Positions 1-42,711 of a stretch of 42,711 nt of DNA are shown piece by piece. The position numbers and the translations under genes were made by a program. The notes under the pieces were generated by a model. It was not told where the DNA came from, searched no databases, and saw only the letters and a program-made list of their open reading frames with translations. The DNA comes from Gammaproteobacteria bacterium (GTDB taxonomy: Bacteria; Pseudomonadota; Gammaproteobacteria; Tenderiales; Tenderiaceae), in assembly GCA_024277755.1 (NCBI GenBank), contig JAJRUN010000004.1, positions 1 to 42,711 of the forward strand, given 5' to 3'. The first letter of the stretch is position 1, and every line of letters begins with the position of its first letter.

Positions 1-140
1 AATCACGAGTAAAAATGGCTAATATTCTCCTGCTTTTCGTTAGAAAACTTGTCAATAGCTCGCTATTAACTGCATTTTCTGCCTCAATCAGAAAAATATT
101 AGCTCATTTTTCTTTCGCGCCTGTATCGTGCAAAGGTCTC
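1..140. mobile_element. Palindromic MITE-like element, left end outside window
   Basis: The right end, at 126-140, reads TCGTGCAAAGGTCTC. This is identical to the right terminal repeat of the element at 39761-39899. The whole segment is one long imperfect palindrome: 11-26 pairs with 95-111 (one indel), 42-47 pairs with 75-80, and AATAGC (54-59) pairs with GCTATT (62-67) around a centre near 60.5. By symmetry the left end should lie roughly 20 bases before the window, for a total of about 160 bp. No transposase frame is present. The terminal GAGACCTTTGCA (reverse complement) resembles ends of some IS5-family elements as I remember them, so it is probably non-autonomous. The target duplication cannot be checked because the left flank is missing. 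Confidence 0.7.
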
Positions 141-195
141 AATATAATTACCTAAAAAGCAAGCCTTTATAAAATACACACCCATCCAACCCCCT

Positions 196-573
196 ATGCC
201 AGACGAAAATTCAGATAACGCCACGAGCTACCAATTAGTCATCCTGCTCAGGCAAGATTGCCAAATTCAGGTGGGCGCACTGGGCCGGTTCGACTTTGAG
301 GCGGGTTACTATATCTATTCGGGCAGCGCCAAACGAAACATGACCGCCAGACTGGCACGCCACTGCCGCAAAGATAAGCCGCTACGCTGGCACATCGACT
401 ACCTCACCAGCCACTCGGCAGCGGAAGTGGTTGATGTCCATCGTTTCAATATTGAGGAATGTCAGCTCAATCAGGCCTGCCCGGGCATCATTCCCATCCC
501 TGGTTTTGGTGCTTCAGATTGCCGCTCAGGTTGCATCGCCCATCTTAAATATCTGGGCAGCAAACGCCCTTAG
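196..573 (+). CDS. DUF123 / GIY-YIG-related small protein
   Basis: This 125-residue protein looks like the DUF123 family, a compact relative of GIY-YIG nuclease folds found alone or fused to endonuclease III. Visible family features are the G-Y-Y-I-Y-S-G-S stretch (residues 37-43), Arg/His residues at 52-56, WHIDYL at 65-70 and FGASDC at 104-109. The family is suspected to act on nucleic acid, but its biochemical activity is not established. The ATG has no strong ribosome binding site; the gene starts about 55 bases after the MITE end. It converges on the ornithine aminotransferase gene, with the two stop codons overlapping by 4 bases. Family assignment is fairly secure; function is not. Confidence 0.8.
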   Translation: MPDENSDNATSYQLVILLRQDCQIQVGALGRFDFEAGYYIYSGSAKRNMTARLARHCRKDKPLRWHIDYLTSHSAAEVVDVHRFNIEECQLNQACPGIIPIPGFGASDCRSGCIAHLKYLGSKRP

Positions 574-1772
574 CCCGCCAATTCATCCAGCACCTCGGCC
601 AGCTGCTTGACCACCTCATCAACTTGCTCGCGACGGATCACCAACGGCGGTGCAAACCGCACCACCGTATCGTGAGTCTCTTTGCTCAGAATGCCGCGGC
701 ACATCAAGGCTTCACATATTTTGCGCGCCGACACCTGATCAGGATAAAACTCAACCCCGATCAACAGCCCCCTGCCACGCACCTGTTTGATCAGAGGGCT
801 GTTTAGCTGCGCCAATGTCGCCATAAAGTAATCACCCATCTCGGCGGCGGCCTCAACCAATCCTTCCTCTTCAAGCACCAACAGGCCTTCCAGCGCCACC
901 GCTGCTGACAACGGATTGCCGCCAAAGGTGCTGCCATGATCTCCAGGCTGAAAGACATTCATCACCTCACGGCTGGCCAGAAACATGGACACCGGCAGCA
1001 TGCCGCCCCCCAGTGCCTTGCCCAAAATCAAACCATCCGGTTTAACAGCATCATGATCACTGGCCATCAGGACACCGCTACGGCCCAGGCCGGTCTGGAT
1101 CTCGTCACAAATCAATAACACATTGTTGTCACTACAGATCTTGGCCACCCGTTTTAGATAACCGGGCGGTGGCACAATGATGCCCCCCTCTCCCTGAATC
1201 GGTTCCACCAGAAAGGCTGCGGTATTCGGGTTGATGGCAGCCTCAAGGGCATCGGCGTCACCAAACAGCACTGAGGTAAAACCCGGCGGAAACGGGCCAA
1301 AGCCATCCTTGTACTGTGCCTCGGAGGAAAATCCGACGATACTGATGGTTCGGCCATGAAAATTGCCATCACAAACAATGATCTCAGCCTGATCTTTGGC
1401 CACGCCCTTAACCGTATAGGCCCACTTGCGCGCGGCTTTGAGTGCCGTCTCCACCGCCTCGGCACCGGTATTCATGGGCAAGGCCATCTCCTGGCCGGTC
1501 ATCTGGCAGATTTTTTCCAGCAACGCTGCCAGCTTGTCACTATGAAAGGCCCGCGACACAATCGCCAGTTTGCCGGCCTGCTCGGTCAGCGCCTTCAGCA
1601 ACCGTGGATGACTGTGGCCATGACTGACGGCAGAATAGGCGCTCATCATATCGAGATAGCGTTTGCCATTATCGTCCCAGACATAGACGCCCTCGCCCTT
1701 CACCAGCACCACCGGCAAGGGATGATAATTTTGGGCACAGTATTGCGCCTCAAGTTCAATGATTGGATTCAT
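570..1772 (-). CDS. rocD: Ornithine aminotransferase
   Basis: A class III PLP-dependent aminotransferase of 400 residues. It transfers the delta-amino group of ornithine to 2-oxoglutarate, giving glutamate-5-semialdehyde, in the cytoplasm. Visible family motifs are NTGAEA (about 101-106), DEIQTG (about 223-228) with the PLP-contacting Asp, and LILGKALGGG with the Schiff-base Lys near 252. The GEGG stretch after VEPIQ is also typical. I chose the ATG at 1772 because GTGGAG lies 6-11 bases upstream; a GTG at 1784 is possible. The start overlaps the arginase gene by 17 bases, so the two are surely one operon and the substrate is probably the ornithine that arginase makes. ArgD-like acetylornithine aminotransferase is the alternative, but the arginase partner and sequence favour RocD. 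Confidence 0.92.
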   Translation of the reverse strand: MNPIIELEAQYCAQNYHPLPVVLVKGEGVYVWDDNGKRYLDMMSAYSAVSHGHSHPRLLKALTEQAGKLAIVSRAFHSDKLAALLEKICQMTGQEMALPMNTGAEAVETALKAARKWAYTVKGVAKDQAEIIVCDGNFHGRTISIVGFSSEAQYKDGFGPFPPGFTSVLFGDADALEAAINPNTAAFLVEPIQGEGGIIVPPPGYLKRVAKICSDNNVLLICDEIQTGLGRSGVLMASDHDAVKPDGLILGKALGGGMLPVSMFLASREVMNVFQPGDHGSTFGGNPLSAAVALEGLLVLEEEGLVEAAAEMGDYFMATLAQLNSPLIKQVRGRGLLIGVEFYPDQVSARKICEALMCRGILSKETHDTVVRFAPPLVIRREQVDEVVKQLAEVLDELAG

Positions 1773-2598
1773 ACGCAGCTCCACTGATTAGATCTAACAT
1801 CTGCAATACCAGTTGCAGGGTCTGTTGTTCTACATCGTTGATTGGATTGAATTCCGCCACCTCCAGGGCCCTGAACTGTGCATCCAGAACCAAATCCGCC
1901 AACACGGGCAATAATTCAGCCACCCGGATTCCGCCCACCACCGGCGATCCCACCCCGGGCGCATCAGCAGGATCTAGGCCATCAAGATCAATGGAAAGCC
2001 CGTAGCCGACAGTCCCCGCCCTGGCGATTGTCAGTGCCTCGGCCATTGCCGCCGCCAGACCAAGACGGTTCACCTCATCCATGCTTATCACCCGCACGCC
2101 CAAACGCTGTAACAATTCAGCCTCAGGGGCTTCATAACTGCGCACCCCAAGCAGACAAAGGTTCTCTGGCCGAATTACCGCCCCACCATTGCCTAGCGCC
2201 CCCTGCCCCAACAACGCCGCCACCGGCATCCCGTGCCAGTAACCGCTGGGGCTGGACTCCGGGGTATGCGCATCCATATGGGCGTCAAGCCAAATCAAGC
2301 CCAGCGAGCCATCAACAGCCCGACTAACACCGCGCCAACTGCCAATGGCGCATGAATGATCACCACTAAGAATGGCAATTCGCTGTTCGGTTTCCAGCAA
2401 GGCCGCCGTCACAGTGGCCAGTGTTGCCACAAAAGACTGCAACGCTTGCCGACCGCCGCTCAATGGCGGCACAACCACCTCGCCCTGCCGGCCAAGCGCT
2501 GCCATCACTGCCTCGGGGCCTAAGGCGCAGCGCTGATCCGGCGCACCAATGCCTGACGCTGCGGCAATAATTTTAAGCACTGATTTTTTATCCGCCAT
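1756..2598 (-). CDS. rocF: Arginase
   Basis: Ureohydrolase-family arginase of 280 residues, close to the usual bacterial length of about 300. It hydrolyses arginine to ornithine and urea with a binuclear Mn centre. The metal-binding motifs are complete: SGDHS (about 77-81), DAHMDAH (about 104-110) and SIDLDGLDPADAPG (about 201-214). The ATG at 2598 is chosen; a GTG at 2622 would add eight residues but has no ribosome binding site. Its 3' end overlaps the ornithine aminotransferase start, giving a two-step arginine catabolic operon. An agmatinase cannot be fully excluded from motifs alone, but the rocD neighbour argues for arginase. Confidence 0.9.
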   Translation of the reverse strand: MADKKSVLKIIAAASGIGAPDQRCALGPEAVMAALGRQGEVVVPPLSGGRQALQSFVATLATVTAALLETEQRIAILSGDHSCAIGSWRGVSRAVDGSLGLIWLDAHMDAHTPESSPSGYWHGMPVAALLGQGALGNGGAVIRPENLCLLGVRSYEAPEAELLQRLGVRVISMDEVNRLGLAAAMAEALTIARAGTVGYGLSIDLDGLDPADAPGVGSPVVGGIRVAELLPVLADLVLDAQFRALEVAEFNPINDVEQQTLQLVLQMLDLISGAAYESNH

Positions 2599-2628
2599 AT
2601 TTTGTAACCATCGTTTACACACGCACTA

Positions 2629-2829
2629 TCAATAATATCGACCAAACCAGAGCAACACATGATTCATCAACGGCCAAGCAAATAGCAATGCTAGAATCAC
2701 GCCACCAACCAAGGCAACCCGGGGCAGCAACGTGGCAGCAATAGAAACCAAGTCATTTTTTATAGACGGCCCCAGCGGTGCCCTGCAAAGCCTGGCGGAA
2801 AACCTCGACCACAGCGACACCGGCACCAT
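2629..2829 (-). CDS. Possible small membrane protein (doubtful)
   Basis: An open frame of up to 66 codons ends 30 bases before the arginase start. Its last 35 residues form a convincing hydrophobic helix (VALVGGVILALLFAWPL, then a short aromatic tail ending FGRYY). The first third lies antisense to the 5' end of the alpha/beta hydrolase and looks non-coding. A TTG further in would give a protein of about 40 residues. No ribosome binding site is seen, so this is recorded only as a possible short gene. Confidence 0.2.
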   Translation of the reverse strand: MVPVSLWSRFSARLCRAPLGPSIKNDLVSIAATLLPRVALVGGVILALLFAWPLMNHVLLWFGRYY

Positions 2830-3367
2830 GATTGTCTGCCACCCCCACCCTCAACATGGCGGCAGCATGGACAACAAGGTAGTGCACAGTCTGACGCGTG
2901 CCGGGCACGCATTAAGTCTGGCAACACTGCGCTTTAATTACCGCGGTGTTGGCAGCAGTGAAGGTGAATATGCGCAAGGCATTGGCGAAACCGATGATCT
3001 GCTGGCGGTAATGGACTGGCTGGACGATCATTTTCATGGCAGCCCCATTTGGCTGGCGGGGTTTTCTTTTGGTGCCTATGTGGCAATGCGTGCCAGCACA
3101 CAGCGCCAGATCAAACAGCTGATCACGGTGGCACCGGCAGTAAACCTGCTGCGCTTCGACGGGCTTCAGCCGCCCACCTGCCCATGGTTGTTGCTACAAG
3201 GCACTGAAGACGAAATTGTACCGTTTGATAAAGTACAGCAATGGCTGGCGCAGCTTGCATCGCCGCCTGAAACAGTCTTTTTTGAAGGGGTTGGCCACTT
3301 TTTTCATGGCCAGCTGGTCAATCTGCGCAACAGCCTGGTCGAAAAGCTATCCCGCCAGCCCCGCTAA
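2732..3367 (+). CDS. Alpha/beta hydrolase (COG2945-type)
   Basis: A 211-residue cytoplasmic alpha/beta hydrolase without a signal peptide. The HPHPQHGG motif (37-44) near the N-terminus and FNYRGVGSSEG (about 68-78) are typical of the small COG2945 group. The catalytic triad is visible: Ser112 in GFSFG, an Asp in the GTEDEIVP stretch near 162, and the His in GHFFHG near 194. The substrate is unknown; members are probably esterases or peptidases. The start is a GTG; the family normally begins a few residues before the FFIDGP motif, which agrees. It is divergent from the arginase operon and converges with the YbaK-HDOD gene, 11 bases apart. Confidence 0.85.
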   Translation: MAAIETKSFFIDGPSGALQSLAENLDHSDTGTMIVCHPHPQHGGSMDNKVVHSLTRAGHALSLATLRFNYRGVGSSEGEYAQGIGETDDLLAVMDWLDDHFHGSPIWLAGFSFGAYVAMRASTQRQIKQLITVAPAVNLLRFDGLQPPTCPWLLLQGTEDEIVPFDKVQQWLAQLASPPETVFFEGVGHFFHGQLVNLRNSLVEKLSRQPR

Positions 3368-3378
3368 AGCCAACATAA

Positions 3379-4770
3379 TTATGCCGCCAGCAGGCGCACC
3401 ATGTCATTTAGATTAGTGCCATGTTCAAACAGTTGCGTCATTACCTTAATAACCTGTTTGGGCTCCAGGCCCAGCTCATCCAGCAATGCCTGTGGCAACT
3501 CGTCGTCCAGCACCTCACCTGTCTCGTACATATCCAGCAGCTGATCCGTCAGACGCGCCATATTGACGTAAATGCTGGACGCACCGCTGTAATCCTGATT
3601 GTGGTGTTCACGCGTTGATGCCACCAGTTCGTCAGGTAGGTTCCATGCTTCAAGCAGCCAGCTGCCCAGTTCGCCGTGCGTCACGCCCAGATAGTCCCTT
3701 TCAATCTGCATCCGGTTTTCCAGCCCTTCTTCGGCCAGGCGCTTATTCAAAACATCAAACTCTTCACGAAACAGATGCCCCAGCACCAGATAACCAAAAT
3801 CATGCAGCAGGCCAATCAAATAACTGGTGCCAGCACGTGGGCGTTTTTCCTTGGGAATTTCCTTACACAGCATCTGCATCAAACTGGCGCTGTAAACGGC
3901 GTGCTGCCAATAGTGATCCATTCCCAACGGCCCCTGACGCGGGATCTTGAAAGGTTTGGCCAACGCCAGCCCCATCGCCAGATTCATGACCATATCAAAA
4001 CCCAATACCCGGGAAATGGCGTCGTGGAGATTGTCGACACCACCGCGGAAATTAAAATAAGGAGAATTGGCATAACGGATGACCTGTGCCGACAGGCTGG
4101 GATCCTGTTCAATCAGCTTGACCAGATCAGCAATCTCGGCATGAGGATCAGCACGCAATTGAAACACACGAGTCGCCATTTCCGGCATTGGCGGCAGTTC
4201 AGTCGCTTGTTCAACACGCTGACGAATCTTGGCCCTGAAATCACTTCCCCAGGAAAGGTTGGCCACTTCCACGTTTTCGTCCGTCTCTTCACCCCCTTCA
4301 ACCGGCTGGGCAAAATCACTCGCCAGCAGGGCATTGGTCTGTAACATCATAAAATTTTTGCGCGACATCTTGATCAGGCGACTATGATCACCGGCAACAA
4401 TATAAACCTCATCAGGGGTGGTCAGCGCAGCGTCAATCACTGTGCGCAGGCCGTAGGCAATACCAATCGGCGGAATGTGGCCTGGCTGACAATCAGCAAA
4501 TACAGAAGATAATTGAGTCTGAAAGGCAGGACTGACCTTGCGATGCAGCAACTCAGACAAGCCTTCAAAATCAAGCTTATGTGAGGCCGGCATAACTGCC
4601 ATCATCAAACCAAATGCATCACGCATCACCACCGGATAATACAGCGATCGCGGCGGAATTTTTGCAAAAAGCGCTGCCTCAAGAGGTGTTTCAAAACGAG
4701 ATACCTCGAGCACCGAATAAACAATATGCCGACTATCCAAATACTGTTTTATTGTTTTTGCTATTGCCAT
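3379..4770 (-). CDS. YbaK-like domain fused to HDOD signalling domain
   Basis: A 463-residue soluble two-domain protein. Residues 1 to about 150 resemble the YbaK/ProX aminoacyl-tRNA deacylase fold (MPASHKLDFEGLSELL, the PGHIPPIG loop, and DEVYIVAGDHSRLIKMS). Residues of about 190-400 form an HDOD domain (LPPMPEMATRVFQLRADP, DPSLSAQVIRYANSPYFN, IGLLHDFGYLVLGHL), a signalling relative of HD phosphohydrolases. A low-complexity acidic linker (VEGGEETDENVEV) joins them. The lysine that deacylases of this fold use for catalysis appears replaced (SLYYPVVM, by eye), so the N-terminal part may bind a ligand or tRNA rather than hydrolyse. HDOD proteins act in regulatory networks, often with c-di-GMP proteins, several of which lie in this window. 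Confidence 0.85.
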   Translation of the reverse strand: MAIAKTIKQYLDSRHIVYSVLEVSRFETPLEAALFAKIPPRSLYYPVVMRDAFGLMMAVMPASHKLDFEGLSELLHRKVSPAFQTQLSSVFADCQPGHIPPIGIAYGLRTVIDAALTTPDEVYIVAGDHSRLIKMSRKNFMMLQTNALLASDFAQPVEGGEETDENVEVANLSWGSDFRAKIRQRVEQATELPPMPEMATRVFQLRADPHAEIADLVKLIEQDPSLSAQVIRYANSPYFNFRGGVDNLHDAISRVLGFDMVMNLAMGLALAKPFKIPRQGPLGMDHYWQHAVYSASLMQMLCKEIPKEKRPRAGTSYLIGLLHDFGYLVLGHLFREEFDVLNKRLAEEGLENRMQIERDYLGVTHGELGSWLLEAWNLPDELVASTREHHNQDYSGASSIYVNMARLTDQLLDMYETGEVLDDELPQALLDELGLEPKQVIKVMTQLFEHGTNLNDMVRLLAA

Positions 4771-5026
4771 GTCGCTTTTTTCATCCCAAAATCAGCGGAA
4801 TTTTGTGCGCTGTTTTCAATAATAGGATCTGATATTCCGTTACCAAATCCGCCTCTAATACCTGAGCTTCAATATATGACTTTTAGATTAAGTTAGACTT
4901 AAAAGTGATTGATTTTAAATAAAAGCCAACAGGAATTACGGCCAAGACAGGGATATCTTGAGAGGATAAATAAAAGAATTTTGGGGGACGGCGGCCAAGG
5001 TAATTTCCATGACCGCCAAATACGAC
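4771..5026. other. Intergenic region with AT-rich dyad
   Basis: A 256-base gap between the start of the YbaK-HDOD gene and the stop of the rhodanese-MoeB gene, both on the minus strand. It contains a perfect 7-base inverted repeat (ACTTTTA 4879-4885, TAAAAGT 4900-4906) that could be an operator. A second weak dyad pairs GGCGG with CCGCC around 4990-5020, close to the end of the moeB-like gene. Neither has a U-run that would make a clear terminator. Confidence 0.35.
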
Positions 5027-6199
5027 CTATTGCTTGGGTGCTGAACAGACCTGTGTGTACTCTTCGTAACCAGGAAAGTCACCCTGGCCACCGCAGTGCG
5101 GACAGGCAGGATTCTTTTTCAGTTTAAATTCACTAAAGCTGCTGCGAAGGGCATCGTAATAAAGCATTTTACCCAGCAATGGCTCGCCTATATTAAGCAG
5201 AAGTTTCAGCGCCTCTGTGGCCTGCAGCAACCCCATCACACCCGGTAAGATACCCAACACACCAATCTCGGAACAAGACGGCGCGGCACGGGCATCGGGC
5301 GGGGTAGGAAACATGCAGCGATAACAGCCACTGGGGTTTTCCGGGCTGGCCGGCCAAAATACAGTCAGCTGACCTTCAAAACGATACACCGCCCCGTGGA
5401 CATTGGGCTTGCCCATCTTGACGCAGGCATCATTCACCAGATAGCGGGTCGGCAGGTTATCGGTGCCATCGATAATCACATCGTAAGCAGCAAATATCTC
5501 TTCCACATTGCTGGCATCCAGACGTGTTTCGTAACCCACCACCTTGACATCAGGATTCAGCTGTTCAATCGCCTCACGCGCCGAGGCCACCTTGGAGGTA
5601 CCCACCCGCGCATCGGTATGAATAATCTGCCGTTGCAAGTTGCTGCGATCCACCACATCCATATCCACCAGGCCGATGGTCCCCACGCCAGCGGCGGCGA
5701 GATACAAGGCAGAGGGTGACCCCAGGCCACCGGCACCAATCAGCAACACTTTACTATCCAGCAGTTTCAACTGCCCGGCCTCACCCACTTCGGGCAGCAA
5801 CAGGTGGCGCGAATAACGCTCTTTGGCTTCGGCGCTCAATGTCTGCGGAATATCAAAATCCAGGCCCTGATTTTTCCAGCGGTTAAAACCACCGGCCAGA
5901 GAACTGACGTTGCTATACCCCAGTTGTCGCAACGCCTCGGCAGCAAACAGGGAACGCACGCCGCCAGCGCACATCACGATCAGAGGCTGATCTTTATCAG
6001 GCACCGAATCTTCAATCCGCAATTCCAGATAGCCACGGCCAATGCGCAGCGCAGCCGCAGGTGAGCCGTTGGCAATTTCATCGGCCTCACGCACATCCAC
6101 CAGCAAGGCACCTTCGGCCATAAGCTTGTGGGCCTCATCCGGTTCAAGCTCCGAAATGACCGATTTGAGCTCGGCCATGCGGCGTTCCATTCCTTTCAT
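5027..6199 (-). CDS. moeB: Rhodanese - MoeB/ThiF adenylyltransferase fusion
   Basis: A 390-residue E1-like enzyme. It adenylates the C-terminal Gly-Gly of a ubiquitin-like sulfur carrier (MoaD or ThiS type) and may pass on sulfur. The N-terminal rhodanese domain (about 10-110) has the persulfide cysteine, near residue 77, in the IVMCAGG loop. The ThiF/MoeB domain (about 125-385) has the nucleotide-binding GAGGLGS (155-161), DMDVVDRSNLQRQ, DGTDNLPTRYLVND and two zinc-ligand Cys pairs (CYRC, CPHC). Usually the rhodanese domain is C-terminal (MOCS3 style); here it is N-terminal, an arrangement also found in bacteria. The ATG at 6199 follows AGAGGGG; internal ATGs at 6190 and 6178 are possible. 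Thiamine versus molybdopterin use cannot be decided here. Confidence 0.88.
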   Translation of the reverse strand: MKGMERRMAELKSVISELEPDEAHKLMAEGALLVDVREADEIANGSPAAALRIGRGYLELRIEDSVPDKDQPLIVMCAGGVRSLFAAEALRQLGYSNVSSLAGGFNRWKNQGLDFDIPQTLSAEAKERYSRHLLLPEVGEAGQLKLLDSKVLLIGAGGLGSPSALYLAAAGVGTIGLVDMDVVDRSNLQRQIIHTDARVGTSKVASAREAIEQLNPDVKVVGYETRLDASNVEEIFAAYDVIIDGTDNLPTRYLVNDACVKMGKPNVHGAVYRFEGQLTVFWPASPENPSGCYRCMFPTPPDARAAPSCSEIGVLGILPGVMGLLQATEALKLLLNIGEPLLGKMLYYDALRSSFSEFKLKKNPACPHCGGQGDFPGYEEYTQVCSAPKQ

Positions 6200-6267
6200 C
6201 ACTACACCCCTCTAAGATAATTCTTTAATATATCGTCGCGCATTCTGCCAAGTTTAGACTGCAATGG

Positions 6268-7224
6268 CTATTTTGGCGCGTCTTGAGCACAGCGAAAACC
6301 CAAGTCGACAAAAGTATAGGTCGGCTGCAGGTTGAAGCGATACGCAGTGCGATAAAAATGGCTAATCACATAGTGCCCCAGCCCACCCCAGCCACCGCCA
6401 CGCACCACTCGCATTGTCTTGCCATAGTCATCACTCTTATATTCAGCGTTTGGATAGGGTTGATACCAGTCGGCCGTCCACTCCATCACGTTACCGGCCA
6501 TGTCGTGCACACCATAAGGCGACACGCCGTTGGGATACGAACCAACCGCTGCCACCCCGTGCTCCCAGCCATCACCGGAACCAACATTCAGACGCGCCTC
6601 GTCCCAGTCATTGCCCCAGGGATATTCACGGCCGTCATCACCTCGGGCGGCCTTTTCCCACTCAGCCTCAGTGGGCAGACGTTTGCCCTGGGCCTTGCAA
6701 TAGTCACGGGCATGAAACCAGGTCACCCCGGTCACCGGTAGCTGATCGAGCTGCTGTTGGTGCGTCACCATGGCGTCCAGCAAGGCATCGTACTCCATGC
6801 TGGTGACATCCATATCCAGCTTGAACAGGTCCGTTGCCAGCGTTCTCAATCGCGCAAGGTTGGCATAGGCCAACACATCGCGAGACAGTAGATAGCCATT
6901 CTCTTGCCAGCCATTGGGAATAAAATAGTTATTGGCGATGACAAAGGCACGATACTGCTGATTAGTTACTTCAAACGTGTCCAGCCAGAAGGCATCCACC
7001 ACCTGCCGGTGTTTGGGTGCTTCATCCACGTACCAGGGTTTGATCGAGCCATACTCAACCGCCTTGCCATCATCGTCACGCGGCTCAGCCCCCATCAAAA
7101 ACGCCCCGGCTGGAATAAGTACCATATCCTGATGTTTGGTTCGGGGCGAATCCTCGGCCACAGCAGAGTTCATCAACACCAACGCCAGCAGTGCCAAACT
7201 GCCTTGCTTAGCAGATACAGTCAT
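6268..7224 (-). CDS. Exported SUMF1/FGE-fold protein, catalytic cysteines not seen
   Basis: A 318-residue protein with a cleavable signal peptide (hydrophobic 8-20, likely cleavage after SAVA at 23). The formylglycine-generating-enzyme/SUMF1 fold follows. Visible motifs are IPAGAFLMGAEPRDDD, EVTNQQYRAFV, PVTGVTWFHARDYCKAQGKRLPTEAEWEKAARG, GNVMEWTADWY and RGGGW, ending DLGFRC. Formylglycine-generating enzymes have a paired active-site Cys in a segment that here reads SHFYRTAYRFN, without cysteine. It is therefore probably not a true sulfatase activator, but a structural or ligand-binding relative in the periplasm. GAGGG 7 bases upstream supports the ATG. It is divergent from the BamE-like lipoprotein group. 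No sulfatase gene is nearby. Confidence 0.85.
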   Translation of the reverse strand: MTVSAKQGSLALLALVLMNSAVAEDSPRTKHQDMVLIPAGAFLMGAEPRDDDGKAVEYGSIKPWYVDEAPKHRQVVDAFWLDTFEVTNQQYRAFVIANNYFIPNGWQENGYLLSRDVLAYANLARLRTLATDLFKLDMDVTSMEYDALLDAMVTHQQQLDQLPVTGVTWFHARDYCKAQGKRLPTEAEWEKAARGDDGREYPWGNDWDEARLNVGSGDGWEHGVAAVGSYPNGVSPYGVHDMAGNVMEWTADWYQPYPNAEYKSDDYGKTMRVVRGGGWGGLGHYVISHFYRTAYRFNLQPTYTFVDLGFRCAQDAPK

Positions 7225-7293
7225 TTAATTGCCCTCACCCAAAAACAGAACATGGTATAGAATTTCCCCAATACCTACCAACCGGGATACCCC

Positions 7294-7623
7294 ATGAATA
7301 AAGCAAAACTCATCAGCGCCTGTTGTGGCCTGGCACTCCTCAATGGTTGCGCCAGTTTTCAGCTTGGCAGTGATTTCAATCTGGAGCAATTTGCCAACCA
7401 GATCCAGCACGGCACCACCCATCAAGCCGAAGTAAGGGCCTGGCTGGGCTCGCCCCAAAGCCAGGGGGTAGTAGTGGATCGAAATGGCGAAAAACTGCAA
7501 CGCTGGCTCTATTACTACAGCCAGGGCAAACTGAGCAACATGAACAATACCCGCATGAAGACGCTGGAAGTGCAGTTCGATCAAAACGGCATTGTCCGCA
7601 GCTACAACTGGTCAGGCGAATAA
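7294..7623 (+). CDS. BamE/SmpA-like outer-membrane lipoprotein
   Basis: A 109-residue lipoprotein with lipobox LLNGC (lipidated Cys19). The +2 residue is Ala, so Lol transport to the outer membrane is expected. The mature part shows the SmpA/BamE-like pattern: a short helix, the G-T-T-H-Q-A-E-V-R-A-W-L-G-S-P turn (about 40-54), and beta strands (RWLYYYSQG, TLEVQFDQNGIVRSYNW). It is shorter and more divergent than true BamE, so I assign only the fold. It is probably the first gene of a three-gene operon with the next two reading frames, which follow with almost no spacing. Confidence 0.75.
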   Translation: MNKAKLISACCGLALLNGCASFQLGSDFNLEQFANQIQHGTTHQAEVRAWLGSPQSQGVVVDRNGEKLQRWLYYYSQGKLSNMNNTRMKTLEVQFDQNGIVRSYNWSGE

Positions 7624-7624
7624 C

Positions 7625-7975
7625 ATGCCAATGAAACCAAAGACAAAAGTGATGGCCGCCAGCACCATGCTTGGTCTGACACTGGGGCTTGGCGCACTGT
7701 TTTTCTATATTGAAGAAAAGAAATACGAGGCGCTCTACTACCAAGCCGAACTGGCTAAATTGCAGCAACAAGGCGGTTTTGAGCATTTGCTGCGACAAAT
7801 CGCAACACAGAACAACCACACTGCCATCAACACGCTGCACAGTTCCAAGCAGGTTCAGGGCTTATCAGAGCAACAGGCCAGCCAACTGATCAACGCCATA
7901 AAGACAGGAAAAGAACCCGACAGAAAGCTGAGTGACAGTGACATAAACGCCATCAACAGCCTGATGAGCCAATAA
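7625..7975 (+). CDS. Hypothetical single-pass membrane protein
   Basis: A 116-residue protein I do not recognise. A transmembrane or signal-anchor helix (about 11-26, TMLGLTLGLGALFFYI) is followed by a charged, Gln-rich, mostly helical part that may form a coiled coil. The C-terminus is hydrophilic. The ATG at 7625 lies 1 base after the preceding stop and the next gene starts 3 bases after its own stop, so it is translated within the operon. No function can be assigned. Confidence 0.65.
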   Translation: MPMKPKTKVMAASTMLGLTLGLGALFFYIEEKKYEALYYQAELAKLQQQGGFEHLLRQIATQNNHTAINTLHSSKQVQGLSEQQASQLINAIKTGKEPDRKLSDSDINAINSLMSQ

Positions 7976-7978
7976 AAG

Positions 7979-8386
7979 ATGATCAAGAAACTGCAAATCA
8001 ACGCCCCCCATCAGGGCCTGTTCATGATCACCGCCGAGGTCAATCAATTGGTGCGCGACAGTGGCGTCAACACAGGCCTGTGCACCGTGTTTGTACAACA
8101 CACCTCCGCTAGCCTGATCATTCAGGAAAATGCCGATCCGTCAGCGCGTCGGGATCTGGAAAACTGGCTCAATCGTCTGGTGCAGGAAAACGACCCCCTC
8201 TACACCCACACCGATGAGGGTGCGGACGACATGCCCGCCCACATCAAATCGGTGCTGACAGCCACCAGCCTGAGCATCCCGATTGATCTGGGCCATCTGG
8301 CACTAGGTATTTGGCAAGGGATATATCTATGGGAACACCGCCACCACGGCGGGCGGCGCAACCTGGTGCTTCACATCTCAGAATAG
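7979..8386 (+). CDS. yjbQ: YjbQ / UPF0047 family protein
   Basis: A 135-residue member of the UPF0047 family, full length. The signature is intact: FVQHTSASLIIQENADP (about 40-56), HTDEGADDMPAHIKSVL (about 79-95) and GTWQGIYLWEHR-like GIWQGIYLWEHRHHGG near 118-130. Members form trimers with a His-rich pocket; weak thiamine-phosphate synthase activity has been described for E. coli YjbQ, but the physiological role is open. It is the last gene of the lipoprotein operon and converges with the lipoprotein gene on the minus strand, 17 bases away. Confidence 0.92.
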   Translation: MIKKLQINAPHQGLFMITAEVNQLVRDSGVNTGLCTVFVQHTSASLIIQENADPSARRDLENWLNRLVQENDPLYTHTDEGADDMPAHIKSVLTATSLSIPIDLGHLALGIWQGIYLWEHRHHGGRRNLVLHISE

Positions 8387-8403
8387 CGGCTCGACGCAGA
8401 TAA

Positions 8404-8835
8404 CTACATATTCAACTGCCGTTCAATCACAGCAATATCCTGCCTTTCTTCAATTGAATAGAGCGCTTCCAGATCGACAGGAAAACGCGGATTGCGATGC
8501 GGAATCAAAAGCAGCTCAGTCATATCAACATGCAATTTATTGGCTTTATCGATGCCCTTCTCAGCCATATTTCTCAGGGTTTTGGCATAGCTGTAACCGC
8601 TTTTGGCAAACACTCTGATAACAAACTTTTTACGATCTTCACCCTTCAGGCTCATCGGACTTACCGACAGCCGTTCATCAGACACAATCGTGTAAGAGTC
8701 TGCCAGTGACTCAAGTACTGCACGCTCGCCCAATGGCGCTGCAATCAGCTCTGCTGGTTCGTTGCTGCATGCCAGCAGCAGCGATACGGCCACCAGCAGA
8801 ATAAAACTTTTTATAGACGTCAATATATTCACCAT
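8404..8835 (-). CDS. Hypothetical outer-membrane lipoprotein
   Basis: A 143-residue protein with a signal peptide and lipobox LLLAC (Cys23) and Ser at +2, predicting lipidation and outer-membrane targeting. The mature part has no motif I recognise; it is mixed alpha/beta with many charges. Its ATG overlaps the stop of the ankyrin lipoprotein gene as TAATG, so translation is coupled. The pair may act together in the envelope. Confidence 0.7.
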   Translation of the reverse strand: MVNILTSIKSFILLVAVSLLLACSNEPAELIAAPLGERAVLESLADSYTIVSDERLSVSPMSLKGEDRKKFVIRVFAKSGYSYAKTLRNMAEKGIDKANKLHVDMTELLLIPHRNPRFPVDLEALYSIEERQDIAVIERQLNM

Positions 8836-9386
8836 TATAACCCCTGACTATTTCGCATCCAGCGATGCAGCAGGTTGGCCAGTTCGTTATTGCCCTCTTT
8901 CTGGGCCACCATCCGCGCCGTCCAACCTTCGTCATTTTCAGCCAACAGATCAGCACCACGATCATGGAGGATGCGCAAGGTTGATTCATTGCCGCGCTGG
9001 GCTGCCCAATGCAGTGGTGTCCAACCTGACTTATCGGCATGATTGACATGGGCACCCTTATCCAGCAACAGTTTGACCGCCGCATCGTTGCCCTTCATCA
9101 CCGCCCGCAGCAACGGTGTCCAGCCAGTATCGTCCTCGGTATCGATCTCGGCGCCATTATCGATCAACAAACGCATCAATTCCAGGTGCCCCTGGCGTGA
9201 GGCGTGTGTCAAGGCCGTCCAACCATAGCTGTTGCGCGCATCCACCTCACCCCCCTGAGACAACAGGGTCTGCACCGCAGCGGCATCTTCCTCAACCACC
9301 TTTTCCATCAATGGGGTGTTGTTGTCACAGGCCAACAACAGCGTCGATAACGCTGCCACGACCAAAGCTCTGTTCCAACTTTTCAT
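8835..9386 (-). CDS. Ankyrin-repeat lipoprotein
   Basis: A 183-residue protein with signal peptide and lipobox LLLAC. The residue after the lipidated Cys20 is Asp, the classic signal in enterobacteria for retention in the inner membrane. Four to five ankyrin repeats follow (core pattern G-W-T-A/P-L-x-x-A, seen at about 55, 88, 121 and 154), filling the rest of the protein. Ankyrin repeats mediate protein binding, so this is likely a periplasmic-face adaptor anchored in the inner membrane. It is the first gene of a two-gene operon with the lipoprotein at 8404, joined by a TAATG overlap. Confidence 0.88.
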   Translation of the reverse strand: MKSWNRALVVAALSTLLLACDNNTPLMEKVVEEDAAAVQTLLSQGGEVDARNSYGWTALTHASRQGHLELMRLLIDNGAEIDTEDDTGWTPLLRAVMKGNDAAVKLLLDKGAHVNHADKSGWTPLHWAAQRGNESTLRILHDRGADLLAENDEGWTARMVAQKEGNNELANLLHRWMRNSQGL

Positions 9387-9448
9387 GACCTTCCTCAGTT
9401 TGATTCAGAAAAGGCGTTATTCTAACCCGTATGCCGCAACTGATGATG

Positions 9449-9454
9449 TATAAT
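9449..9454 (+). promoter_or_regulatory. Possible -10 box for the zinc-ribbon gene
   Basis: A perfect TATAAT lies 32 bases before the ATG at 9487. The ribosome binding site GAGGAG is at 9471-9476. The -35 region is poor, so the promoter is tentative. Confidence 0.35.
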
Positions 9455-9486
9455 TTTCGCCAGTTATTTTGAGGAGTTAGCCCCCC

Positions 9487-9798
9487 ATGGCCGCATTTAA
9501 ATGCCCCCACTGCCAGGAAGAGACCCTTTCGCTGAAAGACAAATACCGCCTCGGCTGGTGGGCCGCCATTACTTGCAAGCAGTGCGGTGGTCGAGTGGCA
9601 GCGTTTCCCTGGGTGCTGATGATGATGAGCATGCTCTATGTCTGGAATCTGATGTGGTGGGTTGGGCTGGTCAATTTCAAACACAGCTACCACTATCTCG
9701 GTTATCTGCTGCTCTGCTGGATTATCCTCGACCTGTTTAATATCTATTTTATGCCGCTTTGCCGGCTCAAGAAAAAGCCCCAAACTAAAGAATCCTAA
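9487..9798 (+). CDS. Zinc-ribbon membrane protein
   Basis: A 103-residue protein. The N-terminal zinc ribbon has two CxxC knuckles (CPHC at 6-9, CKQC at 30-33). Two transmembrane helices follow (about 38-58 and 67-87), then a basic tail (RLKKKPQTK) that is probably cytoplasmic. Such small proteins are common and of unknown function. A GAGGAG ribosome binding site precedes the ATG. The PfkB kinase starts 6 bases after the stop, so the two are likely cotranscribed. Confidence 0.75.
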   Translation: MAAFKCPHCQEETLSLKDKYRLGWWAAITCKQCGGRVAAFPWVLMMMSMLYVWNLMWWVGLVNFKHSYHYLGYLLLCWIILDLFNIYFMPLCRLKKKPQTKES

Positions 9799-9804
9799 AC
9801 CATC

Positions 9805-10680
9805 ATGGCTCGCATTTTAGCCGTTGGCATCGCCACTCTCGACATCATCAACAGCGTTACGGCTTATCCCGCCGAAGACGATGAAGTCCGCGCTGTCAGC
9901 CAGCGGCTATGTCGCGGTGGCAATGCCACCAACAGCCTCACCGTGCTTAGCCAGCTGGGGCATCAATGTCATTGGGCCGGGGTTCTTGCCGATGAGCCTG
10001 ACGCCAGACATATCGAGGCCGACCTGCAAAGACACCGGATCAACACCGCCGCCGTGTTGCGTTTGAAACAAGGCAAGGTACCCACCTCCTACATCACCCA
10101 CAACCTCGGCAATGGCTCGCGCACCATCGTCCACCATCGCGGCCTACCCGAATACCCGTTCAGCCAGTTCCAGCAAATAGACCTCAGCCAGTTCGACTGG
10201 CTGCACTTCGAGGGTCGCAATGTGGCAGCAACCCGGCAAATGCTGGCGTGGGCAAAGCAGCAAGCCCCTGATCTACCCCGTTCAGTCGAAATAGAAAAAC
10301 AGCGCGATCATATCGACACCCTGTTTGAGCTGGCTGATGTGCTGCTTTTTTCCCGCGCCTTCGCCCAAAGTCAGGGCCATGTCGATGCGCTCTCTTTCTT
10401 GAATACCCTGCAACCTCAATGCGGCAGCACCCAATTGATCTGCGCCTGGGGCGAGTCAGGGGCCTGGGCATTGAATGGTCAACAGGCACTGCACAGCCCG
10501 GCCTTTCCTCCACCGCAACTGATCGACACCCTGGGGGCTGGCGACACCTTCAACGCCGGTATCATTGACGCACTGATTCGCGGCCGGGGTCTTGGCACAG
10601 CGCTGCAATCGGCCTGTCGCCTGGCGGGTCAAAAATGCGGCTATCAAGGGTTGGAGTTTTTGTCACTGGAAAAAAACTGA
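9805..10680 (+). CDS. PfkB-family sugar kinase (ketohexokinase-like)
   Basis: A 291-residue ribokinase-fold kinase, cytoplasmic. The N-terminal substrate-binding motif RCRGGNATNSLTVLSQLG-type (here RLCRGGNATNS, about 33-43) and the C-terminal LGAGDTFNAG (about 246-255), which contains the catalytic Asp and the anion hole, are both intact. The length and the CRGGNATN motif resemble ketohexokinase/fructokinase-like members, but the sugar cannot be fixed from sequence. No sugar transporter is adjacent. It shares an apparent operon with the zinc-ribbon gene upstream; the inverted repeat at 10680-10747 follows directly. Confidence 0.85.
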   Translation: MARILAVGIATLDIINSVTAYPAEDDEVRAVSQRLCRGGNATNSLTVLSQLGHQCHWAGVLADEPDARHIEADLQRHRINTAAVLRLKQGKVPTSYITHNLGNGSRTIVHHRGLPEYPFSQFQQIDLSQFDWLHFEGRNVAATRQMLAWAKQQAPDLPRSVEIEKQRDHIDTLFELADVLLFSRAFAQSQGHVDALSFLNTLQPQCGSTQLICAWGESGAWALNGQQALHSPAFPPPQLIDTLGAGDTFNAGIIDALIRGRGLGTALQSACRLAGQKCGYQGLEFLSLEKN

Positions 10681-10747
10681 ACCACGAAGAGCACAGAGAT
10701 CACGAAGGTAATTCAACACCGCTACAGACGTCGTGAGCTTCGTGGTT
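10680..10747. repeat. Nested inverted repeat (CCACGAAG type)
   Basis: A perfect 10-base inverted repeat, AACCACGAAG (10680-10689) and CTTCGTGGTT (10738-10747), encloses a second one, TCACGA (10700-10705) with TCGTGA (10731-10736). Its left arm begins with the last base of the PfkB stop codon. Repeats of this CCACGAAG/CACGAAG kind recur in many environmental bacterial genomes to my knowledge. It is not followed by a T-run, so it is not a standard terminator. Confidence 0.75.
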
Positions 10748-10780
10748 AAAATTATTTAATCGAGAACTGGAAAACATACC

Positions 10781-11152
10781 ATGATAGAAATTTTTGACCG
10801 CAAAGGCTTTGACTGCATCGCCCGCGTTGACGCCAATAACCTGCAAGGGGCTGACCTGAGTGGCCAGGATTTGAGCAATGCCAATCTGGTTCAGATGGAT
10901 TTGCGCGATGCCAACCTGAGCAATTGCAAACTGGCGGGGGCAGACCTACGACTGGCCAACCTGACGGGGGCCAACCTCAGCGGCGCCGATCTGACCAACG
11001 CCGAAATTATGTCCTGTCAGTTTGATGCTGTTGAGGCGCAGGGGATTATGCTGGGCGAATTAAAACTGGATAAACAACAACGTAGCGCACTCCAAAAAGG
11101 CGGTGCCGAGGTTGGCAGACAACCATTGGACATCACAATCAAGCAGGGCTGA
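10781..11152 (+). CDS. Pentapeptide-repeat protein
   Basis: A 123-residue protein with about ten tandem A(D/N)LxX pentapeptides from about residue 22 to 75 (LQGADLSGQDLSNANLVQMD and onward). These form a right-handed quadrilateral beta-helix. A short non-repeat tail follows. Small proteins of this type have varied roles; some mimic DNA and protect gyrase, but nothing here points to that. Upstream is the inverted repeat at 10680-10747. The 3' end overlaps the convergent GGDEF gene by 14 bases. Confidence 0.85.
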   Translation: MIEIFDRKGFDCIARVDANNLQGADLSGQDLSNANLVQMDLRDANLSNCKLAGADLRLANLTGANLSGADLTNAEIMSCQFDAVEAQGIMLGELKLDKQQRSALQKGGAEVGRQPLDITIKQG

Positions 11153-12320
11153 TCCCATTGCCCAAATGGCAGGACTCCGGCGCGCAGACCACCTGATTAC
11201 GACCATTGGCCTTGGCGTCATACAAGACCCGATCCGCCTGACCGATCAACACATCCGCAGATTTTTTATCCAGGCTGGTATTGGCCCCGGCCTTCAGTGT
11301 CGCCACACCAATGGAAATGGTGATATTGAAAGGATCAAAATCCGGCACATCAAAAACTCGCTCTTCGACACCGCGGCGAATTCGTTCAGCCACCTCTTCG
11401 GCCTCGTCAATATCGGTATTTGAGAGCAGAGCACTGAACTCTTCACCGCCATAACGAGACAACACATCGCTGCCGCGCAGCTGGGCACGGATGATCGACG
11501 CCACCTCACGCAACACCAGGTCACCCACCTGATGGCCATAGGTGTCATTCACCCGCTTGAAAAAATCCACATCCAGCAACATGCAGGAAAGCGGCTTGCC
11601 AGAGCGTCCGGCTGCATCCACCTCCTCAATGATGCGCTGGTCGAAAAAGCGACGATTATTGATTGCCGTCAGCGTATCAGTCAGACCCTGACGCTTGAGT
11701 CGCTCCAGGTTAATACCATTTTCGATGCAGATCGCCACAACGGCGGCAAAATGTTCGAGAAAATCAGTGCGCACACCACGGACAAACTTGTCAGCATCAT
11801 AGCTGCCAATATTGAAACTGCCGATCAAACGGCCATAACGTACCAACGGCAATAGCACCACACTGGCAGGCTTTTTGCGCCCATGTTTGAACAAGCGGGC
11901 ATGCTTGCTGGAGCGATAAGCCCCCAGACTGGGAAACAGTGATGCCGTATAAAGTTCTTCCACCTCCTCCATACCGGAGACAAACATCAATGTTGGTTTT
12001 TCTTCGAGATTAATTCCTTCATCCTTAAACATGCGCTGCACTTCATATTCAGGATCAAACAACAGCAGACTGACCTGATCCCAACTCACCGCTGATGGGT
12101 CGGGGTTAAGCAAGGTATCAATCAGTTCAAGAATGGAGTTAAGACTAACAAGCTTCAGCTCAAGGGCCTGAAAACGGCGCAGCTTACGCTCATTATTGCG
12201 CGCCTCATCCATAAAATCCGTTAAGCGTTGTTTCAGCAAACGGGTCTCAGCATTTTGGTCTCTGCTCATACCAACGCGACTACCGGGAAAAACGCGCTGT
12301 GACTTGGACAATGACAACAT
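11139..12320 (-). CDS. GAF/DUF484-like sensor diguanylate cyclase
   Basis: A 393-residue soluble diguanylate cyclase that should make c-di-GMP from two GTP. The N-terminal helical segment and a GAF/DUF484-like domain (to about 200) probably sense a signal. The GGDEF domain follows (about 212-375) with the active site GGEEF (291-295). The product-inhibition I-site RGSD (282-285) sits exactly five residues upstream, so feedback control is expected. The DxD metal stretch LLDVDFFKRVNDTYGH is intact. I chose the ATG at 12320, which follows TGAGGT; a TTG at 12341 would extend it. It converges on the pentapeptide-repeat gene with a 14-base overlap. Confidence 0.92.
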   Translation of the reverse strand: MLSLSKSQRVFPGSRVGMSRDQNAETRLLKQRLTDFMDEARNNERKLRRFQALELKLVSLNSILELIDTLLNPDPSAVSWDQVSLLLFDPEYEVQRMFKDEGINLEEKPTLMFVSGMEEVEELYTASLFPSLGAYRSSKHARLFKHGRKKPASVVLLPLVRYGRLIGSFNIGSYDADKFVRGVRTDFLEHFAAVVAICIENGINLERLKRQGLTDTLTAINNRRFFDQRIIEEVDAAGRSGKPLSCMLLDVDFFKRVNDTYGHQVGDLVLREVASIIRAQLRGSDVLSRYGGEEFSALLSNTDIDEAEEVAERIRRGVEERVFDVPDFDPFNITISIGVATLKAGANTSLDKKSADVLIGQADRVLYDAKANGRNQVVCAPESCHLGNGISPA

Positions 12321-12573
12321 ATACAACCTCACATCCAACAAAAAATCGTTTTGGCAATGTCATCACGGAAGCTCTTTAATGGTGACCTTTGATCCGCAAA
12401 GCAACGGCACTTGACCGCTGTTTTCTTCTCACCCCAAAAACACCTTCGGCTGGTTTTATTTTTCTTATTTTTAATTCCCAACCCATGCCCTTTATCGGGT
12501 GTTCAACCCGCTTCTTTAGCCCTAAATTGACAATAATCACAGCAACTTTAAACAACCGTTATAATGCGCCACC
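12321..12573. other. Divergent intergenic region with possible promoter elements
   Basis: A 253-base gap between the divergent GGDEF and DedA-PAP2 genes. It contains TTGACA (12527-12532) and TATAAT (12560-12565), but they are 27 bases apart and so do not form one promoter. TATAAT lies only 8 bases before the ATG at 12574, which would give an almost leaderless transcript. No ribosome binding site is seen before that ATG. Confidence 0.3.
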
Positions 12574-14583
12574 ATGAACCTCGACTTCCTACAACCCCTG
12601 CTCGACTGGATCAACCTGCACCCCGGCTGGGCTGGGCTATTTGTGTTTCTGGTTGCCTTCAGCGAATCGCTGGCCATCGTCGGCCTGTTCATGCCCGGCG
12701 TGGTATTGATGTTCGGCATCGGCACCCTGGTGGCACTGGGGACCATCGAATTCTGGCCCACCTTCTGGCTGGCCGTGGCGGGGGCCATTGCCGGCGATGG
12801 CCTCAGTTTCTGGCTCGGCATTCATTTCAAAGACCAGCTGCGCGAACGCTGGCCCTTTAGCCGTTACCCAACTCTGTTCGCCAAGGGTGAGGGCTTTTTT
12901 CTGCGCCACGGCGGCAAGAGCATTTTATTCGGCCGCTTTGTTGGCCCGGTGCGGCCCATCATTCCCGTCACCGCTGGCATGCTCGGCATGTCGGCGTGGA
13001 AGTTTTTTAGTGTCAACGTCATCTCGGCACTGGCCTGGGCACCCGCTTACCTGTTACCAGGCGTGGTCTTTGGTGCCTCACTGGGACTGGCAGCCGAGGT
13101 CGCCTCGCGCCTGGCAGGCCTGGTGTTAATGTTCCTAATTGCCAGTTGGCTCAGTCTTTGGCTGCTAAAACGCCTCTATCTTTTTCTTTCACCCAAGGCC
13201 GCTGCCAGTGCCGACCAACTGCTCCACTGGGGCCGTAACCACCAACATCTGGGGCAACTCACCGCTGCCATCGTCGATCCACAACAAGCCGAATTCAAAG
13301 GGCTGAGCATCATCGCTATCGGACTGGGACTGATGGCCATATTTATCTTCAGCCTGTTCCAGCATTTCAGCCCCGGGCCATCATTGGCCCGCTTCGACAG
13401 CAGCCTCTATCATCTACTACAAGAGCTGCGCACGCCCTGGGGAGATCAGCTGATGGTGCTGATATCACAACTGGGGGATGGCATTGTCCACATTGTGCTG
13501 GTCAGCAGCCTGTTGCTATGGCTGCTGGCAAAACGCCATTATCTTGCCGCCGGTCACTGGCTGGCCGCCGCACTGTTTGCCTCATTAATGACCTGGCTAC
13601 TGAAACAGAGCGCACAACTGCCCCGCCCCAATGCAATGTTCGATGGCGCAATGGCCTTTAGCTTTCCCAGCGCCCATGTTGTTTACGCCAGTTGCAGCTT
13701 TGGATTTCTTGCGGTGTTGATCGCCCGGGAACTCAAACCAAAGCAACGCTGGTTCTGTTATGCCAGCGCCACGTTAATCATTCTCAGCATTGCCTTTTCA
13801 CGCCTCTATCTGGGGGCGCACTGGTTCTCAGACGTTGCCGCTGGCCTGATACTCGGTCTGAGCTGGGTTGTGATATTGGGTGTCGCCTATCGCCGTCATC
13901 TGAGCCACAGCATCAAACCCGCCGGGCTGATGACCATTCCGCTATTGGTACTGGTGTTATTCGGTGGCTGGCACAGCATCAATAGCCACGAACAAAACAC
14001 GCTGCGCTATGCCCAGCAACAACAACGCCAACAAATCAGCTTTGCCGAATGGCTCGACACAGGCTGGCAACAACTGCCCGGCCAGCGCATCGACACACTT
14101 GGCAGCCAAGGCCAGCCTCTAAACCTGCAATGGGCTGGCTCACTAAACGAGTTACAAACCCACCTGCAACAACTTGGCTGGCAAACACCCAAACAGTTGT
14201 CCGCCAGTAATGCCCTGCACTGGCTCAATCCAAATGCCGAGCTGACTTCTATACCACTGTTGCCGCAGGTGCATGATGGCCGGCACGCAGGGCTGACCTT
14301 GCTGCTAGGCAAACAGAAACTGATTCTCCGGCTCTGGCCGAGCAGTTACCAGCTAAGCAGTAAAAAAAGCCCTATCTGGATTGGTTATATCGGCAGACTG
14401 GAGCGTAAGCAACTGGCCTTCATTAGCCTGCCGACTTCAAGTAAAGACTTCAACATCCCCATACAACAATTCAAGCCCTTCATCGCTCTGCTCAACTGGC
14501 GCTTACATCGGCGTAATCCTGCAACTGAAAACTGGCATGGCGACACCCTCTTGCTCTGGTCAGAGGCCAATCAAAAACAATAG
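12574..14583 (+). CDS. DedA - PAP2 phosphatase - LssY C-terminal fusion
   Basis: A 669-residue polytopic inner-membrane protein with three parts. Residues of about 1-190 are a DedA/VTT domain (ESLAIVGLFMPGVV, FGRFVGPVRPIIPVTAGMLGM), a family tied to lipid-carrier transport. Residues of about 260-450 are a PAP2 phosphatase with all three motifs: KQSAQLPRP (about 343-351), PSAH (about 365-368) and SRLYLGAHWFSD (about 409-420). Residues of about 470-669 resemble the soluble C-terminal domain of Legionella LssY. It probably recycles or dephosphorylates an isoprenoid or phospholipid phosphate at the periplasmic face while flipping its carrier. The substrate is inferred, not shown. It stands alone. 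Confidence 0.88.
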   Translation: MNLDFLQPLLDWINLHPGWAGLFVFLVAFSESLAIVGLFMPGVVLMFGIGTLVALGTIEFWPTFWLAVAGAIAGDGLSFWLGIHFKDQLRERWPFSRYPTLFAKGEGFFLRHGGKSILFGRFVGPVRPIIPVTAGMLGMSAWKFFSVNVISALAWAPAYLLPGVVFGASLGLAAEVASRLAGLVLMFLIASWLSLWLLKRLYLFLSPKAAASADQLLHWGRNHQHLGQLTAAIVDPQQAEFKGLSIIAIGLGLMAIFIFSLFQHFSPGPSLARFDSSLYHLLQELRTPWGDQLMVLISQLGDGIVHIVLVSSLLLWLLAKRHYLAAGHWLAAALFASLMTWLLKQSAQLPRPNAMFDGAMAFSFPSAHVVYASCSFGFLAVLIARELKPKQRWFCYASATLIILSIAFSRLYLGAHWFSDVAAGLILGLSWVVILGVAYRRHLSHSIKPAGLMTIPLLVLVLFGGWHSINSHEQNTLRYAQQQQRQQISFAEWLDTGWQQLPGQRIDTLGSQGQPLNLQWAGSLNELQTHLQQLGWQTPKQLSASNALHWLNPNAELTSIPLLPQVHDGRHAGLTLLLGKQKLILRLWPSSYQLSSKKSPIWIGYIGRLERKQLAFISLPTSSKDFNIPIQQFKPFIALLNWRLHRRNPATENWHGDTLLLWSEANQKQ

Positions 14584-14692
14584 GGCACGGCAGCTTCAGT
14601 AATCCACTATTAATAATCGCCTAATTTTCATATATGCTGTGGCAATAGCTAGCGTTTAAACCGCCTGATAATTAACAGCCAACGGAAATGTG

Positions 14693-15826
14693 ATGACAAA
14701 GACTGAATTCATTTTTCAAGACCCGGTCGACATGGATGAAAACAGGGCGCTGATAGCATTCTGGAAAACTGTCTTACCAAACTGCGGCGTCTTTGCCATG
14801 TTTTCGGAAATAGATAAACAACACATCCCCGCACTTCAGGAAATATGCAACGATGCACAGCTGCCACTCCTTGGCGCCATATTTCCTGAACTGATATTCG
14901 ACAGGCAGTTCAAAAATGGTGGTGTAATACTCATCCGTATTGACAACATGCCAGCCCATTTACTGATTGAAAGCTTATCCGCACCACAACAAAATCTGGA
15001 TAAAATTGCAGAAACATTTGTCTCAACCTTTGAGCATCAACATAACAGCACATTGTTCATGGTCTTCGATGGCATGCTACCCAATATTGGCACATTCCTT
15101 GACACCCTATTCAGACACGTCACAGATGAGTTTCACTTTTGCGGCGTCAACGCTGGCAGTGAAACATTCCAACCCATGCCATGCCTGTTCGACAATCAAC
15201 GTCTGGTTGGTAACGGCGTCATAGCCATGCAAATGCCCAACCACCCCGGCGCAGTTATTGAGCACAACTACAGCACCCCCGAACACTCCTGTATTGCCAC
15301 CACCACTGATAACAACCGGGTTAGCAGCATAGACTGGCAACCAGCCTTTGAAGCTTATGCTAAACTCATAAAAGCTCACTACAACATTGAAATCACCAAA
15401 GATAATTTTTACGAACACAGCGTTCACTTTCCATTTGGCATCATCCGCGCAGACGGCCAAACCCTGGTACGCATACCTGTTGCCATGAATGATGACGGCT
15501 CATTATTTTGTGTTGGCGAAATCCCTGAAAATTCACTGCTGACCATTTTAAATGCCATCCAACCTGGCAGCACTGAAACCGTCGACAAAATCAAAAAACA
15601 AGCCTCCATTCAAGACAATAATATTGTGCTTGGATTTTATTGTGCCGGACGACGCATGCACCTTAAAAGTACTGCTGCAGATGAATTGAGATATTGGCAG
15701 GATCAGTTTTTACCAACCTCAATCATTGGGGCTTTAACGCTTGGCGAAATCGGTAGTTCAACGCAAGGGGGCTACCCCCTTTTTCATAATGCCACCCTGG
15801 TTTGTATGCCCTGGATTAAACCGTGA
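14693..15826 (+). CDS. FIST-domain sensor protein (NosP-like)
   Basis: A 377-residue soluble protein made of FIST_N (about 20-215) and FIST_C (about 220-365) domains. Supporting stretches are the GAIFPELIF segment, CGVNAGSETFQPMPCLFDN in the N-terminal half, and NIVLGFYCAGRRMHL and SIIGALTLGEIGS in the C-terminal half. FIST proteins sense small ligands; NosP of Pseudomonas is a FIST haemoprotein that senses nitric oxide and controls a co-encoded hybrid kinase. Here a hybrid kinase gene starts at the stop codon (GTGA overlap), the same kind of pairing. The ATG at 14693 follows ACGGA; GTG at 14690 is the alternative. The haem ligand cannot be identified by eye. Confidence 0.87.
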   Translation: MTKTEFIFQDPVDMDENRALIAFWKTVLPNCGVFAMFSEIDKQHIPALQEICNDAQLPLLGAIFPELIFDRQFKNGGVILIRIDNMPAHLLIESLSAPQQNLDKIAETFVSTFEHQHNSTLFMVFDGMLPNIGTFLDTLFRHVTDEFHFCGVNAGSETFQPMPCLFDNQRLVGNGVIAMQMPNHPGAVIEHNYSTPEHSCIATTTDNNRVSSIDWQPAFEAYAKLIKAHYNIEITKDNFYEHSVHFPFGIIRADGQTLVRIPVAMNDDGSLFCVGEIPENSLLTILNAIQPGSTETVDKIKKQASIQDNNIVLGFYCAGRRMHLKSTAADELRYWQDQFLPTSIIGALTLGEIGSSTQGGYPLFHNATLVCMPWIKP

Positions 15827-17547
15827 ATCAAGACCAAATTATTACTGTTCTCTATGATCTTGCCTTGACTGTTTGTGGTGAGACTCGAGTAAAACCACTG
15901 CTCACCAAGATGACCCAGCGCCTGCTCTATCACACCGCATTTCCTTGCGGTTTCTTTTTTTCATGTTCAGATCAAAAAAATGATTCCAGCAGAAGTTCAG
16001 CCATCAATACAGTTATTGAAACGGCTTTATGTAGCCGGAAATTAAATTTATCTGAGGGTCAAAGCATAAAAATAGCCCACATTTTTTGCGGCAGCGACTC
16101 AACGCTTATTACCGATAAAGAATTAATAGACATGTATTTTCCTGGCAATGAAAAATATGATACTGCCCTGATACTACCTGTCTCGGGGCATGGTTCGTTT
16201 GTGCTGCTATCACAAACCAACCAGATTCAAGCTCTCCCCCTAACGAGAATATTCACCCCCATATTAGATAATTTTTCAAAAACCCTGAGTCTGTGCAAAC
16301 AAAATGAACAATTCACCAACATGCTTGAAAAAGAAATTGATGAACGAAAAAAGGCACATAAAGAATTACTAAAGGCAAAAAATGATGCCGAACAGGCTAA
16401 TCAGGCTAAATCAACATTTCTATCGAGAATGAGCCATGAACTACGCACACCAATGAATGCGATTCTCGGGTTTTCACAACTATTAAATCTGGAAGAAATC
16501 AGCCAGCAACAGCATCAGTTTACTAATGAGATTATCAAGGCTGGCAACCATTTACTCGACCTGATCAATGACATTCTTGACCTCTCAAAAATTGAGTCCG
16601 GCAATATCAATATTTCCATGGAAGAGCTGGATCTCAATAAAATTATTGCAGAATGCCTACCCCTGGTATCGCCATTGGCAAAAAATAATAATATCAGCAT
16701 AGACAATCAGCTTAACCAAACAATGGATCTCTGCATTCGAGCAGACTTTACCCGCACCAAGCAGGTAACTCTTAATCTACTTTCAAATGCCATTAAATAT
16801 AATCGTAACAACGGCTCTGTTTGTATTCGTGCCGAACACATAGGCAGTGAAACACTTAGAGTCAACATCATCGATACAGGTAGTGGTATAGCACATGAAG
16901 ATGAAAAAAAATTATTTTCCCCCTTTGAACGCCTGCATGCGACAAACACGGCAATAGAAGGAACTGGCATTGGTCTGAACATCAGCAAGCGATTGATTGA
17001 AGCCATGAATGGGCAAATTGGCTATCAGAATAACCCGCCTGAAAACTCAACCTTCTGGTTCGAACTAAAGCGTTGTAAAGCACCTCGGGGTTTCAGCAAC
17101 ACAACAGATAAAAATAACGACAACGCAATCATTAACAACAATCCAACTCACACTATTCTTTATGTTGAAGATAATCCAGCCAATCTAAGATTGATGGAAA
17201 GAATTATAGAAATGCGCGCTGGCGCTAAACTGATCTCTACTCACACAGCCGCCATGGGGATAGACATGGCCCGCCACCATCTACCTGAAATCATTCTTAT
17301 GGACATAAGCCTGCCTGATAACATGGATGGTTTTCAGGCCCTTCACACTTTACAGCGCTTACCGGAGACCAAAAAAATCCCCGTCATCGCCATCAGCGCC
17401 AATGCCATGCCTAGAGAAATTGAAAAGGGAAAACAGGCTGGCTTCTATGATTATCTAGCCAAGCCCGTTGACATCAGTCAGCTTAACAAACTTCTCGACC
17501 AGCTACTCTGTCGTCAAAACACTATTCAACGGGATAGCCAGCACTGA
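15823..17547 (+). CDS. Hybrid histidine kinase with C-terminal receiver
   Basis: A 574-residue soluble sensor kinase without membrane helices. An N-terminal region (1 to about 165) of unrecognised type, perhaps GAF-like, leads by a coiled coil (about 168-200) into HisKA with phospho-acceptor His205 in SHELRTPMNAILG. HATPase_c follows (LLSNAIKYN, DTGSGIA, GTGIGLNISKRLIE). The receiver (about 445-565) has acidic VEDN, phospho-acceptor Asp494 in LMDISLP and Lys in LAKPVD. The GTG start overlaps the FIST stop codon (GTGA), so translation is coupled and FIST is probably its input. The output is unknown; no histidine phosphotransfer gene is adjacent. Its 3' end overlaps the convergent dioxygenase gene by 26 bases. 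Confidence 0.9.
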   Translation: MNQDQIITVLYDLALTVCGETRVKPLLTKMTQRLLYHTAFPCGFFFSCSDQKNDSSRSSAINTVIETALCSRKLNLSEGQSIKIAHIFCGSDSTLITDKELIDMYFPGNEKYDTALILPVSGHGSFVLLSQTNQIQALPLTRIFTPILDNFSKTLSLCKQNEQFTNMLEKEIDERKKAHKELLKAKNDAEQANQAKSTFLSRMSHELRTPMNAILGFSQLLNLEEISQQQHQFTNEIIKAGNHLLDLINDILDLSKIESGNINISMEELDLNKIIAECLPLVSPLAKNNNISIDNQLNQTMDLCIRADFTRTKQVTLNLLSNAIKYNRNNGSVCIRAEHIGSETLRVNIIDTGSGIAHEDEKKLFSPFERLHATNTAIEGTGIGLNISKRLIEAMNGQIGYQNNPPENSTFWFELKRCKAPRGFSNTTDKNNDNAIINNNPTHTILYVEDNPANLRLMERIIEMRAGAKLISTHTAAMGIDMARHHLPEIILMDISLPDNMDGFQALHTLQRLPETKKIPVIAISANAMPREIEKGKQAGFYDYLAKPVDISQLNKLLDQLLCRQNTIQRDSQH

Positions 17548-18808
17548 CCCAGTCAGGCATACCCGAGTGTCCCACACACACCAGGTTATTAAGCCCCATA
17601 ATTGATAGATTGGTAAATACTGTCTGGGCACGTCGCCCCGAGCGGCAATACAAATAAACGCGTTTATATGATTTAAGCGCTTCGACATGCTCTCCTTCAT
17701 CGCCAAAGGCAATGTTTTTCGCCCCAGGAACATGCCCTGATGAAAACTCAGTGGCTGACCGGGTATCAACAATTAATTCATCGCTGCCATGTGTCTTCCA
17801 GGCAGTATGCAAATCACACATGGAAAACTCCTCATGCAGATAACGCTTGGGATCAAAGCTGATCCCTGTTTCCAAATTCGCTGGCACTGCCTCATTTATT
17901 TTTTTGGGTAAATCAAGATTAAGATTATTCATGATCTGAACAAACGCCTGTTTACTCTTCCCCCCGCCTAGCCGGCGATTCCAGCGTTTCTCCTCAGCAA
18001 TTGTTGAGCTGGTTCTACCTGTGTAATCATGGCCAGGATAAACCAGTGTTTCATCCGGCAAACTAAATAACTTTTGGGTAATACTGTCATACAACTGCTC
18101 GGCACTGCCTTGCTGAAAATCCGTCCGCCCACAACCATGAATCAATAACGAATCACCACTAAAGAGCATGCCATCCACCACGTAACTGACACAGCCATTG
18201 GTATGTCCAGGCGTTGCCAGTGCGGTAATTTCATATGCACCAAATGTTAAAGTTTCTCTGTCCTTAATCGCAACATCTATTGCCTTAACCCCTGCAGCTT
18301 CACTGTAGACAATCTTAGCTCCGGTTTTTTGCCTGATCTGTCCTGCTGCCGTCACATGATCTGCATGGACGTGGGTTTCCAGCACATAAAGTAGTTCAAC
18401 ACCCAGCTCCTTTATCAAAGACAAATCACGCCCCAACTGCTCTTGCACGGGGTCAATCAATACCCCTTGCAAAGAGACCGGGTCAACCAGCAAATATGTG
18501 TATGTCCAGGTATCCCTGTCTATTAACTGCCGCAACACCAGGTTTGGTTTAGTAACATTTAAAACCATTTTACTGAGTCCCTTATTAAGTTTACTGGATT
18601 GATTATATGCAATGATACAACGACTACAGACACAGGTTTTTCCAGATAGTTCGGCAGGCACCCCCTTCAGAAGGCCTTGCGGTATTACCCCCCGCCGACA
18701 CCAGCAGTCATCAATGGACTTGCAATCAACAACAGCACAGCCATTCAGTCCACCGCACAAGGGGCAGAGCTTTTGACTATCGTCATGTATTTTATTTGAA
18801 GCGGACAC
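17522..18808 (-). CDS. CWC domain - persulfide dioxygenase - rhodanese fusion
   Basis: A 428-residue frame with three parts. Residues 1-80 match small Cys-rich CWC proteins (CPLCGGLNGC, CWC, PAELSG, CVCSRC). Residues of about 85-300 are an ETHE1-like metallo-beta-lactamase fold with THVHADH (145-151), the GHTNGC turn and YPGHDY. The rhodanese domain (about 325-428) has an active Cys in YCRSGRRA. Persulfide dioxygenases oxidise glutathione persulfide to sulfite; fusion to rhodanese is known. The frame starts at a GTG with no ribosome binding site, whereas Met81 (ATG at 18568) is preceded by AAGGGA, so the enzyme may also, or only, be made from there as a 348-residue protein. The sulfite made could relate to the CysDN route nearby, but this is inference. 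Confidence 0.85.
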   Translation of the reverse strand: MSASNKIHDDSQKLCPLCGGLNGCAVVDCKSIDDCWCRRGVIPQGLLKGVPAELSGKTCVCSRCIIAYNQSSKLNKGLSKMVLNVTKPNLVLRQLIDRDTWTYTYLLVDPVSLQGVLIDPVQEQLGRDLSLIKELGVELLYVLETHVHADHVTAAGQIRQKTGAKIVYSEAAGVKAIDVAIKDRETLTFGAYEITALATPGHTNGCVSYVVDGMLFSGDSLLIHGCGRTDFQQGSAEQLYDSITQKLFSLPDETLVYPGHDYTGRTSSTIAEEKRWNRRLGGGKSKQAFVQIMNNLNLDLPKKINEAVPANLETGISFDPKRYLHEEFSMCDLHTAWKTHGSDELIVDTRSATEFSSGHVPGAKNIAFGDEGEHVEALKSYKRVYLYCRSGRRAQTVFTNLSIMGLNNLVCVGHSGMPDWVSAGYPVE

Positions 18809-18836
18809 TCGTAATCAACAAACAGCGCGGTCGCTG

Positions 18837-20045
18837 TTAACCCTGCCTTATCGATGCTTCAACATCACCCGCCCAAGCCAAAGCATCAAAATATGCTTTA
18901 TTGATATGCTCTTGCTCAAACCTTTTCATCGCCGGCGAATCCCACTGCCCCTGTTCATATGCAATGACTGCCGCAAGCACCTCACCGGCAACCCCCTCAT
19001 GCGTCAACAAGGCCTGATTGATTTCATCAGACAAAGACAAAGACGGCAGTAACTTGACCATTTCCATATCCAGCAGGGCATCAAGCACAGAAAACAGCCC
19101 CACCACAAAACAACCCTCATTATTGGAAAGCGCACTCGATGAAGCCAGCAACTCGCACATCTTGGCCCGCACCAATGATGTCACCAGCAGTTCATGTGGT
19201 TTGTCTTTGGCATCCGACATCGCCAATACCATCACCATTTCCTTGACCGTTTTTAGTCCAAGAAAAACAACCGCATGACGCAATGACTCTACCTTTTTTG
19301 GTAATGAAAACATCGCTGAATTAACATAGCGCAACAGGCGATAACTTAGCGAAACATCGTTACTGATTACCTCACCAAGCACATCAATTTCAACATCAGG
19401 ATCTTGAAGTTTTGCTAACAATTGCATTACCGCCAACTGGTTAGCCGGCATGCGTCGGCGCTTTAGTACTTTCGGTTTACAGAAAAAATATCCCTGAAAA
19501 TAATCAAAACCTAACATTTTACACAACTCAAACTCTTCCTGGGTCTCAACCTTCTCGGCCAACAACTTGACCTTGAAACCCTTTAGAATTTCAACCTGCT
19601 CAATAAGCTGACTACGGTCAAGCGCCAAAAGATCAATTTTTATCAAGTCAGCCAACTCAACCAACGGACGCAGGCTTTCATCATAAATAAAATCATCCAG
19701 CGCAATCATATAACCCTGTGCTGACAATTGTTTGATACCTGCAACCACCTCATCATCAGCGACAATATCCTCAAGCACTTCAACCACAATCTTGTTGCCA
19801 GAAAATGGCAACGGATTATCACCCACGACAAAACCACGTGTCAGGTTAACAAAGGCAAAATGCGGTCCAACAAGCTCAACCAGACCAATTTCTGTCAAGG
19901 CATTTACCAGCACCGTATAGGTTGCCTGATCACCAAGGCCGGCAGGTGCATTCTCTTCATCAGCCGCACGATACAAAAGTTCATAGGCATAGACATCAAG
20001 CTTACGATCATAAATAGGTTGTCGGGCCAAATAAATATGCGGCAT
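18837..20045 (-). CDS. EAL-HDOD signalling protein, EAL degenerate
   Basis: A 402-residue YuxH/CdgJ-type protein. The N-terminal EAL-fold domain (1 to about 200) has YELLYR in place of EAL-x-R, while LDDF and KID-like strands remain; catalytic metal residues appear incomplete, so c-di-GMP hydrolysis is unlikely. The HDOD domain (about 195-390) has the LLAKLQDPDVEIDVLGEVI, SYRLLRYVNSAMF and RHAVVFLGLKTV stretches. Proteins of this architecture regulate motility, chemotaxis or biofilm without enzyme activity. AGGGG precedes the ATG. The dioxygenase gene follows on the same strand after 28 bases, perhaps in one transcript. Confidence 0.9.
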   Translation of the reverse strand: MPHIYLARQPIYDRKLDVYAYELLYRAADEENAPAGLGDQATYTVLVNALTEIGLVELVGPHFAFVNLTRGFVVGDNPLPFSGNKIVVEVLEDIVADDEVVAGIKQLSAQGYMIALDDFIYDESLRPLVELADLIKIDLLALDRSQLIEQVEILKGFKVKLLAEKVETQEEFELCKMLGFDYFQGYFFCKPKVLKRRRMPANQLAVMQLLAKLQDPDVEIDVLGEVISNDVSLSYRLLRYVNSAMFSLPKKVESLRHAVVFLGLKTVKEMVMVLAMSDAKDKPHELLVTSLVRAKMCELLASSSALSNNEGCFVVGLFSVLDALLDMEMVKLLPSLSLSDEINQALLTHEGVAGEVLAAVIAYEQGQWDSPAMKRFEQEHINKAYFDALAWAGDVEASIRQG

Positions 20046-20121
20046 TAAGCGAAACCCCTATAAATAAAGAAGTATCAACATAATATCGGCGCAAGCATCA
20101 TTTTCAATACATCTGGCCCAT

Positions 20122-20146
20122 AAAAAAGGGCGATTCGCACGCCCTT
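20122..20146 (-). terminator. Terminator of cysDN
   Basis: On the minus strand a 7-bp stem (AAGGGCG 20146-20140 pairs with CGCCCTT 20132-20126, loop of 7) is followed by a run of U, about 60 bases after the cysN stop. This is a typical Rho-independent terminator. Confidence 0.8.
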
Positions 20147-20205
20147 GATACCGCCCTATAACCATGCAAACCGAAACAGGACAGATTATCCGTTGATATT
20201 CCCTT

Positions 20206-21648
20206 TTACTTCAGTAAGTCATTGATTGATAAACATTGCCACTCAGGATAGTGCTGTCTGATTAACGCATTTAAATCTTCTTCAAATGCACTGTACTGTT
20301 TTTGAGACTGTTCATGCGCATGCAAGCTAGACTTTCCACGAATCATGCCTGCCGCTAAAGTAGCATTGGTATATTTATCGATAACAATAAAGCTGCCCGT
20401 GCCCTTAATCTTGTCGTAGGGATCAAAAGAAATCTTTTGATTAAGGCTTAACTGACACTGTGCAATTTCGTTTAATTCCAATTGTTTGGCCGGTTGCTCC
20501 TCCAGGGTATTCACTTCAGTCTTGTGATCTACTTGCAAAAATCGGCCCGTGGTCACATTGGTTGCGCGCTTGATTAAATAATCTGCGCCGATATGCATGG
20601 GAACCTCATTCATCCACACCAGCATGACTTCAAGCTGATCCGCCACTTCAGGAATATCAGACGTCTTGACAATCATGTCACCACGACTAATATCCACTTC
20701 ATCTTCCAGCGTCAACGTCACCGCCATTGGCGCAAATGCGGTATCAACCACCATCTCGTCCACAGATGTTGCCGGCTGAATCACCTGTTTTACTTTTGAG
20801 GTTTTTAACGAAGGAAGTATGGTGATTTCATCGCCGGTTTGAATCGTGCCGGCAGCAATCGTGCCGCAAAACCCTCTAAAATCAAGGTTGGGACGGTTAA
20901 CATACTGAACCGGCAATCTGAAGTGCTCCAGGTCAGTCGTATCATGAAGAGGGATACTGTCCAGCAATTGCATTAAAGGCAAACCGGTAAACCAAGGCAT
21001 ATTTTCACTGGCATTGACAACATTATCCCCCGTCAGGGCAGATACAGGCGTAAAAATCGGGTCGGTAATCCCAAGCTCTTTTGCAAACTCGGTGTATTCA
21101 ACCTTAATTTGATTAAAGCGTTGCTCACTGAATTCCACCAAATCCATTTTATTAACGGCAACCACAATATGCTTGATACCCAACAAACTGGTGATATAAC
21201 TATGACGCCTCGTTTGGGTCTGAACGCCATAACGCGCATCGATCAGGATAATTGCCAAATCTGCCGTCGATGCCCCTGTTGCCATATTACGGGTATATTG
21301 TTCATGGCCAGGTGTATCAGCGATAATAAATTTGCGCTTATCAGTGGCAAAATATCGATAGGCAACATCAATGGTAATGCCCTGCTCACGCTCAGACTGC
21401 AAACCATCCACTAGCAAAGCCAGATCAATTGTGTCACCCGTTGTGCCGTGTTTTTTTGAATCCTTATTAATCGCTGCTAGCTGATCTTCAAAGATCATTT
21501 TACTGTCATGTAATAGACGCCCAATTAAGGTGCTTTTACCGTCATCGACACTTCCGCAGGTAATAAATCGCAACAGCTCTTTATTTTCATGCTGCTTTAA
21601 ATAAGCTTCAATATCTGTCTCAAGTAGATTGCTTTGTTCGACTGCCAT
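20206..21648 (-). CDS. cysN: Sulfate adenylyltransferase subunit 1 (GTPase)
   Basis: A 480-residue GTPase subunit of ATP sulfurylase. GTP hydrolysis drives formation of adenosine 5'-phosphosulfate from ATP and sulfate with CysD. EF-Tu-like motifs are complete: GSVDDGKST (P-loop, about 32-40), DTPGHEQY and NKMD, followed by two beta-barrel domains. There is no APS-kinase (CysC) extension; the length ends at about residue 480. The ATG at 21648 follows AAGGAA; an upstream in-frame start would overlap cysD and is less likely. It is 13 bases downstream of cysD, so the two form an operon with a terminator at 20122. Confidence 0.95.
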   Translation of the reverse strand: MAVEQSNLLETDIEAYLKQHENKELLRFITCGSVDDGKSTLIGRLLHDSKMIFEDQLAAINKDSKKHGTTGDTIDLALLVDGLQSEREQGITIDVAYRYFATDKRKFIIADTPGHEQYTRNMATGASTADLAIILIDARYGVQTQTRRHSYITSLLGIKHIVVAVNKMDLVEFSEQRFNQIKVEYTEFAKELGITDPIFTPVSALTGDNVVNASENMPWFTGLPLMQLLDSIPLHDTTDLEHFRLPVQYVNRPNLDFRGFCGTIAAGTIQTGDEITILPSLKTSKVKQVIQPATSVDEMVVDTAFAPMAVTLTLEDEVDISRGDMIVKTSDIPEVADQLEVMLVWMNEVPMHIGADYLIKRATNVTTGRFLQVDHKTEVNTLEEQPAKQLELNEIAQCQLSLNQKISFDPYDKIKGTGSFIVIDKYTNATLAAGMIRGKSSLHAHEQSQKQYSAFEEDLNALIRQHYPEWQCLSINDLLK

Positions 21649-21661
21649 GTTCTTAATTCCT

Positions 21662-22576
21662 TTAGAAGTACCCTTCGATCTTTTTCTTCTCCATTGATCC
21701 AGCTTCATCATGATCAATGAGACGCCCCTGTCTTTCAGACACCTTTGTCAAAAGCATCTCCTGGATAATCTCCGGAAGCGTTTCAGCATCAGATGGCACA
21801 GCACCCGTTAATGGGTAGCAACCTAAGGTTCTAAAGCGGACTTTCTCCATCTTGGCCGTCTTGCGCAGCGCTTCCGGCATACGCTCATCATCGACCATGA
21901 TCTTGGTTCCTTCGTATTCAACCACAGGACGCTCCTTGGCAAAATACAAATCAGGAATAGGAATGCTTTCCAGATAGATATATTGCCATATATCGAGCTC
22001 AGTCCAGTTCGACAGTGGAAAGACTCGGATAGACTCACCCTTTTGATGCCTGCCGTTATAGATCTCCCATAACTCCGGACGCTGGTTTTTAGGATCCCAG
22101 CGATGGTTTTTATCACGGAATGAATAAATGCGTTCCTTGGCCCGAGACTTTTCCTCGTCGCGGCGTGCGCCACCAAAAACAGCATCGTACTTATGAAGAT
22201 CCAGCACCTGGCGCAACCCTTCCGTTTTCATAATATCGGTATGCATTCCAGAGCCGTGGGTAAACGGCGAAATATTAAGCTCTTTGCCCTTTGGGTTGAT
22301 ATAAACGATCAACTCCATCCCCACTTCTTTTGCCCGCTGATCGCGGAACGCAATCATCTCCTTAAATTTCCACGTGGTATCAACATGAACCAGAGGAAAT
22401 GGCGGCGGAGCAGGATAAAATGCTTTCTGTGCAAGATGCAGCATAACGGAAGAATCCTTCCCCACACTGTAAAGCATTGCCGGATTATCGAACTCAGCGA
22501 CAACCTCCCGCATTATCTGAACCGATTCAGCCTCAAGCTTCTTCAAATGCGTAAGTCTTTGATTTGTAATGGTCAT
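21662..22576 (-). CDS. cysD: Sulfate adenylyltransferase subunit 2
   Basis: A 304-residue catalytic subunit of ATP sulfurylase that adenylates sulfate. The PP-loop is seen as [12 protein letters not shown] (about 36-47). [25 protein letters not shown], and the C-terminal YPLTGAVPS stretch match the CysD family, and the length is standard. GTGGA precedes the ATG. It is the first gene of cysDN; no cysH, cysC, cysI or cysJ is in the window. A -10 box for it may lie at 22703-22708. In relatives the operon is controlled by CysB and sulfur supply; no CysB site can be proved here. Confidence 0.96.
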
Positions 22577-22967
22577 ATTTCCACTCTTTTTGTCCTAGCC
22601 ATGAATAATGGACATCCTTAAATTATTGAACTGTCGTCCATAAACACAAGAACCAAGCCCCCTAAAACCAGGACAGGTCAAAAAAACAGCACAACATCTC
22701 GGATTATACCTGCTCAGACAATAGCGATTACATAATTTTTCCCCCGAAACTTGCCCTAACTATAAATAACCAAATATAGGGGGACTACCGGAAAATGACG
22801 ATGATAAACGGGCTCTGATATAGCAAATATTTGATGACAATACAGATTAGACCGACACGAGACTTGGGATAGGGGGTGATGGGCACCGTGAGCTTGCCAC
22901 AGCGTTAATCTGCTTATTAGCTTGATAGCCCCCAACGGCGATCAAATAGCATCAAAAATATTTCATA
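22577..22967. other. Upstream region of cysDN, no gene
   Basis: 391 bases without a convincing reading frame, AT-rich, between cysD and the rho terminator. It holds the putative cysD promoter (-10 at 22703-22708 on the minus strand). A stretch at 22751-22783 has CCCTAACTATA followed by ATATAGGGG, a weak inverted arrangement. Nothing further is recognised. Confidence 0.5.
22703..22708 (-). promoter_or_regulatory. cysD: Possible -10 box of cysDN promoter
   Basis: The minus strand reads TATAAT here, about 130 bases before the cysD ATG, with TGTAAT about 18 bases upstream as a weak -35. A weak -35 would fit an activator-dependent promoter, such as one needing CysB. Confidence 0.4.
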
Positions 22968-22996
22968 AAAAAAGCCGGCATTTGGCCGGCTTTTTT
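22968..22996 (-). terminator. rho: Terminator of rho
   Basis: A perfect stem, AAAAAAGCCGGC (22968-22979) with GCCGGCTTTTTT (22985-22996), has a 5-base loop and A/T tracts on both sides. On the minus strand it lies 18 bases after the rho stop. Because of the flanking tracts it could act in both directions. Confidence 0.9.
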
Positions 22997-23014
22997 CTAT
23001 CACTCAATTTTTAC

Positions 23015-24271
23015 TTAGCGCTTCATGGAATCGAAAAATTCATCGTTGGTTTTAACGTCTTTGAGCTTGTCCAACATGAACTCCATCGCTGCCAGGTCTT
23101 CCATCGGGTGCAGCAGCTTGCGCAGAATCCATATCTTCTGCAGTTCTTCAGGCTTAGTCAGATACTCTTCACGACGAGTACCCGAACGATTGATGTTAAT
23201 CGCTGGATAGACACGTTTTTCAGCAATTTTACGATCCAGATGCAATTCCATGTTGCCCGTGCCTTTGAACTCTTCGTAGATCACATCATCCATACGTGAG
23301 CCGGTCTCAACCAGGGCTGTAGCAATAATTGTCAGGCTACCGCCCTCTTCGATGTTACGTGCGGCACCAAAAAAACGTTTTGGTCTGTGCAAGGCATTGG
23401 CATCCACACCACCGGTCAGCACCTTACCGGATGAAGGAATGACTGTGTTGTAGGCACGCGCCAGACGGGTAATGGAGTCGAGCAAAATAACCACGTCACG
23501 CTTGTGTTCAACCAAACGTTTGGCCTTTTCAATCACCATTTCGGCAACCTGAACATGACGACTGGCAGGCTCGTCAAAAGTACTGGAAACCACTTCACCT
23601 CTAACCGAACGCTTCATCTCGGTCACTTCTTCTGGGCGCTCATCAATCAACAAGACAATCAGATAACACTCCGGATGACTCGCAGCAATCGACTGGGCGA
23701 TGCTCTGCAACATCACGGTCTTACCAGCCTTAGGTGGCGACACAATCATGGCCCGCTGGCCCTTGCCGATGGGTGCCACCAGCTCGATAACACGAGCAGT
23801 CAAGTCTTCCGTGCTGCCGTTGCCCTGTTCTATTTTCAGACGCTCATTGGCAAACAAAGGCGTTAAATTCTCAAACAGCACCTTGTTCTTTGCATTTTCA
23901 GGCGGCTCATAATTGATTTGATCAACTTTCAGCAGCGCAAAATAACGTTCGCTATCCTTTGGTGGACGAATTTTACCTGAAACACTATCCCCCGTACGCA
24001 GGTTAAAGCGACGAATCTGACTCGGCGAGACATAGATATCATCCGGGCCGGCCATGTATGAACTATCTGAAGCCCTTAAAAACCCAAAACCATCCTGCAA
24101 AATTTCCAATACACCATCACCATAAATCGCCTCACCCTTCTTGGCATGACTTTTCAAAACGGCGAAGATGACCTCCTGCTTGCGCATACGCGCCATGCCA
24201 TCAAGGCCCATGGATTGTGCCAAATCAATTAGTTCAGCTGGGGATTTTTTCTTGAGTTCGGTTAAGTTCAT
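23015..24271 (-). CDS. rho: Transcription termination factor Rho
   Basis: A 418-residue hexameric RNA-dependent ATPase, one residue shorter than E. coli Rho. The N-terminal helical and cold-shock RNA-binding domain begins [18 protein letters not shown] and includes [17 protein letters not shown]. The ATPase core has Walker A (PPKAGKT, about 178-184), Walker B in [16 protein letters not shown], and the Q- and R-loop regions ([26 protein letters not shown]). The ATG at 24271 is selected by homology. It lies downstream of trxA on the same strand, as in E. coli, with a leader of 198 bases. Rho is usually autoregulated through such a leader. Confidence 0.98.
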
Positions 24272-24469
24272 AGTTGATTGTTTTAGGAATTCGGAAAAGT
24301 ACAAAAAGGAGAGTATCTGACTGGGATGAGCGATGAGTTCTGCTCGATGAATTAGTTTGATGTTAACGGTTTTTAGTCGCCGTTTTTACGTTTATCCGTG
24401 CAACGTACCACCTTTATGCCACCACGTCCAGCCCCAGGCTAGACGCGGCGAAATAAATTTACCTGTGTT
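24272..24469 (-). other. rho leader / trxA-rho spacer
   Basis: A 198-base gap between trxA and rho. It contains one imperfect hairpin, GTCCAGCC with GGCTAGAC at 24426-24444, with one mismatch and no U-run after it on the minus strand. In enterobacteria the equivalent leader carries a Rho-dependent autoregulation site; C-rich stretches after the hairpin would be needed, and I do not see a clear one. Confidence 0.35.
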
Positions 24470-24796
24470 TTAAATATTGCTATCAAGGAAAGCCGTCAGC
24501 TGAGATTTCGATACAGCACCCACCTTAGTTGCCTCAACATTGCCGCCCTTGAACAACATCAGGGTAGGAATACCACGAATGCCATATTTTGGTGGCGTGC
24601 CTGGGTTTTCATCAATATTTAGCTTGGCAACACGCACTTTACCATCGTAATCAGCTGCAATTTCGTCCAGGATTGGCGCAATCATTTTGCATGGGCCACA
24701 CCAGTCAGCCCAAAAATCAACCAGCACGGCCCCATCAGCATTCAACACCTCAGCGTCAAAGGTGGCATCTGTTACGTAAACTATGTTGTCACTCAC
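24470..24796 (-). CDS. trxA: Thioredoxin
   Basis: A 108-residue cytoplasmic thioredoxin with the active site WCGPCK (about 32-37) and the cis-Pro segment [10 protein letters not shown]. The length is the same as E. coli TrxA within one residue. It reduces disulfides and donates electrons to, for example, PAPS/APS reductases and ribonucleotide reductase. It starts at GTG (24796) with GGAG eight bases upstream. It lies in the conserved order rhlB (divergent), trxA, rho. Confidence 0.97.
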
Positions 24797-24957
24797 TATT
24801 AAATCTCCAGTATTCGGGGGTTTACTACAATCAATAAGCTTAAACGAAATAAAAACAATTGGGAATCAAGTGTCTTATTATTAATAATCCTTGTAGAATT
24901 CAAGCTCAAACTGAATGATTTTGCAAGCCCTAGTGGCAAAATGAGCCAAACAAACCT

Positions 24958-26247
24958 ATGAGTAACACCCATCTATCCGAGACCCGCTTTGCCGACCTGC
25001 CATTGGTCGAAACTTTAAAACAAGGCATTAAAGAGGCCGGTTACGAATTTTGCACCCCCATCCAGGCTAAAACCATCCCCCTTCTTTTAGAAAACAAAGA
25101 CATTGCCGGCCAGGCACAAACAGGCACGGGCAAAACAGTTGCCTTCCTGGTTGCCTGCATGAACTACCTGCTCAAACAGCCCACCCCTGAAAACCGACAA
25201 GCCAACCAGCCCCGCACTTTGATTCTGGCGCCTACACGCGAACTGGCAGTACAAATTCATAAAGATGCACTGGCCTTAAATCGTCACACCGGCCTTAAGC
25301 TCGGTCTTATCTATGGTGGCACAGACTATGAGAAACAGCGCCAGCAGCTCGTCGATGGCGTCGATATTCTGATTGGCACACCTGGTCGGATCATCGATTT
25401 TTTCAAGCAAAAAATATTTAATCTGCGCGCTATTCAAGTCACAGTAATGGATGAAGCCGACCGCATGTTTGACCTGGGCTTTATTAACGACATTCGCTTT
25501 TTACTACGCCGCATGCCAGATCCGGACAAGCGCCTCAACATGCTTTTTTCCGCCACCATGTCACACCGTGTCACCGAGCTGGCTTATGAACACATGAACA
25601 ACCCCACCGTGGTCGCTATTGAAACGGAGTCCGTCACCGCTGACAAGGTTGAACAAGTGGTTTACTACACTGCCAATAATGAAAAGATCCCACTGCTAAT
25701 TAGCCTGTTTAGGCAAATAGACCCAACCCGCACCATTATTTTTGTTAATACCAAGCGTGCCGCCGACACCGTATGGCGTTACCTCGAAGGTAATGGTCTC
25801 AAATCCGGCCTGCTCTCAGGTGATATTCCACAAAAGAAGCGTCAGAGTCTACTGGCGGGTTTTCAAAAAGGTGAGCTGCCAATACTGGTTGCCACCGATG
25901 TCGCCGCCCGCGGTCTGCACATCCCTGAAATCAGCCATGTAATCAATTTTGATCTGCCGCAAAATGCCGAGGATTATGTTCATCGGATCGGCCGCACCGC
26001 CCGTGCGGGCGCCAGCGGTAATGCCATCAGCTTTGCCTGTGAAGACTATTCCTTTTACCTGCCCGAAATAGAGGCCTACATTGGTAAAAAAATCACCTCT
26101 GAAGCCATAGACCCGGCAAGTTTGATTGAACCGGCACCACCAGTAAAAAGCCAGCGTTCAGAAAAACCACGCTCTGGCCCACGCCGACCTAGAGACGGCA
26201 AAAGCTCTAATCAACGCGCTCGCCGCCCGTCTCGGCATAAATCTTAA
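24958..26247 (+). CDS. rhlB: DEAD-box RNA helicase RhlB
   Basis: A 429-residue ATP-dependent RNA helicase, in E. coli a partner of RNase E in the degradosome. All DEAD-box motifs are present: the Q motif (CTPIQ), GQAQTGTGKT (I), PTRELAVQ (Ia), TPGR (Ib), DEAD (II), SAT (III), and the VATDVAARGLH to HRIGRTARAG stretch (V-VI). The N-terminus (MSNTHLSETRFADL) and the linker around RRMP and LNMLFSAT match RhlB closely. The C-terminal tail is basic and rich in Arg/Ser (KPRSGPRRPRDGKSS), as expected for RNA binding. It is divergent from trxA, with an intergenic region of 161 bases. mtnB follows after 13 bases. Confidence 0.95.
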   Translation: MSNTHLSETRFADLPLVETLKQGIKEAGYEFCTPIQAKTIPLLLENKDIAGQAQTGTGKTVAFLVACMNYLLKQPTPENRQANQPRTLILAPTRELAVQIHKDALALNRHTGLKLGLIYGGTDYEKQRQQLVDGVDILIGTPGRIIDFFKQKIFNLRAIQVTVMDEADRMFDLGFINDIRFLLRRMPDPDKRLNMLFSATMSHRVTELAYEHMNNPTVVAIETESVTADKVEQVVYYTANNEKIPLLISLFRQIDPTRTIIFVNTKRAADTVWRYLEGNGLKSGLLSGDIPQKKRQSLLAGFQKGELPILVATDVAARGLHIPEISHVINFDLPQNAEDYVHRIGRTARAGASGNAISFACEDYSFYLPEIEAYIGKKITSEAIDPASLIEPAPPVKSQRSEKPRSGPRRPRDGKSSNQRARRPSRHKS

Positions 26248-26260
26248 ACCGTAAACAGAC

Positions 26261-26923
26261 GTGGCCGAACTTTTTGATCAACTGACAACACGTCGCGCAC
26301 TGGCCAAAATAGGCAAGGATTTTCACCGCCGCGGCTGGATGGCCGGCACAGCAGGCAATCTGAGTGCACGGTCAGCCAGCGCAGAAGGGTGTTTCTGGAT
26401 TACCTCAAGCGGCCTGCCCAAGGGTCAACTTGATAGCCATGATTTCATTCTCGTGGATTATCAATCCAACAAGATCAATCAACGCTTTTATGACCATGCC
26501 AGGCCATCGGCAGAAACCTGCATCCACTCAGCCATTTACAACCTTTTCCCGCATGCCCGTGCTTGTTTCCACATCCACAGCGTGGACGCCTGCATTACTG
26601 CCAGCCGAATCTCCAGTGGCCAGCAACACATGCCATTACCGCCACTGGAGATGATTAAAGGCCTGGATATTTGGCAGCAGAATCCTGAGGTCAGTCTGAG
26701 CCTGTTTGATAATCTATTGGATATAGAGGATATTTCGCGACAGATTTTGACACGCTTCAGAGACAGACCACCTGTAATTCCGGCGCTGATGATCCGTGAT
26801 CACGGCATGACCGTTTGGGGCAACTCATTGCAACAGACTTATAACAGAGTTGAAATCATCGAATTTATCATTAGCTACATGGCTCAAACTTCAGGCTTGG
26901 CTTTTGAACAGGGCAAGGAATGA
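26261..26923 (+). CDS. mtnB: Methylthioribulose-1-phosphate dehydratase
   Basis: A 220-residue class II aldolase-fold enzyme of the methionine salvage pathway; it dehydrates 5-methylthioribulose-1-phosphate to the diketone. Motifs: MAGTAGNLSAR (about 27-37), ITSSGLPKG (about 47-55), RPSAETCIHSAIY and the zinc-binding HIHS (about 105-108). The later RDHGMTVWG stretch carries the third His. It starts at GTG 13 bases after rhlB, so it is probably cotranscribed. The usual partners mtnC and mtnD are not adjacent. A sugar-phosphate (fuculose-1-phosphate type) aldolase is the alternative, but the MtnB match is better. Confidence 0.85.
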   Translation: MAELFDQLTTRRALAKIGKDFHRRGWMAGTAGNLSARSASAEGCFWITSSGLPKGQLDSHDFILVDYQSNKINQRFYDHARPSAETCIHSAIYNLFPHARACFHIHSVDACITASRISSGQQHMPLPPLEMIKGLDIWQQNPEVSLSLFDNLLDIEDISRQILTRFRDRPPVIPALMIRDHGMTVWGNSLQQTYNRVEIIEFIISYMAQTSGLAFEQGKE

Positions 26924-27120
26924 GCTACCCCAAGCTTTGCCAAAATCTTATCCATCAAACACCAATTACTTAACCCGCTCTGAAACAAATTCACACCGAC
27001 AAACACAGTGAACCAGAGCCAATTGCTAGAATGAAAAACAGGGCTTGCTTCAACCCCCAGCGACAACGACAGTAATATAAACGTACCTGCCATTGTCCGC
27101 GTTACACGAGTGATCGTCAT
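26884..27120 (-). CDS. DUF2892 (YgaP-like) inner-membrane protein
   Basis: A 78-residue protein of the DUF2892 family. Two membrane helices are seen (about 9-26 and 33-50), with the family signatures NWLWFTVFVGVNLFQSG and WCLMDKILAKLGV; the Cys in the second is the usual one. In other bacteria this domain is joined to, or encoded beside, rhodanese and persulfide dioxygenase genes. AAGGAG seven bases before ATG 27120 fixes the start. The 3' end overlaps the convergent mtnB gene by 40 bases. An inverted repeat (27139-27160) lies directly upstream. Confidence 0.85.
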   Translation of the reverse strand: MTITRVTRTMAGTFILLSLSLGVEASPVFHSSNWLWFTVFVGVNLFQSGLSNWCLMDKILAKLGVAHSLPCSKAKPEV

Positions 27121-27138
27121 GAATAACTCCTTATTTTT

Positions 27139-27160
27139 AATATTAAAAATCGCTAATATT
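27139..27160. promoter_or_regulatory. Inverted repeat upstream of DUF2892 gene, possible operator
   Basis: AATATTA (27139-27145) and TAATATT (27154-27160) form a perfect 7-base inverted repeat with an 8-base spacer, about 20 bases before the ATG of the DUF2892 gene. AT-rich dyads of this kind are operators for ArsR-family regulators such as BigR/SqrR, which often control YgaP-like genes. The regulator itself is not in the window, so this is a proposal. Confidence 0.4.
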
Positions 27161-27538
27161 TTAACCAAGTTCAAGTTACGCCACAAGTAAAGTCAAAAAC
27201 CAGCGACTCACAATAAAGCCATACCCCAACACTAAAAACCCACTTAAATCATCACACCCCATAAATCATGGCAATCAATTCCGACTAAAACACTCACAAA
27301 GCCCATTTTCACTTATAACCTCATGAAAAATAATATACTTACCCATGCTTGACAGCTAACAGATACACATGGCATAACTTTTTGAGCAAACAGTTGCAAA
27401 AACTAAGCATTAACTCAGCAAGCAACTTGTTTTGGCTGCCAGGTGAAGACGCTGTTTCAGGGGAAAACAACTGCCGTCGTTCATCACTACAAAAACAACT
27501 GCACTATTGTTATCGCTAAATATAATGGGGAGAAATAT
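27161..27538. other. Intergenic region between DUF2892 and cytochrome c genes
   Basis: 378 AT-rich bases between divergent genes. A candidate promoter for the cytochrome is TTGACA (27349-27354), an 18-base spacer and CATAAC (27373-27378). A TATAAT at 27521-27526 is too close to the ribosome binding site (GGGGAG, 27527-27532) to be the main -10. Nothing recognisable is seen between 27187 and 27340. Confidence 0.4.
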
Positions 27539-27871
27539 ATGAAAGCACGTTGGTTAGGTATTCCTGCTGCGGCAGTTTTGATGATGGGGATTGGTCAGGC
27601 GGCAAATGCAGATGCCCAGGCACTGGCAAAAAAAAGTGGCTGCTTTGCCTGCCACAGTATTGAAAAGAAAGTGGTTGGCCCAGCCTGGAAAGATGTTGCT
27701 GCCAAATACAAAGGTGATGCAGGTGCTCAAGCCGCATTGATCGGCAAGGTCAAAAAAGGCGGTAAAGGTAATTGGACATCAGTGACTGGTGGTGTACCAA
27801 TGCCTCCCTACTCACCTCGTGTAGCTGATGCTGATATTGAAACACTGGTTGATTTTATCCTGTCCCTGTAA
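27539..27871 (+). CDS. Class I cytochrome c (c551-like)
   Basis: A 110-residue periplasmic monohaem cytochrome. A signal peptide (1 to about 23, cleavage after the AANA stretch) is followed by the haem site CFACH (about 35-39), VVGPAWKDVAAKY, and a distal Met ligand in GGVPMPPYSP (about 84-93). The mature part of about 87 residues resembles cytochrome c551/c552, electron carriers to oxidases or nitrite reductase. GGGGAG is 7 bases upstream of the ATG at 27539; a longer frame to 27443 is not credible. It is monocistronic, with a terminator directly after. Confidence 0.93.
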   Translation: MKARWLGIPAAAVLMMGIGQAANADAQALAKKSGCFACHSIEKKVVGPAWKDVAAKYKGDAGAQAALIGKVKKGGKGNWTSVTGGVPMPPYSPRVADADIETLVDFILSL

Positions 27872-27885
27872 TTCAATTTTTCAGC

Positions 27886-27917
27886 AAAAAAGCCAGCCGC
27901 AAAGCTGGCTTTTTTTT
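27886..27917 (+). terminator. Terminator of cytochrome c gene
   Basis: The stem GCCAGC (27892-27897) with GCTGGC (27904-27909) is preceded by six A and followed by eight T, with a 6-base loop, 20 bases after the stop codon. A typical Rho-independent terminator. Confidence 0.92.
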
Positions 27918-27918
27918 G

Positions 27919-27959
27919 CCTAATAATCGGAACCCGGTGTTAAAATCCGGATGATTAGG
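27919..27959 (+). promoter_or_regulatory. Hairpin in thiD leader
   Basis: CCTAATAATCGG (27919-27930) can pair with CCGGATGATTAGG (27947-27959) with one mismatch and one bulge. It lies between the cytochrome terminator and thiD, 20 bases before the start codon. It has no U-run. No TPP riboswitch signature (CUGAGA / ACCUGA type) is visible. The role is unknown. Confidence 0.45.
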
Positions 27960-27978
27960 GAACACAAAGGACTTATCG

Positions 27979-28794
27979 TTGACTGCACCCACGCAAATAC
28001 CTGTTGTCATAACTCTCTCAGGCAATGACCCGACGGGAGGCGCTGGAATACAGGCCGACATTGAGGCCATCGCCAGCATGGGCTGCCATGCCGCACCAGT
28101 GATCACCGCGCTTACGATACAAGATACAACTGGCGTCTCCCGTTTTGACCCGGTCGACCCAACCATCATCATCGAACAGGCTCGCGCAGTGCTCGAAGAC
28201 ATGCCTGTCGCCGCCTTCAAAATCGGCATGATAGGCAGCATGGAAAATGTTGAAGCCATTCACAGCATCCTGATCGACTACCCCGCCATTCCCGTGGTAC
28301 TCGACCCGGTTTTATCCGGCGGCGGCGGTGGCAGCCTGTCTGACCCGCATGTCATCGATGCCATCATTAGCATGCTGATTCCGCAAACCACCGTGTTTAC
28401 CCCCAACAGCAATGAAGCCCGCATTCTCGCCGCCGAAGCCGACAGCCTCGATGCCTGCGCCCAGGAACTGCTCGATATGGGTGCTGAGTTTGTTCTGGTT
28501 ACTGGCGCAGATGAAAACACCCCCACAGTGGAAAACCGCCTCTATGCCGAGCACCGCTGTCTGGAAACCTATACCTGGGAACGCCTGCCGCATCGCTATC
28601 ATGGCTCGGGGTGCACCCTAGCCTCAACCATCGCCGCAATGTTGGCCCAAGGGCTGGATCCCGCCATCGCCGTCCATGAGGCACAGGAATATACCTGGGA
28701 AGCGCTCAATAATGGCTATCGCATCGGCATGGGCCAACACCTGCCCAACCGCCTGTTCTGGGCCCGCGATGAAGACGAAAGTGAACAACCATGA
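27979..28794 (+). CDS. thiD: Hydroxymethylpyrimidine/phosphomethylpyrimidine kinase
   Basis: A 271-residue ribokinase-fold enzyme that phosphorylates HMP twice to give HMP-diphosphate for thiamine synthesis. Motifs: SGNDPTGGAGIQADI (about 14-28), FKIGMIGS, VLDPVLSGGGGG, and the anion-hole HGSGCTLAS (about 210-218). Start: TTG at 27979 with AAAGGA 8-13 bases upstream; the next in-frame ATG is at residue 34, which would cut the substrate site, so TTG is favoured. Its stop overlaps the thiE ATG (ATGA), a coupled operon. Confidence 0.93.
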   Translation: MTAPTQIPVVITLSGNDPTGGAGIQADIEAIASMGCHAAPVITALTIQDTTGVSRFDPVDPTIIIEQARAVLEDMPVAAFKIGMIGSMENVEAIHSILIDYPAIPVVLDPVLSGGGGGSLSDPHVIDAIISMLIPQTTVFTPNSNEARILAAEADSLDACAQELLDMGAEFVLVTGADENTPTVENRLYAEHRCLETYTWERLPHRYHGSGCTLASTIAAMLAQGLDPAIAVHEAQEYTWEALNNGYRIGMGQHLPNRLFWARDEDESEQP

Positions 28795-29408
28795 ATCCGC
28801 TATCAGGGCTCTACGCCATCACCGCTGGCCAGCTATCGACAGAAGGCAGGCTCATCCAGGCGGTCAGTGAAGCCATCGCCGGTGGTGCCCGCATCATTCA
28901 ATATCGCGACAAAAGTGATGATCCGTCACGACGTTTTCATGAAGCCCAACAGCTATTACAACTCTGCCATCAACACCACACCACCCTGATCATTAATGAC
29001 GACATTGATCTGGCCGCCGAGGTTGGTGCCGATGGCGTTCATCTCGGCCGCGACGACGGCAACATCGACTCCGCCCGCCAACAGCTCCCCAAAGGTATAA
29101 TCGGTGTCTCCTGTTACAATGATTGGCAACGGGCACAGGCCGCCACGCAGGCGGGGGCAGACTACATTGCCTTTGGTGCCTTTTTTCCGTCAACAACAAA
29201 ACCGGATGCACCCCAGGCAGAACCAAACCTGCTGCAACGCGTCAAACAGGAACTGAATATCGCCGTTGTCGCCATTGGCGGCATCACAGCAGAAAATGGC
29301 GCACCCTTGATCGACGCCGGGGCAGACATGCTAGCGGTGGTGCAAGGCGTGTTTGGCCAGCCCGACATCCGTCAGGCCGCCAGACAATACGCTCAATTAT
29401 TTAACTAA
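28791..29408 (+). CDS. thiE: Thiamine-phosphate synthase
   Basis: A 205-residue TIM-barrel enzyme that joins HMP-diphosphate and thiazole phosphate to make thiamine phosphate. Signatures: IQYRDKSDD (about 36-44), the [21 protein letters not shown] stretch with the Mg-binding Asp, [21 protein letters not shown] (about 124-138), and [10 protein letters not shown]. It is slightly shorter than average but complete. The ATGA overlap with thiD ensures coupled translation. hemL follows after 23 bases. Confidence 0.95.
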
Positions 29409-29431
29409 ATATTAAGAATGAAGGACGCAAC

Positions 29432-30712
29432 ATGACCCGTTCACACGATCTATTCCAGGCTGCCCAGAAACATATTCCGGGTGGCGTCAATTCACCCGTC
29501 CGTGCCTTTCGCGGTGTCGGTGGTGACCCCATTTTTTTCAAAAAGGGTGAAGGCGCTTACCTCTGGGACGAAGACGACAAGCAATACATCGACTATGTTG
29601 CCTCATGGGGCCCGGCCATTCTTGGTCACGCCCATCCCAAGGTGCTTGCTGCCGTGGCCGAGACCATTAAAAACGGCCTCAGTTTTGGTGCCCCCACCGA
29701 ACTGGAAACCCGCATGGCCGACCGTGTCTGCGATATTATGCCATCAATAGATATGATCCGGATGGTCAGCTCCGGCACCGAAGCCACCATGAGCGCCATC
29801 CGTCTGGCGCGTGGTTTCACCGGCCGCGACAAGATCGTTAAATTCGAAGGCTGTTACCACGGCCATGCCGATTCCCTACTGGTGAAGGCCGGTTCCGGCG
29901 CCCTGACCCTGGGTGTGCCCACCTCACCAGGTGTACCTGCGGCCCTGGCCGAACACACCCTCACCCTCGATTTCAACGATCTGGACCAGGTGCGTGACAC
30001 CTTCGCCAAGATCGGCGGTCAAATCGCCTGCATCATTGTTGAACCCGTGGCCGGCAATATGAACTGCATTCCACCCAAGGCCGGTTTCCTTGAAGGCCTG
30101 CGTGAAATCTGTGATCAATATGAATCAGTGCTGATTTTTGACGAGGTAATGACCGGCTTTCGCGTTGCCCTTGGCGGTGCCCAGGCACACTACGGCATCA
30201 TCCCTGACCTGACCACGCTGGGCAAGGTCATCGGCGGCGGCATGCCGGTGGGCGCCTTTGGCGGCAAACACGAAATCATGGAACAAATCTCTCCACTCGG
30301 CCCGGTCTATCAGGCTGGCACTCTGTCTGGCAATCCAGTAGCCATGGCTGCCGGTCTGGCCAATTTGGAAGAACTCTCCAAGCCCGGTGTTTATGAGGAA
30401 CTGAGTCACTTGACCGAAAAGCTGGCCAAAGGTCTGGTAACCCGCGCCAAGGCCTTCGACATTCCCATGTGTGAAAATCATGTCGGTGCCATGTTTGGCG
30501 TTTTCTTCTCCGGCGAAGAAAAGGTCGACAACTTCTATCAGGTCACCCAGTGTGACGTTGAACGCTTCAAGCTGTTTTATCACGGCATGTTGAACGAAGG
30601 CATCTACCTGGCCCCATCCGCCTACGAGGCCGGGTTTGTCTCTACGGCTCACAGCAAACGTGAGATCAAACAAACCCTGATCGCGGCAGAAAAGGTCTTC
30701 TCTACAATTTAA
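29432..30712 (+). CDS. hemL: Glutamate-1-semialdehyde 2,1-aminomutase
   Basis: A 426-residue PLP enzyme making 5-aminolevulinate, the first dedicated haem precursor in the C5 pathway. Motifs: [17 protein letters not shown] (about 15-31), [37 protein letters not shown] (about 236-248) and the lysine in [18 protein letters not shown] (about 263-280), which carries PLP. GAAGGA stands 6-11 bases before the ATG. It is close behind thiDE and may be cotranscribed; tas follows after 15 bases. Confidence 0.97.
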
Positions 30713-30727
30713 GCTGGAAATATACAC

Positions 30728-31768
30728 ATGCAATACCGCCGCCTCGGCCGCACGGATATCAACGTCAGCGCCCTCTGCCTTGGCACCATGACCTATGGTG
30801 AGCAAAACAGCGAGACTGAGGCCCATCAGCAACTCGATGCCGCCCTGGCGGCGGGCATCAATTTTATCGACACCGCCGAAATGTATCCGGTGCCACCCAT
30901 GGGCGAGACTCAGGGCTTAACCGAGACCTACATCGGTTCCTGGCTCAAGGCCCGTGGCAACCGTGACCAGGTCATTCTGGCCACCAAGGTCTCTGGACCA
31001 TCAGCAGCATTCACCCATCTGCGTGGTGGCAAGCTCGGTTTTGACCACCATAATATCGAAACAGCTTTAAACCAAAGCCTGCAACGGCTGCAAACCGATT
31101 ACGTCGATCTGTATCAATTGCACTGGCCCGAACGCAGCACCAACTATTTTGGTCAGCTGGGTTATCAACAGCCGGAAAATGACAGCTTCACCGCCTTTGA
31201 AGCAGTGCTGACCGTGCTGGCCGAACAGGTTCAGGCTGGCAAAATTCGCCACATCGGTCTATCCAACGAAACACCCTGGGGCAGCATGCGCTTTCTGCAA
31301 CTAGCAGAACAACTCAGCCTGCCCCGTGTCGTCAGCATCCAAAACCCCTATTCACTGCTGAATCGTAGCTTTGAAGTGGGCCTGGCCGAAATCGCCCATC
31401 GTGAAGACCTGGGGCTGCTGGCCTATTCACCCCTGGCCTTTGGTGTGTTGAGCGGTAAATACCTGGACGGCCCCTGGCCGGCTGATGGCCGCCTGACCTT
31501 GTTCGACCGCTTTGTTCGCTACACCAGCCCTCAAGGCGTGGCTGCCACCCGCGCCTATGTTGAACTGGCCCGCGACCACAACCTGCAACCAGCACAAATG
31601 GCACTCGCCTATGTCACCAGCCGGCCGTTTGTCAGCAGCAATATCATCGGTGCCACCACCATGGCGCAACTGCAACAAAACATCGACAGCGCTGACTTGA
31701 ACTTGTCTGGCGAAGTACTGGATGCCATCGAAGCCATACATCAACAATATACCTACCCATGTCCATAA
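30728..31768 (+). CDS. tas: Aldo/keto reductase, Tas type
   Basis: A 346-residue NADPH-dependent TIM-barrel oxidoreductase, very similar in sequence to E. coli Tas: MQYRRLGRTDINVSALCLGTMTYGEQNSETEAHQQL-type start, IDTAEMYPVPP with the catalytic Asp and Tyr, TKVSGP with the Lys, and QLHWPERSTNYFG with the His, so the tetrad is complete. IQNPYSLLNRSFEVGLAEI and GATTMAQLQQNI also match. The natural substrate of Tas is not known. Its stop overlaps the start of the LVIVD protein gene by 10 bases. Confidence 0.9.
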   Translation: MQYRRLGRTDINVSALCLGTMTYGEQNSETEAHQQLDAALAAGINFIDTAEMYPVPPMGETQGLTETYIGSWLKARGNRDQVILATKVSGPSAAFTHLRGGKLGFDHHNIETALNQSLQRLQTDYVDLYQLHWPERSTNYFGQLGYQQPENDSFTAFEAVLTVLAEQVQAGKIRHIGLSNETPWGSMRFLQLAEQLSLPRVVSIQNPYSLLNRSFEVGLAEIAHREDLGLLAYSPLAFGVLSGKYLDGPWPADGRLTLFDRFVRYTSPQGVAATRAYVELARDHNLQPAQMALAYVTSRPFVSSNIIGATTMAQLQQNIDSADLNLSGEVLDAIEAIHQQYTYPCP

Positions 31769-34509
31769 AGATGAAAACACCGCTACGCTCCCTGATTATG
31801 GCCATGTTGGGGCTGGGTTTTTGCACCAGCCTGCAAGCTGCCGTCACAATTGAACCCGCTGTTGTCCCTGTGGGCAAGGCCAGCCAGGTGACAATAGGCT
31901 TCGATCATGCGGAAACAATTGCCGCCATCAACCTGCAACCGGGCAGCCCCTATCTGAAACAACGCCTCAATCTAAACGGTAAAAATAACGGCGACTATCA
32001 GGTCAGTCGCCGCCACAACGGTATTTATATCCGTGATCGTGACAACAGGCTAATCGCCTTTTTCGACAGCGAGCGCCCCAGTGTCAACAGCCACCACTAT
32101 CAGTTTGCCGCCGCCAATGAGCGCGGCATGCAAGTCTACAAAGAGCATGACTGGGGCCAAAAATCTCCTGTTGCCACGTATCGAACCAGCAGCCCAGCAC
32201 TGGATATCAGCGTTGATAATGGCCTGGCCTTTTTGGCCACCGGTATGGGAGGGTTAACCGTGCTGAACGTGGAAAATACAGAGCAGCCCCAATGGTTGGG
32301 TAGCCATCAAAAATTGGGGCGAGCAATAAAAGTATCTTCTAAAGCTGGTCGGGTAGCGGTTTTGAATGATAGTGGTATCGTTTTTTTACTCGATATCCGC
32401 AACCCGGTGGAGCCCACCACCATCAGCAGCTACCGCAGTGATGCCCCCCTGCTGGACATTGCTCTGCACCAAAACCAGCTGTTTGCACTGACCAACCACG
32501 AGATTCAGGTCATCGATTTCAGCGCCATCACCCCACAACTCAGCAACGAGGGTTTGGACTTCGGCCAGGGCGTCAATCTGGGTGGCGAGCGCCGCGCCTT
32601 TATCCACAACCAGCTGGCGTATGTTGCCGACTGGTTCTCCGGCATCCACATCTATGATCTGAGTCGGCCACGTCAGCCTGAGCTGCTGTCCAGCTTCCAC
32701 ACCCCCGGCTCGCCCAAGGGCATTGTCGTCCGTGACGGGGTGGCCTTTGTCGCCGATGACGATCATGGCCTGCAGATCATCGATGTCAGCGATCCCGTGA
32801 ATCCGAAACAGATTTCAACCCTGCTGACCCAGGGTCTGGCCTACACCCCTCGATTGGTTGGCGACCTGCTTTACCTCGCCAGCCATCGCGGCGGCTTTCA
32901 AATCATCGACGTCAGCGATGTCACCCAGCCTGAATTAATCAGCGAATACGATACCGACGGCAAGGCCTGGTCGATGGAGGTGCATGACAACATCGCCTAT
33001 ATCGCTGACGACGACACCGGCCTATTGATGTTCGATGTCACTGATCCGGCCACCCCCGAGCTGATCGGTCAGTATTTCACCGCTGCCGCAGCCGAAGAAG
33101 TAACCATCCGTGACAACATCGCTTACGTCGCCTTCTTCGATGATGGCCTGCATATCCTCGATATCAGTGAACCAAGTCATCCAAAACTCATCAGCCAACT
33201 GGCCATTCCCGGCAATGCCCGTGGTCTGGATTTGATCGATGACAAACTCTATGTCGCTGGCTGGTTGTCCGGGGTACATGTGGTGGATGTCAGCAATATT
33301 AAACAGCCTAAACTGCTGGGCAGCCATGACACCCGTGGTGCCAGCTGGGGCCTGAAAATTGAAGGCCAGCTCCTCTATGCCATGGACTGGTGGGGCGGCA
33401 TCAGCGTCATTGATGTCAGCAATGCAAGCCAGCCAACAGCCGTGGGCGGTTACCACAATCGTGGCCGGGTCAATCACATCGCCGCCCAGGGCAATTACAC
33501 CTTTGTCGCCCAGGGCAGCAACGGCCTACAGGTGTTTGATATCAATAATCCACTCAATCCAACCTGGACCACCGGCATCAGCTTTCCCGGTCAGGCCAGA
33601 CAAGCGACAATCCATGAGCAACGCGCCTATGTCGCCGCTGGTGATGGTGGCATGGCCATTGTCGATATCAGCAACCCCTTCAATATCCGTTGGCTGGGCA
33701 GCTATGACAGCCTCGGTGAAACCCGTGCCGTGACAGCTGATGCTGACTACGCCTATCTGATCGACAGCCATGAAGGCTTGGTGGCTATCAGCATCGACAA
33801 AGACAATCCACGCAAACTAGCCAGCCTCAACATTAAGGTCAATGACCTGTGGCTGCATGACGGTCTGCTCTACCTTGCGACTGATAAGGGGGTTGAGGTG
33901 GTGCAACTGAATAAAGACGAGCAGTTTGAATTCGTCAGTCAATTTGAAATCAACGCTGGCGCACAGCAAATCACAGGAGACAGCCAGCGTGTTTATGTCA
34001 GCAGTGGCAACACTGTTCTTAACCTGCAACGCAAATCATTACAGCAACTCAGCAAGATCAAGATTGACGGCCGGATCACCGATCTGCAAGCCAACCCGTC
34101 ACAACTGTTGGTCAGCACCGGCAATACCCTGTTCAGCATCGACAAGCGTAACTCACAATTGACCAACCGCTACCCGCTGCTGGCCAGTAGCAGCGCCATT
34201 ACCTATCACCGCGGAGTGGTATACATCAGTGGCGAAGAGACCATTACCGCACTCCGCCCCATGCCAAACCTGCAACAGCAATCGCAGGGACTGGCCGTGA
34301 TTCAATTCAACCTGCCCGAGACCTTGAGCATCGGCAGCTATAATCTCAACATCCGCTATCAAGATGGTTCAGATGAAATCATTCACAACGCCATTCAAGT
34401 TGAAATGCCGATATTTTCCAAACCCAAGTTGAACATGGATGATTTCAAAAAACTGCTGCAACAACAGAAACAAAATAGCGACCTATTCACTGATCCGTCA
34501 GCTAAATAG
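31759..34509 (+). CDS. Large secreted LVIVD-repeat beta-propeller protein
   Basis: A 916-residue protein with a signal peptide (about 1-27, cleavage after LQA). About twelve to thirteen LVIVD repeats of roughly 40-45 residues span about 140-680; the core reads G-L-x-I-x-D-V-S-x-P-x-x-P-x-L-x-G. Each repeat also shows an A-Y-V-A-x-x-D/W-x-G-x strand (AYVADWFSG, AFVADDDHG, AYIADDDTG). The N- and C-terminal parts are unrelated to the repeats, and the C-terminal tail is Gln-rich. Such propellers sit in the periplasm or on the cell surface and are thought to bind partners. The start at ATG 31759 overlaps tas; ATG 31771 is an alternative, neither with a good ribosome binding site. Confidence 0.85.
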   Translation: MSIKMKTPLRSLIMAMLGLGFCTSLQAAVTIEPAVVPVGKASQVTIGFDHAETIAAINLQPGSPYLKQRLNLNGKNNGDYQVSRRHNGIYIRDRDNRLIAFFDSERPSVNSHHYQFAAANERGMQVYKEHDWGQKSPVATYRTSSPALDISVDNGLAFLATGMGGLTVLNVENTEQPQWLGSHQKLGRAIKVSSKAGRVAVLNDSGIVFLLDIRNPVEPTTISSYRSDAPLLDIALHQNQLFALTNHEIQVIDFSAITPQLSNEGLDFGQGVNLGGERRAFIHNQLAYVADWFSGIHIYDLSRPRQPELLSSFHTPGSPKGIVVRDGVAFVADDDHGLQIIDVSDPVNPKQISTLLTQGLAYTPRLVGDLLYLASHRGGFQIIDVSDVTQPELISEYDTDGKAWSMEVHDNIAYIADDDTGLLMFDVTDPATPELIGQYFTAAAAEEVTIRDNIAYVAFFDDGLHILDISEPSHPKLISQLAIPGNARGLDLIDDKLYVAGWLSGVHVVDVSNIKQPKLLGSHDTRGASWGLKIEGQLLYAMDWWGGISVIDVSNASQPTAVGGYHNRGRVNHIAAQGNYTFVAQGSNGLQVFDINNPLNPTWTTGISFPGQARQATIHEQRAYVAAGDGGMAIVDISNPFNIRWLGSYDSLGETRAVTADADYAYLIDSHEGLVAISIDKDNPRKLASLNIKVNDLWLHDGLLYLATDKGVEVVQLNKDEQFEFVSQFEINAGAQQITGDSQRVYVSSGNTVLNLQRKSLQQLSKIKIDGRITDLQANPSQLLVSTGNTLFSIDKRNSQLTNRYPLLASSSAITYHRGVVYISGEETITALRPMPNLQQQSQGLAVIQFNLPETLSIGSYNLNIRYQDGSDEIIHNAIQVEMPIFSKPKLNMDDFKKLLQQQKQNSDLFTDPSAK

Positions 34510-34751
34510 CGTCTCTACTTTCAGATTGAACCACAATCAAGGCAGAGCGTTCTTAGCATGTTACCTACTGTAACGTTGTGACATAGAGTGCATCAAACTG
34601 AAAACCCCAGAGCAATCGAAAGTATAAAAACACAACCAGGCTAGAATCATATCATAGCAAGCCTGTAAACATTTATAGAACAAGACTTATCACCGAATTA
34701 TGGCTAAAATCATAGCCAAGCATAAAAAATATAAAACAATTAAAGAAACTC
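34510..34751. other. Intergenic region with small hairpins
   Basis: A 242-base AT-rich region before the binding-protein gene. It contains GTTAC-N5-GTAAC near 34560, an AGGCT/AGCCT pair around 34640-34665, and TGGCTA-N6-TAGCCA at about 34701-34718. None is followed by a T-run. They may be regulatory, but no promoter can be assigned with confidence. Confidence 0.35.
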
Positions 34752-35672
34752 ATGACTCGCTTGCTTGGCATACTGCTAATACTTTTATCGGCACTGACAA
34801 ATCCTCTACACGCTGCCAGTGATGGGCCTGACAAGCTGTTAATCTTATTGCCCGAGATTAATGCCACATACAACCGCATCTTCGGCGAAATTCTCACCGG
34901 CATCGCCGCCCATAATGGTGTCAGCATCTACGCCTATTCACTCACCAAAGACAGCAAAAAAAACGATATACAAAACGAAATCGACAACAACCAGATTGAC
35001 GCTATTATTGCACTGGGGCACGCCAGCTATAATATTTCTAAAAAGTTTCAAGACCAGCTGCCAGTCATACATGGCGGCATGGTCATCACCCCGAATGGTC
35101 ACAGCGGCATTAGCCTGGTTGGCTCTCCCACTCAGTTCTTTGCCCACTTAAAAAATATTGCGCCAAACGTTAAACGTGTCTTCACTGTATACAATGAAAA
35201 AAACAGTGGCTGGCTAATACGCATCGCCGAGGAAGAAGCCCTCAAATTGAATATTGAACTACGAGCATTAGAAGCCTCGGATATTCGCAGTGCGGCGCGG
35301 AATTTTAAAACCATCCTGTCTGAAGCCAGCAGTACCACAGATGCCATATGGTTACTGTTTGATAAGGTCGTGCCAAACCAAACCATCTTGCCATTGGCAC
35401 TTGATGCCGTCTGGAAAAAGAACATCATCCTGTTCTCAAATAACCCGGCTTATACAAAACGTGGCGCTCTGTTTTCGCTTTTCCCTGACTATGAAAAAAT
35501 GGGCTACAGTCTGGCCGAATTCAGCAAAAAACAAATCAACACCAAGACTCCCTTAGTGATCCCATTGTCGAGCCTGAAGGTATCCGTCAACGAACGAACG
35601 GCATCACACCTAGGGCTGAATCACTCCAGTGGTCAACGTGCATCTTTCGACATTATTTACCCCCTCAGATAG
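34752..35672 (+). CDS. Periplasmic substrate-binding protein (ABC_sub_bind type)
   Basis: A 306-residue protein with a signal peptide (hydrophobic 4-17, cleavage after LHA at 21) and a periplasmic type I binding-protein fold of the ABC_sub_bind/TrpX kind. Seen: LLILLPEINATYNRIFGEILTGI, IDAIIALGHASYNISK, VKRVFTVYNEKNSGWLIRIAEEEA and the C-terminal hinge pattern ALDAVWKKNIILFSNNP. No ABC permease or ATPase gene is next to it. Instead a sensor kinase starts 14 bases later, so it is probably the ligand-binding partner of that kinase. Ligand unknown; aromatic amino acids or related compounds are typical of the family. Confidence 0.85.
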   Translation: MTRLLGILLILLSALTNPLHAASDGPDKLLILLPEINATYNRIFGEILTGIAAHNGVSIYAYSLTKDSKKNDIQNEIDNNQIDAIIALGHASYNISKKFQDQLPVIHGGMVITPNGHSGISLVGSPTQFFAHLKNIAPNVKRVFTVYNEKNSGWLIRIAEEEALKLNIELRALEASDIRSAARNFKTILSEASSTTDAIWLLFDKVVPNQTILPLALDAVWKKNIILFSNNPAYTKRGALFSLFPDYEKMGYSLAEFSKKQINTKTPLVIPLSSLKVSVNERTASHLGLNHSSGQRASFDIIYPLR

Positions 35673-35686
35673 AAAGAATAAAAGCA

Positions 35687-37219
35687 GTGGCCAACACACA
35701 AAACAAAACAAAAAGTTTCCGTGCGCAGCTAACGGCAATCGTTACTATTGGCATAGTGGTGCTTGCCATTGCCAGTGCACTCTCATCCGCCTGGATAACA
35801 AAGGTTCATATAGAAGATCAGTTATTTGAAGATGGGCAACAAATCACGGAATCATTGGCAAAACAGTCAGCACTGGCACTGATATACGATAGCCCGGAAA
35901 ACGCCAAAGATGCTGCTGATACGGCGATGGGATTCCCGGATATTGAACAACTTGCCATTGTAGACACCAACAACAAGGTAATCCTCCAACGTGGTGGCTT
36001 TCTAAAAACAAGCAATATTAGTAATTCTGACAAGCAAATAGTTTCATTGCTGGAAGAAGGCATTAATCACTGGATATTTCTAGCACCTGTTTTTCTCACC
36101 TCAGAGACAACGACTGATGATGCAACCCTGCTATTCCAGTCTGAAATTAAAAAAGAGTTACTCGGCTATGTTCTGGTTAAAAAAGAAAAGAGCAAAATCA
36201 ATGAAGTTTTCTATGCCGCCATTATCAATAACCTTGGTATCAGCCTGTTATTTTCCACCCTGCTATTGTTAGTCATACACATTTTCTTCAATCGCCTGAT
36301 TACCCCTCTGGACAACCTGGCATCTGTTATGGAACGTGCAGAGGATGAAAAAACAAATGTGCTTGCAACCGAGGAGGGTCCACGCGAGGTAATTGGACTT
36401 GCCCGGGCCTTTAACAAAATGATAGAAGCACTGGCAGAACAGCAGGAACAGCTAAAACACCACAATGAAATTTTGGAATATGAGGTTGAAGAACGCACAC
36501 GCGATTTAGTCTATGCACGTGATATGGCAATCAAAGCCAACCGCAACAAATCAAACTTTCTTTCAAATATCAGCCATGAGCTTCGCACTCCATTACAATC
36601 CATACTTGGATATAGCGACCTGATTATTGAGGTTCTGCCACAAGAACAGGGTGACATTCAACATGATGTAAATACCATTATTCAAAATGCTGAGCATTTG
36701 CTGCAAATGATCAATTCCATCCTGGATTTGGCTAAGGCTGAAGCAGGTAAAATAGATATAAAACTAAAACCAGCAAATCTCAATCAATTTGTTGCAGATG
36801 TAGTCAGCACCATAAAACCTCTAATGATCCCCAATAACAACAAATTTCAGCTCTCCAAACAGCTCAACCAAGACGAAATCAATATTGATGCCATTAAATT
36901 ACGTCAAATATTACTCAATTTATTAGGCAATGCGGCTAAATTTACCCACGATGGGACCGTTAACTTTAGTGCTATACAAACATCAGATACGCTGCAATTT
37001 CAAATAAAAGACAGCGGCATTGGCATGAATAAAGACCAGGTTGAACATATTTTCGATCCCTTTTACCAAATTGATGGCAGTCACACACGTCGCTACGAAG
37101 GCACTGGGTTAGGCCTCGCGATTACCTATCAATTTTGTCAATTAATGGAGGGGTCTATAACCGTTGAGAGCGAAGAAGGAATTGGATCAACGTTCAATGT
37201 GATTATTCCTTTGAATTAA
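35687..37219 (+). CDS. Transmembrane sensor histidine kinase
   Basis: A 510-residue inner-membrane kinase. TM1 (about 13-35) and TM2 (about 183-205) enclose a periplasmic domain of about 145 residues. HAMP follows (about 206-260), then a coiled coil, HisKA with phospho-acceptor His297 in SHELRTPLQSILG, and HATPase_c (LLGNAAKFT, DSGIGM, GTGLGLAI). GTG start at 35687, 14 bases after the binding-protein gene. The downstream response regulator with GGDEF-EAL output is 31 bases away and is the likely phosphate acceptor. Confidence 0.92.
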   Translation: MANTQNKTKSFRAQLTAIVTIGIVVLAIASALSSAWITKVHIEDQLFEDGQQITESLAKQSALALIYDSPENAKDAADTAMGFPDIEQLAIVDTNNKVILQRGGFLKTSNISNSDKQIVSLLEEGINHWIFLAPVFLTSETTTDDATLLFQSEIKKELLGYVLVKKEKSKINEVFYAAIINNLGISLLFSTLLLLVIHIFFNRLITPLDNLASVMERAEDEKTNVLATEEGPREVIGLARAFNKMIEALAEQQEQLKHHNEILEYEVEERTRDLVYARDMAIKANRNKSNFLSNISHELRTPLQSILGYSDLIIEVLPQEQGDIQHDVNTIIQNAEHLLQMINSILDLAKAEAGKIDIKLKPANLNQFVADVVSTIKPLMIPNNNKFQLSKQLNQDEINIDAIKLRQILLNLLGNAAKFTHDGTVNFSAIQTSDTLQFQIKDSGIGMNKDQVEHIFDPFYQIDGSHTRRYEGTGLGLAITYQFCQLMEGSITVESEEGIGSTFNVIIPLN

Positions 37220-37250
37220 ATTTTTTACGGCTCTAATCCCTAAAGGATGT

Positions 37251-39761
37251 ATGGAGGAAGTTGTTTTGGAGATTGGACAAAATGTCATGATTGTCAGCAT
37301 GGATGAAATGCAGAAAAATGCAATTCACCATGTACTGGTACAATCCGGCTTTAAAAACCTTATTTCTGCCATTGGTAGTCAGGCAGCCATTAATTTACTT
37401 GCTGATAATCAATTTGACGCTATTGTCTGTGCGGTAGACCTAAAACCTGTCGATGGCTGGCGATTCGCCAGAATAATTCGTTCAGGTGCGCTGACAATCA
37501 AATCAAACACACCCATCGTCATGCTGTCTGACGGCTATAGCGAACGCATTGCCCTCGCCACGTCAAAAGCATTTCAGATTAATCGTTTCATTCCTTATGA
37601 AAAATTTCATACCCTGCCATCTGTCTTATCAGATCTTTTTCGTCAGAACAACCCAGGCGCACCCAAATCAAGCCTGCTAATTATTGAAGACTATCCAGAC
37701 ACCGTTGAACTCTGCAAACGTGTGTTATCAAATCGTTTTGATATTGACGTAGCAACAACCGGAAAGTCGGGACTGGATAGCTGGATGCAGAAGCGTCATG
37801 ACCTCGTTCTACTAGACGTCATGTTGCCCGAAATGTCTGGCAATCAAGTACTAAAAAAAATCATTAATGAATCACCCAGCCAGTCCATCGTGATGATGAC
37901 AGCACAATCAACACCAGAACGTGCCGCACAACTCATTATTGACGGCGCTGTTGATTATATTTCAAAACCATTTCGTGCAGATCAATTACGCCAGGTCTGT
38001 GAAATTGCAGTTCAACGTCAGGATTTTATCCTCAGCAATAAAGAATTCACTGAACATGAACAGGCCCTGCACCGAGAAAAAGAACTAGCCGAGATCACAC
38101 TACAATCCATTGCCGATGGTGTCATCCGAACCAATGCTCTGGGACAAATTGAATATATGAATCCTGCGGCTGAACAAATTACCGCCTGGAAACAGTCTGA
38201 ATCACTAAACAAGCCAGTCACAAATATTCTCCGTAGTTTCTTCGACAACAATAAACCTGCATCGAGTCCTGTTGATATCTGCCTAAACAAGCACGCTACA
38301 ATTTTTAGCTCCCCGGATATTAGTTATCTGAATCGAAATGGTACAAAACTAAAAATTGATCATGTCACCTCTCCCATTAGAAACCGAACTAATGACATTA
38401 TTGGTGCTGTTATGGTATTTCGCGACATTACCGAAGAACATGAACTGGCAATAAAACTCGACTATCAAGCCAAACATGATGCCCTTACCGGACTGGCCAA
38501 TCGTTCTGCCTTTGAAAACAATTTAGAAAAAATGATTACCAGCATCAACCGCAATGGGGATGAACATGCCCTCTGTTATATCGACCTTGATCAATTCAAA
38601 ATTATAAATGATACCTGCGGCCATATTGCGGGTGACCAATTATTGCAAAAGGTATCTTCAATCATTCTCAACAAAACCCGTTTAAACAGAGACACCTTGG
38701 CACGCTTTGGTGGTGACGAGTTTGTATTATTACTATCAGACTGCCCCCTTGACCATGCCGTACGAATTACCGAAGAAATTTGTAAAGAGATACATGAATA
38801 CCGCTTTATCTATGATAATAAAACTTTTGCCGTTGGTGCCAGCATAGGCGTTGTACCCATCACTGAAAAAATAACCAATGTTAATGATGCCCTGCGCATG
38901 GCAGATAATGCCTGTTATGTCGCTAAAGAAAAAGGCCGTAACCGTATTCATATCTATCATGCCAACGACCATGAAATGGTTAAGCGCAGTGGTGAAATGC
39001 ACATCGTCTCGACAATCAACCATGCACTTGAAAATGATGGCTTCTCGCTTTTTTATCAAGACATTAAATCATTAACCGATACCGGTTTGGGTAAGCATAT
39101 TGAAATCTTAATTCGAATGAAGGATGGAAATGGAGGTTGGATAACACCTGGATTATTCCTTCCCACAGCAGAGCGTTATAACATTGCACCCAAGATTGAT
39201 CGCTGGGTCGTAAGCTCTCTAATGAGCTGGTTATCCAACAACAAACATTGCCTTGATCAAATGGAAATGTGTTCCATAAATCTTTCAGGACTGTCATTCA
39301 GTGATGAAAAATTTTCCAGCTTCGTTAAACATGAGATTCAATCAAAAGGGATTCCGGCTAAAAAAATATGTTTTGAAATCACTGAAACAGCGGCTATTGG
39401 CAATCTTCAGGATGCCATCGACTTCATTCACACAATGAAAAAATCTGGTTGTTCATTTGCATTAGATGACTTTGGCAGTGGTATGTCCTCTTATGCCTAT
39501 TTAAAAGCATTGCCAGTCGATTATCTGAAAATTGACGGCATGTTTGTAAAAGATATTCTTATTGATCCGATCGATAAAGCCATGGTGAAATCAATTAATG
39601 AAATCGGACACGTATTCGGATTAAAGACCATTGCCGAATTTGTTGAAAATATAGACATAATGTCTGACCTAAAAGATCTCGGTGTTGATTATGCACAGGG
39701 CTATGCCATCAATAAACCAGCACACATCGATACCTTTTATGACAGCAACGCTTATTCTTAG
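37251..39761 (+). CDS. REC-REC-PAS-GGDEF-EAL response regulator
   Basis: An 836-residue cytoplasmic c-di-GMP enzyme. REC1 (about 1-120) has a single acidic Asp63 but lacks the usual acidic pair, so it may be degenerate. REC2 (about 140-260) has IIEDYPD, phospho-acceptor Asp189 in LLDVMLP and Lys in ISKPFR. A PAS domain (about 280-405) comes next. GGDEF (487-491) is intact, but RxxD at the I-site is not in the right place. EAL is E-I-L (Glu618), and the NLSG, ITET, LDDFGSG, LKID and QGY residues are kept, so phosphodiesterase activity is likely. Start: AAAGGA then ATG. The stop codon TAG is formed by a MITE insertion; the ancestral codon was TAA. Confidence 0.93.
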   Translation: MEEVVLEIGQNVMIVSMDEMQKNAIHHVLVQSGFKNLISAIGSQAAINLLADNQFDAIVCAVDLKPVDGWRFARIIRSGALTIKSNTPIVMLSDGYSERIALATSKAFQINRFIPYEKFHTLPSVLSDLFRQNNPGAPKSSLLIIEDYPDTVELCKRVLSNRFDIDVATTGKSGLDSWMQKRHDLVLLDVMLPEMSGNQVLKKIINESPSQSIVMMTAQSTPERAAQLIIDGAVDYISKPFRADQLRQVCEIAVQRQDFILSNKEFTEHEQALHREKELAEITLQSIADGVIRTNALGQIEYMNPAAEQITAWKQSESLNKPVTNILRSFFDNNKPASSPVDICLNKHATIFSSPDISYLNRNGTKLKIDHVTSPIRNRTNDIIGAVMVFRDITEEHELAIKLDYQAKHDALTGLANRSAFENNLEKMITSINRNGDEHALCYIDLDQFKIINDTCGHIAGDQLLQKVSSIILNKTRLNRDTLARFGGDEFVLLLSDCPLDHAVRITEEICKEIHEYRFIYDNKTFAVGASIGVVPITEKITNVNDALRMADNACYVAKEKGRNRIHIYHANDHEMVKRSGEMHIVSTINHALENDGFSLFYQDIKSLTDTGLGKHIEILIRMKDGNGGWITPGLFLPTAERYNIAPKIDRWVVSSLMSWLSNNKHCLDQMEMCSINLSGLSFSDEKFSSFVKHEIQSKGIPAKKICFEITETAAIGNLQDAIDFIHTMKKSGCSFALDDFGSGMSSYAYLKALPVDYLKIDGMFVKDILIDPIDKAMVKSINEIGHVFGLKTIAEFVENIDIMSDLKDLGVDYAQGYAINKPAHIDTFYDSNAYS

Positions 39762-39904
39762 AGAGCTTTGCACGAAAAATAGTTTTCGTTCCAGCAAGAC
39801 AAAAATGATCGATAAACCGGAGTTTACTGGAGTAAATGAGGATTTTGAGATCATTTTTAACGCCGCTGGGGCGGAAAATATGAATCGTGCAAAGGTCTCT
39901 CTTA
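39756..39904. mobile_element. Palindromic MITE-like element with target duplication
   Basis: An element of 139 bp (39761-39899) bounded by 15-base terminal inverted repeats, GAGAGCTTTGCACGA (39761-39775) and TCGTGCAAAGGTCTC (39885-39899, one mismatch), and flanked on both sides by the 5-base direct repeat TCTTA (39756-39760 and 39900-39904). Internally, AAAAATGATC (39801-39810) pairs with GATCATTTTT (39849-39858), and TTTAC (39823-39827) with GTAAA (39832-39836) exactly at the centre. CGAAAA/TTTTCG forms a further small hairpin (39773-39788). No transposase is encoded. Its right end matches the one at 126-140 exactly, so both belong to one family. Confidence 0.87.
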
Positions 39905-39986
39905 AAAAGGAAGATCAAAAAATAAACAACACCAATATGCACCTGGCCAGCCATTGCAATCAATAGCAATGTGATTGTTCAGAAAT

Positions 39987-40835
39987 TTAATTTCGGTCCG
40001 GAACATCCCTTGCGACAACCCCTTGATAATCAATATCATCACAGCGTAGGGGTAAAAAGGAGTTAGGAATTTTATCGCGCGTGTCAACATAACAAGCCGT
40101 TACACCACTGGAAACTAATGTGGCATACATCCTATAGGCCTCTTCACCAGTGAAGCCCTGGTCTGATAAAAAGGCAGATACATAACCATTGATGTTCATG
40201 CTTTCGTTATAATTCGTTGCTAGATAGTCTTCTATCCTATAGGCCAGCGTCAGATGCTCGCCAATATCAAAATCCAATTGTTCTGTTACTCTTTCCATTG
40301 CAGCAATACGCTCATCACCTTTGGCAATGGGCCGCGCATAGCCCATTATTTCCGGTTTTCCCCTGCGTACACGATTGCCAGATAAAACAATCTCTTCGAT
40401 TGACTTCCCAGCCTGGGAGTCCAGGCAGGCGTGTTGAATAAAAGCCAAGCCTTCAATTAACGGCCGCACCCCGTAAGCCCGCGCATCTGTGGCCAAAGTG
40501 CCGGCACAGGTGGCCGCCATGGCAGAGGTTTGCATAGTGCCTGCCAATGCCCCGATCTGGTTACACCAGATACGCGGGTCTGGCCAACTCAGGCAAATAA
40601 ACACCGCCTCAACCCAATCTGCCAGGGGTCGCTCTGGCAGTCGACCCGTGGCATTAAGCATGACCACCTGCATATAGGATGTCTTGCCAACAAAATCATC
40701 CATCATGGAATAACCGTGATTAAAGATCCCTTGGCCAATCTTCCAACCGCCTTTGCTGCTGAATATCTTGCCGCGCCGTTGATCCCAAAAGCCGGTGTTA
40801 TTTTTCATATTCAATCTGGTAGTCCTCATCGGCAA
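39987..40835 (-). CDS. Citrate synthase-fold protein, second of a pair
   Basis: A 282-residue divergent member of the citrate synthase/citryl-CoA lyase superfamily. Fold landmarks: GYSMMDDFVGKTSYMQVV, TGRLPERPLADWVEA, SWPDPRIWCNQIGALAGT, KPEIMGYARPIAKGDER and GYVSAFLSDQGF. By eye alignment, the catalytic His, His and Asp of citrate synthase are replaced here (MGYAR in place of the GFGHR-type loop; MNING in place of DFYSG). The start overlaps the upstream paralogue by 38 bases, so translation is coupled; a later ATG (MKNNTGF, 40808) is possible. Likely a regulatory or complementary subunit; function unknown. Confidence 0.75.
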   Translation of the reverse strand: MPMRTTRLNMKNNTGFWDQRRGKIFSSKGGWKIGQGIFNHGYSMMDDFVGKTSYMQVVMLNATGRLPERPLADWVEAVFICLSWPDPRIWCNQIGALAGTMQTSAMAATCAGTLATDARAYGVRPLIEGLAFIQHACLDSQAGKSIEEIVLSGNRVRRGKPEIMGYARPIAKGDERIAAMERVTEQLDFDIGEHLTLAYRIEDYLATNYNESMNINGYVSAFLSDQGFTGEEAYRMYATLVSSGVTACYVDTRDKIPNSFLPLRCDDIDYQGVVARDVPDRN

Positions 40836-41628
40836 TGAAGGGCATGGCGGTCATGGGTTTATTGGCCAACTCTACACCGTGAGCAAATAGACCCGGGGCA
40901 CTGATAATTTGATAAATGCCCGCCGCCGCACGGGGTTGAAAACCCAGGTCTGTCAGCACGGCGGCAACGATGCCTGTGGTCAGCCAGCCCATGCCCTCTT
41001 CGGCCAATGCCCGGGCGAACTGCTGCCCCCAACTGAGTGCAGTGCCTGCCGCAGGCATTTGCAGCAAATGCCCGGCAATTTGTTGGCTCATATTGTCGAT
41101 GCCGCTGTAATGGCTGCCAAACCCCGGGGCAATATTACAGTCACCTTCGGCGGGCCATTCAATCGTTGTCAATAACTGCCGTGCCGTATCCTGTGCCGGT
41201 TTACGTTGTTGTTGGCGCAAAAAACGCATGCCCTCTTCCAGGCTGCCAGCGCCATTATGTTTGCCACTCAGGGTGGTTAAGGCAATGGGTAAAATTAAGC
41301 CCGGGTCAGTCTTGCCAATCCCTGCATTCATGGCGGCACGGGTGGCCGGATGGCGTGGGCCGGGATTGATAAAAGCGACCATCAGCGCTTCAAGTAAAGA
41401 AGCCTCGTCCGCAGTAGGCAATTCACCGCGAAACAATAAATAAAGCACATCAACAAAGCTGCGCTTTTGCATCAACTGCATCAGGTCATAGCCATGACAA
41501 CGGCTTTGAGCCGTGATATAGGCGTTATCTGCCGCAGGCAACTCTTGCCAGAGGCGGGTTGCCGTGCGCTTGACATAAACATCATCCCGCTTGCGAACCT
41601 GGGCCGAGGGTTTGGCGCTGCTACTCAT
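40798..41628 (-). CDS. Citrate synthase/citryl-CoA lyase-like protein, first of a pair
   Basis: A 276-residue protein resembling short citryl-CoA-lyase-type members of the citrate synthase family, about 150 residues shorter than housekeeping GltA. Landmarks: CHGYDLMQLMQKRSFVDVLYLLFRGELP, LSGKHNGAGSLEEGM (equivalent of the first catalytic His), APGFGSHYSGIDN (second His region, altered), GWLTTGIVAAVLTDLGF (Asp lost) and ISAPGLFAHGVE. It lies 4 bases downstream of the TonB receptor stop and overlaps its paralogue, suggesting one operon of receptor plus two citrate-synthase-like proteins. A role in metabolism of an imported citrate-related compound is a guess. Confidence 0.78.
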   Translation of the reverse strand: MSSSAKPSAQVRKRDDVYVKRTATRLWQELPAADNAYITAQSRCHGYDLMQLMQKRSFVDVLYLLFRGELPTADEASLLEALMVAFINPGPRHPATRAAMNAGIGKTDPGLILPIALTTLSGKHNGAGSLEEGMRFLRQQQRKPAQDTARQLLTTIEWPAEGDCNIAPGFGSHYSGIDNMSQQIAGHLLQMPAAGTALSWGQQFARALAEEGMGWLTTGIVAAVLTDLGFQPRAAAGIYQIISAPGLFAHGVELANKPMTAMPFIADEDYQIEYEK

Positions 41629-41632
41629 ATCG

Positions 41633-42711
41633 TTATTTCAGCTTATATTGTGCTTGCAGATAAACCGCACGGCCTTCCAGTGGATAATCATCGGAGATGA
41701 CACCATTACTCGGTTCACGGGCATCGTCATCAAAGGCATTTTTGGCACTCAGTGCAAACTGCCAAGGCTGATTATAAGGCCGGTAGCGCAGGGCTAAATT
41801 CACCGTGGTGTAATCACCAATGGCGGAGCGGCTGTCAGCCACATCACGGGCACGGTCAGCCACCCAGTTAGCCTGACCATACAGTGACCATGCCGCTATC
41901 AACTTGTGATCAAGCGCCACAAATAGTTGCCGCCTGGGGGCATCCTTGATGGCTAATCCGTCACTATCATTAGTGGAATATTGCAGGGCCACATTAGCCT
42001 TGAGCTGCGTGGCATTGCTTAGCGCCCAGCTGGCCTCAAACTCAAGCCCATGACCATTCTGTTTGCGAATATTTTCTGCCGTACCGTTAACAAACTCAAT
42101 CAAGTCATCGGCCTGATAGACAAATAAATTCAGCATGGTTTGCAAATCAAAGGTGGGGCGGTAGTCAAAAACCAGTTCCAGCATATCGATTTTTTCCGGC
42201 TCAAGATCCGGGTTACCCAGGACAACCGGATTATTTTCAAAAAACAGCTCGGTCAAACTGGGGGCTCGAAAGGCGCGACCATATAACAGCTTGCTGGTAA
42301 GGTTATAGTCCATGGCCCACACCAGGGCCAGGCGTGGATTGGTAGTGCTGCCAAAATCGGAATAATCATCATAGCGAATACCGGCCGTCAGCTCCCAGTC
42401 ACGCCCCAGGCGCAACTCGTCCTGAAACGAAACATAACGCACGGTGCGTGAGCGATCCTGAACGTAAATATTTGCCGTGCCGGTCAAGTCGGTTAAGGTG
42501 CCACTGACGGGACTCACTGTTCCATCGATAACACCGGGGCCAAAGTTTTTTGTTTCCGTTGCTTTAAGCTCATCACGATCAAGCCCCACCGCCAGGCGTA
42601 AGCGGTGACCCTGCCAACCCTCATAAGCCGCCGCGACTTCAAGACGGGAATCCGTCAGTTTTCCACCTGGATTCCCCCAAATGCCATCGGGAAAAGAGAC
42701 CATACAGGGTG
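41633..42711 (-). CDS. TonB-dependent outer-membrane receptor, C-terminal part
   Basis: At least 358 residues of a TonB-dependent receptor beta-barrel; the frame is open to the right edge of the window, so the plug domain and TonB box are outside it. The ATG at 42703 is most likely internal. Seen: GIRYDDYSDFG, PRLALVWAMDYNLTSKLLYGRAFRAPSLTELFF and the NPDLEPEK motif (typical NPxLxPE), alternating amphipathic strands to the end. The C-terminus is YKLK, not a Phe, which is unusual for barrels. The ligand is unknown; iron-siderophore or organic-acid complexes are possible, given the citrate-synthase-like genes downstream. Confidence 0.88.
   Translation of the reverse strand, partial: PCMVSFPDGIWGNPGGKLTDSRLEVAAAYEGWQGHRLRLAVGLDRDELKATETKNFGPGVIDGTVSPVSGTLTDLTGTANIYVQDRSRTVRYVSFQDELRLGRDWELTAGIRYDDYSDFGSTTNPRLALVWAMDYNLTSKLLYGRAFRAPSLTELFFENNPVVLGNPDLEPEKIDMLELVFDYRPTFDLQTMLNLFVYQADDLIEFVNGTAENIRKQNGHGLEFEASWALSNATQLKANVALQYSTNDSDGLAIKDAPRRQLFVALDHKLIAAWSLYGQANWVADRARDVADSRSAIGDYTTVNLALRYRPYNQPWQFALSAKNAFDDDAREPSNGVISDDYPLEGRAVYLQAQYKLK

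Follow-up and report, generated by a model that had tools for sequence, protein, structure and literature searches.

Paired citrate-synthase-fold proteins with replaced catalytic residues in a recurring ThDP-enzyme cluster that may make and sense a small molecule

Signalling systems of the Rpf/DSF and Lqs/Phc types carry a synthase gene beside that of a sensor kinase, with c-di-GMP as the output of DSF, and the PqsB-PqsC condensing enzyme of Pseudomonas aeruginosa arose from a diverged paralogue pair and acts inside a signal pathway. YfiBNR of P. aeruginosa places c-di-GMP under the periplasmic control of YfiR (PMC4655355). The locus described here resembles Rpf/DSF and Lqs/Phc in its gene layout, in which a putative synthase gene adjoins that of a sensor kinase, and differs from them in its synthase enzymes and in the addition of a TonB receptor and a periplasmic binding protein. 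Its two central proteins, A and B, resemble the citryl-CoA lyase of Hydrogenobacter thermophilus (6hxp) and the CCL module of ATP-citrate lyase in fold, length and overall sequence, but in both of them the catalytic His, His and Asp are replaced, they form an obligate-looking paralogue pair, and their linkage is with a ThDP enzyme and with sensors, not with citryl-CoA synthetase. The likeness to PqsB-PqsC is one of analogy only, the folds being unrelated (thiolase versus citrate synthase). The nearest solved relatives of the ThDP partner are BbmA (8x3x) and CsmA (8x3z), followed by acetolactate synthase; unlike BbmA and CsmA, the family found here has about 60 extra residues. The open-access literature offered nothing relevant on the cluster, on BbmA/CsmA, on YfiR-TonB arrangements or on ThDP signal synthases, which given that scope is weak evidence of absence.

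The window, meaning the whole 42,711-nucleotide stretch that was analysed, is an entire contig (G000:C138), and the 5' part of its TonB-dependent receptor gene is lost at the contig end at 42711. What is left of this gene (41633..42711, minus strand; PF00593, 128.6 bits) encodes the C-terminal 358 aa of the barrel and is 91% identical to a full-length relative of 723 aa in the sister locus L002. The gene for A (40798..41628, minus strand; 276 aa, with an NPGPR motif) begins 4 bases past the receptor stop codon and is followed by that for B (39987..40835, minus strand; 282 aa, with WPDPRIWCN and GYARP..DER motifs). The reading frames and the order of a receptor and two overlapping genes reported in the preliminary description hold. 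The 38-base overlap given there is obtained only with a TTG start at 40835, while the ATG codons at 40829 and 40808 give 32 and 11 bases; the choice of reading frame was mechanical here and at the other loci. Convergent with B lies a gene for a receiver-PAS-GGDEF-EAL protein of c-di-GMP turnover (37251..39761, plus strand), preceded by one for an sCache-HAMP-HisKA-HATPase histidine kinase (35687..37219, plus strand), both assigned by domain scan and by their linkage in relatives. A PF04392 periplasmic binding protein (SBP; 34752..35672, plus strand; 46 bits), the probable sensor component, comes before them and adjoins A/B in most relatives. These sensing genes (34752-39761) and the ThDP gene expected off the contig fall outside the region that had been described before, and the link to them had not been drawn.

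The proposal that A and B are degenerate members of the citrate-synthase fold is confirmed by profile searches and by predicted models. A scores 88.8 bits against the NCBIfam citryl-CoA lyase profile and 27.5 bits against Pfam PF00285, and B scores 51.4 bits against the former; for both proteins the best NCBIfam scores lie far below the curated cut-offs of 193-409 bits for PRK06224. Profile matches to the citryl-CoA lyase 6hxp reach 100 bits for A and 65 bits for B, and the same structure is the top match of the AlphaFold models, each folded as a single chain (A: pLDDT 83.9, E 2.5e-11; B: pLDDT 73.0, a moderate confidence, E 1.1e-8). A role of A/B as the cell's citrate synthase was ruled out, as the true citrate synthase sits on another contig of the genome (C112).

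The catalytic positions were located by aligning A and B with 6hxp and with citrate synthases, and their residues were tallied over 61 sequences of A and 57 of B; an intact His-His-Asp set is absent from both chains in all of them. At the first position of A, residue 124, His is present in 26 of 61 sequences and is otherwise replaced by Leu, Tyr, Asn, Phe, Val or Arg; His at position 172 and Asp at position 218 occur in none of the 61. None of the 57 B sequences has the catalytic residue at any of the three positions (His at 120, Asp at 216), and the second position is occupied by R168 in 56 of them. The earlier statement that A keeps one catalytic residue and B none thus describes the sequences of the window but does not extend to the family, and the lack of conservation at A124 makes this His an unlikely survivor of the catalytic set. 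What B has instead is a near-invariant set comprising S83, P85, R88, W90, N92, Y121, R168, D174-E175-R176, N214, C248 and R276, in which R176 corresponds in the alignment to the Arg in the D-P-R motif of citryl-CoA lyase, and A keeps N88, G90, R92, H250 and E253. A P-x-P-R motif stands at the same place in A (89-92) and B (85-88) and is missing from citryl-CoA lyase in those alignments. The suggestion of one catalytic and one regulatory chain, as far as it is read from the remaining His of A, finds no support, since that His varies and the conserved polar set is located mainly in B; a catalytic role of A by virtue of this His is rejected.

Loci for comparison were drawn from named genome contigs, from relatives and from 369 sampled gammaproteobacterial genomes, with genes labelled by profile and BLAST. 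Metagenome-assembled genomes account for many of them, and binning errors may lie behind a few of the taxon labels, such as that of the Pirellulaceae contig L014. What was computed directly comprises gene content, linkage, pairing, the loss of residues and the fold. Reduction to less than 80% identity left 47 non-redundant A loci, of which 45 carry B and 41 a TonB receptor within 9 kb; the pair is not scattered, and it usually occurs beside the receptor. A and B are each monophyletic (support 99/97 and 100/100), and together they split from citryl-CoA lyase, ATP-citrate lyase, citrate synthase and one unlinked A-like protein with support of 95/86, under long-branch warnings. This topology fits a single duplication of an already altered ancestor. 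Across 57 loci the identity matrices of A and B correlate with r=0.93, a value reached in 0 of 500 permutations and in part due to shared phylogeny, and correlations with the ThDP enzyme are lower (0.51 and 0.54). The fact that A and B are almost never apart, together with the correlation of their matrices, suggests that they most likely act as a heteromer. Residue counts, pairing and tree all agree with the earlier idea of two proteins that are conserved together and whose active site has been replaced. At one locus of Cellvibrio sp. UBA7671 (L011:8783-10375) B and the next SDR gene form one 530-aa frame, possibly through a fusion or an assembly error, and at L013 B and SDR are separate overlapping genes.

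The closest partner of the pair is an acetolactate-synthase-type ThDP enzyme, a finding that does not favour the earlier view of A/B as handling a citrate siderophore or organic acid imported by the receptor. This enzyme is encoded within 9 kb at 35 of the 47 A loci, and at 28 of the 34 that have more than 6 kb of context on both sides. With E-values calculated per genome, A is found strongly (E<1e-20) in 42 of the 369 gammaproteobacterial genomes and the ThDP enzyme in 47, and the 38 genomes that share them compare with about 5 expected if the two were independent. Among the genomes with A only, two (the window's own and G009) stop at a contig edge behind the TonB gene, and in one (G044) the genes for ThDP, A and B are broken. 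The window's own ThDP gene most probably lay just past the contig end, because the gene order in the sister genome (L002, 91% identical) is ThDP-TonB-A-B; a location elsewhere in the window's genome was considered and set aside, the search yielding only acetolactate-synthase-like proteins of 28% identity. The ThDP protein has the three TPP domains PF02776, PF00205 and PF02775 and invariant residues H103-E104, G512-D513-G514 and N539, which cover the cofactor Glu and the GDG...N motif. It matches BbmA with 297 bits, CsmA with 268 bits and acetolactate synthase with 191 bits, and 2-hydroxyacyl-CoA lyase and oxalyl-CoA decarboxylase are also among its matches. ThDP genes distant from A/B occur in some genomes (G081, G206, G210), and those of the G213/G315 type are located elsewhere with no adjoining A/B.

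Several variants of the ThDP gene were seen in passing. Within the window's genus, loci L030 and L031 hold a second ThDP gene (about 53% identical), and loci L030 and L032 hold extra TonB receptors. The decaying cluster of G044 (L039, G044:C1) has ThDP, A, B and TonB all interrupted, with the kinase and GGDEF-EAL genes still open. At L111:1543-8251 (G074) the ThDP protein carries about 300 extra N-terminal residues with no Pfam match there, and its gene adjoins those for an amidohydrolase and a multihaem cytochrome-like protein.

One genome (G047) has the ThDP enzyme and A fused in a single 886-aa protein. This fusion, the constant linkage to the ThDP gene and the loss of every classical catalytic residue could all be accommodated if A and B were not enzymes but a regulatory or substrate-presenting pair for the ThDP enzyme, much like the small subunits of acetolactate synthase, with the rest of the system still making and sensing a molecule. 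We regard a non-enzymatic pair as improbable: where the active site used to be, B keeps a dense set of near-invariant polar residues (R88, W90, N92, Y121, R168 and D174-E175-R176), and R176 lines up with the D-P-R Arg. Both features suit a role in binding substrate or in catalysis no less well.

Sensory genes are the most frequent further neighbours. Within 9 kb of A, a histidine kinase is found at 27 of the 47 loci, a PF04392 protein at 24 and a GGDEF/EAL protein at 20, with SDR (7), MCP (6), YfiR (4) and O-methyltransferase (3) genes being rarer; sensing genes like those of the window adjoin A/B in different families, and in the window's own family most genomes with an SBP and A/B keep the two at one locus. 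Four loci (L005-L008) have genes for YfiR and for a CHASE8-GGDEF-EAL protein in place of the PF04392-type sensing genes, and Cellvibrio has YfiR and the kinase as one fused protein; the YfiR-like periplasmic domain recalls YfiBNR, but here it stands beside TonB, A/B and ThDP. Recurring extras are either MCP, CheW and a CheR-like gene (CheR recognised by eye) or a set of receiver-SpoIIE, STAS, MCP, CheB and CheD. The receiver-SpoIIE phosphatase and STAS genes lie beside ThDP at L041, L084, L085, L087 and L110, mostly with MCP-CheB-CheD.

The receptor itself best matches the colicin I receptor, BtuB and FepA-type receptors among solved structures, and the full-length relative in L031, the one scanned, consists of Plug and barrel without the N-terminal STN signalling domain of a FecA-type transducer. 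TonB receptors usually carry metal complexes, and hydroxy-acid products could chelate, so that ThDP-A-B may be thought to make a hydroxy-acid or hydroxy-ketone chelator whose metal complex is recovered by the receptor and sensed by the kinase. This is the nearest form of the siderophore idea in the preliminary description. We consider it the least probable of the readings discussed here, because a scan with a simple consensus, limited to Fur-type sites among those of metal regulators, gave at p<=0.02 no Fur-box enrichment upstream of TonB (0/55), ThDP (2/58) or the other genes, the window's own upstream region being missing, and because no ABC or MFS importer of metal complexes recurs. More generally, no inner-membrane transporter was found to recur across the neighbourhoods, and the iron or citrate siderophore role was rejected for want of Fur boxes, of such a transporter and of recurring siderophore-type genes.

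A held-out test, in which the phylum was scanned with B, returned eight genomes of other classes, and ThDP, A and B occur together in all eight. Four of them have the order TonB-A-B-ThDP and a histidine kinase gene after it, and one of these four was confirmed to carry PF04392. In the fetched stretch of the other four (L133-L136) no TonB receptor was detected, and the next-door gene encodes a Ser/Thr kinase-AAA-ATPase protein of 1727-1771 aa in three loci and 653 aa in L134; the one full-length protein scanned also has GAF and histidine kinase domains. Three of these four loci carry a LuxR-type response regulator or a relative of it, and one has ACP and AMP-ligase genes behind B. ThDP-A-B is kept in 8/8 genomes and the kinase is swapped in four, so these three genes are the core and the sensor is exchangeable. 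The latter four loci, with a different kinase and no receptor in the fetched sequence, lend no support to the earlier proposal of a receptor-imported compound. Two loci with ThDP-TonB-SBP-HK and no A/B have their slot filled by a KAS III-like protein and a 131-aa unknown (L110, G043) or by a methyltransferase (L113, G141). Together with the SDR, O-methyltransferase, ACP and AMP-ligase genes near the core, these are biosynthetic accessories.

The sequence of the core is compatible with either reaction direction, and a catabolic module has to be weighed, in which the receptor imports a scarce organic compound, the SBP and kinase detect it, and ThDP and A/B cleave it, acting as lyases in the manner of citryl-CoA lyase or 2-hydroxyacyl-CoA lyase. 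A TonB receptor, SBP and kinase beside enzymes is a common uptake layout, the fold family of A/B includes lyases, and ThDP enzymes are also able to cleave, 2-hydroxyacyl-CoA lyase and oxalyl-CoA decarboxylase being among the matches. Degradation nevertheless seems to us rather unlikely: no inner-membrane transporter recurs, the kinases have c-di-GMP and chemosensory proteins as their outputs, four of the genomes from other classes have ThDP-A-B but no TonB receptor nearby, and the KAS III, ACP and AMP-ligase neighbours are biosynthetic. The biosynthetic accessories, exchangeable kinases, c-di-GMP and chemosensory outputs and missing transporter instead favour the making and sensing of a molecule over import and degradation.

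We therefore give about an even chance to the explanation that ThDP-A-B makes a small diffusible molecule, with A and B as a heteromer bearing a new site, and that the linked receptor and kinase sense it. The acetolactate-synthase-like ThDP enzyme would give a product of the acyloin or acetolactate type. A and B, which stem from a duplicated citryl-CoA lyase or citrate synthase ancestor, would form a heteromer in which the His/His/Asp set has given way to a new R/W/N/Y/R/D-E-R set, mostly B's, and which may supply or process the acyl acceptor or a CoA ester. The product might be finished by the SDR or methyltransferase in some lineages, leave the cell and be re-collected via the TonB receptor. 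Once in the periplasm it would be detected by the PF04392 or YfiR protein together with the histidine kinase, and the output would run through c-di-GMP, chemosensory proteins or both. The linkage between the putative synthase and the sensor kinase is strong; we infer the synthase role of ThDP-A-B and the receptor role of the kinase, and likewise that the reaction runs towards biosynthesis, that a heteromer assembles, what the product is, what the receptor and sensor bind, and the output. Against this explanation, a TonB receptor would be an unusual partner of a small diffusible signal, since such receptors more often serve metal complexes or large ligands, the window itself ends before any ThDP gene, and some genomes have ThDP far from A/B. 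The wider proposition, a widespread undescribed signalling system of Pseudomonadota in which the ThDP enzyme and a new-site heteromer make a new class of signal, with dedicated TonB retrieval and interchangeable kinases controlling c-di-GMP and chemosensory arrays, is a tentative one that we think possible but would not expect to hold in full.

As read from gene sequence, the cluster looks like an undescribed bacterial route to make and sense a small molecule. Annotation would name A and B from the citryl-CoA lyase family; the catalytic residues of that family are absent from them, and they belong to the core of a recurring ThDP cluster tied to kinases and c-di-GMP. A is carried by about 11% of the sampled gammaproteobacterial genomes, from many families, and the core is present in other classes as well. 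If the core does make a signal, it would represent new chemistry for bacterial communication and a new heteromeric re-use of the citrate-synthase fold. Named strains among the carriers, Cellvibrio sp. OA-2007 and Motiliproteus sp. MSK22-1, make the system testable.

Upstream of the SBP, the window holds thiD-like (PF08543), thiE-like (PF02581) and class-III aminotransferase genes (27979-30712). Thiamine synthesis genes near a ThDP system are curious, and thiD-thiE was considered as support for a thiamine link and set aside; the group is probably an ordinary housekeeping cluster, because the aminotransferase gene recurs beside the locus in L033 and L036. Between this group and the SBP (30728-34509), an aldo/keto reductase gene overlaps one for a 916-aa LVIVD-repeat beta-propeller, relatives of which adjoin the SBP in the same two loci, L033 and L036.
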